The position numbers and the translations under genes were made by a program. Source: Prolixibacteraceae bacterium (GTDB lineage Bacteria; Bacteroidota; Bacteroidia; Bacteroidales; Prolixibacteraceae). Taken from it: DNA of 64,000 nucleotides. Numbering within the stretch: the stretch's first letter is position 1; each line of letters starts with the position of its first letter. Below are positions 1 through 64,000 of this stretch, one piece after another. Under the pieces are notes generated by a model, which saw only the letters and a list, made by a program, of their open reading frames with translations, ran no database searches and was not told where the DNA came from. The stretch is taken from NCBI GenBank assembly GCA_019459525.1, contig JAIBEY010000093.1, positions 1-64,000 on the forward strand. Reading direction: 5' to 3'.

Positions 1-981
1 TTTTGAACAGCCTTCTTCCACATAAAAAACTTGCTCCTGTTTCGAGCGTGCAGGTGAAATCAGCAAATATTCGCGGTCCTTCACCAAACGGTAATCGCCG
101 GAAAAGAATTTACGACCCGACTCCTTGTTCAGCGAATCGATTATATCTTCGGTCTGTTCGGCCTGAAAACCAAATTCACGGATCAATTCGAAAAGAATGG
201 TTCTCAATGGGCTAAGTGTTAACAATTTGTCGATACGAATCACAGCCCCCAATTCGTCTTCCGAATAAACAAAAGCCTTTATTTCACTCATTCTCTGCTG
301 AAAAAGCTCTCCGGTTTCATTCAGATTTCCGATGGTTTTCAGCGCATTTCTCCGAAAAGCCGGATTAACCTGTTCAAGTATCGGGATGATTTCCTGACGG
401 ATCAGATTTCGCTTGTAAATCGTATCCTGGTTGCTGGAGTCGGTTCGGTAAGCTATCGGTATCCGGGCACAATAGTCCAGTATTTCAGCCCGGTTTGTAA
501 ATAACATCGGTCTGATGATGAATCCCGACTTCGGTTGAATGCCGCTCAATCCTTTTATTCCGCTTCCCCGCGAAAGGTTGATCAGGAAAGTCTCAATGAC
601 ATCATCCTGGTGGTGGGCTGTTGCCAGGTAATCGTACCCATGCCGTTCGATGAGCTGGTTAAACCAGTCGTAACGCAATTCGCGGGCTGCCATTTCAATG
701 GAAATGCCATTTATACGGGCATGTTCACCGGTCTCAAATTTTTTAACATGAATGGCCAGGTTGTGCTGATCACAGTAATCGGAAACGAACTGCTCATCTC
801 CATCAGATTCACTTCCCCGAAGACCAAAATTACAATGAGCAACGGCAACAGAGAAACCGGCATTCATGAATAAATGCAGCATCAACATCGAATCGGCACC
901 GCCACTTACCGCCAGCAAAATGCGTTGTGATGAATGAAACAGTTTCTCGCTGTGAATGTATTTCAGAAATTGCTCGACCAT
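1..981 (-). CDS. tilS: tRNA(Ile)-lysidine synthetase, 3' end cut by window edge
   Basis: The protein attaches lysine to C34 of the CAU-anticodon tRNA(Ile) in the cytoplasm, using ATP, so that the tRNA reads AUA. I translated this frame by hand: it is open from an ATG at 981 to base 1 (327 codons) and continues out of the window. The PP-loop ATPase motif SGGADS is at about residues 26-31. It is followed by the TilS signatures AHCNFGLRGSES, MAARELRYDWF and ATAHHQDD. Family members are usually 430-450 residues, so roughly the last quarter is missing here. Its start abuts a 7-bp-word array. Identification is firm; only the C-terminus is unseen. Confidence 0.95.
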   Translation of the reverse strand, partial: MVEQFLKYIHSEKLFHSSQRILLAVSGGADSMLMLHLFMNAGFSVAVAHCNFGLRGSESDGDEQFVSDYCDQHNLAIHVKKFETGEHARINGISIEMAARELRYDWFNQLIERHGYDYLATAHHQDDVIETFLINLSRGSGIKGLSGIQPKSGFIIRPMLFTNRAEILDYCARIPIAYRTDSSNQDTIYKRNLIRQEIIPILEQVNPAFRRNALKTIGNLNETGELFQQRMSEIKAFVYSEDELGAVIRIDKLLTLSPLRTILFELIREFGFQAEQTEDIIDSLNKESGRKFFSGDYRLVKDREYLLISPARSKQEQVFYVEEGCSK

Positions 982-989
982 AAAAGGGT

Positions 990-1067
990 TTCAAGTTTAA
1001 AGTTTCAGGTTCCAAGTTGTTGGCTCATTCATAGTCATTAAGTCATTCAAAATGAACATAAATGACT
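990..1067. repeat. 7-bp-phase degenerate array plus small palindrome
   Basis: Four consecutive heptamers at 990-1017 (TTCAAGT, TTAAAGT, TTCAGGT, TCCAAGT) are variants of one word. They are followed at 1033-1067 by repeated AGTCATT-type words whose last copy is inverted (AATGACT), allowing a small hairpin. The array fills the gap between tilS and pepT. See the period-7 finding. Confidence 0.6.
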
Positions 1068-1095
1068 ACTTTTTCCTACTGCGACTGAAAACTAA

Positions 1096-2322
1096 TCACT
1101 GTTTTGCAACCAATTCGGCAATCCGCACAATCACCTCAACCGCTTTTTGCATCGATTGTACGGGGACAAACTCGTACGGGCCATGAAAATTATGCCCACC
1201 TGCAAAAATATTGGGGCAAGGTAAACCTTTCCACGAAAGCTGTGCACCATCAGTACCTCCACGAATAGCTTTTATCTTCGGAACAACGCCCACCTCTTTC
1301 ATGGCTTGTTCGGCCAAATCGACGATGAACTTAACCGGCTCAACCTTCTGTTTCATGTTGTAGTACTGGTCGTGCATTTCGAGTACCACCGTGCCTTGTC
1401 CGTAACGCAGGTTTATCAACCGGCAAACTTCATTCATCAGATTTTTCCGGGCTTCAAACTTATCCAGATCGTGATCACGGATAATGAATTCCATTCGTGT
1501 CAGTGAAACATCTCCTTCAAACGAGGTCAGGTGAAAAAACCCTTCATATCCTTCCGTATGTTCCGGACGTTGATCGGCTGGCAGCGACTGAATAATCTGG
1601 GTGCCCACCAACATGGAGTTTATCATCGTATTTTTTGCTGATCCGGGATGAACGCTCCGGCCCTTCACTGTAATTTTGGCACTGGCAGCATTAAAATTTT
1701 CGTATTCCAGTTCACCAATCTCGCCACCATCCAGAGTATAAGCGAAGTCGGCACCAAATTTCGCCACATCAAAATATTTGGTCCCCTGCCCTACTTCTTC
1801 ATCCGGAGTAATGCAAATCCTGATTTTTCCGTGATTAATTTCAGGATGACGGACCAGGTAATCCATTGCTGTAAAAATTTCAGCAATTCCAGCTTTATCA
1901 TCGGCTCCGAGCAAAGTATTGCCATCAGTTGTAATTAAATCCTGTCCAACATATTTTAATAACTCAGGAAAATCAACCGGACTTAAAATGATTTCTTTTT
2001 CCGGATTCAACACCAAATCCTGCCCCTGATAATTTTTCACCAGTTGTGGGTTGACGTTTTCGCCTGAATAATCGGGACTGGTATCCATGTGCGAAATAAA
2101 ACCAACGACAGTAGTCGGGTGACCCAGATTGGAAGGTAGCGTTGCTGTTACATACCCATTTTGATCCCGGACCACCTCTGTCAAACCTATTTCTTGCAAT
2201 TCGTTGGCCAACTCATCAGCAAAAATTAATTGCCGGCTCGTACTCGGAAAGCTTTCACTATCAGGGTCGGAAGTTGTAAAAACCTTGCTATATCTTAAAA
2301 ATCTGTTTAAAACCTGCTCCAT
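1096..2322 (-). CDS. pepT: Peptidase T (tripeptide aminopeptidase, M20B)
   Basis: A cytoplasmic di-zinc aminopeptidase that removes the N-terminal residue of tripeptides. The 408 residues match the usual PepT length. Metal and catalytic motifs are in family order: HMDTSPD (H78, D80), the bridging Asp in LLGADDKAG (about 141-142), the catalytic Glu pair in TPDEEVG (175-176), D198 in TLDGG, GGTDG near 360, and the last His in AGGHNFHGPYEF near 381. The dimerisation lid (KGRSVHPGSAKN) is intact. It sits alone between tilS and a hypothetical gene on the same strand, with no operon evidence beyond orientation. Confidence 0.95.
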   Translation of the reverse strand: MEQVLNRFLRYSKVFTTSDPDSESFPSTSRQLIFADELANELQEIGLTEVVRDQNGYVTATLPSNLGHPTTVVGFISHMDTSPDYSGENVNPQLVKNYQGQDLVLNPEKEIILSPVDFPELLKYVGQDLITTDGNTLLGADDKAGIAEIFTAMDYLVRHPEINHGKIRICITPDEEVGQGTKYFDVAKFGADFAYTLDGGEIGELEYENFNAASAKITVKGRSVHPGSAKNTMINSMLVGTQIIQSLPADQRPEHTEGYEGFFHLTSFEGDVSLTRMEFIIRDHDLDKFEARKNLMNEVCRLINLRYGQGTVVLEMHDQYYNMKQKVEPVKFIVDLAEQAMKEVGVVPKIKAIRGGTDGAQLSWKGLPCPNIFAGGHNFHGPYEFVPVQSMQKAVEVIVRIAELVAKQ

Positions 2323-2402
2323 GATTTTATAATTGAAAACGAATGATTTGCGTGGTCACTCACCAAACACATTTTATTCATTATTAACAGTTTATTATCT
2401 TC

Positions 2403-3089
2403 TTAAATATCGTCAGAATTAAATTTAAAGCCCAACCGTTTCCCGGTCTGTATTTTCGAGTGATTAATTTCGGCATGCATCTGTTCTACCGTTGCAATTT
2501 TAACCTGATCGTACGGAGGAACCAGCAAATCAAAATCGATAGCGTACTGGATGGCCGTTTCAATGATCTCTTTCAGGTATTCCTTGGTTAATTCATCGGT
2601 AGCAAAATCTTTAACCAATTCACTCGATTGTCGTTTACCTTCAACAAAAAAATGATTTTCGCGGTTCACAAAAATCCGGGCAATCAAATAACCCAAATCT
2701 TCGAAACGGTTGTATTTAAACGAGTCAGCCAAAAAATTGTAAATATTAAATACTCCGCAATAAGAATTCAACGGATTGGCTTTGATGTAATCCAATTGCC
2801 AGATCGGGTGCTCTCTATTGAAAACAAAAACATTGGAGTGCATACTAAAAATGAGCAAATCGCCGCCAATCTTAAATTCAGCCTCGAAAAGTCCTTTTTC
2901 CTGATAAAAAGGCAACACATTGGCATCCACCTTATCCTTCAGTTTCTCCTGGTAATCATCGGCAAGTTCTTTCAAAACCTCTTTAAGGAGGGAGAATGAG
3001 TTTATCGCTTTCCGGTAAACTTCCTGTTTGAGGTTCGTTTTAAGGATCATTCCTTCCAACTGATTAACCTCTTTTTTCTTTGTATTCAT
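2403..3089 (-). CDS. Conserved hypothetical protein, 228 aa
   Basis: I do not recognise a named domain. The protein has no signal peptide or membrane segment, so it is probably cytoplasmic. It starts with a Lys-rich helix (KKKEVNQLEGMILKTNLKQEVY), then a long charged helix (about 30-55), then a beta-rich central part containing the aromatic stretch MHSNVFVFNREHPIWQLDY and the segment NSYCGVFNIYNFLADSFKYN. The C-terminal half is helical and acidic, with EQMHAEINHSKIQTGKRLGFKF close to the end. Codon use and a clean open frame of 228 codons support a real gene. It lies between pepT and proS and may be transcribed with either. Function is unknown. Confidence 0.7.
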   Translation of the reverse strand: MNTKKKEVNQLEGMILKTNLKQEVYRKAINSFSLLKEVLKELADDYQEKLKDKVDANVLPFYQEKGLFEAEFKIGGDLLIFSMHSNVFVFNREHPIWQLDYIKANPLNSYCGVFNIYNFLADSFKYNRFEDLGYLIARIFVNRENHFFVEGKRQSSELVKDFATDELTKEYLKEIIETAIQYAIDFDLLVPPYDQVKIATVEQMHAEINHSKIQTGKRLGFKFNSDDI

Positions 3090-3166
3090 TTGTATAAATT
3101 TTCAATTTTGATTCCTGCAATTTGGTATCAGCTTCAGATTTTCAATTCAATGCTCAACCTCATGGA

Positions 3167-3220
3167 ATAGCCATAAATAATCATTTTCGGTTGGCAGGAG
3201 CTTTAGCTCTTATGGCTATT
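3167..3220. repeat. Nested inverted repeat between genes
   Basis: A perfect 11-bp inverted repeat (AATAGCCATAA at 3167-3177, TTATGGCTATT at 3210-3220) encloses a shorter palindrome, GAGCTTTAGCTC. It is a REP-like intergenic hairpin between proS and the downstream hypothetical gene. Confidence 0.6.
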
Positions 3221-3249
3221 TCATAGCAATAGATTAATTATCCCATAAA

Positions 3250-3283
3250 AATAAGAAAAGCAGCCAACTTTGACTGCTTTTCC
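3250..3283 (-). terminator. Terminator downstream of proS
   Basis: The stem GAAAAGCAGCCA / TGACTGCTTTTC (3255-3265 with 3272-3282) has a 4-6 nt loop. On the minus strand it is followed by a U-rich run (TTATTTTTA). It lies 20 nt past the proS stop codon. Confidence 0.75.
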
Positions 3284-3302
3284 GGAATCTGATTTTATGT
3301 TT

Positions 3303-4778
3303 TTAATACGATAGTGCAAATAAAACACGTCCTTTAGATGGGTTTCCGGTATATACACATTTTCCTTCTTCCGGAACCTGATCAAACGGAATACAACGAA
3401 TGGTTGCTTTGGTTTCATCTTTTATTTTCTGTTCGGTTTCGGAAGTACCATCCCAATGCGCAGAAATAAATCCACCTTTGTTCTGAAGCACATCTTTAAA
3501 CTCTTCGTAAGTCTCAACAGGAGTTGTCATTTCCTTACGGAATACAAATGCTTTGTTGTAAATATTTTCCTGAATATCAGTAAGCAACTGTTGAATATAC
3601 AAGTCAATTCCATCCATAGCAACAACTTGCTTTTCGAGGGTATCACGACGGGCCACTTCTACGGTTCCATTCTCCAGGTCACGCGGACCAATGGCAATGC
3701 GAACAGGTACGCCTTTCAATTCGTATTCTGCAAATTTCCAGCCTGGCTTTTTGTTATCGTTGTTGTCGTATTTTACAGAAACACCAAGTGCTTTTAGTTT
3801 GGCTACAATGTCTGCTACTTTTTCTGAAATAGCGCCCAACTGAGCTTCATCTTTAAAAATGGGCACAATTACCACCTGAAAAGGAGCCAACTTTGGAGGA
3901 AGCACTAATCCGTTATCATCCGAATGAGCCATAATTAAAGCTCCCATCAGTCGGGTTGAAACGCCCCACGAAGTTGCCCACACAAAATCTTCCTTACCTT
4001 CTTTATTGGTAAAGCGCACGTCAAAAGCTTTGGCAAAATTCTGCCCCAGAAAGTGCGATGTTCCTGACTGCAAAGCTTTTCCGTCCTGCATCAAAGCTTC
4101 AATGGTATAAGTTTCAAGAGCGCCGGCAAAACGTTCGTTAGCCGACTTTGCTCCCTTAATTACCGGCAACGCCATAAATTCTTCGGCAAATGTTGCGTAA
4201 ACGTTTACCATTCGTTCGGTTTCCTCCAAAGCTTCCTGACTGGTAGCATGGGCGGTATGCCCTTCCTGCCATAAAAACTCGGCAGTACGAAGGAATAAAC
4301 GGGTGCGCATTTCCCAGCGAACCACATTGGCCCATTGGTTAACCAGAATTGGAAGATCCCGGTACGACTGTATCCAATTTTTATAGGTACTCCAAATGAT
4401 GGTTTCAGAAGTTGGCCTAACAATAAGTTCTTCTTCCAGTTTAGCTTCCGGATCAACAATAATTCCTTTTCCGTCCGGATCATTTTTTAACCGGTAATGA
4501 GTAACTACGGCACACTCTTTGGCGAAACCTTCCACGTGGCTGGCTTCCTTGCTAAAAAAAGATTTTGGTATGAATAACGGGAAATAGGCATTCACATGTC
4601 CGGTTTCTTTAAACATGAGATCAAGTTGAGCCTGCATCTTTTCCCAAATTGCGTATCCGTATGGTTTAATCACCATACATCCCCTAACCGCAGAATTATC
4701 AGCCAAGTCAGCTTTAACGACCAGGTCGTTGTACCACTGTGAATAATTTTCGCTGCGTGAAGTCAATTCTTTTGCCAT
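3303..4778 (-). CDS. proS: Prolyl-tRNA synthetase, archaeal/eukaryotic-like type
   Basis: A class II aminoacyl-tRNA synthetase that charges tRNA(Pro). At 491 residues it matches the shorter ProRS type lacking the bacterial editing insertion. Class II elements are visible: [20 protein letters not shown] (about 145-165), motif 2 around [20 protein letters not shown], and motif 3 around [20 protein letters not shown]. An anticodon-binding domain follows. The C-terminal extension ends in a tyrosine (VLFALSY), a known feature of this ProRS type. A hairpin terminator follows. The ATG start at 4778 lies about 95 bp from the divergent lipoprotein gene, so the two promoters share that gap. Confidence 0.95.
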
Positions 4779-4858
4779 TTTTTAACTTTTGGTATGGTAT
4801 TTGAGTTTTTCGTACTAGATTTATAGCCTACAAAGAAAGTAAAATAATTATTCATTAT

Positions 4859-4868
4859 AAAGGAGGGT
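4859..4868 (+). promoter_or_regulatory. Strong Shine-Dalgarno before the lipoprotein gene
   Basis: AAAGGAGGG lies about 7 nt upstream of the ATG at 4874. Most genes in this window show no such site, as is typical for Bacteroidota, so this one stands out and fixes the start codon. Confidence 0.7.
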
Positions 4869-4873
4869 GTACT

Positions 4874-6430
4874 ATGAAAACGAAACTTCCAGTCATCGCA
4901 ATTGTTGCCATATTGGTCAGTGCCTGTACTACGGGAACACACATGGCCAGGACTTACGATGATGACATCTATTTTTCTCCCGCAGATGTACCACCTGTCG
5001 CCTTAGTGGAAAATGAAGCCCAGGGGAGGGAAAAATCAGCAAGAATTAACAATTCTGATGCCAATGACCAACGGATTGTTATGAGCCAGGTTGATAAGAA
5101 TGCTGACGGTACCTTGTCTGTGAACAATCACATTTATCAGCCCGAACAGGAAAACTCTGACGATCAGTCCTATCAAATGGAAGATCAGGAACTGGTTGGG
5201 TCTGATACAACTGTTTACTATGACGATGACGAGGTTAAATATGTCATCAATAATTATTACGATGATGACGATCTGGATTACACTTACCGGATCAACCGAT
5301 TCCACCGTCCATTCTGGGGAAGTTCATTGTATTTTGACAATTGGTACTTTGGATATTCTCCATACTATTCCGGATATTATGGTTGGGATTACGGATGGGG
5401 TCATAGCTGGTACGATCCCTGGTATTATGGCGGATGGGGTTACCCATACAGCTATTACGGAGGATATTATTCACCCTACTATTTCGGATTTGGCGGATAC
5501 TGGGGAGGCGGATATGGCGGTTACTATAACGGGTATTACAATGGTTACTACAATGGCTACTATGGCAGTGGCGGCGGTTACTACAGCAACCACCAGGTTG
5601 CCCGAAGAAGATCGACCAATATGAATGTTCCCAATAGTGGCGGATTAAATAACAATAATGTATCACTTTCCGGAAGACCAAACAATCTGAAAGGTGGAAA
5701 TACTGAAACACCGAATGGCAGTCAAAACGGGCGCAGTACCTGGGTTGAGAACGGACATGTAAGAAGCCGCACTATTGATGCTTCAGGCAATAGTCAGGAT
5801 AATAAAAATGCTACGATCATAAACAATCGCAGAACAAGCACTAATGCTGATGGAAGCAGAAGTAGCAGCATGGCTGGCGGTCAGGTTCGGAGCAGCAGCG
5901 ATACCCGCACGCAACAAACGGTTCGCCCCGGAACAAACACTTCCGGAAATGTTCGCCGATCATATGAACCCTCAACAACCGGAAGAACTTACAACCAGGG
6001 CAGGGCAGTGAACCAAAGCCAGAATTATACTCCAAGTTACAATAAACCAAGAGTAGTTAATCAATCAAATTACAATAACAGCAACAGCTACACCAGGCCC
6101 CGTACTTCTGATGTGAATTCCAGAACCACCGTTAAAAGTGCAAATTCAGGAAATTCAGGATCAACATACAGCCAACCCCGGAGTTCTTCAACGATGAGAC
6201 AAACCTACCGTTCAAGTTCATCATACTCCAACGGATCAAGTTCGTCCCCAAGCAGAAGTTCATCCAGCTATAGCAGTCCTTCTTCCAGTCCGAGCTACAG
6301 TGCTCCGGCCAGAAGCAGTTCGTCATCAGGCAGCTATAGCGGCGGAAGCAGTTCATCCGGAAGCAGTAGTTCCGGGAGCAGCTCAGGCAGCAGTTCCGGT
6401 GGCGGTGGCGGTTCAGGCCACAGAAGATAA
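4874..6430 (+). CDS. Low-complexity Gly/Tyr/Ser-rich lipoprotein
   Basis: A predicted lipoprotein of 518 residues: signal MKTKLPVIAIVAILVSAC with the lipobox Cys at 18. An acidic section (about 20-130) has Asp-rich patches (DDDEVKY, YYDDDDLDY). A Tyr/Gly/Trp-rich block follows (about 145-240) with three tandem NGYY units, then an Asn/Arg/Ser-rich stretch, and finally a poly-Ser/Gly tail from about 430 ending in GGGGGSGHRR. No catalytic domain is seen. The composition suggests a flexible surface or matrix-associated protein, which is inference. It has an unusually strong Shine-Dalgarno (AAAGGAGGG, 7 nt before ATG) for this phylum, suggesting high translation. It is divergent from proS and upstream of a FadL-type barrel. 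Confidence 0.85.
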   Translation: MKTKLPVIAIVAILVSACTTGTHMARTYDDDIYFSPADVPPVALVENEAQGREKSARINNSDANDQRIVMSQVDKNADGTLSVNNHIYQPEQENSDDQSYQMEDQELVGSDTTVYYDDDEVKYVINNYYDDDDLDYTYRINRFHRPFWGSSLYFDNWYFGYSPYYSGYYGWDYGWGHSWYDPWYYGGWGYPYSYYGGYYSPYYFGFGGYWGGGYGGYYNGYYNGYYNGYYGSGGGYYSNHQVARRRSTNMNVPNSGGLNNNNVSLSGRPNNLKGGNTETPNGSQNGRSTWVENGHVRSRTIDASGNSQDNKNATIINNRRTSTNADGSRSSSMAGGQVRSSSDTRTQQTVRPGTNTSGNVRRSYEPSTTGRTYNQGRAVNQSQNYTPSYNKPRVVNQSNYNNSNSYTRPRTSDVNSRTTVKSANSGNSGSTYSQPRSSSTMRQTYRSSSSYSNGSSSSPSRSSSSYSSPSSSPSYSAPARSSSSSGSYSGGSSSSGSSSSGSSSGSSSGGGGGSGHRR

Positions 6431-6512
6431 GTCGGGACAATTAAAATTACACTGATTTCAAAACAAACAGTTCAGGAAACACGAATTGAGCCATAAAACA
6501 AATTATAGACAG

Positions 6513-8006
6513 ATGAAAAAGCTAGTATATACCGTAAGTATTCTGTTGATTGCCTGTAGCGCATTTGCTCAGGACCTGACAGACGCATTAAGATATTCGA
6601 ATTACAAAATTAACGGAACAGCCCGATCAGCAGCTATGGGTAATGCCTTTGGTGCTTTGGGAGGCGATTTTTCGTCGCTGAGTATTAATCCGGCTGGGGC
6701 AGCAGTTTACCGCTCTGGTGAATTTACGTTTACCCCCTCGGTTGGAAAAATAAGTGTTGACGGAACTTACTTAGGAAATACAACCACCGATTCGAAATAC
6801 AATGTCAGTATTGACAACATTGGTTATGTAACTTCCATCCTGACCGGTGAAAACAGTGAGTCGGGCCTGGTGAGCCTTAGTTTTGGTTTAGGATTTAACC
6901 GACTGGGTAGTTTCTCTATGAATATGTTGGCTGAAGGATCAAATTCCAATCATTCCATTTTGGATTATTTCACCAACAACGTCAATAACCCGGTTATTAA
7001 TTCGGATGATTTTGACTCGTATTACGAAAAGTTGGCCTGGGACACTTATCTGTTGAACTATGATGAGCAAAACGGTGAGTATTTTAACGACATTACAGAT
7101 AATAATTTCGGCCAATCGCAACGCAAAACGACCGACCGCAGAGGTTATATCAATGAATATCTGGTATCGTTCGCCGCAAATTTCAACCATAAATTTTATG
7201 TCGGGGCAACAGTAGGCATCCACGATGTGTATTTCAAGGAAAATGCCAATTTATACGAATGGGATGAAAAAAACAACATTCCGTACTTCAACGACCTCAA
7301 TTTCAACACCTACTTAAAAACAACCGGTAGTGGTTTCAACATTAAAGTTGGAGCTATCTATAAACCCACCAATAACTTACGATTAGGGCTTGCTGTTCAT
7401 ACGCCTACGTTCTACAAATTCAACGATTTGTACGACAACAACATGAGTTCCTCAATCACCTATGTGGAAGATGGCGAAACCGAGAATTATTATGCAGAAC
7501 CTGATAAAGAAGGTGTGTACGATTATGAAATTGAAACGCCATTGAAAACAATTTTGAGCGGTGCCTATGTAATTGGCAAATCAGGACTCATCAGCGTGGA
7601 TTATGAGATCGTGGATTATTCATCAGCCAAAATAAAGAATGGAAGTGGCGGGTATAATTATTACGACGAAAATAAAGACATTCAGAATGCGTACAAAACG
7701 GTAGGAAACCTTCACATTGGTGGAGAATACCGGGTAAACAGTAATTTTAGCCTGAGGGCTGGTTACGAAAATTTCCCGAGTGTTTATAAAAAATCATACC
7801 TGAATGTTCAGAATCCAAACGGAAACGCGAGCTATTCAACCATCTCAGGAGGATTAGGATACAAACACGGAAATGTATTTTTTGATGCCGCTGTAAAACG
7901 GATCGTAAATGACAACTATTTAAAACCATACCCTGGAGCCATCAACATGGCAGAATACAACATTTCGCAAAACAATGTAGTATTTACATTGGGATATAAA
8001 TTCTAA
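6513..8006 (+). CDS. FadL/OmpP1-family outer-membrane beta-barrel
   Basis: Probable outer-membrane transport barrel of the OmpP1/FadL/TodX type; homologues in this phylum are often labelled hemin receptors. I chose the ATG at 6513 because the protein then begins with a clean signal peptide, MKKLVYTVSILLIACSAFAQ. An upstream TTG at 6486 would only add nine hydrophilic residues. After cleavage the N-terminus has the family pattern GTARSAAMGNAFGALGGD followed by SSLSINPAGAAVYRSGE. The rest is alternating beta strands, ending in a terminal aromatic strand (VVFTLGYKF) expected for BAM-dependent insertion. Length is 497 residues. It ends just before a very strong terminator. The substrate is unknown. 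Confidence 0.85.
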   Translation: MKKLVYTVSILLIACSAFAQDLTDALRYSNYKINGTARSAAMGNAFGALGGDFSSLSINPAGAAVYRSGEFTFTPSVGKISVDGTYLGNTTTDSKYNVSIDNIGYVTSILTGENSESGLVSLSFGLGFNRLGSFSMNMLAEGSNSNHSILDYFTNNVNNPVINSDDFDSYYEKLAWDTYLLNYDEQNGEYFNDITDNNFGQSQRKTTDRRGYINEYLVSFAANFNHKFYVGATVGIHDVYFKENANLYEWDEKNNIPYFNDLNFNTYLKTTGSGFNIKVGAIYKPTNNLRLGLAVHTPTFYKFNDLYDNNMSSSITYVEDGETENYYAEPDKEGVYDYEIETPLKTILSGAYVIGKSGLISVDYEIVDYSSAKIKNGSGGYNYYDENKDIQNAYKTVGNLHIGGEYRVNSNFSLRAGYENFPSVYKKSYLNVQNPNGNASYSTISGGLGYKHGNVFFDAAVKRIVNDNYLKPYPGAINMAEYNISQNNVVFTLGYKF

Positions 8007-8014
8007 ATAACTGA

Positions 8015-8062
8015 TTATAAAACGAAAAGCCGGTTAGTTTTAGCCGGCTTTTCGTTTTATAA
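8015..8062. terminator. Long perfect hairpin terminator after the barrel gene
   Basis: Arms of 22 bp (8015-8036 and 8041-8062) around a GTTT loop pair almost perfectly, with one G-T pair. The core is AAAAGCCGG / CCGGCTTTT, and A/T flanks give U-runs on both strands. Most likely it terminates the FadL-type gene. Confidence 0.85.
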
Positions 8063-8187
8063 AAAAGACCTCTTCGTATTATTTTCACCAAACCCACCAT
8101 CAGATTTTCCGGGGGAATCATTTTTTAGTCAAAAGTTTTTTTTTCACCTTGCTTTACCTTAAATTAGCTTAAACAAACGAATAAATC

Positions 8188-8460
8188 ATGTCACAATTTA
8201 TCGAAATCAATTTTGATGCAGCACTTAAATATTTCGAGGAAGCTGAAGAGAATGGCCGCAGGTGGCGCCTCGGAGACTTCTCTACTTCAAAATGGCTTCA
8301 GAAAAATAATGTGAACCTTGATTACATTGTAGCTTTCTCGAAAAATATGCCCGATTCCAAAATTGTAGTCATTGGCGAAGGATCGACAGAAGGATTTTAC
8401 ATTTACTCCCAAAAACAAAAAACATGTTTTAAATTTGAGCAAAAATTGGCTGAAGTTTAA
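8188..8460 (+). CDS. Small hypothetical protein, 90 aa
   Basis: Unrecognised small cytoplasmic protein. It begins with a helical acidic segment (FDAALKYFEEAEENGRRWRLGDFSTSKWLQ is the region, about residues 9-38) and continues with alternating hydrophobic stretches (DYIVAFSKN, KIVVIGEG, GFYIYSQ) typical of a small alpha/beta fold. It is only 3 nt upstream of the methyltransferase gene, so the two are almost certainly co-transcribed with DUF4954 and nagB. Function unknown. Confidence 0.65.
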   Translation: MSQFIEINFDAALKYFEEAEENGRRWRLGDFSTSKWLQKNNVNLDYIVAFSKNMPDSKIVVIGEGSTEGFYIYSQKQKTCFKFEQKLAEV

Positions 8461-8463
8461 TTC

Positions 8464-9201
8464 ATGGAAAAACCAGGTATGATTCCACATTTTGATGACC
8501 CCATCGGAAGAGCAGTTTACGATTATCATTTCAATTCCATCAACCAACCCATAATTGTTCACTCCAACGATTTTGATGACGATAGTATTGAGCCTGCCTA
8601 TCTGTTCAGGACACACAAACAGATGCCTGTTCTGGAAAAAAAAGCCATGACTTTATGCCGTGGAGCTATTCTGGATGTTGGTGCCTGCGCAGGGTCACAC
8701 TCTGTTTACCTTCAGGAAAAAGGATTCGATGTCACCGCTCTCGAAACATCAGAGCTCTGCTGCGAGGTTCTGAAAAATCGCGGTCTCAGGAAAGTTATCC
8801 ATCAGGACATTTTCAAATTCAACAATCAATCTTTCGATACCATTATACTCCTGATGAACGGGACCGGAATTGCCGGTTCGCTCAAAGGTCTTGATGTAAT
8901 GTTGCATCACCTCAAAACCTTACTCAATCCGGGAGGACAGATTTTGATCGACTCGTCGGATTTAATTTATTTATTTGAACAGGAAGATGGTTCTGCGCTG
9001 ATTGACATTGCTGCTGATAATTATTACGGAGAACTCATATTTCAAACCGAATATAAAAACTGGACAAGTCAACCCTTTCCGTGGCTATATGTTGATGTGG
9101 ATAATCTGAAGAATTCGGCCGAAAAAAATCAGCTCCGACTGGAAAATCACTTTAAAGGGCAGCATTACGATTACCTTGCCCGAATAACCCACCAATTATG
9201 A
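8464..9201 (+). CDS. Class I SAM-dependent methyltransferase
   Basis: A 245-residue methyltransferase. The SAM-binding motif I is ILDVGACAGSHSVYLQEKG (about 71-89), with the acidic end of beta2 in DVTALETSE. Motif IV corresponds to DTIILLMNGTGIAG, and the post-motif segment GGQILIDSSDLIYLFE follows. The N-terminal 65 residues are family-specific. The protein is soluble. The 3' end overlaps the DUF4954 start by four bases (ATGA), indicating translational coupling. The substrate cannot be read from sequence. Coupling to DUF4954 and nagB hints at amino-sugar or cell-envelope metabolism, which is inference. Confidence 0.85.
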   Translation: MEKPGMIPHFDDPIGRAVYDYHFNSINQPIIVHSNDFDDDSIEPAYLFRTHKQMPVLEKKAMTLCRGAILDVGACAGSHSVYLQEKGFDVTALETSELCCEVLKNRGLRKVIHQDIFKFNNQSFDTIILLMNGTGIAGSLKGLDVMLHHLKTLLNPGGQILIDSSDLIYLFEQEDGSALIDIAADNYYGELIFQTEYKNWTSQPFPWLYVDVDNLKNSAEKNQLRLENHFKGQHYDYLARITHQL

Positions 9202-11219
9202 ACAACTTGAAAAACAGTCAAAAATACCGGGAACTTACAGTTTCAGAAATTGAAATTCTGAAACAACAAGGGTGTACAGCTACCGATTGGAGCCAGATTT
9301 TAGTTGGCCAGGTTTTCATACCCGAAAACATCCGAAGTGTACAATTTTCAGGGTCTGTCAGGATTGGTGATAACTCCGGAACCGTAGAATTCAGCGGCGG
9401 AATTATCAGGAATTGCGGAATATACAACGCCAGCATTCACAATTGTACCATCGGCAACCACGTTTACATCCATCATATTTGCAATTACATAGCCAATTAC
9501 GACATCCACGACCATGTAATTCTCGAAAACATTGAATTGTGTTTTACTGAAGGTGAAACCAGTTTTGGCAACGGGATAAAAGTATCGACACTCGACGAAA
9601 CAGGCGGACGTGGAGTTATGATTTACAATAAATTATCGGCTCATCTGGCCTATTTTCTGGCCTGGTACCGGCATCGCCATTGCCTCATCGAAGAGTTGGA
9701 GTCGAAAATTACAGCATATGCCAATTCCATAAAAAGTAACCGCGGAACCATCGGAGCTCACTCCGTTATCCGTAACTGCCGGTTAATTAAGAACGTACGA
9801 TTCGGATCATTCAGCCAGGTGCTAGGCTGTACGCGGCTCGAAAACGGATCGGTGAACAGCAACGAATATGCGCCGGTTAAGCTGGGCGCCGGTATTATTG
9901 CTGAAAGTTTTATCGTTTCGTCCGGAACCGAAATTTCCGACGGAACCATTATCTCGCACTGTTTTGTAGGGCAGGGTTGCATCCTGGGCAAACAATATTC
10001 AGCCGAAAACTCACTGTTTTTTGCCAACTGCCAGGGATTTCACGGCGAAGCCTGTTCTATCTTTGGTGGTCCATATACGGTAACTCATCACAAATCAACT
10101 TTGCTTATCGCTGGAATGTTCTCGTTTTGTAATGCAGGCAGCGGTTCAAACCAAAGCAACCACATGTACAAACTGGGCCCTATTCACCACGGGATTGTGG
10201 AACGCGGCTCCAAAACTACTTCCGACTCGTATATTCTCTGGCCCGCCAAGATCGGCGCTTTTACACTTGTTATGGGACGTCACTATAAAAATACCGACAC
10301 TTCCGACCTCCCGTTTTCGTACCTGATTGAAAATAAAGACGACAGTTGGATTGCCCCCGGAATTAACCTCCGGAGTGTAGGAACGATTCGTGATGTGCTA
10401 AAATGGCCACGACGTGATAAACGTAAAGATCCGGAAAAACTGGATTGCATCAACTTCAACCTGCTCAGTCCGTTTACGATCAAAAAGATGCAGAAAGGAC
10501 TTGATATACTGAATAGCCTGAAAGAAATATCCGGAGAAACCACCGAAGTTTTTGCCTACCGGAATACGCTCATCAGCAAAAGCGCTCTGGAAAAAGGAAT
10601 TGATTTATATGACAAAGCCATCTATAAATTTCTGGGAAACTCCGTAATTTCGCGACTCGAAAAATGCAATGTTCAAACGTTGGACGAAATCAAACGATGC
10701 CTCAACCCCAGCCACACCAATGGACAAGGCGAATGGAGTGACCTAGCCGGTTTGATTGCCCCAAAAACTGAAATCAATAAACTGATTAAAAGCATTGAGC
10801 GGAAAGAATTTGATAATCTGGAAGCTATTGAGCAGGAATTTAAGAACATGCACCTAAATTATTACGATTACGAATGGATTTGGGCTTCGGATTTGCTCAT
10901 CGAAAAAACAGGAAAGAAGATTGATGAGTTGTTGATTGACGACATCATTTTGCTGATCAGCAAATGGAAAGAAAGTGTAGTCGGATTAGATCAACTTTTG
11001 TATGAAGATGCAAAAAAGGAATTCAGGCTCGATTCGATGACCGGTTTCGGGATGGACGGGAATAAAACCACGCAGAAACTTGATTTCGAAAAAGTACGCG
11101 GCAATTTTGAGAGCAATGATTTTGTAACCGAGATTGTCAGCCACATTAAACGAAAAACCCTGCTTGGCGAAAAAATGACAGAACGATTAAATACGATTAA
11201 AAAGAACCAACAGAATTAA
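9198..11219 (+). CDS. DUF4954 family protein with left-handed beta-helix
   Basis: A 673-residue protein matching the DUF4954 family of Bacteroidota. Residues about 45-350 have hexapeptide-like spacing of short hydrophobic residues (for example [20 protein letters not shown] and [20 protein letters not shown]), as in sugar-nucleotide acyl- and uridyltransferases with parallel beta-helices. A central region contains [18 protein letters not shown] and [10 protein letters not shown]. The last 250 residues are helical and charged. No signal peptide is present. It is coupled by ATGA to the methyltransferase and lies 5 nt from nagB, so a role in hexosamine metabolism is plausible but unproven. Family assignment is confident, function is not. 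Confidence 0.85.
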
Positions 11220-11224
11220 ATATT

Positions 11225-12052
11225 ATGAGACTTATTATTCAGGACAACTACGAATTAGCATCAAAATGGGCTGCCAATTACATGGCCCGTAAGATCACCC
11301 TGGCAAAACCAACTGCCGAAAAACCTTATGTGCTTGGACTTCCAACAGGCTCGTCGCCGCTGGGAATTTACAACGAATTGATCAGCTTGTACAAAGCCGG
11401 AGCAGTTTCGTTCCGCAACGTAGTGACCTTTAACATGGACGAATACGTGGGCATTCCGAAAGAACACCCCCAGAGTTATTACACATTTATGTGGACAAAT
11501 TTCTTCAGCCATATCGACATTCTACCTGAAAACGCCAATATCCTGAACGGGAATGCTCCGGATATCAAAGCCGAATGCCAGGCCTATGAAGATAAAATTA
11601 AAGCCGTTGGCGGAATTGATCTGTTTTTAGGCGGCATTGGTCCTGATGGGCATCTGGCCTTCAACGAACCGGGATCATCGCTGGCATCGCGTACCCGCGA
11701 CAAAGAGCTGAATTACGATACCAAAGTGGCCAACTCGCGCTTCTTCGATAACGACGTGAACAAAGTTCCGGATTCGTCACTTACCGTTGGAATTGCCACC
11801 GTAATGGACGCCAAAGAGGTATTGATTATTGTGAACGGCTACAACAAAGCCCGCGCACTGCAACATGCCATTGAAGAAGGTGTAAACCACATGTGGACCA
11901 TCAGTGCCCTGCAACTGCACCCACGCGGAATGATTGTTTGCGACGAATCTGCCACTTACGAACTGAAAGTAGGAACCTACAAACACTTTAAATCAATTGA
12001 AGCCAATAACCTGAATCCGGATAATTTGCTGAATTCGAATTTGGTTTGGTAA
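11225..12052 (+). CDS. nagB: Glucosamine-6-phosphate deaminase
   Basis: Converts glucosamine 6-phosphate to fructose 6-phosphate and ammonia in the cytoplasm, linking amino-sugar salvage to glycolysis. The 275 residues match the family. Visible motifs are [16 protein letters not shown] (phosphate-binding loop, about 37-52), [16 protein letters not shown] with the catalytic Asp (about 70), and [17 protein letters not shown] containing the ring-opening His and partner Glu (about 137-153). SRTR and [14 protein letters not shown] follow. It is the last gene of the 8188-12052 operon and is followed by a hairpin. It is shorter than the fused NagB proteins of some Bacteroidota, so it is the single-domain form. 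Confidence 0.95.
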
Positions 12053-12076
12053 ACATCGTATTGTTGTTAAAAAATA

Positions 12077-12116
12077 AAAGTCAGGGTTTCACATCGAAGT
12101 GAAGCCCTGACTTTTT
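12077..12116. terminator. Hairpin terminator after nagB (family copy 1)
   Basis: The stem AAAGTCAGGGTTTCAC pairs with GTGAAGCCCTGACTTT (GT pairs allowed) around a short ATCGAA loop, with T-runs beyond. Nearly the same hairpin occurs at 16273-16305 and 17627-17659. It also serves the convergent DUF4395 gene. Confidence 0.8.
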
Positions 12117-12135
12117 TATAGGCGAAACCAAACGT

Positions 12136-12798
12136 TTATTTGGATTGAGCTGATTCTATGATTTTAAATAAATCCTGTGGTTTTTCTGCAAAAGTTTCGT
12201 TGAATAAATACACCGAAACCATGATGAAAGCAATAAAAGCCAAAACAATAAAAAACTGACCCCAGGTTGTTTTCTGAATCTCGTGCCGGTCTTTCACTTC
12301 GCAAACTTCGCCGGGGCAATACCGGGCTTTTTTTCCGTAAAACCAGCCATAAAACAGGCAACCCAGGCAAATACCAAATGCCGATTCGAAAAGCAGAAAA
12401 ATCAGGCAGATCAGGCAAATTAAACCAGTAATAATACTGTACGAATTCACGAATACGACCAGTACCAGCATAATCAATACCAGGGCGAGACCGATTACCC
12501 AGGCAAATTTCTTTTGCGCAGCGCCTACATATTCGGGTGTCTGCCTGCGAACAATTAACCGACCGATAATCAAGCTGGGCGCAAACTTCGGGTTGATAAG
12601 TACGCGAACGATAAAATCGACCAGGAAAGCGAGAATAAAATACTTCAGCATAACAAAACTCCCTTTCATAATCGCCGTCAATACTGCCAGAAAAGCCCAA
12701 ACAAAAAATATTCCGGCAGCGGCACGTATCTCCCGCTCATTCAAAACCGGAATTTCGTAACCTTCCACATCTTCACCAAATTTGAATAATTTACTCAT
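12136..12798 (-). CDS. DUF4395 family membrane protein
   Basis: An inner-membrane protein of 220 residues with about four hydrophobic segments: roughly 26-48, 50-66, 97-115 and 117-150, plus a last one at about 183-202. The family pattern ESAFGICLGCLFYGWFYGKK, with two Cys at the membrane face, is clear, as is the preceding NPKFAPSLIIGRLIV. A cytoplasmic loop has the pair CPGEVCEV. Related proteins are found near thiol or sulfur-handling genes, but none is adjacent here. The protein converges with nagB. Function unknown. Confidence 0.8.
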   Translation of the reverse strand: MSKLFKFGEDVEGYEIPVLNEREIRAAAGIFFVWAFLAVLTAIMKGSFVMLKYFILAFLVDFIVRVLINPKFAPSLIIGRLIVRRQTPEYVGAAQKKFAWVIGLALVLIMLVLVVFVNSYSIITGLICLICLIFLLFESAFGICLGCLFYGWFYGKKARYCPGEVCEVKDRHEIQKTTWGQFFIVLAFIAFIMVSVYLFNETFAEKPQDLFKIIESAQSK

Positions 12799-12976
12799 GG
12801 GTTATTGCATTTAATTAAACACTTTGAAAACTAACAAAGAAGATACGCAATAGTTTTGAATATCTGTTTGCTTTCAAAAACAAAAACATCAGATTAAAAC
12901 TACATAAAACACTTATTTACTAACCATTACAAAAACAACTTCTTATGACCAATAGTTTATTTTATTATAATTTTCA

Positions 12977-12984
12977 TATATTTG
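12977..12984 (+). promoter_or_regulatory. Candidate Bacteroidota -7 box (TATATTTG)
   Basis: TATATTTG fits the TAnnTTTG consensus of Bacteroidota primary sigma factor promoters and lies 28 bp before the DUF885 start codon. The -33 element is weak (GTTTA around 12955-12959). It is a sequence match only. Confidence 0.45.
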
Positions 12985-13012
12985 AGCTTATTTAGTCAAA
13001 AAAACCAAAAAC

Positions 13013-14881
13013 ATGAAAACAAATTCCCGGTCATGGAAATTCTGGACTTTGCGTATCCTCTTTACCTTGTTGTTCCTGGCTGTAATTTGGGTTGCGAATC
13101 TTATTTGGTTCAGGCCATTTAATATCCGGATTTTCTTTAATCGTGTTTTTGTTGAAATTGTGATGCGCGATCCGGAACTGATTACCACACTTGGTGTTCC
13201 GGTACTAAACGACTGGAATAAAGACAAACTAACCGATATCTCCGACAAGCAGAAACTTGAGAATCTGGATCTTTTGGAAAAAGATTATGAAATGTTGCTC
13301 AGCTACAATTACCAGAAGCAAACCAAAGAAAATCAATTAAATACCGAGATCCTGAAATGGTACCTGAAAAGCAACATCGACAGTGAACCGTTTCTGTTTC
13401 ACAACTACCCGGTGAACCAGCTATCGGGCATACAGAACGATTTGCCAGGTTTTATGGCAAATTCGCATAAGCTCCGCGACAAAAGTGATGCAGAGGCCTA
13501 CATCGCGCGTTTATCGAAGTTCGGAACCAAATTCGACCAATTGCTGGCCAGCCTGAAAATCCGAGAAAAGAAAGGGATTATTCCTCCCAAATTTGTGATT
13601 GAACGGGTGCTTGAAGAAACAAAAGCTTTTATTCGTAGCACGAACGATACTGACAGTGCCGCCCGCAGCAATATCCTTTACACCAATTTCGCTACCAAAA
13701 TAGCTGAATTGACCGACCTTAACGCCTCTGAAAAAGCCAGCTTAGCACTGCAGGTAGAAACAGAAATCAGTACTACCGTATCCGGAGCCTACCAAAAGTT
13801 GATCAGCTATCTCGAACACCTGCAAACCATAGCCACCACCGACGATGGAGTTTGGAAACTTCCCGACGGCGATGCCTACTACCGCTACCAGCTTCGGCTG
13901 ATGACAACCACCAACATGAGTCCGGAAGAAGTGCATCAAACCGGGTTAAAAGAAGTGGCACGGCTTGCGAAAGAAATACGGGCGACTCTAAAAAGCATCG
14001 GGTACAGCGACACTACGCAAAGCATTGGCTCCGTCCTTCAGGCAATGAGCCAGAATCCGCGGTTTCTTTTTCCTGAAAATGATGAAGGAAGGCAGAAACT
14101 GTTGCAGGAGTACAACGATATTTTGCAAAAAGCTGAAGCCAGCCTGCATAACGCTTTCGACATTCGCCCCAAAGCCGGAATTGAGGTCAAGCGTGTTCCT
14201 GAATTCAGGGAAGCCGGACAGGCAAAGGCCTATTACACCGGCCCTAAACTCGATGGCACAAGCAAAGGCATTTTTTTCGTAAATCTCCGCAACGTGCACG
14301 AGCACCCTACCTACACCATGAAGAGCATGGCTTACCATGAAGGGATTCCGGGTCATCATTTTCAACACGCCCTGCAAGCCGAATTAAAAGGAAAGCCCAT
14401 TTTCCGTAAAGTGCTACCTTTCACAGCCTATACCGAAGGCTGGGCCATGTATTCGGAACAACTGGCGTGGGAATTGGGATTTTACACCGATGACCCCACT
14501 GGTAACCTGGGCAGACTACAATCCGAAATGTGGCGGGCTGCGCGTCTGGTGGTTGACACCGGTATTCATTACAAAAAATGGACCCGCCAACAAGCCATCG
14601 ACTACATGGTTGCACAAACCGGATTGACCACATCGGAGGTAACCACCGAAATAGAGCGATACATCGTCAATCCGGGACAAGCCTGTGCCTATAAAATCGG
14701 GATGATGAAAATTCTGGAACTCCGCGAACGGGCAAAAACTCAACTGGGCGATCGGTTTAACCTGAAGGAATTCCACCGGATAATACTTCAAAACGGAGCC
14801 GTTCCATTGGAAATTCTGGAAAAACTGGTAAAAAACTACATCACCGAAAAGCAGCAATCGGCCCAAGCTCTAATTCTGTAA
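13013..14881 (+). CDS. DUF885 family metallopeptidase, membrane-anchored
   Basis: A 622-residue member of the DUF885 family, distant relatives of M2/M32 zinc carboxypeptidases. A single N-terminal hydrophobic segment (about 12-32) anchors or exports it. The zinc signature is in MAYHEGIPGHHFQHALQAEL (HEGIPGH, about 443-449); the third ligand is expected in the following TAYTEGWAMYSEQLAWELG helix. The C-terminal YIVNPGQACAYKIGMMKILELR is also a hallmark of the family. Probable role: periplasmic peptide hydrolysis. It stands alone, has its own promoter-like box, and is followed by a MITE-like element. Family call firm, substrate unknown. Confidence 0.88.
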   Translation: MKTNSRSWKFWTLRILFTLLFLAVIWVANLIWFRPFNIRIFFNRVFVEIVMRDPELITTLGVPVLNDWNKDKLTDISDKQKLENLDLLEKDYEMLLSYNYQKQTKENQLNTEILKWYLKSNIDSEPFLFHNYPVNQLSGIQNDLPGFMANSHKLRDKSDAEAYIARLSKFGTKFDQLLASLKIREKKGIIPPKFVIERVLEETKAFIRSTNDTDSAARSNILYTNFATKIAELTDLNASEKASLALQVETEISTTVSGAYQKLISYLEHLQTIATTDDGVWKLPDGDAYYRYQLRLMTTTNMSPEEVHQTGLKEVARLAKEIRATLKSIGYSDTTQSIGSVLQAMSQNPRFLFPENDEGRQKLLQEYNDILQKAEASLHNAFDIRPKAGIEVKRVPEFREAGQAKAYYTGPKLDGTSKGIFFVNLRNVHEHPTYTMKSMAYHEGIPGHHFQHALQAELKGKPIFRKVLPFTAYTEGWAMYSEQLAWELGFYTDDPTGNLGRLQSEMWRAARLVVDTGIHYKKWTRQQAIDYMVAQTGLTTSEVTTEIERYIVNPGQACAYKIGMMKILELRERAKTQLGDRFNLKEFHRIILQNGAVPLEILEKLVKNYITEKQQSAQALIL

Positions 14882-14924
14882 AATTGTCTGAATTATAGCC
14901 ACAACAGGTTTGTTACAAACTCTG

Positions 14925-15065
14925 AGAAACTGTTTAAAATTGAGAATGGCATATGAAAATCAAAAATTTACCCCTGCCCTAAAGGGTGATTTTTGATTTT
15001 TCGGGCTCCCTTTAGGGTTTGGGGTGAACCGAAAAATCAAAAAATATGAAATTTAAACAGTTTCT
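14925..15065. mobile_element. MITE-like 141-bp inverted-repeat element
   Basis: Terminal inverted repeats AGAAACTGTTTAAA (14925-14938) and its complement (15052-15065) bound a non-coding element. Inside are inverted copies of CCCTAAAGGG (14977-14986 region) and CCCTTTAGGG (15008-15017 region), and A/T-rich ATCAAAAAT blocks that also occur in both orientations. No ORF is present, so any transposition would need a transposase from elsewhere. Confidence 0.6.
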
Positions 15066-15161
15066 GAATAAAATCGAATTGCCTGCTAATTTCAAGTGAA
15101 GGCTTAAAAAAAATGTAACCAATCATTCGCTGCCCTGACTAAATAACAAAAAACACGATTG

Positions 15162-15674
15162 ATGAACGATTCAAAAGAACTTCGGTTCAAGCAAATTATC
15201 GAAGAAAACAAACTCCGGATCGAGGGTATTTGTCGGTATTACTCCTCGAATTCAGAAAACCGGAAAGATTTGTACCAGGAAATTCTGGTCAACATTTGGA
15301 AAAGTCTCGACAAGTTTCGCGGTGATTCTGCCATTAGCACATGGATTTACCGTATTGCAGTGAATACTTCGCTGAGTTTCGCCGGAAAAGCCTACCGAAA
15401 CATGAACCTGAACATCGACCAAATGCCGCAAAGCCTGAACATTTTGCTCGACAACGACGAACTGGAACTGAAACAGAAAAAAGAACAGCAACTAGAAGCG
15501 CTTGAGGCTGAACTGAATCTGCTATCGATTATCGACAAAGCCTTGATTTCACTGGTCCTCGAAGGCCTTTCGATGCGCGAAATTGCCGACATCATCGGGC
15601 TCACCGAACCCAACGTAAAGGTGAAAATACACCGGATTAAAGAAAACCTGAAACAACAATTAATTAAAGCATAA
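15162..15674 (+). CDS. ECF-type RNA polymerase sigma factor
   Basis: A sigma-70 family (ECF) factor of 170 residues directing RNA polymerase to a specific regulon. Region 2 is visible at about 25-80 (RKDLYQEILVNIWKSLDKF and ISTWIYRIAVNTSLSF). Region 4, with its helix-turn-helix, is at about 120-165 (LEGLSMREIADIIGLTEPNV then KVKIHRIKENLKQQL). I place the start at the ATG at 15162; a TTG three bases upstream is less likely. The stop is 5 nt before the next gene, a membrane protein, which may act as its anti-sigma partner. A MITE-like element lies just upstream. Confidence 0.9.
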   Translation: MNDSKELRFKQIIEENKLRIEGICRYYSSNSENRKDLYQEILVNIWKSLDKFRGDSAISTWIYRIAVNTSLSFAGKAYRNMNLNIDQMPQSLNILLDNDELELKQKKEQQLEALEAELNLLSIIDKALISLVLEGLSMREIADIIGLTEPNVKVKIHRIKENLKQQLIKA

Positions 15675-15679
15675 CCGCC

Positions 15680-16240
15680 ATGACAACAACAATAAATACC
15701 CCCAACCTGGACCTGAATCAGCTTATTGAAGGACTGCGCCGCGAAGACGACCGCAACATGCACCTGACCAACCGTTTCAAATGGCTCATGTGGATTTTTG
15801 CCCCACTCTATTTTTGCTTTTTTCTTTTCCTGCTTTACGAAGGTGAATCTGTCCTGAAGGAAATCGGTTTCTTCTTCTTTTCGGCCAGCTTCCTTTTTTT
15901 CGCCATTCTATTCCGAAATCTGAATAACGAATACAAATCGGTTGACTACGGAATACCAACCACCGAAATGCTTCGAAAAGCGGCGCAGCGATACGAAATC
16001 TGGCAAACCAAAACAGCAAAAGCCATGTTTCCTGCATTTTTGGCGGCCATTGGAGTCAGCCTTACCAGCGAAGAAATGATACCAAATATTGACGATACCA
16101 AAATACGGATTGCGCTGGCATTTGGGGCTTACCTGCTGCTGTTGGGTGTTGGATTTGGCATTGGCTACCTCATCTGGCGCAAACGCCAAAAACCCCTGCG
16201 CGACCATGCCCTGCGATTATTGGAAGAATTGGAGAAATAA
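15680..16240 (+). CDS. Membrane protein, possible anti-sigma partner
   Basis: A 186-residue protein with a cytoplasmic N-terminus (about 1-34, charged, NQLIEGLRREDDRNMHLTNR), two closely spaced hydrophobic segments (about 36-52 and 60-75), a soluble stretch (76-112), and two more segments (about 113-126 and 139-162), ending in a basic/acidic tail. It is 5 nt downstream of the ECF sigma gene, so co-transcription is near certain. The layout fits a membrane partner of the sigma factor, but I see no classical zinc anti-sigma motif (HxxxCxxC). The regulatory role is inferred from context only. Confidence 0.7.
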   Translation: MTTTINTPNLDLNQLIEGLRREDDRNMHLTNRFKWLMWIFAPLYFCFFLFLLYEGESVLKEIGFFFFSASFLFFAILFRNLNNEYKSVDYGIPTTEMLRKAAQRYEIWQTKTAKAMFPAFLAAIGVSLTSEEMIPNIDDTKIRIALAFGAYLLLLGVGFGIGYLIWRKRQKPLRDHALRLLEELEK

Positions 16241-16272
16241 ACGCATCAATTAATAATTCCCCTTGGTTTATG

Positions 16273-16305
16273 AGTCAGGGTTTCATTTCGAGTGAAGCCC
16301 TGACT
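16273..16305. terminator. Hairpin family copy 2, after the ECF sigma operon
   Basis: AGTCAGGGTTTCA (16273-16285) pairs with TGAAGCCCTGACT (16293-16305). It is nearly identical to the hairpins at 12077 and 17627. The following sequence is less T-rich, so termination strength is uncertain. Confidence 0.65.
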
Positions 16306-16335
16306 TACTTTGAAGTGGTACTTCCACTCGCTTGC

Positions 16336-16475
16336 ACCTTTTGGCTCCGGCATTGCACCTCTGAAGTACAACGCTGAACCTCAGAGGTGCAGCGTTCCAT
16401 GTAAAAGATGCGATTGACCACCTCCGAACGGCAAGCTTCCACCTCCAAGGTGCGATGTTTCATCTTTGAGGTGAG
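16336..16475. repeat. Degenerate 21-bp tandem array
   Basis: In the 367-bp gap before rhuM, the words ACCTTTT, ACCTCTG, ACCTCAG, ATGTAAA, ACCTCCG, ACCTCCA and ATCTTTG begin at 16336, 16357, 16378, 16399, 16420, 16441 and 16462, exactly 21 bp apart. A second word (AGGTGCA, AGGTGCG, AGGTGAG) starts at 16385, 16448 and 16469, in the same 21-bp phase, and is complementary to the first. The rest of each unit is poorly conserved. No ORF of note is present. Confidence 0.7.
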
Positions 16476-16502
16476 TTAGCAAGTGTTTTTGGTGCGAATA
16501 AA

Positions 16503-16600
16503 GTTCTTCGGATCAGTTGATTGATTGATTGTTGAAAACTCAACTAAAAATCAAACCATTTGAAAGTTGAATTTTGTTAAATTTGGAATTGAGAAAAGCT
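16503..16600 (+). repeat. Leader repeat, copy A (before rhuM)
   Basis: From TTCTTCGGATCAGTTGATTG to GTTAAATTTGGA this stretch is a diverged direct repeat of 17682-17765. Both end shortly before a start codon and both follow a copy of the TCAGGGTTTCA hairpin. Confidence 0.65.
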
Positions 16601-16607
16601 TATTGTC

Positions 16608-17615
16608 ATGAACGAAGATCAAAGCAAAAAGAATATAATCATCTACAATACGACCGATGGCAAAGCCAGGGTTTCGCTTTATGCCAAAGACGGGAAAATT
16701 TGGATGAACCAAAGCCAGCTTGCAGAACTTTTTGACACCTCTGTTCCCAATATCAGCATGCACATATCTAACATACTGAAAGAAGGAGAATTAGATACAA
16801 ATTCAGTTATTAAGGATTACTTAACAACTGCCGCCGACGGTAAAGAATACAACGTCACGTTTTACTCGCTCGACATGATTTTGGCTATTGGTTTCAGGGT
16901 TCGAAGCAAACGGGGAACGCAGTTTCGGATTTGGGCTAACAGAAACCTGAAAGAATACATGGTGAAAGGCTTTGTGATGGATGACGAGCGTTTGAAGAAC
17001 CCTGATGGTCGGCCAGATTATTTTGATGAGTTACTCGAACGAATCAGGGACATTCGGGCGTCGGAAAAACGGTTTTACCAAAAAGTGCGTGAGCTGTTCG
17101 CCCTAAGCAGCGATTACGATGCTACCGATAAAGCCATCCAGATGTTTTTTGCTGAAACACAAAATAAACTATTGTATGCAGTTACCGGCCAAACTGCTGC
17201 TGAAATCATTGTCTCACGTGCCGATTCCAATAAACCCAATATGGCGCTTACATCGTGGAAAGGATCGGTTGTTCGGAAACAAGACATTTTTACGGCAAAA
17301 AACTATTTGACTGCTGATGAAATTGACACGCTCAACCGTTTAGTCATTATTTTTCTCGAAACGGCTGAACTAAGAGCAAAAAATCGGATGGACATTCCCA
17401 TGTCGTTCTGGAAAGAGAATGTTGATCGCATTCTGGAATTTAACGACCGGAATGTATTAAAAAATGCGGGCTCGGTTAGCAATGCCCAAATGGAGGAAAA
17501 AGTACAGGAGATTTATTCTATTTACGATTCGAAGCGCAGAACATGGGAAGCACAGGAGGCCGATAACTTGGAAATTGAAGAACTGGAGCAGGAAATAAAA
17601 AAACTGAAAAAATAG
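16608..17615 (+). CDS. rhuM: RhuM family protein
   Basis: A RhuM-type protein of 335 residues, a family first named from a Salmonella pathogenicity island and common in defence and mobile islands; its biochemical role is not settled. The N-terminus holds a probable DNA-binding helix-turn-helix (IWMNQSQLAELFDTSVPNIS, about 31-50) followed by the family hallmark FYSLDMILAIGFRVRSKRGTQFRIWA (about 85-110). The C-terminal half contains the RhuM core, including NKLLYAVTGQTAAEIIVSRAD and ETAELRAKNRMDIPMSFW, and ends in an acidic coiled coil. It has its own leader repeat and is next to a putative AbiC-like gene, which supports an accessory, defence-type role. Confidence 0.88.
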   Translation: MNEDQSKKNIIIYNTTDGKARVSLYAKDGKIWMNQSQLAELFDTSVPNISMHISNILKEGELDTNSVIKDYLTTAADGKEYNVTFYSLDMILAIGFRVRSKRGTQFRIWANRNLKEYMVKGFVMDDERLKNPDGRPDYFDELLERIRDIRASEKRFYQKVRELFALSSDYDATDKAIQMFFAETQNKLLYAVTGQTAAEIIVSRADSNKPNMALTSWKGSVVRKQDIFTAKNYLTADEIDTLNRLVIIFLETAELRAKNRMDIPMSFWKENVDRILEFNDRNVLKNAGSVSNAQMEEKVQEIYSIYDSKRRTWEAQEADNLEIEELEQEIKKLKK

Positions 17616-17626
17616 TGATTAGAAAC

Positions 17627-17662
17627 AAGTCAGGGTTTCACCCGGAGTGAAGCCCTTACTTT
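17627..17662. terminator. Hairpin family copy 3, after rhuM
   Basis: AAGTCAGGGTTTCAC pairs with GTGAAGCCCTTACTTTT around CCGGA, followed by a T-rich run (TTTTTCTT). This is a classic terminator and the third copy of the hairpin family. Confidence 0.75.
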
Positions 17663-17681
17663 TTCTTACCACAGACTAAAA

Positions 17682-17765
17682 TTCTTCGAATCAGTTGATT
17701 GTTTGTTGAAAACTCATCTAAGAACCAACCAAACTGAACATAGAATTTAGTTAAATTTGAAGCCA
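17682..17765 (+). repeat. Leader repeat, copy B (before the AbiC-like gene)
   Basis: Diverged direct copy of 16503-16600: shared TTCTTCGAATCAGTTGATTG, TTGTTGAAAACTCA and TTAGTTAAATTTG blocks in the same order, with small gaps. Confidence 0.65.
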
Positions 17766-17785
17766 ATAAAACAAAAGCAATAAAA

Positions 17786-19027
17786 ATGGATGAATTATTT
17801 ACACCTGAAGATGATCGAAAAATAAGTTCCGGGCTTTTGAAATTCTTCGCCATATTCTCTACCATAATCGGTATTGGAATATTAGTTTTTTATATCCATG
17901 AAGTTTCAAAATCACATTCGATGCCTCAAAACGGAGAAATTTTGAATTTGACAAATTTTGGAGCATTTGGTGATTTTATAGCAGGAGCCGTTGGAACATT
18001 TTTCTCTTTAGCGGGATTCTTTATGCTTTTCCTAACACTAAAGGATCAAAGAGATAATTTTCACCGTGAAAGGCTGGAAAGTAATTTTTTTGAGATGATT
18101 AAAATCCATCGAGATAATGTAAGTGAAATGCAATTTTCATATTATGAGAACAAAAAATCAAAAGTGATTGTTGAAAAAAGAAAAGTTTTCAGAATTATAT
18201 TTAAACAGTTCAAAGATGCTTGGAATGAACTCGACCATATTTTTGAAAAGAGCGACATTTCTGACATATATGAGAACCTCTATTTAAATAAGATACAATC
18301 GAATAAAGTTATTGCTGAAAGAGAAATAGATTTAAAAGAATTTGCAAAAGTTGACATAATATATTCAATCATTTTTTTTGGATTGAGTGGTGAAGACAAG
18401 CAGACAATCATTAATCTATTTGAAAATAAATACAAGCGAAATTTCATGAATACTGTTCTCAACTTTGCAAGCTTAAAGCCTAGACGAGATTCAAGTAGAT
18501 GGATTCAATGGAGAACAATTAGTGAACTTGTTGAAAAAGAGAAAATATTTGACAACATACTTAAGAAGAGAACTGGCGAAAACAATGGATTAAATACACA
18601 CTTTTTTATTCAGAAAGATGATAAGAGTATACCTTTTGAATCATTTTATCCTGACGATTATTATAAATATTATGGAGGACATCAATTTCGTCTTGGTCAT
18701 TATTTTAGGCACATTTACCAAACAGTAAAATTCATTGATAAAGAAGGTCATCTTTCCTTTGATGAAAAATATAGCTACATCAAAATCCTAAGAGGACAAC
18801 TATCCAATTATGAGCAAATAATTTTCTTTTTAAATAGTTTGTCTGAAGTGGGTCGAACATGGGAACTCTTAAAGGAAAGCCAGCCAGAAAAAGAAACAAC
18901 GAAAAATCAACATCTCATAACAAATTACAAGTTAATAAAAAATATTCCTAATCAATATATAGCCGACAGTATTAACTTATTAAACTACTACCCTAATGTA
19001 GAATACGAAGTAATTCATCCAACCTAA
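17786..19027 (+). CDS. Putative phage abortive infection protein (AbiC-like)
   Basis: A 413-residue membrane protein that fits the putative abortive-infection family (putAbiC type). Two transmembrane segments lie at about 20-40 and 62-85 (AGAVGTFFSLAGFFMLFLTL). A long helical cytoplasmic region follows (KDQRDNFHRERLESNFFEMI). The family signature HQFRLGHYFRHIYQTVKFID is at about 296-315, with a downstream YIKILRGQLSNYEQIIFFLN segment. Such proteins are thought to stop infected cells from supporting phage growth; the mechanism is unknown. Its DNA is visibly richer in A/T than the flanking genes, a sign of transfer. It follows rhuM with its own leader repeat. Confidence 0.8.
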   Translation: MDELFTPEDDRKISSGLLKFFAIFSTIIGIGILVFYIHEVSKSHSMPQNGEILNLTNFGAFGDFIAGAVGTFFSLAGFFMLFLTLKDQRDNFHRERLESNFFEMIKIHRDNVSEMQFSYYENKKSKVIVEKRKVFRIIFKQFKDAWNELDHIFEKSDISDIYENLYLNKIQSNKVIAEREIDLKEFAKVDIIYSIIFFGLSGEDKQTIINLFENKYKRNFMNTVLNFASLKPRRDSSRWIQWRTISELVEKEKIFDNILKKRTGENNGLNTHFFIQKDDKSIPFESFYPDDYYKYYGGHQFRLGHYFRHIYQTVKFIDKEGHLSFDEKYSYIKILRGQLSNYEQIIFFLNSLSEVGRTWELLKESQPEKETTKNQHLITNYKLIKNIPNQYIADSINLLNYYPNVEYEVIHPT

Positions 19028-19052
19028 AAATCTTATTCATACCCCCTTCATG

Positions 19053-19164
19053 CCCCTCGTTTGAGCAAAAGCGGTAACGAGGGGTTGTTGGTTTTGCGTA
19101 TGTGACGCACTTTTGAATGAGTTTAAAACTCTCTAGACCATTTACCCCTCGTTGCAAACGAGGG
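19053..19164. repeat. Paired CCCCTCGTT hairpins (REP-like element)
   Basis: CCCCTCGTT (19053-19061) pairs with AACGAGGGG (19076-19084), and a second copy, CCCCTCGTT (19145-19153), pairs with AACGAGGG (19157-19164). The pair sits in the convergent gap between the AbiC-like gene and the permease and resembles REP sequences that are moved by IS200-type transposases. None of those is in the window. Confidence 0.65.
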
Positions 19165-19211
19165 ACAGTCTCCAAAAACAAATAATCAGTAGCTTTTACA
19201 ACCACTGCATC

Positions 19212-22200
19212 CTACTCATTCCTCAACGCCTGAACCAGATTTTGTTTGAATGCCATGCGAATAGCCACAAAGCTAAAGATTGCACCACTCAGAATAACCA
19301 GAACCGAAATGGCTGGAAACCAAATCCACAGGCTGGCGTAAAGCGAAGAAATCAAGGTAGGCAACCCGCTCAGCACAGCCGGAATCAGGCCGATTAAAAC
19401 GGAGACAATCATCAGGAAAAGTTTTTCGCGCATCACCATCTGCTGAATGATTGGTTTGGAGAAACCAAGCGATAGCAGCAGCGCATATTCAGGAATCTGC
19501 TCAAATGTGATCCGGAAGATCAGGATTCCCAGACCTAGTGTACCAATTAAAAGCCCCAATGCACCCAACATCAGGAAGATATTCAAGTAGGTATTTTCAA
19601 CGGTGTAAAACGAAAGTAAACGGTCGGTTGTACGGCTAATTTCCGGTCCGTAATTGCGCATTCCGGTTTGCAAATTGCTGGCAACAGAAGCGGTGTCGGG
19701 AACATCAACCAAAAACACATTCGAGCCGCTCACCGACGGAAATGCCCGGTTGAAATGATCTTCTGCAATGACCACATTACCCTGAAAAATTGAATTGGCC
19801 AATCCGCCCACCAGTTTCAGCTTCAAATCCTTGCCGTCCTCGGTTTTATAAATCAGCGTATCTCCCACTTTTTTCATCAGTCCCCACTGAATCACCGTTT
19901 GGTCAGCAATCGCCGGAATCACGTCATCGGCTAAAGTTTTATTCAGTGTCGCCCACGGATTTTGCGCATCCAGATCGTCGGTTCGTGTGGCAAAAGTAAA
20001 TGCGTCGCGCTGATCGAAAGCAGCCGGATTGCAGGCAATCAATCGTGGCCGTGCTATTTTGTTCAGATTCAGGCAACTCGCGTCGTCGCCCGGCTGCGAC
20101 TGAAACTGCACCAGTTCCGTATTTGCCGGAATATTCAGGTCTTCCCTACCCTGTTGGCTGTTGGCATCGAACAACACCGGCATGGTGGTTTCCACAAAAT
20201 AATCGTAACCGCCGGTTCCAGAAGACGGCAATTCTGCCTTTGAGGTCAGGTCTTTGCGATTCAGTCCGGTGGAGACCACCATAAATACACCCACAGACAG
20301 AAAACTCACGATCATCACGTTGCGACGCCGTTCCCCGGCAATGCGTTTCAGGAGGAAGGTTTGCAGCGAAAACTGCATATCCTTTTCCTGAACAGCCAAC
20401 CGGTGCATCCAGAAATCGAAAATCAGGATCAGTCCAGGCAGCAAACCAAAACCGCTGATAAAAAACATTTCAGGATTAATTTCGCCACTCCGGAAACCCA
20501 TTGAAAACAAGATGATGATTGAAAGTGCAATCAAACCCAAACCAATCCAAAGTGAACGTTTCCCGCTTTTAACTTTTCCGGAAACCGATTTCCGCTGCAA
20601 GGCAATCGCTTCATTTTCCAGGAAACGGTTCAGAATAAACCAAATGGCAGTAATCGATAGTACAGCAATAAACAGGCTTCCCATGATCAGCGAAACCGGG
20701 CGAATGTGAATGTTGACAATCGAAGTGCGGACAATATCGACCCAAATGGTATTTATGGCTTCCAAAATCAGGCGATTGTACCAGATACTAAACGGAATGC
20801 CGAGCAAAATACCGACCAGAACAAATACCGAGGCTTCGGTCACAAACAATTTGCGGATAGCCGGAAACGAAAAACCGAGTGCGGTCAAGGTTCCAATTTC
20901 CGTTTTGCGGAATCCGAGATATAATTTAAACAACAGAAAAGCTAGCAATACCGCTGCAAACAGCACAAAAAAGCTGAGTCCGATAAACAAACCACCAAAG
21001 TCGGTTCCACCACTGGCCGCCGCGAGTCCGTCGGTTTTTACATCACGAACCTCAAACCCAAGTTGCGATGGCAAAAGTCCGGACAGCAATTGGTTTTCAA
21101 ATTCAGCTTTTTTCAGTCCGACCATGCGAATCGCTGTCGATTGACCAAAGCGGTTTCTCCACAGTTTTTGCGCCGTTTCGAGCGAAACAAATGCTTTCGG
21201 TGTGCCTTTGTGCGCCTTCCAGTAATCTTCGTCCAGAGGCCTTATTTTCTTTAAATCCACAGGCACGCCGGTTTTCCAGTCGCGGCAGTTTCCGGCATCC
21301 GAAAGACCCGGAATCACCGGCGCCAGTCGCGGATCGGCTTTGGCACCTTCTATCTTAAAAATGGAATGAACGATAAATGTGGTGTCTTTCTGAACCAAAC
21401 GGCGCAACGGTCCCACCTCAAAATACGAAACCTTCACTTCGGCGCCCACTTTCGCCGTCAAATCATCGGCCAGCCACTGGCTGAGGTCGATTTGATTTCC
21501 GGAGAGGCTGGAATCGCCGGAGACAAACGAATACGGCGTTTGCTTTCCGTTCAGCGCAAATTCGTTAATGAAATAGCTAAAAATGGCTTGTGAGCCAGAC
21601 ACCTGATTCAGGCAAAATTGCTCTACAGCCGGTTCAACAAAAACACGATCCGAAATCAGTTCGGTGTAATTCAAGTCCTGATTTTCGCGTATGGTCAGGT
21701 TCACATCTTCCAGTTTCCAGCTTTTTTGCAGGTTCTGATTCAGTTCTTCTCCGGAAACACCTTCGGCAACCAGCAGCACATTGGCTTTTTGCTGAAGTCC
21801 CATTTGTTCGTTCAACCATTGCAAATTCAGAAAAACATTGCGTGGCGCAGATTGTATATTTTGCAGATTAAAATTCCCCAGTTCGTCCGGGTTCAGGATT
21901 CGGGCCACCGAAACGCGAAACGAAACAGTCGTTTACTTCTCAGAAACAAAAAGCGTGTTGGCCGGAAATTTGTTCAGATTATTAAGCCGGAGCAAAAATT
22001 CTTAGCCCACTTTTAGTCCGGAAAGCGAAGCCAGGTTTTCATTGATAGCCACTTCATTGTTTTGCAGTTGAAACATTTCCGGATAACTGGCAAAATTCCC
22101 AATCGTCGCATCGACACCCCATACTGCCAATTGATTGATCCGCAGTTCGCCTCCGTCAATCACGCCAAATCCATTAGCACGAAGCAAAGCTGCCGTTTCG

Positions 22201-22445
22201 GTGCCGGTTTTTTCGGCCAGTTCAGTTGCTAATTGTTGGCTAAACAACCGTTCGCCAGCTGTAATAACCTGCGAAGTTTTACCCAGCCGCTGCACGGTAA
22301 TCTGCTGCAAGCTGTATTTCACCGAATCGCCAATAATGAGCGCACCAACCAGAATGGCTGTGCTTAAAGCGATCCCGAGGATAATCGTCAGGTTTAATTT
22401 TCGGTAAAACCAGGCAGATTTCAGTATGAGTTTATAGATGGACAT
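19212..22445 (-). pseudogene. FtsX-type ABC permease with two in-frame TAA codons
   Basis: This is a large two-module FtsX/MacB-like permease. The frame is continuous for 1078 codons from the ATG at 22445, except for TAA at 22004-22002 and at 21935-21933, 23 codons apart. Upstream are an N-terminal membrane segment (about 16-40) and a MacB-type periplasmic start. Between the stops the frame reads EFLLRLNNLNKFPANTLF, and beyond them RVSVARILNPDELGNF, all fitting one protein. The downstream part (898 codons from a GTG at 21908) carries eight or more membrane segments in two FtsX blocks. No other lesion is seen. The likely ATPase partner is at 23154. Options are recent inactivation, a split two-chain protein, or stop readthrough. 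Confidence 0.8.
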
Positions 22446-22461
22446 ATCAATTTATATTTCA

Positions 22462-22527
22462 ACACAAAGACACGAAGCCACAAAAAATACTTAAAATTTA
22501 ACTTCGTGACTTTGTGTCTTCGTGTTT
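22462..22527. repeat. Palindromic array of 8-bp words
   Basis: Left arm words ACACAAAG, ACACGAAG and CCACAAAA (from 22462) and right arm words CTTCGTGA, CTTTGTGT and CTTCGTGT (from 22502) are complementary. The gap between permease and DUF1697 gene could therefore fold into one hairpin. The unit is 8 bp here rather than 7. Confidence 0.65.
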
Positions 22528-23074
22528 ATTGAGAATTTATCATTTCATGCAATTTCATTACAGTTTTCCAGTTGCGGGTGGTGGCTGGCGTTTTCAACTT
22601 CGACTCGAAGAAGGAATTGACCAGCTTCGACGTGCCATATCCGGCGGCACAAAAGATGAACACATCGCGATCAATAATCTCGTACCTATCTGGCAAATAC
22701 TGAAAAGCCTTGATTTTATCCAGCAATTCGGGCGAAGGCATTTCTTTCAAGCAAGTTAGGTGCAAACGATCAATATCCACATTTTCCTCCTTCAGATATG
22801 GATTTTGAACAATCGACGCTGCCCATTCTTCTGTAGTTCTGATCAGCACCGGAATCTCAAATCCAAATGTTTCCGAAAATGCCTTTTGCAAGCGGGTTTC
22901 CAAATCGGGAATAGGCTCCGGTTGCAACAATTCGAACACCAGATTACCGCTTTGAATGTAGGTCTGTACATTTTTCAAACCCAGACTTTCGCACAGCTTT
23001 CTAAGGTCGGCCATCGGAACTTTCCTGCCTGTTCCAACATTGATTCCGCGAAGTATGGAGATGTATTTAGCCAT
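22526..23074 (-). CDS. DUF1697 domain protein
   Basis: A soluble 182-residue protein of the DUF1697 family. The family start YISILRGINVGTGRKVPMAD (about 4-23) and LCESLGLKNVQTYIQSGNLVF (about 28-48) are clear, and the C-terminal KTPATTRNWKTVMKLHEM is also characteristic. Structures of relatives show an alpha/beta fold, but no reaction is established. It lies between the interrupted permease and its ATPase on the same strand, probably by chance insertion rather than shared function. The start follows the family pattern directly. Confidence 0.88.
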   Translation of the reverse strand: MAKYISILRGINVGTGRKVPMADLRKLCESLGLKNVQTYIQSGNLVFELLQPEPIPDLETRLQKAFSETFGFEIPVLIRTTEEWAASIVQNPYLKEENVDIDRLHLTCLKEMPSPELLDKIKAFQYLPDRYEIIDRDVFIFCAAGYGTSKLVNSFFESKLKTPATTRNWKTVMKLHEMINSQ

Positions 23075-23083
23075 ATTTGAATA

Positions 23084-23165
23084 TTAGAAGATTAGAATCT
23101 TGAGTCTTGAATTATTGTCATCAATGAGCCATTCAAGATTCGAGATTCATCATTCAAGATTCTTG
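23084..23165. repeat. 7-bp-word array with inverted arms
   Basis: The right arm is ATTCAAG, ATTCGAG, ATTCATC, ATTCAAG and ATTCTTG, in phase from 23131. The left arm contains the complementary words TCTTGAG and TCTTGAA (23099-23112). The stop codon of the ATPase gene (23154) lies inside the array. Confidence 0.65.
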
Positions 23166-23819
23166 TAGTTTTCCGTTTTCAATCCTGTAAATTCGATCCA
23201 TTTTCTTTGCCACATCCATCGAGTGCGTGACTACAATCAGGGAAACTCCTTCTTCCTGATTCAGTTCGACAAGCAAATTAGTCAGATTGAACGCTGATTT
23301 CTGATCGAGCGCTCCGGTTGGTTCATCGGCCAAAATCAGTCCCGGACGATTGATCAGCGCACGAGCCACCGCAGTTCGCTGACATTCGCCGCCCGACAAT
23401 TCAGAAGGTTTCTGGTGCGAAACTTCGGAAAGACCCATCCTGAAAATCAATTTCTGGGCTCGTTCCAACGTTTCCTTACCCTGAAGTTTTTTGTCAGTCA
23501 ACGTTGGCAGAAGTATATTTTCGAGCAAAGTGAGTTGCGGCAACAAGTGGTGCATCTGGAATACAAATCCGATTTTTTCATTCCGGAACGCGGCCAGTTG
23601 CTGATCAGAAAATACCGACAAATCCTGATTTTCGAAGTACATTTTACCGGAATCAGGTCGATCCAAAGTTCCGATCAGGTTCAGCAAAGTGGTTTTACCA
23701 GAGCCCGACGGCCCAACAATTGCAATCCGTTCTCCGGCATTGATTTCCAAATCGAGCTGATCGAGAATCGTACGATCTTTGGAGTAGGATTTGGTTACTT
23801 TTTCGAGTTTCAGCAGCAT
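23154..23819 (-). CDS. ABC transporter ATPase, LolD/MacB type
   Basis: A 221-residue nucleotide-binding subunit. Walker A is GPSGSGKTT (about 36-44), the Q-loop is in FVFQMHHLLPQLT, the signature is LSGGECQRTAVARAL (about 139-153), and Walker B is LILADEPTGALD, with the switch His in VVTHSMD. The size and sequence fit the LolD/MacB/FtsE group that powers FtsX-type permeases extruding lipoproteins, peptides or drugs from the inner membrane. The natural partner is the permease at 19212-22445, separated only by the DUF1697 gene. If that permease is dead, this ATPase may be orphaned or serve another permease. Confidence 0.9.
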   Translation of the reverse strand: MLLKLEKVTKSYSKDRTILDQLDLEINAGERIAIVGPSGSGKTTLLNLIGTLDRPDSGKMYFENQDLSVFSDQQLAAFRNEKIGFVFQMHHLLPQLTLLENILLPTLTDKKLQGKETLERAQKLIFRMGLSEVSHQKPSELSGGECQRTAVARALINRPGLILADEPTGALDQKSAFNLTNLLVELNQEEGVSLIVVTHSMDVAKKMDRIYRIENGKLQES

Positions 23820-23873
23820 AAAATAGTTTTCTTTCAGAAGTTTTACATTAAAAAAGTCACCAGGACCGAAAGG

Positions 23874-24599
23874 CTACGAATACTTTTCAATCAGTTTTTT
23901 CAATTGTCCAGGGATGTTTTTGGTAATTTCCCCTCCGTGGTAACAAATCACCTTATCAATTTCCAACCTTGCCAATTTCTTGACAGAATCTAAAGCCTGT
24001 GCTAAATCTAACGAAAAATGCGGATTTGCAATTTCCAATTCGCCATTTTCAACCACAAGGGCATCGTTCGCCAGTAAAATTTTGTCTTCGGGCAAATAAA
24101 TCGAAATGTGCCCCGGCGTGTGTCCAGGTGTGTTGACAATCCTGATCTGATCGGAAAAATGAAAATCAAACCCAAAAGTAAAATCAACAGGCACACGCTT
24201 TATCGTTCTTAAACTGTACTCAAAAGCTGTGGCCCATTCTTTAAACTGTTCAGGCATAGTACTTCGGAGACTTTCTGCCTGCAGAAGCCTTAACGATTTT
24301 TTCTCACCCGAAAGATAAGGCGCTTCAATTTCAGATGAGTATATTTTTATAGAAGGTATCTCTTCCTTTATTTCGTGCAATGCCCCCATATGATCAATAT
24401 CTTCATGCGAGATGATTATTCCGGTAAGTTCGGCTAACTGAATTCCATATTTCCCCAATTCCCCTGACAATTGTTTGATTGAACCCTCATACCCGCAATC
24501 GATCAAAAAAGTGTCATTTTTTTCTCTTAAAACACATGGATTCAATAGATATTCCTGCCCAAGGAATGTCGAAGAAATTTCTATTCTTATTACTTCCAT
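23874..24599 (-). CDS. MBL-fold metallohydrolase
   Basis: A 241-residue metallo-beta-lactamase-fold hydrolase without a signal peptide. The metal motif is HEDIDH (His65, Asp67, Asp69, His70), which departs from the usual HxHxDH at the second position (Asp for His). Other ligands are in NTPGHTPGHISIYLPEDKIL (His about 147) and the Asp of LANDALV; the last His is in CYHGGEIT. A clear core (FLIDCGYEG, TGIIISHEDIDHMGAL) supports the family. The substrate cannot be told; glyoxalase II-like or quorum-lactonase-like hydrolysis are possibilities. The gene stands between the ATPase and a glycosyltransferase on one strand. Confidence 0.85.
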   Translation of the reverse strand: MEVIRIEISSTFLGQEYLLNPCVLREKNDTFLIDCGYEGSIKQLSGELGKYGIQLAELTGIIISHEDIDHMGALHEIKEEIPSIKIYSSEIEAPYLSGEKKSLRLLQAESLRSTMPEQFKEWATAFEYSLRTIKRVPVDFTFGFDFHFSDQIRIVNTPGHTPGHISIYLPEDKILLANDALVVENGELEIANPHFSLDLAQALDSVKKLARLEIDKVICYHGGEITKNIPGQLKKLIEKYS

Positions 24600-24622
24600 T
24601 TTTCTATCAAGTATCTGTTATA

Positions 24623-25912
24623 TTATGATTTTGACGCATTCGCATAAACATTAACCATTTTCTTTGCCTGGGCATGAATATCGAAATGGGTCTTTACGCC
24701 GTCAATTCCTGCTGCGCTTAGTTCCTGAAGACGGGCATCATTGAAAATGAGTTCACCAATGGCTTTCGCCAATAATTCCGGTTTATTTTCGCCATAAACG
24801 ACACCGCCGCCGCTGATTTCAATCACTTCGGGGAAAGCGCCCAAAGCAGGCTGAACCATTGGAATTCCGGAAGCCATCGCTTCGAGCATGTACAAACCGA
24901 AAGCCTCACCATTCAGCACCGGAACAGAAATCAGGCGTACTGAATCGAAAAATTTCTGGCGTTCATCGCCTTCAAATTCATCCACCCAAAATACGTCGGC
25001 TTCGAGTTTTGCTTTAGCCAGTTTTCGCTTTTGCTCTTTAACAAATTGCAGGTCGTCACCGGTTTTTCCGCCGGTAATTTTAAGCTGAACTGACGAATAT
25101 TCAGGACTTTTCCGCAGTAAAATAAAGGCATCGACCAATACAGCCAACCCGTTTTCTTCGCACATTCGCGAAAGGTAGCCAATCATTGGTCCCTTTTCCG
25201 CAATTGGTTTTGGCGAATAATCAGCCGTATCGACACCCAAATGAACGGTTTGCATTTTGCTTTCAGGAATGGTCATGCGCTGGTGAATTTCCGAAGCAAA
25301 ATAATTGCTGACGGGAATAAACACATCCACATCCTGGCCACGTTCGCTCATCAAATCCCAAACTTCTTTTCTGAAATGATCTTCCATCGCATCCACCCAA
25401 ACATCTTCGTCCTGAAGCGAGCAAATCACCGTGATGTTCATCCGCTGTTTAATCCGGTGCGCCAGTCCAAGTAACAAGGCATTTGATAGGTGAACCACAT
25501 CAGGTTTAGCCTCATCAGCCAGCCAATCAACCAGTCGTTCCAGTTCTTCTTTTTGACCGCCATCTTCTCCCAACAACATCGAAATGGTCATTCCCTCTAA
25601 GCCTTTTGCTCGGGTTGAACCGGCTTTCCGGGCTGCCATTTCCAGCACACTTTTCGAGTCAAGGGCGTGTTCCAGAAATGAAGGCATGTGTCTGAAAATT
25701 GGGAATTGCTGCTTGAGATAAAGATTTACCGCCCCGTAAAAAACGGGTACTTCATCCAAATCGTGGGCATCGTCGAAAATAGGGAGATACAAAGGAACCT
25801 TGATGGTATCGTGCCCCAAATCCTTCAAAGCCCTGACAAATTTGCTGTCACGCATACAATTTCCGCAGTAAAAACTACCGCCCGAACCCGGAATAATTTG
25901 TGCGATTTTCAT
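24623..25912 (-). CDS. GT4-type glycosyltransferase
   Basis: A GT-B glycosyltransferase of 429 residues. The N-terminal Rossmann domain begins MKIAQIIPGSGGSFYCGNC. The C-terminal nucleotide-sugar domain carries MIGYLSRMCEENGLAVLVDA (about 245-264), ITGGKTGDDLQ, and the phosphate/ribose-binding segment GEAFGLYMLEAMASGIPMVQ, with the GT4 E-x7-E pattern (E351-like in GEAFGLYMLE). It probably transfers a sugar to a cell-envelope or exopolysaccharide acceptor, in the cytoplasm or at the inner membrane face. It has an unusual acidic insertion near residues 105-140. The neighbours give no pathway. Confidence 0.87.
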   Translation of the reverse strand: MKIAQIIPGSGGSFYCGNCMRDSKFVRALKDLGHDTIKVPLYLPIFDDAHDLDEVPVFYGAVNLYLKQQFPIFRHMPSFLEHALDSKSVLEMAARKAGSTRAKGLEGMTISMLLGEDGGQKEELERLVDWLADEAKPDVVHLSNALLLGLAHRIKQRMNITVICSLQDEDVWVDAMEDHFRKEVWDLMSERGQDVDVFIPVSNYFASEIHQRMTIPESKMQTVHLGVDTADYSPKPIAEKGPMIGYLSRMCEENGLAVLVDAFILLRKSPEYSSVQLKITGGKTGDDLQFVKEQKRKLAKAKLEADVFWVDEFEGDERQKFFDSVRLISVPVLNGEAFGLYMLEAMASGIPMVQPALGAFPEVIEISGGGVVYGENKPELLAKAIGELIFNDARLQELSAAGIDGVKTHFDIHAQAKKMVNVYANASKS

Positions 25913-25946
25913 ATCGTAAGAATGATTGAATTACATCTGTAAAAAA

Positions 25947-26009
25947 GCTGCTGGCAGTTGGCTTTCGGCAACTTGCAAAAATCAGTAGTCAGAAGCTAGC
26001 CGCTAGTTG
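25947..26009. repeat. 7-bp-word array between glycosyltransferase and propeller genes
   Basis: Nine consecutive heptamers from 25947 (GCTGCTG, GCAGTTG, GCTTTCG, GCAACTT, GCAAAAA, TCAGTAG, TCAGAAG, CTAGCCG, CTAGTTG) keep a 7-bp phase. The stop codon of the next gene lies inside it. Confidence 0.55.
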
Positions 26010-27115
26010 CCAAACACGTAAATCCGTCCGTCGCCAGCCCCTACCACAATCTTTCCTGAAACGACTGCCGGATTTCCAATGATCGGACTGCCCAGTTCGT
26101 ATTTCCAGAGTTCAGCGCCGGTTTTCAGGTCATGAATGTACAGCATTCCGTCCATAGTTCCGGTAACCACTTTCCCCGAAGCAATAACCGACGACGATTC
26201 TACGCGGTTGCTGGTTTTTACCTTCCAAATTACTTTGCCGGTGCTTTTATCGAAACAGTAAATAAACTTATCCTGATTACCAATGACAATGAAATTACCG
26301 CTTAAAGCCGGAGATGCAATAAAGGGCAGGTTTTTCTCTTTGTCATCGTACATCCATGCGATTTTACCAGCCTCCAAATCGATACTAAAGAATTTGCCTT
26401 CGTAATCGCCCACATAAGCAAACTTGCCATCAATCACCGGCGACGAAGCCACATAGGTTTCCAGCTTGATCTTTTTAAACACTTTCCCGGTTTCGATGTT
26501 CACCAGATGTACAAAACCGTCGCAACCGCCAAACACGGCGTTTTTACCATAAATTCCAGGCGCTCCGTTAATGTAATTATCCGATTCGTATTGCCAGATG
26601 CTGTCGCCTTTTGCAAAACCCACCGCATGCAGGTTATAATCGTAACTGCCAACTACCAGCCGGTACTGACTACCAACTTTCAGCCAGTTAGCCGATCCCA
26701 TGATTTGGTTATCGGTCTTGTATTTCCATATTTGCTTACCTGTTTTTTCGTCGAGCCTGAAAAACATTCCATCAAGTGAACCAAACACCACCGAACCATC
26801 CAGCAGTAAAGCCGGCGCCTCAATGGCATTTCCGGAGTCGAATTTCCATTTCAGTTTTCCGTCGAGCCCAACGGCATACATTGTTCCGTCGGTCGATCCG
26901 CAGAAAATCGTTTGCCCTGAAATGACTGGTGAAGCTTTGATGTCGTCACCCGTTTGAAACGAGGACAACAGCTTGGGTTTCTCCGGAAGACTGGCAGAAA
27001 TCGCACCCGAAAGCTGCTGGTTTCCGCGGAAGATGGGCCAGGAAGATTGGGCGGAAAGAAATCCTGAATAAAAAACAAACAGAATTGCCGGCAAGATGAC
27101 TTTTTTCAGAACCAT
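26003..27115 (-). CDS. PQQ-like beta-propeller protein, secreted (copy 1)
   Basis: An exported beta-propeller of 370 residues. I start it at 27115 because the protein then opens with a signal peptide (MVLKKVILPAILFVFYSGFL), whereas the upstream ATG would add eleven unlikely residues. The mature part starts WPIFRGNQQLSGA, then seven blades of about 40 residues with recurring units such as GTMYAVGLDGKLKWKF, GMFFRLDEKTGKQIWKY and GKFFSIDLEAGKIAWMY. This is the tryptophan-docking pattern of PQQ/BamB-like propellers. No PQQ-dehydrogenase active site is evident, so it may be a scaffold or ligand binder. Last gene of the 43.6-26 kb block, 54 nt from ThuA. Confidence 0.85.
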   Translation of the reverse strand: MVLKKVILPAILFVFYSGFLSAQSSWPIFRGNQQLSGAISASLPEKPKLLSSFQTGDDIKASPVISGQTIFCGSTDGTMYAVGLDGKLKWKFDSGNAIEAPALLLDGSVVFGSLDGMFFRLDEKTGKQIWKYKTDNQIMGSANWLKVGSQYRLVVGSYDYNLHAVGFAKGDSIWQYESDNYINGAPGIYGKNAVFGGCDGFVHLVNIETGKVFKKIKLETYVASSPVIDGKFAYVGDYEGKFFSIDLEAGKIAWMYDDKEKNLPFIASPALSGNFIVIGNQDKFIYCFDKSTGKVIWKVKTSNRVESSSVIASGKVVTGTMDGMLYIHDLKTGAELWKYELGSPIIGNPAVVSGKIVVGAGDGRIYVFGN

Positions 27116-27169
27116 TGGATGAAAATTCAAATTATAAAATGGGAACACGTTATGTACCAGAAATTCAAC

Positions 27170-28129
27170 TTATTTCTTCAGCTCAAATTTACGGCTTGTT
27201 GATTCTTCCGCAGTGGGAAAATCAGTCGGGACTGGCAGCGTTACTTTACCGGTTGCAGCCCATTGTACCCCACGCAAAAAAGTGGTAATAAAACCAACTC
27301 CTTCGCACGAATAGTCATCGTGTCCGAGCGTGGTATGAAAAATACGACCTTTCCCATAGGTCAAAGCCATCAGAACTGGTTCGTGGCGATCGGTTGGCGC
27401 TTTTCCCGACATATCTTTACCTGTAGCCAAAACGATCATGTTCTCGCCCGGACCACGTAATTTGGCATAGCATTCATCTTTAGTGGTCAACCAAACCTTC
27501 GGCAAACCTTTCGTAATGGGGTGATCAGCAACACGAATGGTAACCGGGACAAGATGTTGCGGTCCATGTGCTCCTGCGCCACCGGGCGTATTGTCACGTA
27601 CCAATTCGCCTTCGTTGGTATAATAAACGTAGGGACCATCTTTCTCTGTTCGGTCACCCCATCCGCCAAGTCCAATCATCTTGTTATACTCGAGCCAGGT
27701 TGGAAAGGAGTTATCGGCAGCATGTACCGAAACAAAACCGCCTCCGTCCTTCATGTATTTCTCAAGAGCTTTTTGCGTAGCTTCGGGCCAATCTGCAGCT
27801 TTCCACCCAAAATTGGAAACTACCACATCATATTTTTTGAACGAAAGAATAAAATCAGGATCAGTTTTTGGTTCTTTCAAATCCTGTGTTTCACCCACCC
27901 CTGCCAAAGGAAGATATGCTTTTTCACGTTCTCCCTTCCAGGTAAACTTTGTTCGCTTAATATCCACCGAAAACAAACCTGTTTCTTCCAGGTATTGCTT
28001 CATCATGATGGTCGATTTGGGCCATACTTCATGGTTGTTCTGTCCATCAACAATAAGTACCTTTATTTTGGCCTCGGACGAAAACGATGCCATCAGCATA
28101 CAAACAATACTAAAAAAAAATGTTCTCAT
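27170..28129 (-). CDS. ThuA-like domain protein, exported
   Basis: A 319-residue ThuA-like (trehalose-utilisation type, class I glutamine-amidotransferase-like fold) protein with a signal peptide (MRTFFFSIVCMLMASFSSEA). The fold starts at KIKVLIVDGQNNHEVWPKS (about 22-40). Family motifs are DVVVSNFGWKAADWPEATQ, GGGFVSVHAADNSFPTWLEY (about 130-150), HPITKGLP, and GKGRIFHTTLGHDDYS. It probably binds or processes a carbohydrate in the periplasm; no reaction is established. It is 20 nt from the following FAD protein and 54 nt from a propeller gene, so it belongs to the same transcription unit. Confidence 0.87.
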   Translation of the reverse strand: MRTFFFSIVCMLMASFSSEAKIKVLIVDGQNNHEVWPKSTIMMKQYLEETGLFSVDIKRTKFTWKGEREKAYLPLAGVGETQDLKEPKTDPDFILSFKKYDVVVSNFGWKAADWPEATQKALEKYMKDGGGFVSVHAADNSFPTWLEYNKMIGLGGWGDRTEKDGPYVYYTNEGELVRDNTPGGAGAHGPQHLVPVTIRVADHPITKGLPKVWLTTKDECYAKLRGPGENMIVLATGKDMSGKAPTDRHEPVLMALTYGKGRIFHTTLGHDDYSCEGVGFITTFLRGVQWAATGKVTLPVPTDFPTAEESTSRKFELKK

Positions 28130-28149
28130 AGCAGGTTATTTTAGATTTA

Positions 28150-29712
28150 TCAGATTTGTTCTTCCATATTAAACATCGATAGCGCCCCGGTCGGACAAGC
28201 TTTGGCAACTAGTTCTGCCGTTTTTTCCAATCCTCTTTGAACGCTTTCGTTGAACGGAACGCCCACTTTCACGTCGAATCCCCGGCCAATAAAAGTAAAA
28301 CCGAATTCTTCCTGATGCTGGCGGGTTAAGCGCACACAAATACCACATTTAATGCACTTATTGGGTTCGTAAACAATGCCTTCGCGGTGAATGAATTTTT
28401 CCACATTCCAGCGTTCGTCGCTCTGAAAACGTTTCTGAACAGCCTGATACCGGTCAGATAATTCGCGCAAAACGCACGACTCCGGATTGCGGCAATCGCA
28501 ATGCATACAGCGTTTGGCTTCCCGAATGGCATCTTCGCGGGTAAATCCAGATTTATCAGCTTTTTGGCGCGGCGCAGTTTCCGAATCTTTCTTATACTGA
28601 ATAAACTCGACTTCAGCCAACCTGCCGAATTTGGAATTAAACCGCTCCGGATATCCTGAAACTTCAGCAGTTTTGAAATAATTATCGATAACAGTGGCTA
28701 CCTCCTTCCCTTGTCCAACCGAACGCACGGCCAGTTTGGAAGCCCGAAGTGTATTCCCAACAGCAAAAACTTTTGGAATCGAAGTCTGGTAACTGGATTT
28801 ATTAGCAATAATTCCAGCCTTGGTGACTTTTAGTCCGAATGCAGAACTTTCTTCCGGAATAGTTCCGTTGGCTACAACAACAGCGTCAAACTCGCTTTGT
28901 AATTCAGCAAAACGGTTGTCATTAATTGTTTCATTCAATCGAATCTGAACGCCGGTAGCCACGATTTGAGCCACTTCCTGTTCAACGACTTCCGAAGGTA
29001 ATATTTCCTGATCGATCTGAAGCAATTCACCGCCAGCTTTGCTGTTCTTTTCAAAAATGACTGCCTGATGACCTTTAATCTGCAAATAATATGCAGCAGC
29101 CAATCCGGCAGGCCCAGCACCAATAATGGCTACCTTTTTGCCTGAAAATTCGGCCAGTTGCGGCTGATATGGATTCTCACTCTTCAAGTCTTCGTCGCCC
29201 ACATATCGTTTCAGCAAACAAATAGAAACCGCTTCGTCCACCTGTTTGCGGCGACAACCAGCCTCACATGGAGCCGGACAAATTCGTCCCAGAATGGAGG
29301 GCAAAGCGATGTCGCGTTTCACCACTTCAAGTGCCTTTGCAAAATCGCCTTTGGCAATCAGACGATTCATCAGCGGAATGTTCATGTGCGCCGGACAAAC
29401 CAACTGGCAAGGCGCTTCGCAGTCGCCCACATGTTCGCTCAACAACAGTTCCAGCGCAGCTTTCCGCGATTCGATCGTTTCCTCATCGCTGGTGATGATC
29501 GATTGTCCTTCGAAAGCAGGTGTAGAACACGAAGCGAAAAACCGTCCGTTCTTAGCGTCTTTCACCAGACAAATCATGCACGAGGTGAAATGCTCGGTTC
29601 CTTCCAAATAGCACATGGTCGGAATTTCAATTCCAACCGATTTGGCAGCCTGCCATACTGAAGTGCCAGCAGGAACTTCAACGGAGCGATTATCTATAGT
29701 TAATTTTATCAT
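28150..29712 (-). CDS. 2Fe-2S / GltD-like flavoprotein with 4Fe-4S sites
   Basis: A 520-residue cytoplasmic iron-sulfur flavoprotein. An N-terminal 2Fe-2S ferredoxin domain holds C34, C45, C48 and C62. A Cys-rich bridge (HVGDCEAPCQLVCPAHMN, ICPAPCEAGCRRK) of the GltD/DPYD type follows. The dinucleotide-binding fold has the FAD GxGxxG in AIIGAGPAGLAAAYY (about 194-208). Near the C-terminus are CMHCDCRNPESC and CIKCGIC, with a lone CPTGA closing one cluster. It resembles the GltD-like subunit of electron-bifurcating transhydrogenases (Nfn/Stn type, from memory). It pairs with the NuoEF-like protein 276 nt upstream. It probably moves electrons between NAD(P)H and ferredoxin; exact chemistry is inferred. 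Confidence 0.85.
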   Translation of the reverse strand: MIKLTIDNRSVEVPAGTSVWQAAKSVGIEIPTMCYLEGTEHFTSCMICLVKDAKNGRFFASCSTPAFEGQSIITSDEETIESRKAALELLLSEHVGDCEAPCQLVCPAHMNIPLMNRLIAKGDFAKALEVVKRDIALPSILGRICPAPCEAGCRRKQVDEAVSICLLKRYVGDEDLKSENPYQPQLAEFSGKKVAIIGAGPAGLAAAYYLQIKGHQAVIFEKNSKAGGELLQIDQEILPSEVVEQEVAQIVATGVQIRLNETINDNRFAELQSEFDAVVVANGTIPEESSAFGLKVTKAGIIANKSSYQTSIPKVFAVGNTLRASKLAVRSVGQGKEVATVIDNYFKTAEVSGYPERFNSKFGRLAEVEFIQYKKDSETAPRQKADKSGFTREDAIREAKRCMHCDCRNPESCVLRELSDRYQAVQKRFQSDERWNVEKFIHREGIVYEPNKCIKCGICVRLTRQHQEEFGFTFIGRGFDVKVGVPFNESVQRGLEKTAELVAKACPTGALSMFNMEEQI

Positions 29713-29850
29713 TTTCTTTTGTGTTCTTCCATCCCTGACAGGGTTTGAAAACCAGTCATGTCTAATTTATAAACTTTATTCATTGCGGCGCATACAATAT
29801 TTTCTTTTCAAACTTGATTACTGGATGCGCCTTGTGTTCTATACTATTTC

Positions 29851-29909
29851 TACCCACGGGTTTACACCCGCGATCATTAACATTCGACTCCTTCGGAGTC
29901 TGAAAAACT
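29851..29909. repeat. Two-hairpin REP-like element, copy 1
   Basis: Hairpin 1 is CGGGT-TTAC-ACCCG (29857-29870). A 15-nt A/T-rich linker follows, then hairpin 2, GACTCC-TTC-GGAGTC (29886-29900). The same architecture appears at 34435 and 36801. The gap before it (29713-29850) holds a smaller CCCTGACAGGG hairpin and no ORF. Confidence 0.65.
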
Positions 29910-29952
29910 TTCAATATTCAATGTCAAAATTTCAATTTCCAAAACCTTCGCG

Positions 29953-29987
29953 ACCGAAAACTTGGAACCTGAAACCTGAAACTTGGA
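29953..29987. repeat. 7-bp-word array (CTTGAAA type)
   Basis: Five heptamers in phase: CCGAAAA, CTTGGAA, CCTGAAA, CCTGAAA, CTTGGAA. It touches the stop codon of the NuoEF-like gene (29989). Confidence 0.65.
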
Positions 29988-29988
29988 A

Positions 29989-32382
29989 CTACACGATCTC
30001 CACCGCATCAACCGGGCAAACCTGCTTGCAGGCGTCGCATTTAATACAAAGATCGGTGATGACTTCGTGCTTTTCGTGTGGCTTGAACAAAATCGCATTG
30101 GTTGGGCATTTCTGCGCACACTTGGTACAGCCGATGCACAAATCGTTGATCTGATATTTAATCAGGCTTTGACATTTACCCGACGGACATTTGCCATTGA
30201 TGTGTGCAATATATTCTTCCCTGAAATATTTCAAAGTCGATAAAATTGGGTTTGGCGCCGATTTTCCCAGTCCGCACAAACTTCCTTTTTTGGTCCAGCC
30301 TGCCAGGTATTCCAGTTCGTCCAAATCTTTCAAAGTACCTTTTCCAGTTGTAATTTTTGTCAGTATGTCGAGCATTCGTTTGGTTCCGATACGGCAGAAA
30401 GTACATTTTCCGCAGGATTCATTCTGGGTAAACGACAGAAAATAGCGGGCAATGTCCACCATACAATCATCTTCATCCAAAACAACCAACCCGCCCGAGC
30501 CCATCATCGCCCCAACTTGCAGTAAGGATTCGTAATCGACCGGTGTATCATACAATTCCGCAGGCACACAGCCTCCGGAAGGTCCGCCAATTTGTACCGC
30601 TTTAAATTTTTTGCCGTTCTGAACGCCTCCGCCTATTTCTTCCACAATTTGCCGAACAGTAATTCCCATCGGGACTTCAATCAATCCGCCACGGTTCACC
30701 TTTCCGGCCAAAGCAAAAACCTTGGTTCCTTTACTGGTTCCACGGCCAATACCTGCAAATTTGCCCGATCCTTCGCGAATGATATACGAAACCTGTGCAA
30801 AAGTCTCGGTATTGTTGATCAGTGTGGGTTGTTTCCACAAGCCGCTCACAGCCGGGAATGGCGGACGAATACGAGGAAATCCGCGTTCACCTTCAATGGA
30901 AGCCATCATGGCCGACTCTTCGCCGCACACAAAAGCACCGGCACCTTCGTAAATGGTCATGTCGAACGAAAATCCGCTTCCAATGATGTTTTCGCCGAGA
31001 TAATTTTTCTCACGACAATAAATGAGCGCCTGCCGGATGCGTTTTACCGCCAAGGGATATTCGGCTCGGATGTATAGAAATCCCTGTGTGGCGCCCACTG
31101 CTTTAGCAGCAATAACAGCTCCTTCAATCACGCGGTATGGATACGATTCAAGTAACATCCGGTCCATAAAAGCACCCGGATCGCCTTCATCGCCATTCAC
31201 AATCAGGTATTTTACATCCGATTTATTTTCGGCCACCAGGCTCCATTTCAGGCCGGTTGGGAAACCAGCACCTCCCCGCCCCCGCAGCCCGCTATCTTTG
31301 ATAGTCTGTATTATTTCTTCCGGCGAAAGTTCAGTCAGACAGGTTTTCATCGCGGCAAAACCTTCGTGCTTCTTGTATTCCTCAATGTCGAGAGGATTGA
31401 TAATGCCGCGGTATTGCGTGGCAATTGGAATCTGTCGATCCAGAAAATCGGACACCTGTTTTTCGCGCGCATCAATTGAATATTGCTTTACACCATCCCA
31501 AACGGTGTCGGTCTGCACACTCTCGAAGAACTTGTAAACGCTGCTTTTCAGCATTCCAAACGTGCTTTGAGGTTTAAAATGATTGGCGATAATACCGGCA
31601 ATATCCTCCGGTTTCACCTTGGCGTACAGCGTTGATTTTTCATTCTTCGGAAACACCTCAACCAACGGAACCTGATGACACATGCCCACACAGCCCACAT
31701 TTTTCAGGCTGATTTTGATTCCGGTATCGGCAATTGTTTCTTCCACGGCTTTTTTAACGTCTTCACTTCCGGAAGCCACACAGCACGAACCCAATCCAAT
31801 GCGGATTTCGCCCTGAATTTCCTGTCCGTCCACATTCCGGAACAAGCCTTTTTTCGCTCCTGAAATTCCGGCGTGTTTCTCGAAATCGGCCAGCACATTG
31901 CCAACCTTATCGGAAGCGACATGACCGTAGGTAATTTCATCGATCTGAACCACCGGCGCCAACGTACAGCACCCGAGGCACGACACTTTTTCGATGGTAT
32001 ATTTTCGTGAAGCATCGGTTTCTTCGTGCCCGGTCAGGTTAAAATGACGGCGGAAAGCATCGTAAACCTGGCCCGCACCTTTCACGTGACAAGCCGTTCC
32101 GACACAAACTTTAATAATGTGTTCGCCAACGGGTTGCATTCGGAACTGCGAATAAAATGAAGCCACCCCGACGATCTGTTCAGGAGTAATTTCGGTCTTT
32201 TCGCAAACGTATTTTAACGCTTCCTCCGGAAGATAATTGTATGTATTTTGAATCGCCTGCAAAATCGGAATGACGGATTTTCCCTCCACACCTTTTTCAG
32301 CGATGATCTGATCAACAGATTGTTGTATGTTCGTTTCGTTGTTCACGTTATAATTTTCAAATTTATTTTGATTTGCGATCAA
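29989..32382 (-). CDS. Fused NuoE-NuoF-ferredoxin NADH-oxidising flavoprotein
   Basis: A 797-residue fusion. NuoE-like thioredoxin fold with 2Fe-2S Cys at 93, 98, 135 and 139; a second ferredoxin-like domain (about 190-270, GSCCVASG and VGCVGMCHQVP); a NuoF core with the FMN/NADH loops GLRGRGGAGFPTGLKW and NGDEGDPGAFMDRMLLE; an SLBB segment; the 4Fe-4S motif SCGKCTFCRIGTKRMLD; and a C-terminal two-cluster ferredoxin (CIGCTKCAQKCP, CIKCDACKQVCP). Such proteins accept electrons from NADH and feed ferredoxin or bifurcating partners in the cytoplasm (HydB/StnB-like). No hydrogenase, formate dehydrogenase or complex I membrane subunit is nearby. The likely partner is the GltD-like protein downstream. 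Confidence 0.9.
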   Translation of the reverse strand: MIANQNKFENYNVNNETNIQQSVDQIIAEKGVEGKSVIPILQAIQNTYNYLPEEALKYVCEKTEITPEQIVGVASFYSQFRMQPVGEHIIKVCVGTACHVKGAGQVYDAFRRHFNLTGHEETDASRKYTIEKVSCLGCCTLAPVVQIDEITYGHVASDKVGNVLADFEKHAGISGAKKGLFRNVDGQEIQGEIRIGLGSCCVASGSEDVKKAVEETIADTGIKISLKNVGCVGMCHQVPLVEVFPKNEKSTLYAKVKPEDIAGIIANHFKPQSTFGMLKSSVYKFFESVQTDTVWDGVKQYSIDAREKQVSDFLDRQIPIATQYRGIINPLDIEEYKKHEGFAAMKTCLTELSPEEIIQTIKDSGLRGRGGAGFPTGLKWSLVAENKSDVKYLIVNGDEGDPGAFMDRMLLESYPYRVIEGAVIAAKAVGATQGFLYIRAEYPLAVKRIRQALIYCREKNYLGENIIGSGFSFDMTIYEGAGAFVCGEESAMMASIEGERGFPRIRPPFPAVSGLWKQPTLINNTETFAQVSYIIREGSGKFAGIGRGTSKGTKVFALAGKVNRGGLIEVPMGITVRQIVEEIGGGVQNGKKFKAVQIGGPSGGCVPAELYDTPVDYESLLQVGAMMGSGGLVVLDEDDCMVDIARYFLSFTQNESCGKCTFCRIGTKRMLDILTKITTGKGTLKDLDELEYLAGWTKKGSLCGLGKSAPNPILSTLKYFREEYIAHINGKCPSGKCQSLIKYQINDLCIGCTKCAQKCPTNAILFKPHEKHEVITDLCIKCDACKQVCPVDAVEIV

Positions 32383-32445
32383 CGATTAACGATCAAGGAT
32401 TTGCGATGTTCCTTCCTAAATCGTTAATCTGTAATCGTTAATCTT
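32372..32445. repeat. 7-bp-word array with inverted arms (TTAACGA type)
   Basis: The left arm has five heptamers (TTTGCGA, TCAACGA, TTAACGA, TCAAGGA, TTTGCGA from 32372). The right arm has four (AAATCGT, TAATCTG, TAATCGT, TAATCTT from 32418) complementary to them. It ends 7 bp before the stop codon of the next gene. Confidence 0.7.
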
Positions 32446-32451
32446 AATTCT

Positions 32452-34296
32452 CTATTTCGCCCCCAAACAATACAAATTATTCATCCCCCTCAAGTACACC
32501 TTTCCATCTGCAAACACAGGTGAACAGACCGATTTTTCTCCGAGTTCAGGAGTTCCGATCTTTTGGTATTCTTTGGTTGCCTTTACAATGTGCGTTTTGC
32601 CCGACATATCGGTGATGTAAACCTTTCCGTCGGCATAAACTGGCGATGAATAAAAAGCATCTCCATATTCCTGTTCCCAGTGTTTCTCTCCGGTTTTGGC
32701 ATCCAGACAGGCAAAAACGCCGTAAGTGGTGGCAATGTACAACAAGCCGTTTACGGCCAGCGGACTAGAAACTTCAGGCAAATATTCGTCGGCTTCCCAA
32801 ACAATTTCAGGAGTTGCACCTATTTTTATCCCAACCAGTTTCGCGTATTCGTTGGCAGCAAACACCATCCCGTCGGCGTATCCGGCCGATGGGCCAACTT
32901 CTCCGGAAAGACAGGCAATATTCCAAAGTTCTTTCCCTGTTTGTGGATCGTAACCATTCACATTCGGATTAGTGGTCAGGATCACTTCTGTGCGACTTCC
33001 GGTATTGACCAAAATAGGCGACGACCATGATATTTTTGAACTGCGGGCGGTTTCCCAGGCGGTAGTTCCGGTTTGCGTGTCCAAAGCCATTAATTTACCT
33101 GACCGGTTGGTATCGTATTGAATCAGCAACTTGTCTTTGTAAATGATCAGCGATGAACCGTGTCCGTAGTGATTATCTGGAACGCCGAGATTGCGGGCCC
33201 ACAAACGTTTTCCGCTCAAATCGAGAGCAATTACGTCGCCAGTCGCAAAAATGGCAAAAACGGCACGACCATCAGTAGCCATGGTTGGAGCAGCTAAACC
33301 GGTATCAGCCGTTACTTTGGGTGCCGAGGCCGGAGAACCCTGAATGTTGTCAGCAGCAGCTTCCCACATCAATTTCCCGGTGTTTTTATCGTAACAATAA
33401 ACCATTCGCGCCTGGGCATCGGCACCAGTCACAAACAACTGATTTCCCCAAATGATGGGTGAGCTAAATCCCGATTTGGGCACTTTCACTTTCCATACTA
33501 CATTTTTACCTCCGGCGCCATTCCAGTCGGTTGGCGTATTCTTTTGTGATGAGACTCCAATTCCTTCAGCACCACGGAAAAACGGGTAATTGGCCTTTAA
33601 CTGTGCCAATGTTGGGATGCCTGCAGGTGTGGCAGCAGGTGTTTCCGTAGCATTTGCATTTGCAGCAGGAACATCAGTAACGACAGGATTTTCTGCAGCA
33701 ACAATATTTCCGGAAGAAGCGGCAGAATCGGCAGGAACTGAAACCTGTTGAGTCTGGGCAGAAGCTGAAATTTCAGCAGGCTGTTCTTCCTGAACAACGA
33801 TATTTTCGTCCACCATATATTTTTTCAACGAATTGGAAGACAAAAATCCGGAAGCCAGCGCCAATACAATCAAGCCCGCACCAACATAAATAACCCACTT
33901 TTGAGCAACAGCTTTGTCCAATTCATTTACTTTTTCAACACTGTCGATTTCGTTCAGTTTCGATTTGGCCGACAATACAAAGCGCACAGCCAGAATTGAA
34001 ATAATGACGCCAAGGAACATGAGGTAGATTCCGGTGCGCAGTTGCCACTGACTGGTAAAATAGGCTTTTCGGGCCATCAGGTCGAAGGCGCGAATTTCGG
34101 CTTTGAGGGTCTCATCTCCCGGACTTTGACTTAGCCGTTTGACCAGCGCCGGAATTGTTTTGTTGTCAATCGGGTCGTTCAGGCTGGTCTGCACAAAATT
34201 GGCAATCAACAAAACAGCCATAATGATGGCAAAGCCTGCAGCTATCCAGCCAATGCGTTGTGCCAATTTAATTTTATCGTTTTTTGAGATGTTCAT
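32452..34296 (-). CDS. Membrane-anchored PQQ-like beta-propeller (copy 2)
   Basis: A 614-residue protein with an unusual architecture: transmembrane segments at about 13-32, 86-107 and 135-156, a Pro/Ala/Thr/Val-rich linker (about 165-235), then a beta-propeller of about 375 residues facing the periplasm. The propeller carries docking units such as VYCYDKNTGKLMWEAAAD, ALDLSGKRLWARNLG and GLLYIATTYGVFACLDAKTG. Membrane anchoring and a flexible arm suggest it docks to a membrane complex, plausibly the NapH-like protein next door. No cofactor-binding catalytic residues can be identified. It is upstream of the NuoEF-like gene, with a word array in between. Confidence 0.85.
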   Translation of the reverse strand: MNISKNDKIKLAQRIGWIAAGFAIIMAVLLIANFVQTSLNDPIDNKTIPALVKRLSQSPGDETLKAEIRAFDLMARKAYFTSQWQLRTGIYLMFLGVIISILAVRFVLSAKSKLNEIDSVEKVNELDKAVAQKWVIYVGAGLIVLALASGFLSSNSLKKYMVDENIVVQEEQPAEISASAQTQQVSVPADSAASSGNIVAAENPVVTDVPAANANATETPAATPAGIPTLAQLKANYPFFRGAEGIGVSSQKNTPTDWNGAGGKNVVWKVKVPKSGFSSPIIWGNQLFVTGADAQARMVYCYDKNTGKLMWEAAADNIQGSPASAPKVTADTGLAAPTMATDGRAVFAIFATGDVIALDLSGKRLWARNLGVPDNHYGHGSSLIIYKDKLLIQYDTNRSGKLMALDTQTGTTAWETARSSKISWSSPILVNTGSRTEVILTTNPNVNGYDPQTGKELWNIACLSGEVGPSAGYADGMVFAANEYAKLVGIKIGATPEIVWEADEYLPEVSSPLAVNGLLYIATTYGVFACLDAKTGEKHWEQEYGDAFYSSPVYADGKVYITDMSGKTHIVKATKEYQKIGTPELGEKSVCSPVFADGKVYLRGMNNLYCLGAK

Positions 34297-34309
34297 TATA
34301 TTTTGTTAT

Positions 34310-34344
34310 TCAGATATTAGATTTTAGACAATAGATTCAAGATA
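34310..34344. repeat. 7-bp-word array (TTAGATT type)
   Basis: Five heptamers in phase: TCAGATA, TTAGATT, TTAGACA, ATAGATT, CAAGATA. Located upstream of the membrane-anchored propeller gene. Confidence 0.55.
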
Positions 34345-34353
34345 TTTATGATC

Positions 34354-34490
34354 AACGTTAATGCTATTCCGTCCGAAAAATGGTTTTTACTTTTTTTATC
34401 ATTCCCCGCGAACGGGTTTTCTTGTTTTCATTTTCCCCGGGGCTTCACCCCGGGTTACCAATATTTCGCTCCTAACGGAACTAAAAACAT
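34354..34490. repeat. Two-hairpin REP-like element, copy 2
   Basis: Starts with ATTCCGTCCGAAA, shared with copy 3. Hairpin 1 is CCCGGGG-CTTCA-CCCCGGG (34436-34454), then a short A/T linker and hairpin 2, GCTCC-TAAC-GGAAC. No ORF. Confidence 0.65.
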
Positions 34491-34507
34491 CTTAACACAA
34501 GCCCCAA

Positions 34508-34542
34508 CATGGAATTTGAAACCTGAAACTTGAAACTCTGTT
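34508..34542. repeat. 7-bp-word array (CTTGAAA type)
   Basis: Words CATGGAA, TTTGAAA, CCTGAAA, CTTGAAA and CTCTGTT in phase. The array runs into the stop codon of the NapH-like gene at 34541. Confidence 0.6.
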
Positions 34543-35809
34543 ACTCCTTCTTCACCGGGCAATAATCCATGCACCTTGCACAGCTCAGGCAGTTGGTTTT
34601 ATTGGGTTCCCAGTCGGTACGTTTCCTGAATTTCGATAAACCGATCAGGCTGGTACCAATGACCAATCCCATAAAACCGCCCAGCATCCAACCGCCCCAA
34701 TAGAACTGACGGCGAATAGCATCAGCTTCCACTACCAATTGTTCAGTCGATTTTCCGGAGCTCATAAAGGTACGCACATCAATATTTTTGGGATCATTCT
34801 TTACTTCAGGATGCTCCACAATTTGTTCGGCCAAATAAACAGTCTGATTAAATCTGGACAATGGCACATGCATCATCGATCCGGCAAAACCGCCGATTCC
34901 GACCCACAATGGCAGAAGTATGAAATAAGTCATCAGACGGTTCACATTGCTGCGGCGTTTTCCGGTTTCAACTACCGGCTCGTCGATGGCTCCAAACGGA
35001 CACGAATTGGAACACAATTTACATTGGATACATGCTGAAGGAGTAATGGTCATATGTTTCGACGAAAACTTCGACATCCAACCCAATAAAACGCCATAGG
35101 GACAGAAAAACCTGCAATATGGACGGGCTACAAACACGCCGACTGCCAGAAATAAGATTCCAAGAATTAACATGTTGTATGGCGCATCGAACCGAAACAG
35201 ACCAACAAACGGATCGTACCGACAAATGATGAATTCGGATTTGGTGGCCACATACAAAACGGCCAACCCGAGGTATAAATACGGAATTAAACCCAGTACT
35301 TTCTGAATCCATTTAGGCAATTCGATGGGTCTTAAAACCACAATATCCTGAATGGCTCCAAGCGGGCAGGCTCCTGCACAGAATGTTCTTCCGAAGAAAA
35401 GCGAAAAAATGAGTGGCAGCAAGAAGAACAGAAGAGCTGTTAACGGGATAGCATACGTGGGATCGACGATGCCGAGTACCACATTCTGAACCGAACCCAC
35501 GGAACAGATACAACCTTCGCGGTAAAAGCCAAAGTACAACAAAGAAAATACCGATGTCCAGAAAACTCCTCTTCTGGAGCGCCTTTTTAGCACAAACCAC
35601 GTAACTACCGACAACACCACAAATAAAATGAACACATCCAGGTATTCCAGAAAAATCATTCGGGGCGATGATGCCGTGGTTGGCGGCTGCGTGTAGCCCG
35701 AATCAAATTCGGGTTTCGGAAAACGCTGCTGTGCATCGGCTGCATAAGATTGAACTGCGGTAAAGAGCAGTATCGAAATCAGTAAAAAGTATCGTTTAAA
35801 TTGGTTCAT
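34541..35809 (-). CDS. NapH-like membrane 4Fe-4S ferredoxin
   Basis: A polytopic iron-sulfur membrane protein of about 422 residues. I start at 35809 because the protein then begins MNQFKRYFLLISILLF, a signal or first membrane segment; the longer upstream start is built from a word array. Five to six membrane segments follow. Cys motifs: EGCICSVGSVQN, the paired CAGACPLGAI and FFCPYGVLLGW typical of NapH/CcoG-type loops, a 4Fe-4S set CIQCKLCSNSCP, and a final CLSCARCMDYCP at the very C-terminus. It probably passes electrons between the quinone pool or periplasm and soluble ferredoxin. It belongs with the NapG-like and small Tat-type proteins upstream. Acceptor unknown. Confidence 0.85.
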   Translation of the reverse strand: MNQFKRYFLLISILLFTAVQSYAADAQQRFPKPEFDSGYTQPPTTASSPRMIFLEYLDVFILFVVLSVVTWFVLKRRSRRGVFWTSVFSLLYFGFYREGCICSVGSVQNVVLGIVDPTYAIPLTALLFFLLPLIFSLFFGRTFCAGACPLGAIQDIVVLRPIELPKWIQKVLGLIPYLYLGLAVLYVATKSEFIICRYDPFVGLFRFDAPYNMLILGILFLAVGVFVARPYCRFFCPYGVLLGWMSKFSSKHMTITPSACIQCKLCSNSCPFGAIDEPVVETGKRRSNVNRLMTYFILLPLWVGIGGFAGSMMHVPLSRFNQTVYLAEQIVEHPEVKNDPKNIDVRTFMSSGKSTEQLVVEADAIRRQFYWGGWMLGGFMGLVIGTSLIGLSKFRKRTDWEPNKTNCLSCARCMDYCPVKKE

Positions 35810-35813
35810 ATGT

Positions 35814-35848
35814 AGTTTCAAGTTCCAAATTTCAAGTTTCGAGTTAAA
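35814..35848. repeat. 7-bp-word array (AGTTTCA type)
   Basis: Five heptamers in phase: AGTTTCA, AGTTCCA, AATTTCA, AGTTTCG, AGTTAAA. It lies in the 98-bp gap between the NapG-like and NapH-like genes. Confidence 0.65.
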
Positions 35849-35907
35849 TTTGCTTGCAGTCTGCACACCACTTTTTCTGGATACTGCGACTGTGACTGCC
35901 CACTTTT

Positions 35908-36501
35908 CTATGCTTTTTTCCCTTTGCCACCTTTAGTAAAATCACCCTTAATTAAGTACGGCGTATCAGCCGGAACACGCTGAATGGCATCAGCAGGACA
36001 AACTCGTGCGATGGCGCAATCGTTACAGTTTTTGCACAAGTTGTGTCGAATCTGCAAATGGAACGATCCGTTTCCAAAAGAGGTACAACCGGCTACACAC
36101 TTGGCACAGCCAATGCACAAATCTTCAATGATTTCGTATTCGTAATAAGGGGCTTCAATAAATTTACGTTTGATGGCGGCAGTTGGGCAAAGCTGGTTCT
36201 CGGCAGCAGTGCTCCGGGCATTCGCATCAGGTTTCAGGTATCCACCGCACAAATCGCAATAGCCGCATAAGGCATAAGCATGCACGCATTTTACTGCAGA
36301 AGGTGTCATCACACATTCATCGGCACAGCGTCCGCACTGCACACATTTGAAAGGATCGATCTGCCAAACCATATCTTTGGGAGTCGCTTTCAGGAACGAA
36401 ATACCAGCCACCCCGCCAAGCGAAACAGCCAGTGCCATTTGCATTCCGCTACGAATAAACCGACGGCGTTCAATGCTTTTGGGTTCTTTATTATCGCTCA
36501 T
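35908..36501 (-). CDS. NapG-like periplasmic polyferredoxin with Tat-type leader
   Basis: A 197-residue polyferredoxin. The N-terminus carries a twin-arginine-like motif, ERRRFIRSG, and a hydrophobic stretch (MALAVSLGGVAGISFL), implying folded export with clusters loaded. Cys motifs in order: CVQCGRCADECVMTPSAVKC, CGYCDLCGG, CIGCAKCVAGC and CKNCNDCAIARVCP, so up to four 4Fe-4S clusters with some atypical spacing. It should act as a periplasmic electron relay with the NapH-like partner 98 nt downstream. Its start overlaps the end of the small Tat-type gene by 11 nt, showing tight co-translation. Confidence 0.87.
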   Translation of the reverse strand: MSDNKEPKSIERRRFIRSGMQMALAVSLGGVAGISFLKATPKDMVWQIDPFKCVQCGRCADECVMTPSAVKCVHAYALCGYCDLCGGYLKPDANARSTAAENQLCPTAAIKRKFIEAPYYEYEIIEDLCIGCAKCVAGCTSFGNGSFHLQIRHNLCKNCNDCAIARVCPADAIQRVPADTPYLIKGDFTKGGKGKKA

Positions 36502-36703
36502 TTTTCTTGTAATTTTTTGCCTGATCCAACGAACAAGTAGTTATTTTCTGACAGCTTTTGCAAAACTGATTATCGCCGCAACCTTCCAGTTGAACCCGGT
36601 TTTCGGCCAGCAAATATGCTGTTCCACCAATCATGGCCGACAGAAAGGTGAGTTGCGCTGCCTTTCTGAAAAATTCACGGCGGTTGTTGTTCATATCGTT
36701 CAT
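36491..36703 (-). CDS. Small Tat-type Cys protein, about 71 aa
   Basis: A short exported protein that precedes the NapG-like gene with an 11-nt overlap. I place the start near 36703 (ATG), since the longer frame runs back into a REP-like repeat; an ATG at 36694 is also possible. The N-terminus is NNNRREFFRKAAQLTFLSAM, a twin-arginine-type leader with a hydrophobic segment (MIGGTAYLLA). The short mature part has four Cys in CGDNQFCKSCQKITTC, enough for one iron-sulfur cluster or two disulfides. I do not recognise the family. Context points to a small redox subunit or chaperone of the NapGH-like module. Confidence 0.7.
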   Translation of the reverse strand: MNDMNNNRREFFRKAAQLTFLSAMIGGTAYLLAENRVQLEGCGDNQFCKSCQKITTCSLDQAKNYKKNER

Positions 36704-36731
36704 TTTCATCTTTCTTTTCTGCATTTTTCCT

Positions 36732-36950
36732 ATTCCGTCCGAAATATGAATATCACCCTTTTCATATTTTAGCGCGGACGGTCTTCTTTTCTTTTTTATC
36801 CGATGGGCTACACCCATCGCTATTAGAGATCGCCCTTTCAGGGCTAAAAAATCTGTTTGCCCCGAAGGGGTTTAATCTGTTAACACAGGGTGAAGCCCTG
36901 TGCCAAAGCAGAATACCAACCCCAAAGCCCTGAAGGGGCGAAATATTTGT
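36732..36950. repeat. Two-hairpin REP-like element, copy 3, with extra hairpins
   Basis: Begins with ATTCCGTCCGAAA (shared with copy 2). Hairpin 1 is CGATGGG-CTACA-CCCATCG (36801-36819), hairpin 2 is GCCCT-TTC-AGGGC (36832-36844). Then come CCCC-GAA-GGGG (36860-36870), ACAGGG-TGAAG-CCCTGT (36885-36901) and a GCCCTGAAGGGGC hairpin near 36928-36940. The whole 250-bp gap upstream of the Tat-type gene is palindromic DNA with no ORF. Confidence 0.7.
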
Positions 36951-36953
36951 TTG

Positions 36954-37913
36954 TTACTTCTTTTCAAAAATACGTACCTGCTGGCGTTCAAAATCGAGGG
37001 CAATTACCCGATGCTGTTTATCCACCGCTATATCGGGTGCCAACGAACCATCGAATGCCGCCGGCGGTGCTACAACACCGATGAATTGTCCGTGCTGATC
37101 GTACAACTTAATGCGAGGCATTCCTTTTTCGCTGGTGATGAATGAATTATCATCCAAAATCGAGATATGAGCAGGATTGCAGCAACCGCTGAAACCTTCA
37201 ATTTTGAAACTGGTCACGCCCCATGATGTGCGCAACGAACCATCCGGATTGTAATTCTCGAAAGTGTGCTTTCCGGTATTTGCTGCCCATAAAAACCCGC
37301 CGTCGTCAATGGCCACATCGAAATACGGACTAGGAATTGCAAACCCTGAAATCCCTTTTTGCTCGTTCTCCTCCCCTATTTTCTGCAATATTTGTCCGTT
37401 GGTATTGCACTGATGAACAATGCGGTTTCCGGCATCGGCCACATAAACGTTTTCTCCGGAAACGGCCAATGAAGTAATTACAGCCCGGTCGCCAAAAGAA
37501 TTCCAGCGTTTTACCAGCGTTCCGTTCAGGTCGTACATCACCACATAATGGCGCATCCCAATCCAGATCTGGCGGTTATCGTCAATGGTTACACATGTTG
37601 CAGTGTCGATCAACGATTTGCGTAAAATCTCTTTTCCGCAATAATTAAACTTGATTAACTCGTTGGCAGTTGCCACAATGATCATGGAATCGGACACGGT
37701 TATTCCGCCCCAATCGTGAACTTTCAGCGGAAAATTCAGCGTTTCAGTATAGATAATCTGGGTCGAGTCCACCTGCCGAAATTCATCAATATTGTATTCG
37801 TAGGGATTCTCAATGTTTTTCCCGGCTTTCTTCCCGATAAAATCTTTGCCAATAACAACCACAATTGCGACAGCAAGAACGATCAATACGATATTTACCA
37901 GTTTCCGGTTCAT
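36954..37913 (-). CDS. NHL-repeat protein, membrane-anchored
   Basis: A 319-residue protein with an N-terminal membrane anchor (about 5-23, VNIVLIVLAVAIVVVIG) and a six-bladed NHL-type beta-propeller. Recognisable blade fragments are ITSLAVSGENVYVADAGNRI, GFLWAANTGKHTFENYNPDG and FITSEKGMPRIKLYDQHGQF, with the final VIALDFERQQVRIFE. NHL propellers usually bind partners or carbohydrate-like ligands; no active site is seen. It starts 4 nt from the preceding propeller gene, so the two are translated from one message. It faces the periplasm and may act with the anchored PQQ-like propellers. Confidence 0.85.
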   Translation of the reverse strand: MNRKLVNIVLIVLAVAIVVVIGKDFIGKKAGKNIENPYEYNIDEFRQVDSTQIIYTETLNFPLKVHDWGGITVSDSMIIVATANELIKFNYCGKEILRKSLIDTATCVTIDDNRQIWIGMRHYVVMYDLNGTLVKRWNSFGDRAVITSLAVSGENVYVADAGNRIVHQCNTNGQILQKIGEENEQKGISGFAIPSPYFDVAIDDGGFLWAANTGKHTFENYNPDGSLRTSWGVTSFKIEGFSGCCNPAHISILDDNSFITSEKGMPRIKLYDQHGQFIGVVAPPAAFDGSLAPDIAVDKQHRVIALDFERQQVRIFEKK

Positions 37914-37917
37914 AGTT

Positions 37918-39336
37918 TTATTGGCTAATGTTTACACAATACATTTTATTCGCATCACGCAACAGCAAGCGCCCGTCAACAATGGCCATCGGTCCCCAGG
38001 CATCGTGCCCGTCGAACAGTTTTTTCTGCGCCATTTGAACGTACTTTTTACTGTCAGGTTTAATCATCGTCAGCGTTCCATCATCGCTTAGCACAAACAT
38101 TTTATTATCGGCAATCAGGTAGGGGCCCAGGCCAAAGCGCCCGTCTTTTCCTGAAGTCCAGACCACCTTTGTAACATCGTCCGGAGAAACACAAACCAGT
38201 TGGTTGCGCAACGGTCCGGCATCTTTGGGTTGAATTCCGAACATCATTCCGTCCCAGATTACGGGCGTCTGCTGTTCGCAAGCCATCCCATCCTTCGGGC
38301 TGAATTCTTTTAAAACGTCCACTTTATACTCTGCTCCTGAAGGAGTTACTTTTATCATCATACTTCCGGCGCCGTAACCGGCAGTTAAAAATACTTTTCC
38401 ATCCGGAAAACAAACCGGAGCCGGAGCCACCACTGCGTGATTCCAGGCTGTTGACTGCCATAGGATTTTACCCTCGTCGGCACCTTCGGCAGAAACAGCC
38501 AAAACAGCTCCAACCGCGCTATAGACGTACATTTTTTTGCCATTCAATGTCCATGGCATAATGGACGAATGTGACATTTTTATCCCGCCAGGATTGGGAG
38601 TTTCCCACAGCACTTTGCCGGTAGCCATATCCACTGCAACCATTACAGAGGTTCCACCTGGAGCCAGAATCGCTTTATTTCCGTCGATCATCGGACACTG
38701 GCCGGTAAACCACAGCGGAACTTCGGTCTGGTATTGCTGAACCATGTCGAGTCCCCAAACCAAATCGCCGGTTTCGCGTTTCACGCACATCACATGGCAA
38801 CGTGGCCCAATCGTCAATACATATTCAGGAGTTACAGCAGGCACCGTGCGCGACATTCCATGATTTCGTTTGACACTCAATTTATACGAACGTCTCCAAA
38901 GCTCCTTGCCATCTTCGAGCGAAAAACAGCGCAAAGCATCTTCGCGTTTGACCTCATCGTAATCCATCAGGTAAACTTTTCCCTCGTAAATGGCTGGTCC
39001 GGCATGTCCTTCGCCCAGTTCAACCGACCAGTAGATTTCAGGTTGATTGCCTGACCAGGAGTTTTTTAGCGGTTGAGAGTTTTTTACAATGTTATCGAAA
39101 TCGGCACCGCGGAAACGAGTCCAGGTTCCTTTTAAGCCAGAAGTTGAAGTTCCGAACGACTCGAATTTATCTCCAATATTAACCACATCCACTACCGTTG
39201 AATCGGTACCTTTGTTATCTTCTCCGGGAATGCTTTCAACAAACTGGTTGGTTGGGTCTTTCAGAAGCCACCACAAAAAAAGGATCAGCATTACACCAAT
39301 AACCGACCACAGGATGTATTTGATATTCTTTTCCAA
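37918..39336 (-). CDS. Membrane-anchored PQQ-like beta-propeller (copy 3)
   Basis: A 472-residue protein with one N-terminal membrane segment (about 7-25, ILWSVIGVMLILFLWWLL) and a periplasmic propeller. Blade units include GKVYLMDYDEVKREDALRCF, HVMCVKRETGDLVWGLDMVQ and VAVDMATGKVLWETPNPGG. It also has GMACEQQTPVIWDGMMFG with a single exposed Cys, and CVSPDDVTKVVW. It is 4 nt upstream of the NHL gene. A PQQ-type propeller with no identified catalytic Asp/Glu set; a scaffold or ligand sensor is the cautious reading. It differs from the three tandem paralogues at 39.4-43.7 kb by its anchor and length. Confidence 0.85.
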   Translation of the reverse strand: MEKNIKYILWSVIGVMLILFLWWLLKDPTNQFVESIPGEDNKGTDSTVVDVVNIGDKFESFGTSTSGLKGTWTRFRGADFDNIVKNSQPLKNSWSGNQPEIYWSVELGEGHAGPAIYEGKVYLMDYDEVKREDALRCFSLEDGKELWRRSYKLSVKRNHGMSRTVPAVTPEYVLTIGPRCHVMCVKRETGDLVWGLDMVQQYQTEVPLWFTGQCPMIDGNKAILAPGGTSVMVAVDMATGKVLWETPNPGGIKMSHSSIMPWTLNGKKMYVYSAVGAVLAVSAEGADEGKILWQSTAWNHAVVAPAPVCFPDGKVFLTAGYGAGSMMIKVTPSGAEYKVDVLKEFSPKDGMACEQQTPVIWDGMMFGIQPKDAGPLRNQLVCVSPDDVTKVVWTSGKDGRFGLGPYLIADNKMFVLSDDGTLTMIKPDSKKYVQMAQKKLFDGHDAWGPMAIVDGRLLLRDANKMYCVNISQ

Positions 39337-39415
39337 GATTTTTCTTTTTTATTTTTCATCCTATCCGTTCACTGAAGTGAACGGCAAAGGATATCGCTTC
39401 GATCAATTTTATTTG

Positions 39416-40660
39416 CTACTTTTTCAGATCATAAACCATCAGGCTTTCACCGTGACGAACAAACAGTTTTCCATCAAAAATGGATGGATGTGCCCAGTGC
39501 GGGCCTGTTCCTTTTTCGATTTTGAATGAACTGATAATTTCGAATTTCTCCGGATTGGGATTAACCAATGCCAGATTTCCTGATTTTTCTTCATAGCAAT
39601 ACAGCATTCCATCTGCCGAAATAATTGGTCCTTTGTTGAACCAAAGGGTTTCGTACGTGGTTTTTCCGGTATTCCAGTCGGCACAAATCCAATTGCCTTT
39701 TCCGTTATTTATCCAGTTTGATCCAAATACATAATCTCCAATTTTGACCACTCCTCCCAGATGATTGTCAAAAGCCGGATTGGTCCATTTAAGTGAAACA
39801 GAACGGCCATCAGCTGCCAGGCTCAACATCAAAGCTGCATGATCGTATCCACTGGTGATAAAAATTTCGTTGCCTGATATAATTGGAGTATTGGTGTTTG
39901 CTCCTTTTCCCATCTCGCCGGTGTGATGTTGCAACAGATTATAAGTCCAGACAAATTCTCCGTTTTCGATATTAATAGCCATCAGATCATTTGCCGTTTG
40001 TGCCAACAGCAATTTCAATCCACCCCTTTCAATGATTAATGAAGATGCATAAGCACGGGTTCCGCCCAAACTTTTTGTTTTCCAAAGTAATTTCCCATCT
40101 GTTTTACTCAGTGCAATTACCGATGTTTCTTCGCCACCTGGTATATAAAATACAGCCTTATCAGAAATGGCCACCGATTCGGCGGTTCCCCACCGATGGG
40201 GCTCTCCTTTAAAGTCGTTATTGGCATTTACATTCCAAATCAATTTTCCAGAAACTGCATCAACGCAAACCACCTGTCCAATCCCACTAACCAAATAAAT
40301 CCGGTTATCTTCAATCGTTGGAGTACTTCGTGTTTCAGGATAAGTACGCGGCCAGGCACTACCGTAAGCAGTTTCCCATTTTTTCTTCCCATTCATTTCG
40401 TAAGCCGAAACCACGTCAAGTGTATCTTTTCTGCCAGATACATAAATCGTATTTTTATAAACCACAGGCGACGAATAGCCATTCCCGATATCATTCAGTT
40501 CCAATAAAAGCGAAGGCCCATTTTCAGGCCAGCTTTTCAGCAGATTCTGATCAGGATAGATTCCGGAACGGTTCGGGCCACGCCATTCGACCAAATCCTG
40601 GGCAAACAAGTTTCCGGAAAAAATAAATGTGAATAAAAGAAAGGTGAGAATTTTCGTCAT
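39416..40660 (-). CDS. PQQ-like beta-propeller, secreted (tandem copy A)
   Basis: A 414-residue exported propeller with signal peptide MTKILTFLLFTFIFSGNLFA. It belongs to the tandem triplet with 40676-41914 and 42443-43657. Shared features in order: WRGPNRSGIY near the mature N-terminus, a Gly-Tyr-Ser-Ser-Pro strand (NGYSSPVVYKNTIYVSGRKD), the blade TRSTPTIEDNRIYLVSGIG, and the C-terminal HWAHPSIFDGKLFVRHGESL. No cofactor residues are certain. The three copies differ widely in loops, so they probably bind different ligands. It starts 15 nt after the previous paralogue and so is cotranscribed. Confidence 0.85.
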   Translation of the reverse strand: MTKILTFLLFTFIFSGNLFAQDLVEWRGPNRSGIYPDQNLLKSWPENGPSLLLELNDIGNGYSSPVVYKNTIYVSGRKDTLDVVSAYEMNGKKKWETAYGSAWPRTYPETRSTPTIEDNRIYLVSGIGQVVCVDAVSGKLIWNVNANNDFKGEPHRWGTAESVAISDKAVFYIPGGEETSVIALSKTDGKLLWKTKSLGGTRAYASSLIIERGGLKLLLAQTANDLMAINIENGEFVWTYNLLQHHTGEMGKGANTNTPIISGNEIFITSGYDHAALMLSLAADGRSVSLKWTNPAFDNHLGGVVKIGDYVFGSNWINNGKGNWICADWNTGKTTYETLWFNKGPIISADGMLYCYEEKSGNLALVNPNPEKFEIISSFKIEKGTGPHWAHPSIFDGKLFVRHGESLMVYDLKK

Positions 40661-40675
40661 CTTTTCAGGAATAAA

Positions 40676-41914
40676 TTATGCCTTAATGTTATACACAAAC
40701 AAAACATCGCCATGACGCAAATACAATTTTCCGTTGGCAATGAACGGATGCGACCAGAATGGCCCATTTCCACCCTGTAATTTGAATGAACTGACTACTT
40801 CGAAACTATCGGAGTTTGGTTTTACCAACGCAACCGTTCCTGTTTTTTCTTCCAATATATAAAACATGCCGTCGGCATAAACCAGTGCACCTTTATTGGC
40901 CCATTCGGTTTCGTATTTCACATCGCCGGTTTCCCAGTTCATGCACACCCATTTGCCTTTGCTGTTGCTTTGCCAATTCGAACCATAAATAAAACCGTCT
41001 AATTCAATCAATCCGTGGTGATGGTTATCTAAAGTCATGTTGCTCCATTTCTCGGTAACCGACATTCCATCTTCACTCATTTCTACCATCGCATTACGGT
41101 AATCGTATCCCATCGACAGGAAAATGTCGCGTCCTTTGAACGTTGGCGTATTGGTCCAGATCAGGCCGGGCTGATCCCATTTGGCGCCATCCCAATATTT
41201 GAACGACCATACCACTTTTCCTGAAGCCGGATCCAAAGCGACCAAATGAGTTCCGGTTACTGCCAGAACATACCTGAATTGTTTGTATTCATAAATTATT
41301 GGAGAAACATAGGAACGGGGCCCGCCCACGCTTTCGCTTTGCCAAACGGGTTTTCCGGTCATTTTATCGAAGGCGACGACCGAAGTCTTGGCTCCGCCCG
41401 GAGTACAAATCACTTTATCATCCACGATCAGCGGTGATTCTGAAACTCCCCAAATGTGCCATTCAGAATTATAATCTTTGTCCACATTCACTTTCCAGCG
41501 GATTGCACCGTCATTTACATTCAAACAAACCAGCTCACCTGTTCCGCTGATAATGTAAACCCGGTCATCTTCAATGGTTGGAGTGCTGCGGGTATCCGGA
41601 AACGATTTTGCCCAGGAACGGCCATAAGCTACTTTCCATTTGGTCTGACCATCAGGAGTAATGCACGAAAGATAATCGAGGGTATCGATCATTCCAGTGG
41701 CAAAAATTAACTTATCGGTAGCGACAACCGACGAATAACCTTTCCCGATCCCTTCCACTTTCATCAGTAATTCGGGACCGGCATCGGGCCATTTTTTCAA
41801 TAACCCTGTATCCGTAAATTTTCCGTCGCGGTTAAGTCCACGCCATTGAATGGGTTGAGCAAAAGCAATTATAACAAACAAAAAGAAAGCAATCGACAGG
41901 AGTATTCGTTTCAT
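40676..41914 (-). CDS. PQQ-like beta-propeller, secreted (tandem copy B)
   Basis: A 412-residue exported propeller (signal MKRILLSIAFFLFVIIAFA). Compared with copy A the same block order is kept: QWRGLNRDGKFTDTGLLKKW, IGKGYSSVVATDKLIFATGM, TRSTPTIEDDRVYIISGTG, PGGAKTSVVAFDKMTG and WSHPFIANGKLYLRHGDVLF. Copy B carries distinctive loops (for example KYWDGAKWDQPGLIWTN). It sits between the isochorismatase-type gene and copy A. Function unknown; candidates are ligand sensing or scaffolding in the periplasm. Confidence 0.85.
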   Translation of the reverse strand: MKRILLSIAFFLFVIIAFAQPIQWRGLNRDGKFTDTGLLKKWPDAGPELLMKVEGIGKGYSSVVATDKLIFATGMIDTLDYLSCITPDGQTKWKVAYGRSWAKSFPDTRSTPTIEDDRVYIISGTGELVCLNVNDGAIRWKVNVDKDYNSEWHIWGVSESPLIVDDKVICTPGGAKTSVVAFDKMTGKPVWQSESVGGPRSYVSPIIYEYKQFRYVLAVTGTHLVALDPASGKVVWSFKYWDGAKWDQPGLIWTNTPTFKGRDIFLSMGYDYRNAMVEMSEDGMSVTEKWSNMTLDNHHHGLIELDGFIYGSNWQSNSKGKWVCMNWETGDVKYETEWANKGALVYADGMFYILEEKTGTVALVKPNSDSFEVVSSFKLQGGNGPFWSHPFIANGKLYLRHGDVLFVYNIKA

Positions 41915-41944
41915 ATATTTTAGTTGGTTTATTTAAGATCCTTT

Positions 41945-42433
41945 TTAATTCAAATCCAGAATATTTAATGCTTCTAAAAGAGTCTCGGTTTTAATAACAG
42001 TCGCAAATTCATCATTTAAGCTTGCCAAGGCAGTTTCATGAATAATCCCGGCTGAAAAGAATTGACCATTTATGCCTGATTTACAAAAAGTAGCAGTAGC
42101 ATCATCAACCACATAAGTATCGTAACCAAAGTTACCAGCCATCCGGACTGATGTGGAAACGCAATGGTCTGTGGTTAAACCAACGATTACCAGTTTTGTA
42201 ATGCGAGCTGCATCAAGTTGTTGTTTCAGATCGGTGCCGATAAAAGCACTGTTTACATTTTTTTTGATGATGACTTCGCCATCAATTGGAGCCACAACAT
42301 CCTGAAATTCATTCCCTGGCTGACCTTCGGCTTCAGGATTATTACGATCACCGCCCCAATAGTTTATGTCATCGAAACCCTTTTGAATATCAATAAGAAT
42401 CAGCGCAGGATTATCTTTTACAGAAATCGTCAT
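41945..42433 (-). CDS. Isochorismatase-type cysteine hydrolase, internally shortened
   Basis: A 162-residue cytoplasmic member of the isochorismatase/nicotinamidase fold. The triad is present: D15 (LIDIQKGFD), K58 (IIKKNVNSAFIGTD) and C91 (TTDHCVSTSVRMAGN). Family members like this are usually 180-195 residues. After NNPEAE the sequence jumps to GQPGNEFQDVVAP, whereas relatives, from memory, have about 30 more residues there, including the second core strand and a His-rich loop. The shortening is in frame and at a repeat-free site. It lies 9 nt from copy C of the propellers. The substrate is unknown and activity may be changed or lost. Confidence 0.85.
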   Translation of the reverse strand: MTISVKDNPALILIDIQKGFDDINYWGGDRNNPEAEGQPGNEFQDVVAPIDGEVIIKKNVNSAFIGTDLKQQLDAARITKLVIVGLTTDHCVSTSVRMAGNFGYDTYVVDDATATFCKSGINGQFFSAGIIHETALASLNDEFATVIKTETLLEALNILDLN

Positions 42434-42442
42434 ATTTTATTC

Positions 42443-43657
42443 TTATTCCGAAATTTTATAGGCAATCATTACATTACCGTGACGAACGTACAAAATACCA
42501 TTATTTACGACTGGGTGAGCCCAATGCTGCTCCGATCCAAGAGTAACTTTTGTTTTACTGATTACTTTAAATGCTGAAGGATTAGCATCGGCCATAAACA
42601 ATTCACCTTTTTCGGAATAGCCAATCAGTGTTTTATTTGCAGCAATGGTAACTCCTTTACCAACTTCAGTTGATGAGTATTTTTGTTCGCCAGTTTTCCA
42701 GTCGATACACTGCCAGCTACGGTCTTTATCTCCCGATCCGTAAAGGTATCCATCAATTAAAACGGCTCCGCCCATGCGACTATCGAAGCTTTTAATTTCC
42801 CATTCTTTGGTTACTGAACTACCGTTGGCACTCAGTTTCAGTTTTTCACCACCCTGTCCGTATCCGCTGAAAACGAACAATCCGCCATCATGATAGATCG
42901 GAGTGTTAGGATGAACAGCCCACTGATTGGGATGGGCAAAATTCCAAAGCATTTTTCCGGTCGAGGCATCAATTCCCAATACATTACCCGATGTGTGAGT
43001 TACCAACAACTGGAGATTTGGAAGCTTCACCAATAAAGGTGTACAATAAGCTGACGTTTCGCCCAATCCACTGCAATTCCAAATGGGTTCGCCGGTCATA
43101 CGGTTTAAGGCCATTACATTATTTGTTTTTCCACCGGGGGTGCAAAACAATTTATCACCGTCAATAAGCACCGACTCGGTATAGCCCCAGGTGATATTTG
43201 TTCCATCGAAATTGGTAAGGAAATCTTTTTCCCAAAGCGGGTTGCCTGATTTAAGATCAAGACAAGTCAATTTTCCGTGTCCGGTTAACAAATAAGCCAA
43301 ATCGCCTGCTATTGTAGGAGTTGATCGTGTTCCGGGAAAACTGGTATCAAATTCTTTTCCGTATTTGAATTGCTGAAGTTCTTTGCCATTCTGGTCGAGT
43401 ACAAACAATACTGCTTGTCCGTCAACCATCCCGTTGATGTATATTTTGTTGTTGGCAAATGCAGGTGATGAAAATCCCTGTCCCAACTTATCGAATGTCC
43501 ATAGAACCTGAGGACCTTCGGCTGGCCACTGTGACAAAAGTTTATCGACAGTATAAATTCCAGTGGCATTTAATCCCCGCCAGAAAGTGGTTTCCTGTGC
43601 TTTTGACAAAATTGAAAGACAAGTAAAAAGAAATACAAATACAGCTAATCGTCTCAT
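42443..43657 (-). CDS. PQQ-like beta-propeller, secreted (tandem copy C)
   Basis: A 404-residue exported propeller with signal peptide MRRLAVFVFLFTCLSILSKA, and the first gene of the 43.7-26 kb block. It shares the block order of copies A and B: FWRGLNATGIYTVDKLLSQW, LGQGFSSPAFANNKIYINGM, TRSTPTIAGDLAYLLTGHG, PGGKTNNVMALNRMTGEPIW and HWAHPVVNNGILYVRHGNVM. It begins about 300 bp from the receiver gene. Its promoter probably drives the isochorismatase-type gene and copies B and A. No catalytic assignment is possible. Confidence 0.85.
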   Translation of the reverse strand: MRRLAVFVFLFTCLSILSKAQETTFWRGLNATGIYTVDKLLSQWPAEGPQVLWTFDKLGQGFSSPAFANNKIYINGMVDGQAVLFVLDQNGKELQQFKYGKEFDTSFPGTRSTPTIAGDLAYLLTGHGKLTCLDLKSGNPLWEKDFLTNFDGTNITWGYTESVLIDGDKLFCTPGGKTNNVMALNRMTGEPIWNCSGLGETSAYCTPLLVKLPNLQLLVTHTSGNVLGIDASTGKMLWNFAHPNQWAVHPNTPIYHDGGLFVFSGYGQGGEKLKLSANGSSVTKEWEIKSFDSRMGGAVLIDGYLYGSGDKDRSWQCIDWKTGEQKYSSTEVGKGVTIAANKTLIGYSEKGELFMADANPSAFKVISKTKVTLGSEQHWAHPVVNNGILYVRHGNVMIAYKISE

Positions 43658-43910
43658 AGGTTCAGTTTAAAATTGTTTTCGTAAAAGTATTAAGGATCGG
43701 TCAGTAAAACAACAAGATACGGAATTTAACAAGGTTCTAAATAATAAGATTTATTAACAAATTTTAAATAGTGATTTAATAATAATATCACTGATTAATA
43801 AATACTTACCTCGCATTGATTCGTACTAAAAATTAAAGTCAATTGGAGAATTAAATCATGAAAACGCAGATGTCCGCAATCCCAAATACCAATTACCCAT
43901 CAGTAAAAAC

Positions 43911-43942
43911 AAAAAAACAGGCCTGAAAAAATCCAGGCCTGT
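43911..43942 (-). terminator. Terminator after the receiver gene
   Basis: ACAGGCCTG and CAGGCCTGT form an 8-9 bp stem around GATTTTTT (minus strand), followed by a run of T. It follows the receiver gene stop codon closely. The rest of the 43658-43984 gap is A/T-rich; I see no further ORF that I trust. Confidence 0.75.
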
Positions 43943-43984
43943 ATATTCGTTTAAACGATGCGTTAAATTAATCAGCTATTTGAA

Positions 43985-44371
43985 CTACCGACTAAACAGC
44001 TTAAGCAACAAATTTTCTCTTAACGGTTTTTCCATAAAATCATCCATTCCGGCTTCAATACACACCTCTTTTTTTTCTGAAACCTCATTGGCCGTTAGCG
44101 CAACGATAAAAGCATGGTGATTATTTTCGGCTTCCTTTTCGAATGCACGAATTTTGCGGGTTGCTTCGAGTCCGTCCAAAACTGGCATTTGCATATCCAT
44201 CAATATCAAATCGTATTGCCTTTGCTGATACAATTGAAAAGCCTCCTCCCCATCGGATGCAATGTCGCAGGCTACACCTAACTTCTTAAATATCATCACG
44301 GCTAATCGTTGATTTATTTTATTGTCTTCTGCAAGTAGAATTTTTAAATCCTGTGGCGACTTCATAATCAT
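43985..44371 (-). CDS. Stand-alone response-regulator receiver protein
   Basis: A single REC domain of about 129 residues, a phosphorylation switch without an output domain. Start choice: the ATG at 44371 or the one at 44365 gives a normal N-terminus (MKSPQDLKILLAEDNKINQR), whereas the longer frame adds an unlikely leader. The receiver hallmarks are LLAEDNKINQRLA (acidic pocket), LILMDMQMPVLDGLEAT (phospho-acceptor Asp), LTANEV (Thr switch) and MEKPLREN (Lys). It may act as a stand-alone partner of a hybrid kinase. It is downstream of the ribose-salvage operon on the same strand. Confidence 0.88.
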   Translation of the reverse strand: MIMKSPQDLKILLAEDNKINQRLAVMIFKKLGVACDIASDGEEAFQLYQQRQYDLILMDMQMPVLDGLEATRKIRAFEKEAENNHHAFIVALTANEVSEKKEVCIEAGMDDFMEKPLRENLLLKLFSR

Positions 44372-44578
44372 TTGATTTTCAATAGAACACAAAACAATTA
44401 TTCTTAATACCCTGATATGCAAGTCACAAATATACAGATTAAGTTAGTTAAAAAACGTATTGGCTTAATTAAATAACATAAAAAATTGTTCTAATATAAA
44501 CTATAAAACTTATCTGAGGCATCCATCCTGTTTCCGGAAATGCAGTTGACAAATACTCCGCCAGCCACCTGAGAAATA

Positions 44579-45574
44579 CTAAATACCGGCATAAATAATC
44601 ATACTGATGCCAACCAGGAACAGTGCAAACATGCTTGCCAACAATCCTGTTGTTCCTTTTGATCCTTTAAACTCTTTCCAGATAAACACACCCCATAAAG
44701 CAGCGACCAAAGTTGCACCCTGTCCCAAACCATACGAAATTGCAAACCCTGCTTTTCCTGCAGCAATTATACTAAAGGTCATTCCCACACACCAGATCAT
44801 TCCACCCAAAATTCCCGTTAGGTGCTCTTTCAGTTTTCCCCTGAAATACTGAGAATAAGTAACCGGAACACCTTCGAAAGGCTTTTTCATCAGGAGGGTA
44901 TTGAAAATAAAATTACTAACGAGAATTCCGATAGAAAAGACAAATACTGCGGTGTAAGGAGTCAGCAAACCTGTTTCAGGAGTTTCGAAATTGGTAACCA
45001 TAGAACTGGCCACAAAACGATAGAACAGCGCCATCATAACACCACCAACTACCGACAATACGATTCCTTTAGTCGGAACTTTCTGCGATTGCGCCGATTT
45101 CTTTTTATAAGCTAAGGCATCCAGAACAATTGCCAATGTAATCACAATTACTCCTGCAAATAGCCAAAGTGCATTTCCCTGCGGATTAGCTACATAATTA
45201 ACTAAGACTCCCAAGACCAAAGCAATCCCGATTCCAACCGGAAAAGCTACCGACATGCCTGCAATAGCAATGGCAGCCGCAATAAGAATATTGGCAGCGT
45301 TAAAAATAATTCCACCCAGCAAGGCATTACCAATGTTGCTCATTTCTGCCTGACTAATATCTTGCAGGAAACTACGGCCAAGTTCTCCTGTGCTTCCTAG
45401 GGTAAACGAGAAAAGCAACGACATCAGCAGGATTCCTATCACATAATCCCAGTAAAACAGTTCGAAACGCCATGATTTTTGTGCCAATTTCTGGGTATTG
45501 GCCCACGAACCCCAGCACAACATGGTTACAAAACAAAGAACAACTGCGAGGAAATAGGAATTAACGATATACAT
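44579..45574 (-). CDS. GRP/RhaT-type sugar permease, probable ribose transporter
   Basis: An inner-membrane permease of 331 residues with about ten transmembrane helices (DMT superfamily, glucose/ribose porter type). Recognisable parts: the N-terminal YFLAVVLCFVTMLCWGSWAN with LAQKSWRFELFYWDYVIG, the middle AIAGMSVAFPVGIGIALVLG, and the late VTYSQYFRGKLKEHLTGILGG. It probably imports ribose (or a related pentose) by proton symport. Its gene lies directly after nucleoside hydrolase, ADP-ribosylglycohydrolase and ribokinase genes, the same set as the ribose-utilisation locus described in Bacteroides thetaiotaomicron. Substrate is inferred from this context. Confidence 0.87.
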   Translation of the reverse strand: MYIVNSYFLAVVLCFVTMLCWGSWANTQKLAQKSWRFELFYWDYVIGILLMSLLFSFTLGSTGELGRSFLQDISQAEMSNIGNALLGGIIFNAANILIAAAIAIAGMSVAFPVGIGIALVLGVLVNYVANPQGNALWLFAGVIVITLAIVLDALAYKKKSAQSQKVPTKGIVLSVVGGVMMALFYRFVASSMVTNFETPETGLLTPYTAVFVFSIGILVSNFIFNTLLMKKPFEGVPVTYSQYFRGKLKEHLTGILGGMIWCVGMTFSIIAAGKAGFAISYGLGQGATLVAALWGVFIWKEFKGSKGTTGLLASMFALFLVGISMIIYAGI

Positions 45575-45593
45575 GGTTGATGGTTTTGATTTT

Positions 45594-45635
45594 TGAATGG
45601 ATATTGGTTATTCATTATTGAATATTGGATATTTG
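45594..45635. repeat. 7-bp-word array (ATATTGG type)
   Basis: Six heptamers in phase from 45594: TGAATGG, ATATTGG, TTATTCA, TTATTGA, ATATTGG, ATATTTG. It fills the gap between the permease and nucleoside hydrolase genes and stops 6 bp before the hydrolase stop codon. Confidence 0.65.
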
Positions 45636-45640
45636 CTTTT

Positions 45641-46621
45641 TCATTTTGGTTCGTAAAGCATCAAATTATCCAGAATATCAGCGATTTTCTGATATGGATA
45701 TTTGTGAACGAGAAAGGAATGATTCGAATTTTTATCAGCATTCCACGAGTTGGAGCCATTTTCGTGGCAAACAAAAGTTCCGTTTCCGATCACGTAAAAG
45801 TAGTTTTCAGGATTTCGCACAGCGCACAGTACAGCGGTATGATCCCACGAATTGCGGTTCACCGATTTTTTGCTTTCGTAGTTCGACAAACAATATTCGT
45901 AAGCCCACTGAACCGGACTGCCTTTGGTGCCTTGAGTAGCCACTTTATTTCCGGTCATGATTTTCCATCCGATTTCGAATCCGCTGAAAAGGATTGGAGT
46001 TGGCCAGTTTTGGAATACATATTCCGAGGCTTTCGGATGTTGGTTTACATTAAATTCATTTCCTTCCGGAAATCCACCAGCCATGGTTACCCATTTTTTC
46101 ACCTTTTTGGCCACCAACTCTTTGCCTGAAAGTTTACTGTATTGATCCGGCCCCGATTTCAACAGTGTTTCCAGATTTGACAAAAATCCTACAGTTACAA
46201 TTACCACACTTCCATCGGGTTGAGCCGCCAGAACCTTCCGGTAAACCTCGGTTGCTGAAGGATAATCAGCATTGGTTTTCAGTTTCGGCAAATATTTGAC
46301 TGTCAGCGAATCGTTCCAATGATTAGGGCAGGAGAACTTTGGGGCGTCAGGCCCGGGAACACCAATAGGAATGCTTGGTTTCTGAAAATAACGATTAAAA
46401 ACTTCGATCGTTGGTGCAATATATGGATACCCGTCGCTGGCCATAGTTGCCAGAATTTCGCATTCGCCTTTGGCCGCCAGTGCATGTAGAATGGTAATCG
46501 CTCCCACATCGTCATAATCGGGTCCCATGTCGGTATCGAAAATGATTTTGACGGGTTGCGCCGACCAGCTCTGACTTGAAATCAGCAGAAGAAACAGGAA
46601 AATAAATAATGATCGTTTCAT
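45641..46621 (-). CDS. Nucleoside hydrolase, exported
   Basis: A 326-residue enzyme that splits nucleosides into base and ribose. Signal peptide: MKRSLFIFLFLLLISSQSWS. The calcium-binding Asp cluster of the family is in IIFDTDMGPDYDDVGA (about 27-41), with an extra MGPDY spacing compared with the usual DTDPGxDD. Substrate-pocket segments are NLETLLKSGPDQYSKLSG and the final SWDHTAVLCAVRNP. Export suggests it works in the periplasm on nucleosides or ADP-ribose-derived ribosides. It is 18 nt from the ADP-ribosylglycohydrolase-type gene. Purine versus pyrimidine preference is unclear. Confidence 0.88.
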   Translation of the reverse strand: MKRSLFIFLFLLLISSQSWSAQPVKIIFDTDMGPDYDDVGAITILHALAAKGECEILATMASDGYPYIAPTIEVFNRYFQKPSIPIGVPGPDAPKFSCPNHWNDSLTVKYLPKLKTNADYPSATEVYRKVLAAQPDGSVVIVTVGFLSNLETLLKSGPDQYSKLSGKELVAKKVKKWVTMAGGFPEGNEFNVNQHPKASEYVFQNWPTPILFSGFEIGWKIMTGNKVATQGTKGSPVQWAYEYCLSNYESKKSVNRNSWDHTAVLCAVRNPENYFYVIGNGTFVCHENGSNSWNADKNSNHSFLVHKYPYQKIADILDNLMLYEPK

Positions 46622-46639
46622 TGGTTAAATTGGGTTAGG

Positions 46640-48202
46640 TTAGTTTGTTTTCCAGGCATTTGCAGGCTTAACCGAACTGTAAACCAGCAAATGATCAGCA
46701 CGTACCTCATAACCTTCCTGTGGGTTAAGCAACTTCAGCTTTACTTGGTGTTTTCCTTCAGGCAGATTGTATTTCCAGGCAACTTCATGCCTACGGGTTG
46801 TATAAATTGTAGGCATCTTTATCTGTTCTACTTTCTGTTCGTCAACATATACTTCAAATTCCAGCACGCCTTCGGGCAAATCCCGGTTTAACTTCTGCGC
46901 ATTCCCAGTCAATACGAATCCATTCCCCTCGAACTCAAATTCAGATTCCTTATTGATACTATTCAACTGTTTGCCTACATGATTTCGCTCAATCGGGAAA
47001 TGGCCTTCAAAACAAACTTCCAATTTTGCAGGTACAATTTCCTGAAACGGGATTTCAACAGCGTCGCCATTTATTGTCGCCCCGTTCTTTTCCAAAACGG
47101 CAATGGCATGTTTATAACCCAATTCATACACATCATTCAGCGACATGGTGGTATATTTAAAGTCCATATTTTCAACCGGATAAACAGGCGCTCTCCAATA
47201 TTCAGGAATGGTGCTGTAACCCAACATGGTTCCCAAAATGCCGCCAGCGCTGGCCGGGTTGCAATCCGAATCCTGTCCGCACCGGGTGCTGATTTCCATG
47301 GTTTTACCAAAATCACCTTCACCATACAGCAAACCAATGATAATATAGGCCGCATTGATTTTCGCATCAATATTAAAGCTGTTAAAAACGCCATCCGGAC
47401 AACCAATATCCGACGACCATTTCCGTTCACACTCGAACCAGTTTCTTTTCCAATCTGTTGGAAACTCTTTCTTCCAGCCTATAACATCGCTCATACATTT
47501 ATAAAACTCAGATTCCTGCGGAATAGACTTTAATGCTTCAGTTACGATATAATTTACATCGTTGGAAACGAATGCCAGCGAGTACATGGCGGCTACATAA
47601 ACGCCACCATACCAGCCATCGCCGTAATTCATGATATGGCCAACTTTATCGCAAATATCGGTTGAAGTGTTGACCATTCCCGGCGACATTAATCCGGCAA
47701 AATCGGCTTCAATCTGGAAATCAATATCATCGGCATGTGGATTATTCAGCCAATGACCTGATTGCGGCGGCGTAATTCCATTCAAAATATTGTATCGGGC
47801 TGCCTGATTGGCGTGCCACAGCATGTATTCGGCATTGGCAAAGGCATTGGCATGTGAGCTTGCCGGAGCATCAAGCCCCTCTTTTTCAAAAACATCTACA
47901 AAAGTCAGGTCCATGTAAACATCATCGTACAAACCGGGAGAGTTCTCATAATACCATTTGCAGCGGCCATTATTCCATGGAATCGGCTGATAATCCTGAA
48001 TCAGGGTTCCTTTGTACTGAAATTCGGTCGGCCCGCCAAAAGTGCAGCCAATCACCTGACCAGCCCAGCCGCCTTTGATTTTATCCTTCAGGATTTCTGT
48101 GGTGAGGGTAGTTTTGACAGGCGTTGAGGATTGTTTTTTGTTGCACGAAGTTGTTGCTACAAAAACAATGAGTATCAGAAATAAGAATAAGTTGTTTTGC
48201 AT
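46640..48202 (-). CDS. ADP-ribosylglycohydrolase family lipoprotein
   Basis: A 520-residue lipoprotein (signal with lipobox Cys at 20, VATTSC). The ADP-ribosylglycohydrolase fold shows the metal sites in GLYDDVYMDLTFVDV (about 89-103) and CGQDSDCNPASAGGILGTML (about 310-329), a spacing typical of the ARH/DraG superfamily. The C-terminal 130 residues form a beta-sandwich-like extension (EVCFEGHFPIERNHVGK, VLTGNAQKLN), not part of the basic enzyme. It probably cleaves a ribosyl bond in the periplasm to release ribose for the downstream permease and kinase. It precedes the nucleoside hydrolase by 18 nt. Confidence 0.88.
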   Translation of the reverse strand: MQNNLFLFLILIVFVATTSCNKKQSSTPVKTTLTTEILKDKIKGGWAGQVIGCTFGGPTEFQYKGTLIQDYQPIPWNNGRCKWYYENSPGLYDDVYMDLTFVDVFEKEGLDAPASSHANAFANAEYMLWHANQAARYNILNGITPPQSGHWLNNPHADDIDFQIEADFAGLMSPGMVNTSTDICDKVGHIMNYGDGWYGGVYVAAMYSLAFVSNDVNYIVTEALKSIPQESEFYKCMSDVIGWKKEFPTDWKRNWFECERKWSSDIGCPDGVFNSFNIDAKINAAYIIIGLLYGEGDFGKTMEISTRCGQDSDCNPASAGGILGTMLGYSTIPEYWRAPVYPVENMDFKYTTMSLNDVYELGYKHAIAVLEKNGATINGDAVEIPFQEIVPAKLEVCFEGHFPIERNHVGKQLNSINKESEFEFEGNGFVLTGNAQKLNRDLPEGVLEFEVYVDEQKVEQIKMPTIYTTRRHEVAWKYNLPEGKHQVKLKLLNPQEGYEVRADHLLVYSSVKPANAWKTN

Positions 48203-48221
48203 TGCATTAGTATTTAGTGAT

Positions 48222-49130
48222 TTAGTTTAAAATTTCTTTCCGGAATGGAACCGACGACTGTGCCCCAATCCTTGTAACTGAAATAGCGGCAGCCTTGTTG
48301 GCAAAAGCGATCGATTTCTGAATCGTTTTTCCTTCGGACAAAGCAACTACCAGCGCACCGTTGAAAGTATCGCCGGCTGCAGTGGTATCAACCGCCTCCA
48401 CCTTTGGAGCGCTGATGATTTCCGATTTTCCATTCGACAGCAAAAATGCACCGGCAGAACCCATTGTAATAATCACCAGCTCAACCCCTTTTTCATTGAG
48501 AACAAGAGCTGCTTTTAATGCAGATTGTTCATCGGTTACCTTAATTCCGGTCAGCAATTCGGCTTCCGTTTCGTTGGGCGTAATGATGTATAAATTCTGA
48601 AGCAATTCATCGGTAAGAACAGCAGCCGGAGCCGGATTCAGAACCACCTTCTTTTGCTTTTTCGCAGCCATCCGGGCAATGTGCTCAACAGTCGGAATCG
48701 GAATTTCAAGTTGCATCAGCACAAACTCCGAATCATCCAACTCAGCAATCGCTTTATCGAAATCGGCGGAACTTAGTGTTCCGTTTGAACCTGGTGCGAC
48801 AACAATGGAGTTTTCTCCCTTTTTATCTACGGTGATCAGAGCGACACCGCTCGGATTTTCGGGATCGACAGCTACAAAATCGACATTGATCCCTTCGTCT
48901 TCCAACTGCTGAACGGCTTGTTTCCCAAAAATATCGTCGCCAATCTTTCCAACAAAAGTAACCATGCCACCCAGGCGAGCCGCAGCTACTGCCTGATTGG
49001 CACCTTTTCCACCGGCATTCATCAGAAAACGACCACCCAAAATAGTTTCGCCGGGTGCCGGAAAGTTGTGTGTTTTGATGACCATATCGGTATTCGAACT
49101 ACCAACGATCAATATCTTTTTGCCATTCAT
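48222..49130 (-). CDS. rbsK: Ribokinase
   Basis: A cytoplasmic PfkB-family kinase that phosphorylates ribose at O5. The start at 49130 (MNGKKILIVGSSNTD) is preferred; the upstream ATG would add 20 atypical residues. Family motifs: FLMNAGGKGANQAVAAARLG (about 36-55), GDDIFGKQAVQQLEDEGINV, TPNETEAELLTGI, and the catalytic DTTAAGDTFNGALVVALSEG (about 246-265) with the base Asp. Length of about 302 residues is normal. First gene of the ribose-salvage operon (48202, 46621 and 45574 follow with gaps of 18-66 nt). It diverges from the gene at 49308; the gap holds both promoters. Confidence 0.93.
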   Translation of the reverse strand: MNGKKILIVGSSNTDMVIKTHNFPAPGETILGGRFLMNAGGKGANQAVAAARLGGMVTFVGKIGDDIFGKQAVQQLEDEGINVDFVAVDPENPSGVALITVDKKGENSIVVAPGSNGTLSSADFDKAIAELDDSEFVLMQLEIPIPTVEHIARMAAKKQKKVVLNPAPAAVLTDELLQNLYIITPNETEAELLTGIKVTDEQSALKAALVLNEKGVELVIITMGSAGAFLLSNGKSEIISAPKVEAVDTTAAGDTFNGALVVALSEGKTIQKSIAFANKAAAISVTRIGAQSSVPFRKEILN

Positions 49131-49307
49131 ATTCTTAGTTTTTTTGAATAAGACCAAAGTTAGAATATAAGGAACTGAAATTTTCACCACATTTGCTCAA
49201 ATGTTATAATTTAAAACACAGCAATATTGACACAATATATACTTAAGTAATTTATTTACAGTAAATTAATATGCCAAAATTATATATTTCCATTTCCGAT
49301 TTCATTA

Positions 49308-50807
49308 ATGCCTGTTATAGAACATCTCATGACGAAACTTGATAGCCTGCTCATTTTAGTCAACTCAATGGATGCCGCCGAAAAACGGTATTTCCAGATT
49401 AATACAAAGATGCATGAAGGTAAAAAAGACTACCAAATCCTTTTTGATCTGATTCTCCAATCGGGCTTCTCTATTGATACAGTGAAAACAAAATTTAAGA
49501 ATTACAAACCGGATGGCAGCTTCGAGATCACGTGCAATCACCTGTACAACTTACTATTGGATAAATTATCGGTAAAAGATGCGGAGAAGGAAGTCGAGTA
49601 TCAAGCATTGAAAGCTTATCAACAGGCAAAATTCCTTTTCAAACGAAATCTATTTGACGATGCGTTTCAACTGATAGAAAAACACAAACTGATTGCTCTG
49701 GAATACGAACTTTTTAGCCAATACCTTTTATTGGCCAAACTCGAAATAAAATTTTACAATCAATTGGAATTTAAAGATATAGACGAAAACAAGCTAATTA
49801 AACTTCAGTCCAAAATCGAATCCGTTTCGCGTCAGCAACGCGCCATCGAAAATCACACCGGTTTGTACAACCTCATCAGCATTCGCCAGATCAAACAAGG
49901 AACCATACGAAACGAAGCCGAAAAAGAAAAACTGAACGATTTGGCCTTTAACGAATTACAAGCCGTTTCTGGTCAAATGAAAAATTCATTCGAGGCACAA
50001 AAGCTTCATCTGCTGTTTCAGTCGGCCTATTTCATGAAGACAACCAATCCAAAATCAAGCCTGAAAGTTTATTACGAGCTGAATGAATTGTTCGAGAACA
50101 ACCGCAAACTTTGGGGGAATCCGCCCTATTTCTACATCAACCACATTCGCGGAATTTTGAACAACCTCCGCTGGTTTGGTAATTATGCTGAAATGCCTTA
50201 TTTCATTGATAAATTAAAGAATCTTCTCTCGGAATTTCCAACAGCCCAGGCGACCATTCAACCGCTGATATTTATTTTTGAAAGCCGGATACTGACCGAC
50301 CAAAAGCTTTTTGCGGAAGCGCTGAATCACTTAAACGAAATTCAGGATAAAATAACCGAAAAAGAAACCAGCCTGACCTTTGCCACAAAAGCCGAAATTG
50401 CATTGCAAACTGCTGTAGTTCTTTTCTGGAACCGAAATTACAAACAAGCGTTGAAAGCTATCCGACCAATTTTGAACGCAGGAAAACCTTTCTGCCAGTT
50501 GCCGCAAACCAAACCGGTCAGGCATATAAACATCCTGATTCACTGCGAACTGAACGATCACGACTATCTCGAATCTGAAATACGGTCGTTTGAACGCGAC
50601 CTAAAAAAGCGAGGAAAACCACTGAAAAGTGAAGAAACTATCCTGAAAAGTGTATCAATTATCATGAAAGAAACCGATACCAAAAGGTACAGCAAAAAAC
50701 TTCAGAAACAGAAAGAAATACTACTGGACCTGAAGAACAACCCATTTGAGCGGCAGTTGCTCAACTCGTTCGATTTTATAACATGGCTGGAAGGAAAATT
50801 GAACTAG
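49308..50807 (+). CDS. Helical hypothetical protein, about 499 aa
   Basis: I do not recognise a named domain. The protein is soluble (no signal or membrane segment) and almost entirely helical, with alternating charged and hydrophobic positions like TPR-style helical repeats (for example YQALKAYQQAKFLFKRNLFD, AFQLIEKHKLIALEYELFSQ and ALNHLNEIQDKITEKETSL). An ATG at 49329 (MTKLDSLLILVNSMDAAEKR) is a possible alternative start. Such proteins occur as conserved hypothetical genes in Bacteroidota. It diverges from ribokinase and its stop overlaps the convergent ICMT-like gene by four bases. A regulatory or scaffold role is only a guess. Confidence 0.7.
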   Translation: MPVIEHLMTKLDSLLILVNSMDAAEKRYFQINTKMHEGKKDYQILFDLILQSGFSIDTVKTKFKNYKPDGSFEITCNHLYNLLLDKLSVKDAEKEVEYQALKAYQQAKFLFKRNLFDDAFQLIEKHKLIALEYELFSQYLLLAKLEIKFYNQLEFKDIDENKLIKLQSKIESVSRQQRAIENHTGLYNLISIRQIKQGTIRNEAEKEKLNDLAFNELQAVSGQMKNSFEAQKLHLLFQSAYFMKTTNPKSSLKVYYELNELFENNRKLWGNPPYFYINHIRGILNNLRWFGNYAEMPYFIDKLKNLLSEFPTAQATIQPLIFIFESRILTDQKLFAEALNHLNEIQDKITEKETSLTFATKAEIALQTAVVLFWNRNYKQALKAIRPILNAGKPFCQLPQTKPVRHINILIHCELNDHDYLESEIRSFERDLKKRGKPLKSEETILKSVSIIMKETDTKRYSKKLQKQKEILLDLKNNPFERQLLNSFDFITWLEGKLN

Positions 50808-51388
50808 AAATATCTTGGGACTCTGGCCTTGTATTTTCGGTATTCGTCGCCAAATTCATTTTCAAGAAATTTTTCTTCTCCTAAAATAATGAAATGGTGT
50901 ACGATCATTCCGTACAACATCACAATCAGGAGCAAAACACTGGGAAGGAACAAAAAAGTAGCTGTATTCATAAAAAAGAAACTGGCATACATGGGGTTAC
51001 GACTGATTTTATAAATGCCACCGGTACGCAATTCATGTTTACCAGTAGGCAATCCGATATTGGTTATCAAACCCATTGAAAGGTAGGCCGGAACGATAAT
51101 CAGATTGGCGGGAATCAGAAAAACGGCTGCCAGCAATTTTTGAACATCCGGGGTGTAATCCTGAATTAAGTAGGGTACTGAATTGCGGTATTCAGGAAAA
51201 ACAGATACTACACCAAACAAAGCCCAAACGCCAAAAAGAAAAAACTTTCCGGTATAAAACAAAACTGGCTGAATGGTTGGTTTGCCCATTGCCTGCTTTC
51301 CACTCTTTGCCAAAAAAGCGCCCAAAACAAAAGTTGCCAAAATGGGCAAACTGATTAAAACAGCCAACGTATAATCAATCCAATTCAT
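50804..51388 (-). CDS. Isoprenylcysteine carboxyl methyltransferase family protein
   Basis: A 194-residue integral membrane protein of the ICMT/PEMT superfamily, with hydrophobic segments at about 7-27, 46-66, 88-108 and 140-160. The methyl-donor motif at the C-terminal side is GIYKISRNPMYASFFFMN (about 128-145), and the end is LENEFGDEYRKYKARVPRYF, as is usual. In bacteria these enzymes methylate lipids or small membrane substrates rather than prenyl-Cys. It is coupled to the Cu/Zn permease gene by a TGATG overlap, which suggests joint function in metal stress, an inference. Confidence 0.85.
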   Translation of the reverse strand: MNWIDYTLAVLISLPILATFVLGAFLAKSGKQAMGKPTIQPVLFYTGKFFLFGVWALFGVVSVFPEYRNSVPYLIQDYTPDVQKLLAAVFLIPANLIIVPAYLSMGLITNIGLPTGKHELRTGGIYKISRNPMYASFFFMNTATFLFLPSVLLLIVMLYGMIVHHFIILGEEKFLENEFGDEYRKYKARVPRYF

Positions 51389-52716
51389 CAGATGGTTCCT
51401 TTATATTGATAGCCCAAATCGATCACAATCCGCTCAATTTCAGGCAAATTTATCTTTGACCCCTTAATTTTCACCTGCGAAGTGTTTTTATCAGCTACCA
51501 CTTCTTCAATACCTTCTATTTTCGAAAGGTTGCGGTTTATACTGGCTTCGCAATGCGAGCAAGTCATGCCTTCCACTCTGATCGTTTGAAATTTTTCAGC
51601 TGTCATTTTCTTATTTTTTTGAATTCGGTTAGTCAAATATCCGGCTACGATTAAAACGGCCAACAGTACAGAAGAAACAATTCCGACCCATTTGGGGAAC
51701 ATTTCGTGTGCTTCGCCATGCGCCATCAGGTGATTCATTTTACTCAGCAAAAAGTCGGCTGGAATAAGCCAATTGGTGAGTAACCAAAAAAATATAGCTC
51801 CGCCGATTATCGACCCCAGGTAAATGAACAATGACTTTCGGCCCATCGTTTTACCAATTACAGTTATTGTTGCTACGTTGGTAGCCGGACCAGCCATCAT
51901 AAAAACCAGCGCGGCACCAGGAGAAACGCCTTTCATGAGCAAAACTGCGGCGATTGGGATAGAACCGGTTGCGCAAACATAAATAGGAACTGAAGCGGCC
52001 AATACCACCAGAATTTCAATAAAACCGTAGCCTTTAAACATGCTGAAAAAATCAGGAGGCAACAAAACCGAGATTAATGCAGCAACCAAAAAGCCAAGAA
52101 TCAACCATTTGGCAATATCCTGAAGCAACTCGACAAAAGCATAGTTGGCTGCAAGTATGAGCGGATGAAGATCTTTTTGGGGAGGTTCGTGACAACCGCA
52201 AGAGTCGTCGGCACAGGTTTCCGTGGCTTTTCCCAATTTCGCCGCGTCAATTTTGAAACTGCCAAACTTTGAATTAACGGGTGGAGCAACTACTTTGGAT
52301 GGTTCTTTGATCAGTAAATTGGTTAAGACTCCCCCAAAAATACCGGTCGTAAAAGCAACAATTGGTCGAAGTATTGCAAAAGGCCACCCAAGCATGGAAT
52401 AGGTTGCAAAAATGGAATCGACCCCGGTTTGCGGTGTCGAAATCAGGAAAGAATTGGTAGCCCCTTTTGAAGCTCCGTTTTTGTAAAACGAAATGCCCGT
52501 GGGAATTACCCCGCAGGAACAAAGGGGCATAGGAACTCCAAGTAAAGACGCATTTACTGCCGACTTAAAAGTTGACTTGCCCAAATATTTATCGATGTGT
52601 TTCTGCGGAAAGTAAATCTTTAACAAGCCGGCAAAAACCAATCCCAGCAATAACCACGGAGCCATTTCTCCAACCAAATAATACAGTTCCGAAAAATACC
52701 TGACCACATATTCCAT
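51388..52716 (-). CDS. SO_0444-type Cu/Zn efflux permease with HMA domain
   Basis: A 442-residue membrane exporter with a C-terminal heavy-metal-associated domain. I start at 52716 because AGGAGG lies about 8 nt before that ATG and relatives begin similarly (YVVRYFSELYYLVGEMAPWL); the longer frame adds 31 residues including a possible membrane segment. Family signatures: SLLGVPMPLCSCGVIPTGIS, STPQTGVDSIFATYSMLGWP and AGPATNVATITVIGKTMG. A His/Cys-rich loop, CADDSCGCHEPPQ, is cytoplasmic. The HMA domain has the metal Cys pair in VEGMTCSHCEASINRNL. It exports copper/zinc-type metals. It is coupled to the ICMT-like gene. Confidence 0.9.
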   Translation of the reverse strand: MEYVVRYFSELYYLVGEMAPWLLLGLVFAGLLKIYFPQKHIDKYLGKSTFKSAVNASLLGVPMPLCSCGVIPTGISFYKNGASKGATNSFLISTPQTGVDSIFATYSMLGWPFAILRPIVAFTTGIFGGVLTNLLIKEPSKVVAPPVNSKFGSFKIDAAKLGKATETCADDSCGCHEPPQKDLHPLILAANYAFVELLQDIAKWLILGFLVAALISVLLPPDFFSMFKGYGFIEILVVLAASVPIYVCATGSIPIAAVLLMKGVSPGAALVFMMAGPATNVATITVIGKTMGRKSLFIYLGSIIGGAIFFWLLTNWLIPADFLLSKMNHLMAHGEAHEMFPKWVGIVSSVLLAVLIVAGYLTNRIQKNKKMTAEKFQTIRVEGMTCSHCEASINRNLSKIEGIEEVVADKNTSQVKIKGSKINLPEIERIVIDLGYQYKGTI

Positions 52717-52900
52717 CACCCGTCCTCCTAAAATTGGTGTCTTTATAAACCGATCTATTGTCAACAAAAGTAATACAAATAGAAACATAGAATTATCTGT
52801 ATATATCAATTAAAAATTAACCTTTATAAATTGATACTTCGATTCTCCATGAATGTCAGGCGGATAATGATTCTTGAGCAATAAATGGACCCACTACACA

Positions 52901-52950
52901 AAAAAATTCCGGCCCCACACTCCATTTCAGGAGAATGAATGCCGGAATTC
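52901..52950 (-). terminator. Terminator after creD, multi-stem copy 1
   Basis: Outer stem AATTCCGGC (minus-strand order, 52949-52941) with GCCGGAATT (52913-52905), inner stem CTCC-TGAAAT-GGAG, then a T-run. A near copy follows the thioredoxin reductase gene at 57047-57091. Confidence 0.75.
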
Positions 52951-52968
52951 TATATGGTCGAAAACACC

Positions 52969-54276
52969 TTATATTTCTGAATACCATTTAATCTGTTGAG
53001 ATACCCGCATGATGATAGCCAGAATAACAAACAGCCCAATGCTTCCGGCCAGCAGTGCATAATCCTGCAATTGCAAAATGGTGAAAAGGAAAATGTACAA
53101 CCCAATTTGAAGCAAACTTACCCACGCAACCAGCCGCACATTTTTCAGGATGGAATACGAATACCACGAAATGAGCGAAGTCACCGCAACCGATGAAATC
53201 AAATAAGCCCAGTTGAAACCGGTTTGCTCGCCGATAGAAGTGAGTAAAGCGTAAAAGATAAGCAACGCAAAAGCAACCAGCGAATATTGAAACGGGTGCA
53301 TCCTGGTTTTGCTTTTAATTTCGATGAAAATGAAAATGATGAAATTAAGTGCGATAAACAAAATGGCATATTTCACCGAGCGCATCGATTTTTGGTAATG
53401 ATCGATTGGAATGAGCAGTTGAACCCCCAAAGTTGCTTCGTGCGTGTTGTATTTCCGGTCAACCCATTGCTGCGGAAAATTACGGTTCAGGTGAGTCACC
53501 AACCAGTTGGCTGTAAACCCATTGGCTGTAACATTACGGTCTGAAGGAAGAAACCCTCCGGTAAAACTGGGTGATGCCCAGTCTGATTTTATATTAACTT
53601 CTGATGTTTTACCCAATGCCTCCACCGACAAGTCTTCAGAGCCGTTTAAAACCAGTTCAATCTCGAAGTTCATTGGCTGGTTCAAATCAATTCCATCAGC
53701 CTTTACGGTGATTCCTGATTGAAACAAATCGGTGTCAGCCACTCCCGGATCGACCTTACTTTTTTGACCATTAATAACCAGTTCGGGCAGATTTTTAATG
53801 CCACGCATATCCGAAATGCCCATAGTAAAATACGCTGCATCCCAATTATACTGGGCATTCGGAACATCCAACTGCGAAACGTCGGGTTGAGCAAAAGTGC
53901 CTTTCTGCCTGATCCGGCCTTCGTAAACCACCACTTCGTAAATACCTCGTTTGCGCTTTTCAGGAGCCAGGGAACCATCTGTGTTTAACGTTTCGGGCAA
54001 AAAATGGGCAATACCATGCCGTTCAATCACACCTTGGTTATTCTCATTTTGCTCCTGAACCGAAAACGGAACATTGAGCACCGGACCGGCTACCACCTGC
54101 TTGCTGCCCCATTGCGCATAGAGTTCATTTTTTACTTTTTCGCTGAGTGCAATCCGCTCGTTAATAATGTCCATAATTAAAAAGGACGGAATCAATAGCA
54201 AAATAGCCAGTCCCGAAACGATGATCATTTTCACACTGTAACTGTTCATGAATTGTTGAATACCTTTTGTTTCCAT
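52969..54276 (-). CDS. creD: CreD inner-membrane protein
   Basis: A 435-residue inner-membrane protein of the CreD family, linked elsewhere to envelope stress and colicin tolerance; biochemical function unknown. N-terminal segment VKMIIVSGLAILLLIPSFLI is followed by the family motif IINERIALSEKVKNELYAQW and VAGPVLNVPF. A large periplasmic domain (about 45-290) is followed by five or six membrane helices up to about residue 425. It follows an HTH_34-type regulator gene with a palindromic operator in the 53-bp gap, so it is probably the regulator's target. Confidence 0.92.
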   Translation of the reverse strand: METKGIQQFMNSYSVKMIIVSGLAILLLIPSFLIMDIINERIALSEKVKNELYAQWGSKQVVAGPVLNVPFSVQEQNENNQGVIERHGIAHFLPETLNTDGSLAPEKRKRGIYEVVVYEGRIRQKGTFAQPDVSQLDVPNAQYNWDAAYFTMGISDMRGIKNLPELVINGQKSKVDPGVADTDLFQSGITVKADGIDLNQPMNFEIELVLNGSEDLSVEALGKTSEVNIKSDWASPSFTGGFLPSDRNVTANGFTANWLVTHLNRNFPQQWVDRKYNTHEATLGVQLLIPIDHYQKSMRSVKYAILFIALNFIIFIFIEIKSKTRMHPFQYSLVAFALLIFYALLTSIGEQTGFNWAYLISSVAVTSLISWYSYSILKNVRLVAWVSLLQIGLYIFLFTILQLQDYALLAGSIGLFVILAIIMRVSQQIKWYSEI

Positions 54277-54293
54277 TGTTTTAATTTTTTAAA

Positions 54294-54315
54294 AGTACTT
54301 TGAATTACAAAGTTT
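54294..54315. promoter_or_regulatory. Palindromic operator, copy 1 (before creD)
   Basis: AGTACTTTGAATTACAAAGT is an imperfect palindrome (ACTTTG...CAAAGT), located in the 53-bp gap between the regulator and creD, 18 bp before the creD start. A near-identical copy lies at 55977-55998. It is the probable binding site of the HTH_34 regulator. Confidence 0.7.
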
Positions 54316-54329
54316 ATGAATAAAAAAAT

Positions 54330-54626
54330 TTATTGATTGCCAATCAATTCTTCCAGGGCAGACAGATGCTGGCGAAACAAGTTCTTTCCAAGATCTGTTG
54401 CCCGGTAAGTAGTACTGGGTTTCCGGCCAACGAACTGTTTGGAAACGACAATAATCTCCTGCTGCTCCAAAGCTTTCAGGTGACTGGCCAGATTCCCATC
54501 GGTCAGCTCAAGTAAGTCTTTCAGGGCATTGAAATCGAGCGTGTCGTTCACCATAAGTGCCGACATGATTCCAAGCCTGATGCGGCTTTCAAATACTTTT
54601 TGAAGATTCGATATTGGGTTTTTCAC
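54330..54626 (-). CDS. HTH_34-type winged-helix regulator
   Basis: A 98-residue winged-helix DNA-binding protein of the HTH_34 (MarR/ArsR-like) type. The recognition unit is DFNALKDLLELTDGNLASHL (about 31-50), then a wing with VSKQFVGRKPSTTYRATDLG (about 60-79). Such small regulators in this phylum sit next to creD or to polytopic membrane genes, as here. It probably represses its own operon and creD through the ACTTTG..CAAAGT site. The gene is on the minus strand between a hypothetical membrane protein and creD. Confidence 0.87.
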   Translation of the reverse strand: MKNPISNLQKVFESRIRLGIMSALMVNDTLDFNALKDLLELTDGNLASHLKALEQQEIIVVSKQFVGRKPSTTYRATDLGKNLFRQHLSALEELIGNQ

Positions 54627-54663
54627 CAGAGTTTATTTACGATTTTAAATATCTATCTGCCAG

Positions 54664-55263
54664 TTATGTTGTGCCCCATTTATACCATTTCCTTCTTATC
54701 TTTTTCCAATAGATTAAATCTCCACAACAATTCTCTGAAGGTTCGTTATCTGTCAAGCTATAAGAAAAGCCAGTACAATTATCTATCAGTCCGTCTAAAA
54801 GAAAGAGTACATGTTTGTTTTCCTTTGGTACACACATCACTTTTAATATTGAATTTTTCGATTTAAGAATCTCGTTTGCTTCTTCAATCGATATTTTATT
54901 TGTCAGTAAATCATTTGCTACGGCTTCAAGATCTTCTTTGTGAGTGCTTAAATAAATCCTCTCCCTCACGCCATTTACGCCCCAAATTATTGGCAGCAAC
55001 AATATATAAAATGTAAAGCCTGCAAAAACAGTTGCTATTTTTCTTTTTAATCCTTTGTCTGCGATTAGATAGACTATAAGTCCTATCAATGCAATAACTC
55101 CTCCACACAAAAAAAGAAACAACATTAAAAAAGGATTGAATTGTCCCAATTTAGTAGAAAACGTAACTATTAAAATTAAAAGTCCAGGCAAAATAAATAG
55201 AGCCCCTCCAATTAATGATGCGGTTAATCTGTCATTTTGCAATGGATCTTGATCTGTTTGCAT
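54664..55263 (-). CDS. Hypothetical membrane protein, 199 aa
   Basis: An unrecognised protein with three hydrophobic segments at about 15-35, 43-65 and 75-95, then a soluble C-terminal half. The tail has the Cys-containing FSYSLTDNEPSENCCGDLIY stretch and a basic end (KKIRRKWYKWGTT). Its DNA is more A/T-rich than the neighbours. It lies 37 nt from the HTH_34 gene on the same strand and could be part of that operon, although the two polytopic proteins around it suggest a recent insertion. Function unknown. Confidence 0.65.
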   Translation of the reverse strand: MQTDQDPLQNDRLTASLIGGALFILPGLLILIVTFSTKLGQFNPFLMLFLFLCGGVIALIGLIVYLIADKGLKRKIATVFAGFTFYILLLPIIWGVNGVRERIYLSTHKEDLEAVANDLLTNKISIEEANEILKSKNSILKVMCVPKENKHVLFLLDGLIDNCTGFSYSLTDNEPSENCCGDLIYWKKIRRKWYKWGTT

Positions 55264-55332
55264 AATCTACTTGAATTAGTGTTAAAATCTCATACCTGGT
55301 TGCCACTTAACGTACACCGGCAGAAAAAATCT

Positions 55333-55971
55333 TTATCTTTCATAACGCAGATACATCACTATTCCATAAACGATGTGCATTAAACCGAATCCAACAGCCC
55401 AAAAAAGCAGACCGTGATTAATGAAAATTCCGGCCAGAATTCCCAGTACGATTTCAGTCAGTCCGAGATAGTGAATCTCTCCCAGTGTAAACTTTCCGGC
55501 GTTGACCAGTGACAATCCATAGAAAATCAGCATTGCCGAAGCCACCAGCTCGATATTGTTCCGGAATATCAGAATAATTGCGAAAATCCCTCCTGAAACC
55601 AGAGGAATGAACAAATGCGACAACAATTGTTTGGTTGAATTGGTCCAGAACCGCTGTCCAGCTTTTTTTGCTTTCCGGAATGAAAAGTAAGCAGCTCCCA
55701 AAATGGCAAAGGCCAAAATCAGCAGGGCATCAATGGCCAGGTAAAGCCTGATGTTGGCTGTTGGCGAAGGCCCCAGACTGCGCATGTATTCGTCGTATTG
55801 CACATGTCCGGAATCGAGAATAATTAACCAGGCAACTGCGGCGCCAATCAAAGCGCATACTCCGGCAAAAACGCCAGACAAACCACTTAGCGATAAAAAC
55901 TTGGAAGATCGTTCCATGATTTCACGGATGGCCTGAAGATCTTCTTTGGGATTGGTCGAATTTGCTTTCAT
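55333..55971 (-). CDS. Polytopic membrane protein of the HTH_34/creD module
   Basis: A 212-residue protein with six hydrophobic segments at about 30-52, 75-97, 113-132, 138-154, 163-178 and 183-203. The N-terminus has a cytoplasmic helix (PKEDLQAIREIMERSSKFLS). The family is common beside HTH_34 regulators in Bacteroidota, but the role is unknown. Its start codon is 6 bp from the second operator copy, so the same regulator likely controls it and creD. It heads the minus-strand set 55971-52969. Confidence 0.75.
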   Translation of the reverse strand: MKANSTNPKEDLQAIREIMERSSKFLSLSGLSGVFAGVCALIGAAVAWLIILDSGHVQYDEYMRSLGPSPTANIRLYLAIDALLILAFAILGAAYFSFRKAKKAGQRFWTNSTKQLLSHLFIPLVSGGIFAIILIFRNNIELVASAMLIFYGLSLVNAGKFTLGEIHYLGLTEIVLGILAGIFINHGLLFWAVGFGLMHIVYGIVMYLRYER

Positions 55972-55976
55972 TTAAA

Positions 55977-55998
55977 AGTACTTTGAATTGCAAAGCTA
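55977..55998. promoter_or_regulatory. Palindromic operator, copy 2
   Basis: AGTACTTTGAATTGCAAAG followed by CTA, matching the site at 54294-54315 at 19 of the first 20 positions or so. It sits 6 bp upstream of the start codon at 55971. Confidence 0.7.
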
Positions 55999-56211
55999 GT
56001 CGATAATTCAGAAAAAACAATTCCCTGACAACTTTTTTATAAAATAATTCCGGGGGAAGTTGTTGTTGAAAAGCGTATCATTTTTGTCCGCACCGCATTG
56101 GATCAGAAATTTGAGCATGAAAAAATGCGCGTTTATCGCAGAATATTCAGGATATTTGTGAGGGACAAAATCCTAAAATTCACTGTACTCAACCAATAAC
56201 CGGACCACCAA

Positions 56212-57009
56212 ATGAGACAGCAACTGTATAAAATAATTTTCGAACACGATACCAAAGCGGGAAGACTCTTTGATATTATCTTGTTATGGGTGATACTGCT
56301 TAGTGTTGCAGTTGTTATTATTGAAAGCATTCCGCAATATCATACCAACTTCTTTTCAGTATTTTACACCATTGAATGGATCTTTACGATCCTGTTTTCA
56401 ATCGAATATTTGCTTCGGATCTGGAGTTCGCCAAAACCCGTGAGTTACATTTTTAGCTTCTGGGGGCTAGTTGATATTTTAGCAATACTTCCGACCTATG
56501 TTGACTTAATGTCTCCTGGTTATCATTACTTATTGACGGTCAGAATCTTTCGGTTATTACGGGTTTTCAGGATATTAAAACTTGTCAGGTTCAACAAGGA
56601 AGCACGGGTGCTGCTCGAAGCGTTGAGGGGAAGTTCATATAAAATTGGTGTTTTCCTTTTGGCAGTTATTTCAATGGTGACTTTATTGGGCACGATGATG
56701 TATGTTGTTGAAGGAAGTGAAAATGGGTTTACAAGTATCCCACAAAGTATTTATTGGGCAATTGTTACGGTTACAACCGTCGGTTTTGGCGACATTGTGC
56801 CCCAAACCGTTCTGGGACAATTCCTTTCATCCATTGCCATGATTATCGGGTATGCCATTATTGCTGTGCCTACCGGAATTATTACCGTTGAACTGTCAAA
56901 AAGTAAATCTACCAATCGGAAATGCAAAAACTGCAACAGCGAAAATCCTGAAAATGCACAATTTTGCAATCAGTGCGGGGAGAAAATTACCAGTTTAATT
57001 GAAAAGTGA
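56212..57009 (+). CDS. Voltage-gated-type K+ channel with zinc-ribbon tail
   Basis: A 265-residue six-helix channel. Helices S1-S4 lie within about 20-125; the voltage sensor reads RIFRLLRVFRILKLVRFNKE (about 110-129), with Arg every third residue. The pore helix and filter are SIYWAIVTVTTVGFGDIVPQ (about 178-197), TVGFGD being the K+ signature. S6 follows (AMIIGYAIIAVPTGII). The last 30 residues form a zinc ribbon, CKNCNSENPENAQFCNQCGE. A cytoplasmic zinc ribbon on a Kv-like channel is unusual and may link opening to metal or redox state, an inference. It stands alone and converges with the TrxB-type gene. Confidence 0.88.
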   Translation: MRQQLYKIIFEHDTKAGRLFDIILLWVILLSVAVVIIESIPQYHTNFFSVFYTIEWIFTILFSIEYLLRIWSSPKPVSYIFSFWGLVDILAILPTYVDLMSPGYHYLLTVRIFRLLRVFRILKLVRFNKEARVLLEALRGSSYKIGVFLLAVISMVTLLGTMMYVVEGSENGFTSIPQSIYWAIVTVTTVGFGDIVPQTVLGQFLSSIAMIIGYAIIAVPTGIITVELSKSKSTNRKCKNCNSENPENAQFCNQCGEKITSLIEK

Positions 57010-57046
57010 GAGCCTGACTTGAAGTTAGACCCTCACTCTCAAAAAA

Positions 57047-57091
57047 AATCCGGCTTCACCCCCCTTTTCAGGAAAATGAATACCGGAATTT
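57047..57091 (-). terminator. Terminator after the thioredoxin reductase gene, multi-stem copy 2
   Basis: Same outer and inner stems as 52901-52950: AATTCCGG...CCGGATT with a conserved ATTCATTTTCCTGAAAAGG centre. Minus strand ends in a T-run. It lies in the convergent gap with the channel gene, which has its own shorter hairpin at about 57006-57040. Confidence 0.7.
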
Positions 57092-57124
57092 CCGAATTTA
57101 TATTAACCCCTTAAAACTTACAAT

Positions 57125-58393
57125 TTATCCTATTTCACGGGTGATTGAAATGGCAGCAATGGTTCCATCGGCAATGGCTGTGGTAATCTGCCTGTACTTT
57201 TTGCTGGTCACATCGCCCACGGCAAACACGCCATCAATGTTGGTGCGTTTATCCTCATCCGTTTTGATGTAGCCCCACTGATCGAGCTCAAATTGATTGT
57301 TGAATATTTCCAGATTGGGTTTTAGACCGATGAAAACAAAAATACCATCGGCAGTGATCGTTTTCATCTCTTTGGTTTTCACATCCTCTACCTCAACAAT
57401 CATTTTATCTCCGTCCTTTTTAATTGCACGCGGTTCGTGCGATAACATGAACGAAATCTTGGGATTGGCAAATGCTTTTTCCTGTGCGGTTTTATTGGCC
57501 TGAAGTTGGTCGAACTGGTGCACGATGGTGATTTTGGAAGCAAACTTCGAGATAAAATCAGCTTCTTCGATGGCCGAATTTCCGCCGCCAACAACAATCA
57601 CTTCCTTGTCGCCAAAATATTTGGCATCGCAGGTAGCGCAATACGAAATTCCTTTTCCGCGGAATTCGACTTCTCCGGGAATGCCCATTTTGTTAGGCGA
57701 AGTTCCGGTGGCTACAATAATTCGTTTGGCGCGGATGGTTTCCTGGCTGTCAATGGTAATTTCCTTTTTCAGAAGATCGACTTTAGTTACGTCAACCGCC
57801 ACTTTATAGGTTGTTCCGCATTGTTTGGTTTGTTCCGACATGTTGTGCCCGAGCAGATATCCGGGCTGCGGATCAATAAAACCGGGATAGTTCGACACCA
57901 TATGAGTAGTTGAAACGTATCCGCCGGGAAGCGCAATATCAATTAAAACAGTATTTATTTTTGCCTGACACAAATACAATCCGGCAGTCAAACCGCCCGG
58001 GCCAGCCCCTAAAATAGCCACATCAACATCGGTAACAAAAGGCTGCTGTGTTGCCATTATTTCAGTTACTTTTTCTTTACCAAGAACGTGTTTCAGTTCG
58101 CGGACAATTTCGGAGCGCTTAACGCCACCCGCCAAACGTCCGCAAACCTCTTCCCCATCCTGATAAAACAGAAGTGTTGGTGAGCTTTTTACTATTAACT
58201 TATCAGACAGCTCGCGGTTTCCCTGACGAAAAATCTTCACAAATTTGATTTCTTTTCCGAAAAGCTTTTCAAGACCTTCCAGTTTGGGTGCAATAGCCTC
58301 ACATGGAGCACATTCGGTCGAATAAAAATCAACCAATACGTTTCCACCGTTTAGTACTTCTTTTTCGTAATCTGCTTCAACTATTTCTTTCAT
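57125..58393 (-). CDS. trxB: Thioredoxin-thioredoxin reductase fusion
   Basis: A 422-residue fusion. N-terminal thioredoxin domain (about 1-105) has CAPC (C28, C31) in FYSTECAPCEAI in place of the common CGPC. The C-terminal thioredoxin reductase has the FAD motif AILGAGPGGLTAGLYLC (about 125-141), the redox pair in SYCATCDAKYFGDKEVIVVG, and the closing GVFAVGDVTSKKYRQITTAI. I start at 58393 (MKEIVEADYEKEV), 10 nt from the radical SAM gene; the longer ORF start lies inside that gene. The fusion keeps thiols reduced in the cytoplasm. Placement after a radical SAM peptide maturase and a Cys-containing small gene suggests it serves that system. Confidence 0.88.
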   Translation of the reverse strand: MKEIVEADYEKEVLNGGNVLVDFYSTECAPCEAIAPKLEGLEKLFGKEIKFVKIFRQGNRELSDKLIVKSSPTLLFYQDGEEVCGRLAGGVKRSEIVRELKHVLGKEKVTEIMATQQPFVTDVDVAILGAGPGGLTAGLYLCQAKINTVLIDIALPGGYVSTTHMVSNYPGFIDPQPGYLLGHNMSEQTKQCGTTYKVAVDVTKVDLLKKEITIDSQETIRAKRIIVATGTSPNKMGIPGEVEFRGKGISYCATCDAKYFGDKEVIVVGGGNSAIEEADFISKFASKITIVHQFDQLQANKTAQEKAFANPKISFMLSHEPRAIKKDGDKMIVEVEDVKTKEMKTITADGIFVFIGLKPNLEIFNNQFELDQWGYIKTDEDKRTNIDGVFAVGDVTSKKYRQITTAIADGTIAAISITREIG

Positions 58394-58403
58394 GGTGTAT
58401 AAT

Positions 58404-59705
58404 TTATTCGTTAAAATAATGTCCAATTCCAAGTTCCAGCAATTCAGTTACCGGACGGCAATCGTGGCTGTTCAGTGTTCCGTTGTAGTTCTTGGCCATC
58501 GATGCACAGCCCCCGCCACAAATCAGGCTCAGGTTGCAACTTTGGCATTTTGGGATCGATAAAATATCACGTTCCTGCCATTCCTCAACAGCTTCGGTAT
58601 TTTTCCTGACTTCAGGATAAAAAGTACCGAGACTTTCGCCCTGTTTCCCCACTGTAGCCGTGCAGGCATAGACGTTTCCTGTGAAATCGAAGGCCCATTC
58701 AGTTTTAGTTCCGGTGCAGGCATCAAAAAGAGGTGCGGGCATTTCGACCTGTTCGAACAAAAATTTCGCAACAGAAAATGCAGGTTTATGGAATTCGCTG
58801 ATGTAAGGAAATTTATTCAGCAAATTGTATAAATCCTGATACAATTCGAGCCGCGAATAAAGCTTTTGCTGGTTCGCCTGGCATTCGTGCAGTTCGTAAT
58901 TCCGGCCCAATTGGGTTTTGAATAATGGCGAGGCAGTCCAACCTTTATCTATGGCAAACTGAGCCAAATCAGGCAGGTTGTTGATATTTTGTTTGTCAAC
59001 TACCATGCGTAAATTGACCGGAATATTGTTTTCCATCAACAAGTCAACCCCGCGAACAATGCGGTCGAAAGTCGGGTTGCCGCCTTTCAGGTAACGACGC
59101 TGGTTGTGTGTTTCGCTGGTTCCATCGAGTGTCACCTGAATTTCGCGGATAATGCCCTTTTTCAAAATCGGAATGTATTCTTCCAGATTGTATCCGTTGG
59201 TAACCGCGGCAATTTCGAGATTCAAAGCGCTCGCCCGTTCAATAATGTATTCGATGTTTTCCTTGTGGCGCGGGGCATTCATAAAAGGTTCGCCACCAAA
59301 AAGGGTAATGTATTTTCGTCTTCCTGAAAACTCTTTCTGGATATACTCAAAAAACGAGTCGGTCACTTCTTTCGACAAAGCAACAGGTAAGGCCTCGTAA
59401 CCTGCCTGATAGCAATACGAGCAATCGAAATTGCACGAATAGTTCGTCACAAAGAAGATTTGAACTTCATCCTTCTCACGGTCGTCCAGAAACTTCAGGT
59501 ACTTTTCGCGGAACAAACGTGTTTCCTGAGCCGGATCAACGATGTAGCCATTTTCGATCAGTTCCTGATTTGTTTCGTCAATCTGGTGTAATTGTTCGAA
59601 GGTTTCCTGATCGAGAATATCGGCTTGCCCCGACAATGAATTCACAATGAACCAATTGTCAGAGTCTTTAATTTTTGAAGTAATGTTGTATTTGGAGAGT
59701 TGCAT
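58404..59705 (-). CDS. Radical SAM/SPASM peptide maturase
   Basis: A 433-residue radical SAM enzyme. Residues about 1-80 look like a winged-helix peptide-recognition (RRE-like) domain (YNITSKIKDSDNWFIVNSLS). The radical SAM cluster Cys are C91, C95 and C98 in SCNFDCSYC. TLFGGEPF and TLDGTSETHNQRR are barrel motifs. The C-terminal SPASM region has Cys pairs in ACTGTKTEWAFDFTGNVYAC and PKCQSCNLSLICGGGCASMA, with a last Cys in SHDCRP. Such enzymes modify ribosomal peptides (for example thioether or C-C links). A 31-codon Cys gene lies 116 nt upstream on the same strand. Class not assigned. Confidence 0.9.
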   Translation of the reverse strand: MQLSKYNITSKIKDSDNWFIVNSLSGQADILDQETFEQLHQIDETNQELIENGYIVDPAQETRLFREKYLKFLDDREKDEVQIFFVTNYSCNFDCSYCYQAGYEALPVALSKEVTDSFFEYIQKEFSGRRKYITLFGGEPFMNAPRHKENIEYIIERASALNLEIAAVTNGYNLEEYIPILKKGIIREIQVTLDGTSETHNQRRYLKGGNPTFDRIVRGVDLLMENNIPVNLRMVVDKQNINNLPDLAQFAIDKGWTASPLFKTQLGRNYELHECQANQQKLYSRLELYQDLYNLLNKFPYISEFHKPAFSVAKFLFEQVEMPAPLFDACTGTKTEWAFDFTGNVYACTATVGKQGESLGTFYPEVRKNTEAVEEWQERDILSIPKCQSCNLSLICGGGCASMAKNYNGTLNSHDCRPVTELLELGIGHYFNE

Positions 59706-59712
59706 GGAAAAA

Positions 59713-59808
59713 CTGATTAGAGGTTAACGATTAGAGATTAACGATTATTGATTTTCAGATATCGAAATACTTCTTCAATCATCAATCGTTAATCGTTAAT
59801 CATCAATC
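59713..59808. repeat. 7-bp-word array with inverted arms in front of the maturase
   Basis: Left arm: CTGATTA, GAGGTTA, ACGATTA, GAGATTA, ACGATTA, TTGATTT. Right arm: TTCAATC, ATCAATC, GTTAATC, GTTAATC, ATCAATC. The arms are complementary, so the whole gap between the 31-codon gene and the maturase can form a long imperfect hairpin. Confidence 0.7.
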
Positions 59809-59821
59809 AACTTTAAATGCC

Positions 59822-59917
59822 TTAATCGTGGCATCCGGCAATAATCTGTGATTGTTTAGCACAGCATTGTGCCTGTTTAACCTGACCCTTACGGGCTTTC
59901 TTCACTAAACTTTTCAT
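59822..59917 (-). CDS. Candidate RiPP precursor peptide, 31 aa
   Basis: A 31-codon frame, ATG at 59917 to TAA at 59822. The first 16 residues are basic, with Lys/Arg at 2, 6, 7, 9, 10 and 14 (MKSLVKKARKGQVKQ is the leader). The second half is AQCCAKQSQIIAGCHD, with C18, C19 and C29. A basic leader plus a short Cys-bearing core directly before a radical SAM/SPASM maturase on the same strand is the usual arrangement of modified peptides. There is no clear Shine-Dalgarno, as usual here. It could still be a chance ORF, so conservation across relatives is the key test. Confidence 0.6.
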   Translation of the reverse strand: MKSLVKKARKGQVKQAQCCAKQSQIIAGCHD

Positions 59918-60010
59918 TTCGAGAATTTTGTATGGATTAAACTATAGAGAATAAAAGTACTTTAAATGAACCAAAGTTCGAAATAAAATACTCTCAGACT
60001 TTTCAAAAAA

Positions 60011-60087
60011 ATATCCAAGACTGAATACTCAATACCCAATATCCAAATTTATTGTGTGAGACTTGGAATCTGAAACTTGAAACTCGA
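60011..60087. repeat. Two 7-bp-word arrays between peptide gene and methyltransferase
   Basis: 60011-60045: ATATCCA, AGACTGA, ATACTCA, ATACCCA, ATATCCA. 60060-60087: GACTTGG, AATCTGA, AACTTGA, AACTCGA. The second array abuts the stop codon of the methyltransferase gene (60089). The stretch 59918-60010 is otherwise A/T-rich; a single AGTACTTT half-site lies at 59956-59963. Confidence 0.6.
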
Positions 60088-60088
60088 C

Positions 60089-60730
60089 TTAACAGCAACT
60101 AAATTCGTCTTTCTTAGCAGTAATCGTAAAGCTCGACACTTCAATTTTGCCTTTCGGATAAGGCAGGCTTTCTTCCAGAATCCTGAAATCTTTAAAACCG
60201 GTTCGTTTAATAATTTCAATGTATTCTGCTTTGGTAATCGAACCTGCCCAACATTCGGCTACAGCTTCCGGGTCGTTGGCATATTCTTCAGGTACTGGTT
60301 CGCTCGAATAAATATCACTGATCACAAACCGTCCACCATTTTTTAGCAAACGGTAAATTTCAGCCCAGACTTTGGGTTTGTTGCTTACATGGTTTAATGT
60401 GCAGTTTGAAATGATCAGATTCGCAATTTCGCTTTCCAAGGGAATTTGTTCCAGATCGGCCAAAACAAATTTCACGTTCTCAACTCCCATTTTGTCGGCT
60501 GTTGCTGTTGCTTTACGAATCATTTCGGCAGTAACATCAACTCCATAAACAAAACCAGTTTCGCCAACGTCTTCAGCCAGGCGCAAAACATCAGTTCCAC
60601 GACCACTTCCCAAGTCGATACAAACCTCCCCGGTTTTTGCTTCGCTCTTTTGAGCCGCTCCTCCACACGACAAACAGCAAGTGTCGTTGGCCAATGCAGA
60701 GTATCTTCCAGCTATTTCAATTGTGTTCAT
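60089..60730 (-). CDS. ArsM-like SAM methyltransferase
   Basis: A 213-residue methyltransferase close to arsenite methyltransferase. N-terminal Cys pair and partner: NDTCCLSC (18, 19, 22). SAM motif I is CIDLGSGRGTDVLRLAEDVG (about 37-56), then VYGVDVTAEMI. The arsenic-binding Cys positions of ArsM have counterparts in LIISNCTLNHV and AVAECWAGSI. It ends with another Cys pair, FSCC. ArsM converts arsenite to methylated arsenicals using reduced thiols. It is upstream of the peptide gene, maturase and thioredoxin fusion on one strand, so either a stand-alone arsenic enzyme or a tailoring enzyme of the peptide system is possible. Confidence 0.8.
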   Translation of the reverse strand: MNTIEIAGRYSALANDTCCLSCGGAAQKSEAKTGEVCIDLGSGRGTDVLRLAEDVGETGFVYGVDVTAEMIRKATATADKMGVENVKFVLADLEQIPLESEIANLIISNCTLNHVSNKPKVWAEIYRLLKNGGRFVISDIYSSEPVPEEYANDPEAVAECWAGSITKAEYIEIIKRTGFKDFRILEESLPYPKGKIEVSSFTITAKKDEFSCC

Positions 60731-61333
60731 TGTATTCCATTTTGAAATGCAAATATAAGGCTAAAAGCAAAACAAAACAACATATATAGATTATTTGATA
60801 TGTTTCTTAATAACACTATTTTTTTCTGGTTACTGGTTTCCATCTTATAAAAACAAATATCATAAAATACTGTATTAATGTACGTTATAAATATATAATT
60901 AGAATAAAAGAAAATAACACGAAAAACTGGGTTACCTAATTTTTTAAAAGGGAATAAATAAATGGACAACTCAAAAACGCTGGGAAATTATTTTTCTCAT
61001 GGTCTCTTGACATTGGTACTTAAATGTCTTAATTTTGATTAAGAAATTGATATTTAATCAAAGTTCATCTACTAAACATCTGTTAAATAAGAATTTAGCT
61101 TTCGCTCAATTCCTTTTCACCCATTAAAGATACAGCCGGAATGAAACTAACCCAACCAATAAAACCCAATAATATTAGATATTTTGATCTGTTTATCTCT
61201 TATTGAAATTAGGTTGATTTGAAATTTTATTAGCTCATAAAAACTTAACTATCAAACAAATAAAACTCGATAATACACGATTTACTAAGCGATTTATCTG
61301 AATGGATTAAACTAAACAACCGCTAACTAAAAT
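60731..61333. other. 603-bp A/T-rich divergent gap, no recognised gene
   Basis: Separates the minus-strand methyltransferase from the plus-strand injection-system operon. It is strongly A/T-rich, with repeated TTAATTTTGATT- and TTGAAATT-like stretches, and must hold both promoters. I could not define a box with confidence. An 80-codon frame on the minus strand (60727-60969) was judged spurious. Confidence 0.5.
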
Positions 61334-61927
61334 ATGATACATCCAGTCCTTAAGTTTTTGGCAGAACAACTAAATACCTATATCGAAGAGGTGAAAAAAC
61401 CTGGCGATATTCTTGAAGCGCCTTACGTTATCCTTCAGAATATTTCGAGGCTGGATGAGGATGCGGTTAAAACAACCAATAGAGTTCTGATTTCTCTGGT
61501 GAATATTTCAGAAGAATCGACCATGAAAAATAACCCGGATTATGCTTTGACCAGAAACAATCTGGTCAATTACAGCAATCCGCCAATCAACCTGAACTTG
61601 TTTATCATGATTACGTCATTCATGACAAATTATGAAAATGCACTCATTTACCTTTCTCATGCCATCACATTTTTTCAGGGCAAATACTCTTTTACATTAA
61701 AAGACAGCACCACTGAAGTGGAAGGTTTGCCTGATGATTTCCACATTATCCTCGACCTGTACAATCTTGGTTTTGAACAATTAAACTATGTATGGAGCAC
61801 TTTCGGCGGGAAGCAACATCCGTTCGTTTGTTTTAAGGTCAGGCTGATTAAAATGGAACGAGAAAGTACACGAGAAATTCATGGAGTTATTAAAGAAGTA
61901 CAGATTGATGGTCGAAATAAAAAGTAA
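61334..61927 (+). CDS. DUF4255 / Pvc16-like tail-terminator protein
   Basis: A 197-residue DUF4255 family protein, the cap (tail terminator) of extracellular contractile injection systems (Afp16/Pvc16) and some R-type tailocins. The core starts MIHPVLKFLAEQLNTYIEEV and has the family strand PYVILQNISRLDEDAVKTTN (about 29-48), NPPINLNLFIMITSFMTNY (about 83-101) and DFHIILDLYNLGFEQLNYVW (about 133-152). It begins an operon with an unknown protein and a tail sheath on the same strand, which confirms the assignment. The protein has no signal peptide, as expected for a particle that assembles in the cytoplasm. Confidence 0.9.
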   Translation: MIHPVLKFLAEQLNTYIEEVKKPGDILEAPYVILQNISRLDEDAVKTTNRVLISLVNISEESTMKNNPDYALTRNNLVNYSNPPINLNLFIMITSFMTNYENALIYLSHAITFFQGKYSFTLKDSTTEVEGLPDDFHIILDLYNLGFEQLNYVWSTFGGKQHPFVCFKVRLIKMERESTREIHGVIKEVQIDGRNKK

Positions 61928-61956
61928 GGTATAAATCATGTAAATCAAATTACCCA

Positions 61957-63165
61957 ATGAGTCAGATCCTTCTATACAAAAGTCTTTTCGAGGTAAATAT
62001 CCTGCACCATTTCTTCCTGAATAAAGGAGAACAGGAATGGGACAAGATGAGTCAGGAGGACAAAGATAGAATGGAATCCAAATCTGACATTCGGGAGATT
62101 TTTGATATAATACCAACGCAGGAAAGCACAAAGGCGCTGAGTTCACATAACTGCATTTTCAAAAAAACAGCCACGGGTATTTTGGTGGGCATTAAGGCGA
62201 AACCTGACGAACTAAATCCGGGGAAGTTCAACTCTTTTGTTCCGCTGGCTGATAATCTGACATTCCGGTTTCTGGTTAAACTGAAAGATTTGAATTTCAT
62301 GAACTACACCGCACTTCCGTTACAGGGAAACCAGGACAAAATATTCGTATTCAGCAACAGTCTGAACATTACTTCGAATACTTTTCCTTCGCTAAGCGCC
62401 ATTCCTCCTGTTTTTAAACCGGGGAATACGTATTTGCCAGGCGATATGCTTTCAGATAATGCCAATAACCCAACGAAATTATTTACAGCACTTGTAAAAA
62501 CCGGCAATAACCCTACCCTATCTGCTGACTGGCTCACCGAAAATGGAAATATCACTACACCCCTGAGTTATGTGAATGTGAATGACAGTTATCCGGTTGC
62601 AAACGGATTTTTCACTTATACCATGAAGGTGAAGGATGCAAAACCAATTGCAACTATGAAGAATTCATCGGGTTTCACGATTCAGCCTAAAATGGAAGTT
62701 CTTCCAGGCGACTTTCAAACACTGCAGGTTGATCTGTTAAAATATCCGCAGGGAATCTATTCCATCCATATCGATAGCGATGACCCGACTTATAAAGACG
62801 ATATTACCTTCTATCTTCTTCAGGGAAGTGAAACACCGTTCGCACTAATCGAAATCAAGGTAAAAAGTAAACAGTCCGCATATGATTTGTTTAGTCAGGG
62901 CAATTTGCTTTCGCCCACCTACGAAATTCGGTTCCGCAACCGGCGCACGCATTGGCGCTATTTGGGAAAACTTTTCAATCCACCATATGTGCTCGAAAAT
63001 CCACTGCCACTTACCCGCTACGGCAATATTGAGATCATGAAACCTCCCGAACCGGAAGATACCAAAACGATTATGCTTCCTAATCCATCGGTTAGCTTAA
63101 TAAAAGCTGAAGCTTTAATCCATACGGAAGAGAAAAAATACTATTCAGAAATTCATATTAATTAA
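61957..63165 (+). CDS. Unknown contractile-injection-system protein, 402 aa
   Basis: An unrecognised 402-residue soluble protein between the DUF4255 and sheath genes. The N-terminal part (about 1-40, VNILHHFFLNKGEQEWDKMS) is helical and acidic. From about 60 it is beta-rich with Asn-, Pro- and Gly-rich loops (KPGNTYLPGDMLSDNANNPT, PYVLENPLPLTRYG). Strands such as QGIYSIHIDSDDPTYKDDIT look like an immunoglobulin-like or fibre domain. There is no catalytic motif. Position suggests a structural or baseplate/sheath-linked component special to Bacteroidota systems, possibly host-contact or anchor related. Real gene by context and codon use. Confidence 0.75.
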   Translation: MSQILLYKSLFEVNILHHFFLNKGEQEWDKMSQEDKDRMESKSDIREIFDIIPTQESTKALSSHNCIFKKTATGILVGIKAKPDELNPGKFNSFVPLADNLTFRFLVKLKDLNFMNYTALPLQGNQDKIFVFSNSLNITSNTFPSLSAIPPVFKPGNTYLPGDMLSDNANNPTKLFTALVKTGNNPTLSADWLTENGNITTPLSYVNVNDSYPVANGFFTYTMKVKDAKPIATMKNSSGFTIQPKMEVLPGDFQTLQVDLLKYPQGIYSIHIDSDDPTYKDDITFYLLQGSETPFALIEIKVKSKQSAYDLFSQGNLLSPTYEIRFRNRRTHWRYLGKLFNPPYVLENPLPLTRYGNIEIMKPPEPEDTKTIMLPNPSVSLIKAEALIHTEEKKYYSEIHIN

Positions 63166-63183
63166 TTTTAAACAGGAAATCAC

Positions 63184-64000
63184 ATGGCAACTACTTACAA
63201 AACTCCCGGTGTTTTTGTCGAAGAAATCCCCAAATTACCACCGTCTGTAGCCCAGGTTGAAACAGCATTACCTGCTTTTGTCGGCTACACAAATAAAGCA
63301 GACGAAATCGCTCCCGGCGATTTGATCAACAAGCCAAAACGAATTGGGTCATTGGTTGAGTTCGAACAGTTCTATGGAACGGGCCCATCGCCTGAAGTTA
63401 CGGAGGTAAATATTGACAGCAATAACAATTTTACTTCTGCCACTGTAAAAAACACATTCTTCATGTACGACTCGCTGCGCATGTTTTATGCCAATGGCGG
63501 CGGCGATTGTTACATTGTTTCTGTAGGCAAAAGCGAAAAAGCTACAACTATTTCAAAGAGTAATTTTACTACCGGCATTGATGAGTTGCGTAAAGAAGAT
63601 GCACCAACCATCATTTTATTTCCTGATGCAGCAACATTGGGAAATTCTGAACTGGCAGAAGTTCAGCAGGCTGCATTGTTACAATGTGCCGATCTGGGCG
63701 ACCGTGTCGGACTTTTTGATGTAAAACAAGATGATCCGCTGGGAACCAATTTCAGGAACAATATTGGCATTAACAATTTAAAATACGGCGCTGTTTATTC
63801 GCCCTGGCTAAAGGTAAACCTACCCAAAGCAATTAAATACACCGATGTAAAAAGTGTGATCAAACGGGCAGGCATTTCCGTTCCGCTTTCAGGCCTTACT
63901 TCCGATGTTGAAGTTCAGGGTTTAATCACTGAATTGGAACAGGCCTATGCGGATGTGGCCAATATTGAAACTAAAACAAAGGTTTTAAGTCCACCCAACG
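63184..64000 (+). CDS. Contractile tail sheath protein, 3' end cut by window edge
   Basis: The first 272 codons of a tail sheath (Afp/PVC and phage-like sheath family). The start is the ATG at 63184. The N-terminus TYKTPGVFVEEIPKLPPSVA with TALPAFVGYTNKADE (about 4-40) is the sheath handshake arm. A YANGGGDCYIVSVG segment (about 104-117) and DAPTIILFPDAATLGNSELA are family-like, and LKYGAVYSPWLKVNL follows. Sheath subunits polymerise around the tube and contract to drive it through the target membrane. The rest of the gene, and further genes of the system, lie outside the window. Confidence 0.9.
   Translation, partial: MATTYKTPGVFVEEIPKLPPSVAQVETALPAFVGYTNKADEIAPGDLINKPKRIGSLVEFEQFYGTGPSPEVTEVNIDSNNNFTSATVKNTFFMYDSLRMFYANGGGDCYIVSVGKSEKATTISKSNFTTGIDELRKEDAPTIILFPDAATLGNSELAEVQQAALLQCADLGDRVGLFDVKQDDPLGTNFRNNIGINNLKYGAVYSPWLKVNLPKAIKYTDVKSVIKRAGISVPLSGLTSDVEVQGLITELEQAYADVANIETKTKVLSPPN

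Follow-up and report, generated by a model that had tools for sequence, protein, structure and literature searches.

Several described systems share parts with the locus analyzed here. Among the ranthipeptides and SCIFF peptides (CteA-CteB, Tte1186a and the freyrasin pair PapA-PapB), a short Cys peptide is encoded beside a SPASM radical SAM enzyme, and the definitions given in the literature require a set of six Cys within roughly 45 residues, or else repeats of the type Cys-X3-Asp (PMC8172795). The skf sactipeptide cluster, whose product is the sporulation killing factor, carries a putative thioredoxin gene, skfH, beside its maturase and precursor genes; protease and export genes also belong to this cluster, and neither an ArsM-like nor a thioredoxin reductase (TrxR) gene appears in the excerpted description (PMC8172795). 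In arsenic biochemistry, radical SAM enzymes are encoded or work with ArsM in the arsQML (arsinothricin) and ArsM-ArsS (arsenosugar) systems; ArsL of arsQML acts on a small molecule, where it forms a C-As bond, and no precursor peptide is named in the excerpted account (PMC8552651). Of the arsenic methyltransferases themselves, CmArsM is described as needing all three of its arsenic-ligand Cys for iAs(III) methylation (PMC3877260), and AS3MT as being supported in vitro by GSH, thioredoxin (Trx) and TrxR (PMC9013690).

Here, we describe a locus from the window, a 64,000-nucleotide stretch of a Prolixibacteraceae contig, in which a short Cys peptide gene stands with a radical SAM/SPASM maturase, an ArsM-like methyltransferase and a fused Trx-TrxR (Table 1). 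As in the ranthipeptide and SCIFF systems, the maturase is of the SPASM type, with similarity over the radical SAM-SPASM region, and an invariant hydroxyl residue of the peptide core, at i+5 and i+4 from its two adjacent Cys, matches the donor-acceptor spacings of SCIFF (Cys32-Thr37) and freyrasin (Cys-X3-Asp). In contrast to those systems, the peptide has three core Cys rather than six and a single Cys-X3-[ST], a thioether is here a candidate modification, the maturase scores far below the curated cut-offs, an ArsM-like methyltransferase and Trx-TrxR are nearly always present, and the known spread covers Bacteroidota, Spirochaetota and the phylum of locus L060 (record titled Myxococcota). Unlike the radical SAM enzymes of arsQML and ArsM-ArsS, the one in the window resembles peptide maturases and has an accompanying peptide gene. 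The earlier note on this DNA knew of no named class with this set of genes, and our searches agree: the module is without a named family among the models shown for the NCBIfam release searched, none of which reached its cut-off for the maturase or the methyltransferase, and no paper on the module was found in the open-access literature searched.

Table 1. Features of the locus, with positions in the window.
Feature	Position	Strand	Basis
Thioredoxin-thioredoxin reductase fusion of 422 aa (motifs STECAPCEA and CATC, respectively)	57125..58393	(-)	ATG at 58393
Radical SAM/SPASM peptide maturase (predicted), 433 aa	58404..59705	(-)	ORF, NCBIfam scan, alignment A1
Putative precursor peptide gene, 31 codons	59822..59917	(-)	MKSLVKKARKGQVKQ-AQCCAKQSQIIAGCHD; translation, profile searches, alignment A2
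Near-invariant 16-residue C-terminal core codons, AQCCAKQSQIIAGCHD	59825..59872	(-)	Alignment, substitution counts
Basic N-terminal part codons, MKSLxKK plus variable linker, presumed leader	59873..59917	(-)	Alignment, substitution counts
ArsM-like SAM-dependent methyltransferase, 213 aa	60089..60730	(-)	ORF, PRK11873 match, alignment

Materials and methods

The locus table holds 129 records, namely the window, 65 loci, three loci from genomes of the window's family and 60 fetched stretches, the last taken from 11 of 44 hit genomes of the family and from 4/6, 17/24 and 28/33 hit genomes of three other searches (a 29th genome of the 33-genome search is that of L027). Seven matches of the 24-genome search and four of the 33-genome search lie outside this table; two of these eleven, L155 and L164, carry the peptide as well. 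Removal of four duplicates with identical last 200 maturase residues (L077, L078, L185, L193) gave 125 distinct loci. The loci themselves supplied the sequences for helper HMMs of the methyltransferase, Trx, TrxR and DUF1847, and a module member was scored as present if it lay within 9 kb on either strand. The survey of neighboring genes covered the 40 commonest clusters, ten of which were run against Pfam.

Results and discussion

A short Cys peptide gene is conserved with the maturase

The 31-codon gene is real. The earlier note had pointed to a frame at 59917-59822 with a basic leader and a Cys core, and both translation of the minus strand, which gives MKSLVKKARKGQVKQAQCCAKQSQIIAGCHD followed by a stop, and conservation across phyla confirm it. 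Coordinates likewise bear out its placement on the maturase strand, with 116 nt between its end and the maturase start (59705). Across loci the peptides are 30-52 residues long and bipartite (alignment A2; substitution counts), variable and basic toward the N-terminus and almost unchanged in a C-terminal core of consensus AQCC[AST]Kx[ST]xxxxGCHD. This core contains three invariant Cys, one His and a C-terminal Asp, along with an invariant Ser/Thr 5 and 4 residues past the two adjacent Cys. Among 18 close copies, the core shows no amino acid change (pN 0, pS 0.27), pN in the leader is 0.10, and pN/pS over the whole peptide is 0.13; substitution is thus not random-like, and the purifying selection that the earlier note called for is present. 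A chance ORF is ruled out by amino acid conservation across phyla together with the core pN of 0. No NCBIfam model matched the peptide, an Rfam search gave 0 matches, promoter and terminator scans gave counts within one standard deviation of shuffled sequence, and the papers matched by the peptide motif were all unrelated by title.

A core-bearing peptide was present at 116 of the 125 distinct inspected loci with a maturase relative, a count that used the C-terminal pattern QCC.K.[ST]....GCHD, so that the constancy of those positions is partly by selection. The Ala at core position 1, which lies outside this pattern, is nevertheless found in 100/100 distinct peptides, and the peptide profile searches of genomes did not use the pattern. 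Six of the nine peptide-less loci have a cut or disrupted maturase and the genomes of the other three encode the peptide elsewhere, so a short Cys gene is indeed conserved near homologous maturases, as had been anticipated. Among 140 genomes of the window's family, 43 carry both genes, one the maturase alone, one the peptide alone and 95 neither, and in 247 Spirochaetota genomes co-occurrence is near-perfect, in agreement with the family. In two genomes whose maturase is missing or disrupted (G090 and G007), the core is absent too; in G086, a 64% complete genome, the peptide is present and the maturase was not found, and a weak peptide match in G054 (E 0.0014, internal stop) was left out of the co-occurrence count. 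Relative to the maturase at the 116 loci, the peptide gene lies upstream in 105, downstream in 4 and on the opposite strand in 7, an arrangement that led us to reject a cis-regulatory leader for the maturase as its general role.

The maturase resembles SPASM peptide maturases

The SPASM domain is recognized by a seven-Cys pattern, and the maturase has seven such Cys (330, 348, 387, 390, 396, 400 and 416) with the spacing C330, G343-x4-C348, C387xxC390x5C396xxxC400 and C416, as well as a radical-SAM CxxxCxxC at 91/95/98, all invariant in 21 sequences (alignment A1). The profile of this alignment matches 5wgg, which we take to be CteB, at 70.8 bits over the radical SAM-SPASM region. While the radical SAM/SPASM part of the earlier assignment stands, the RRE-like N-terminus proposed with it is at most suggested by weak resemblances to FlmE/OhkG (11/17 members, best E 4.3e-4) and CefB (3/17 members, best E 1.5e-4), and no PqqD match was found in Pfam or PDB profiles.

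No NCBIfam model scored above its cut-off among the best 25 of 78. The best models are all SPASM peptide maturases (CefB, TIGR04463, PapB and Clo7bot), so that, as the earlier note required, no known class with non-peptide substrates claims the enzyme, yet all lie far below their cut-offs: CefB at 156.9 bits over residues 1-433 (cut-off 600), the C-rich TIGR04463 at 132.8 bits over residues 18-401 (cut-off 525), PapB at 119.8 bits (cut-off 340) and the SCIFF maturase model at 87 (cut-off 425). Of five maturase relatives, those with the PapB and SCIFF models among their listed matches also fall below the cut-offs. Membership in the ranthipeptide, CefB or TIGR04463 families was rejected on these curated cut-offs, and the window peptide has no pattern of Cys at every fifth position such as gives CefB its name.

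A thioredoxin relay and a shortened ArsM complete the module

The fused Trx-TrxR with CAPC, which the earlier note had placed ten nt past the maturase, is found exactly there when read from its ATG at 58393 (maturase stop, 58404). Trx and TrxR are fused in 107 of 120 records, and the methyltransferase, peptide, Trx and TrxR occur together at 97 of the 101 loci with enough flank, so that the co-encoded enzyme set is conserved. Divergences of maturase, methyltransferase and TrxR correlate over 105 loci (r 0.85-0.92), values inflated by shared ancestry. A phage or plasmid module was rejected, as none of the 28 viral matches exceeds 33% identity in its best segment and plasmid identity among the matches listed is about 28% or less. 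The 435-aa ORF that begins at 58432 has a mechanical TTG start.

The methyltransferase appears to be a shortened ArsM with three arsenic-ligand Cys. Its Cys22, Cys110 and Cys160 align with Cys72, Cys174 and Cys224 of CmArsM and are kept in 115, 118 and 117, respectively, of 118 records (not de-duplicated). It is 37.6-39.9% identical over 165-194 residues to five canonical ArsM proteins of the same bacterial family, but their N-terminal segment, which bears CC motifs, and a stretch of their C-terminal part are missing from it, and it has the motif NCxxNH where the five copies have NCVLNL or NCVINL. Against PRK11873/NF008823 it scores 189.6-190.0 bits, and the methyltransferases of the 44 family genomes with the cluster score 162-197 bits, compared with a cut-off of 263; no NCBIfam model was above cut-off among the best 25 of 71. 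The ArsM-like description in the earlier note stands, although of the Cys pairs it had seen at both ends the C-terminal one (34/118 and 38/118 records) does not characterize the family.

Presence of the cluster does not follow that of canonical ArsM or Acr3. Within the window's family, Acr3 is present in 40 of 44 genomes with the cluster versus 82 of 96 without it, and canonical ArsM in 25 of 44 versus 53 of 96 (splits counted by hand from listings). Genomes with the cluster are thus hardly richer in either gene, and a plain arsenic-resistance operon was rejected. Of five canonical arsM genes inspected, three immediately adjoin acr3, one is 2.8 kb off and one far away, whereas acr3 in the window genome is on a different contig from the cluster. 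No ars resistance family, arsR, arsC and arsB included, was seen by eye among the listed neighbor clusters.

Interpretation and alternatives

Taken together, these data imply that an undescribed peptide-modifying system very probably has this peptide as its substrate. What the modification is, and that the peptide is what is modified, we infer from sequence. The maturase would recognize the N-terminal part of the peptide and modify the core, with a Cys thioether as the likeliest change; the invariant Ser/Thr sits at SCIFF- and freyrasin-like donor-acceptor spacings. The Trx-TrxR relay would spend NADPH to keep the remaining peptide Cys, or those of the methyltransferase, reduced; the small ArsM would methylate arsenic or a comparable thiophilic metalloid, and the modified Cys/His/Asp peptide would hold or hand over that metalloid. 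The explanation we favor, at a confidence that is evenly balanced, is a radical-SAM RiPP system that is new and probably intracellular and that joins a Cys peptide to a mini-ArsM and an NADPH-driven Trx-TrxR, plausibly for a thiophilic metalloid. That the system handles arsenic-like elements may be the case: this idea gains support from the conserved arsenic-ligand Cys and gains nothing from acr3 or canonical arsM, which show no association with the cluster. We put forward as a tentative and on balance doubtful proposal that this is the first RiPP for metalloid chemistry, a radical-SAM-modified Cys3-His-Asp peptide that holds arsenic, or an element like it, as substrate or cofactor for a mini-ArsM dedicated to it, is recharged by NADPH through Trx-TrxR, and operates in three phyla independently of arsenic resistance. 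If the metalloid reading is true, it would join RiPP maturation with arsenic biochemistry; if it is wrong, the Cys peptide is still of a new type and has a redox relay to itself. Either way, a gene too short for the usual ORF lists is the near-invariant center of a module in three phyla, as judged by record titles.

One alternative is a RiPP system of the same kind without a metalloid, in which the ArsM-like enzyme has become a thiol methyltransferase that S-methylates a peptide Cys or caps the product, and Trx-TrxR either supplies the radical enzyme with reduced peptide thiols or has the finished peptide as its redox partner. Such a system is rather unlikely in our estimation, though AS3MT is described as S-methylating itself at Cys33 and Cys62 when no arsenic is present (PMC9013690), thioredoxin genes are known from sactipeptide clusters such as that of skfH (PMC8172795), and the missing association with acr3 and canonical arsM, the shortened enzyme and its changed motif all agree with it. 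The three arsenic-ligand Cys, which are kept here, would be dispensable in a simple thiol methyltransferase; this is not decisive, since in AS3MT automethylation also requires the same Cys. On the other side, AS3MT automethylation is reported not to increase with Trx, TrxR or NADPH on their own (PMC9013690). The peptide might instead stay unmodified and bind a metal or metalloid as a small protein, or its gene might be a cis-acting leader ORF, with the maturase acting on something else. Its three invariant Cys, His and C-terminal Asp could bind metal unmodified, and no RRE was detected by Pfam or PDB profiles, but the almost perfect co-occurrence of peptide and maturase, selection on amino acids with synonymous change free, and, for a leader, the three placements of the peptide gene make this quite improbable.

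Genes named by eye as rhodanese, CoA-disulfide-reductase-like/rhodanese and SQR-like, the last with Pyr_redox_2 as its Pfam match, recur beside some loci, as do DUF302, YgaP-like TM, sulfur transporter and DUF1847 genes identified by Pfam, which would suit a sulfane sulfur or persulfide carrier whose modified CC/C core moves reactive sulfur between rhodanese/SQR-type enzymes and Trx-TrxR. These sulfur-type neighbors occur in part of the loci, with DUF1847, for which no papers were found in the open-access literature searched, in 32 of 101 and in none of the sister group, against 97 of 101 for the ArsM-like enzyme, and we consider a sulfur carrier improbable. An exported antimicrobial or signaling RiPP of the ranthipeptide/SCIFF kind is of very low probability: the top maturase models include ranthipeptide and other Cys-peptide systems, and SCIFF ranthipeptides are linked to quorum sensing in a table and reference of PMC8326336, but the core is nearly constant across phyla, methyltransferase, Trx and TrxR are nearly always present, and the listed neighbor clusters showed no exporter, protease or immunity gene that recurs widely. 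An ABC-ATPase cluster was seen in 4 of 60 loci, at a distance of about 5 kb. That no exporter or protease recurs widely among these neighbors, together with the near-constant core, would point to a carrier or cofactor that works inside the cell and not to an antibiotic.

Operon layout and occurrence of the peptide

The four genes of the operon lie 171 nt (methyltransferase/peptide), 116 nt (peptide/maturase) and 10 nt (maturase/thioredoxin-thioredoxin reductase fusion, Trx-TrxR) apart, and the window's genome (5.54 Mb, 116 contigs) holds a single peptide match and, at E <= 1e-40, a single maturase match. Maturases 95-96% identical to that of the window occur in records with the titles Prolixibacteraceae or Bacteroidetes/Bacteroidota.

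Features of the operon and its surroundings in the window
Feature	Position	Strand	Remarks
ArsM-like methyltransferase	60730-60089	-	first of four genes in operon order
31-codon peptide ORF	59917-59822	-	second; product MKSLVKKARKGQVKQAQCCAKQSQIIAGCHD
Radical SAM/SPASM maturase	59705-58404	-	third
Thioredoxin-thioredoxin reductase fusion	58393-57125	-	fourth
Short imperfect tandem repeats	59715-59809		units of 7 and 14 bp; occupy part of the peptide-maturase gap
CreD and winged-helix HTH_34 regulator pair	52969-54626	-	same pair 3' of the operon in 11-12 of 65 loci
SO_0444 family Cu/Zn efflux transporter	51388-52809	-	some kb off the operon; 386 bits, above the cut-off of 300; HMA domain at C-terminus
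Putative start of a contractile injection-type gene cluster	61334-64000	+	divergent from the operon; Pvc16_N-domain protein (PF14065), plus an ORF at 63184 judged tail-sheath-like by eye

A scan with one genome per species yielded 65 loci with a maturase relative. Whole-genome searches placed the maturase in 44 of 140 genomes of the window's family, in 6 of 395 drawn from its phylum (the window's own genome included), in 24 of 195 from the phylum of relative locus L060 (record title Myxococcota) and in 33 of 247 from that of L027 (record title Spirochaetae). A like peptide stands beside nearly every maturase inspected: after removal of 4 duplicates, 116 of 125 loci encode one within the stretch examined, as 100 distinct sequences of 30-52 residues. 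The earlier note would have been refuted by homologous maturases lacking a short conserved Cys gene, and this did not come about. Each of the nine misses has an account: in five loci (L062-L066) the contig edge falls inside the maturase, in one (L021) unrelated sequence takes the place of the maturase from its start up to the radical-SAM motif, and three (L175, L177, L178) belong to genomes with the peptide gene at another place (G091, G079, G093). The replaced segment of L021 spans its positions 1-560 and reflects an insertion or a misassembly; the peptide was not found in that genome (G007).

The peptide lies upstream of the maturase on the same strand in 105 of the 116 loci, downstream in 4 and on the other strand in 7. 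In the sister group, the loci scoring lower with the maturase profile, it is sometimes downstream of the maturase, directly before Trx, or on the opposite strand. The cluster can also be split in halves, as seen in one genus (L280 in G091, L277 in G079, L278 in G093 and L176 in G092), with methyltransferase, peptide and the frequent neighbour DUF1847 about 10 kb from maturase and Trx-TrxR or on another contig; G092 (L176) carries two peptides.

The peptide was also scored in the 140 family genomes with a profile of its own. With one weak match (G054) dropped, 44 genomes had the maturase, 44 the peptide, 43 both and 95 neither. The discordant genomes are G007, with its disrupted maturase, and G086, a 64% complete genome in which peptide, methyltransferase and DUF1847 share one contig and the maturase has no match. 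Across 247 Spirochaetota genomes, 33 had the maturase, 34 the peptide and 32 both; in the two apparently peptide-only genomes (G917, G952) a maturase beside the peptide is cut at the contig edge, and in the apparently maturase-only genome (G794) the maturase lacks its first part for the same reason. One family genome, G090, has the methyltransferase with no match to maturase or peptide; there the ORF following the methyltransferase, MNSLIKKKGKPKVANFKYEECNKFL, has a leader-like start without the core and is probably a decayed precursor. This ORF (MNSLIKKK...), which lacks the Cys core, lies at about 8600-8800 of locus L274.

Conservation of the peptide and its partners

The 31-codon ORF, suggested earlier to be a real gene, is under purifying selection. 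Among 18 close copies (L002-L018 and that of the window), no amino-acid change falls in the last 17 codons (pS 0.274, pN 0), and the first 14 codons are variable (pS 0.44, pN 0.10). Across phyla the core aligns without gaps as A-Q-C-C-[AST]-K-x-[ST]-x4-G-C-H-D-stop. With a median net charge of +4, the N-terminal part is basic; 78 of the 100 distinct peptides begin with MKSL, MKSV or MKLL, and 45 carry an additional CC or CxC in the otherwise variable N-terminal linker. No NCBIfam model matched three of the peptides, and Pfam gave nothing for four except one chance match (BTK, E 0.33).

In the 101 distinct loci whose flanks reach 1.2 kb or more upstream and 2.5 kb or more downstream, the peptide was present in 99, the methyltransferase in 97, Trx and TrxR in all 101, and all four in 97. 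Of 120 records, 107 have Trx and TrxR fused (main group 93 of 94, sister group 14 of 26). The most frequent Trx active sites read [YF]S[TS]EC[PA]PCEA, a few sister-group copies having YSDDC[IV]PC or similar, and TrxR carries CATC in 118 of the 120 records. Pairwise divergences at 105 loci correlate at 0.92 (maturase-methyltransferase), 0.91 (maturase-TrxR) and 0.85 (methyltransferase-TrxR), to which common descent alone contributes part. Of the 101 loci, 32 have DUF1847 nearby, and every one of these belongs to the main group. This gene (PF08901) lies between maturase and Trx-TrxR in L002-L007, L011, L016, L017, L019, L020 and L030, and the window lacks it.

A maturase below the cut-offs of the listed family models

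Against Pfam at E <= 1 the maturase matched Radical_SAM and Fer4_12 only. The best 25 of 78 NCBIfam models were headed by SPASM peptide maturases, all below cut-off (CefB 156.9 bits against 600, TIGR04463 132.8 against 525, PapB 119.8 against 340, Clo7bot 117.6 against 600), with no equivalog covering the maturase among these 25; five diverse relatives fell equally far short of the models listed. Neither the radical SAM Cys nor the seven SPASM Cys vary among 21 sequences, and the nearest solved structure is 5wgg (CteB). The N-terminal 85 residues matched no PqqD/RRE model and weakly matched FlmE/OhkG and CefB maturases at their N-termini.

Proposed mechanism and possible arsenic link

From the genes, their conservation and co-occurrence and the active-site residues, all of which are observed, we infer the remaining steps as follows. 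The maturase would bind the MKSLxKK part and modify the core. The invariant Ser/Thr at core position 8 lies 5 residues past Cys3 and 4 past Cys4, the former spacing being that of the SCIFF bond Cys32-Thr37 and the latter that of Cys-X3-Asp in freyrasin (PMC8172795 and PMC8326336). The Trx-TrxR relay would reduce Cys in either the peptide or the methyltransferase; the latter, a "mini-ArsM", may methylate a cysteine-held species, a metalloid by the pedigree of the enzyme.

With the arsenite methyltransferase model, the enzyme reaches 190 bits against a cut-off of 263. Its Cys22, Cys110 and Cys160, conserved in 115, 118 and 117 of 118 family records, align in the PDB alignments to Cys72, Cys174 and Cys224 of CmArsM (structure chain 4kw7/4fr0). 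Those three residues are its As(III) ligands, and iAs(III) methylation requires all three (PMC3877260). Five canonical ArsM genes from the same bacterial family are 37.6-39.9% identical to the methyltransferase over 165-194 residues, but carry an additional segment at the N-terminus, extend further in the C-terminal part and read NCVLNL or NCVINL in place of the NCxxNH of the mini-ArsM family. Three of these five directly adjoin acr3, one is 2.8 kb from it and one far off.

The cluster itself does not track with ordinary arsenic resistance, since Acr3 (40 of 44 maturase-positive vs 82 of 96 maturase-negative genomes) and canonical ArsM above cut-off (25 of 44 vs 53 of 96) are nearly equally frequent with and without the maturase; by eye, no ars resistance gene was seen among the neighbour clusters listed. 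The metalloid reading therefore rests on the conserved ligand Cys and the Trx-TrxR pair, Trx-TrxR with GSH being named as in vitro helpers of AS3MT in PMC9013690. The same paper reports that AS3MT S-methylates its own Cys, which feeds a rival explanation, that the enzyme is a thiol methyltransferase acting on Cys instead of a metalloid.

As the core is almost constant and the neighbours seen include no exporter or protease that recurs widely, the peptide is likelier to be an internal carrier or cofactor than a secreted compound; one ABC-ATPase neighbour cluster occurs in 4 of 60 loci. We rate the radical SAM/SPASM RiPP-type system as of a known kind and its partner set as one for which we found no description in the open-access literature, a paper elsewhere being possible. 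The words thioredoxin and arsen- are absent from the main text of a survey of Bacteroidales RiPP clusters (PMC10352776).

Other neighbours

Recurrent neighbours at some Bacteroidota loci include, by eye, rhodanese, a CoA-disulfide-reductase-like/rhodanese fusion and an SQR-like flavoprotein and, by Pfam, DUF302, a YgaP-like TM protein, DUF6132 and DUF1847; at a few other loci they are DUF5714, an SQR-like flavoprotein and a sulfur transporter. In L225 and three other loci, the DUF5714 gene lies on the upstream side of the methyltransferase. Synteny of the injection-type cluster beside the operon is kept in several same-genus loci.
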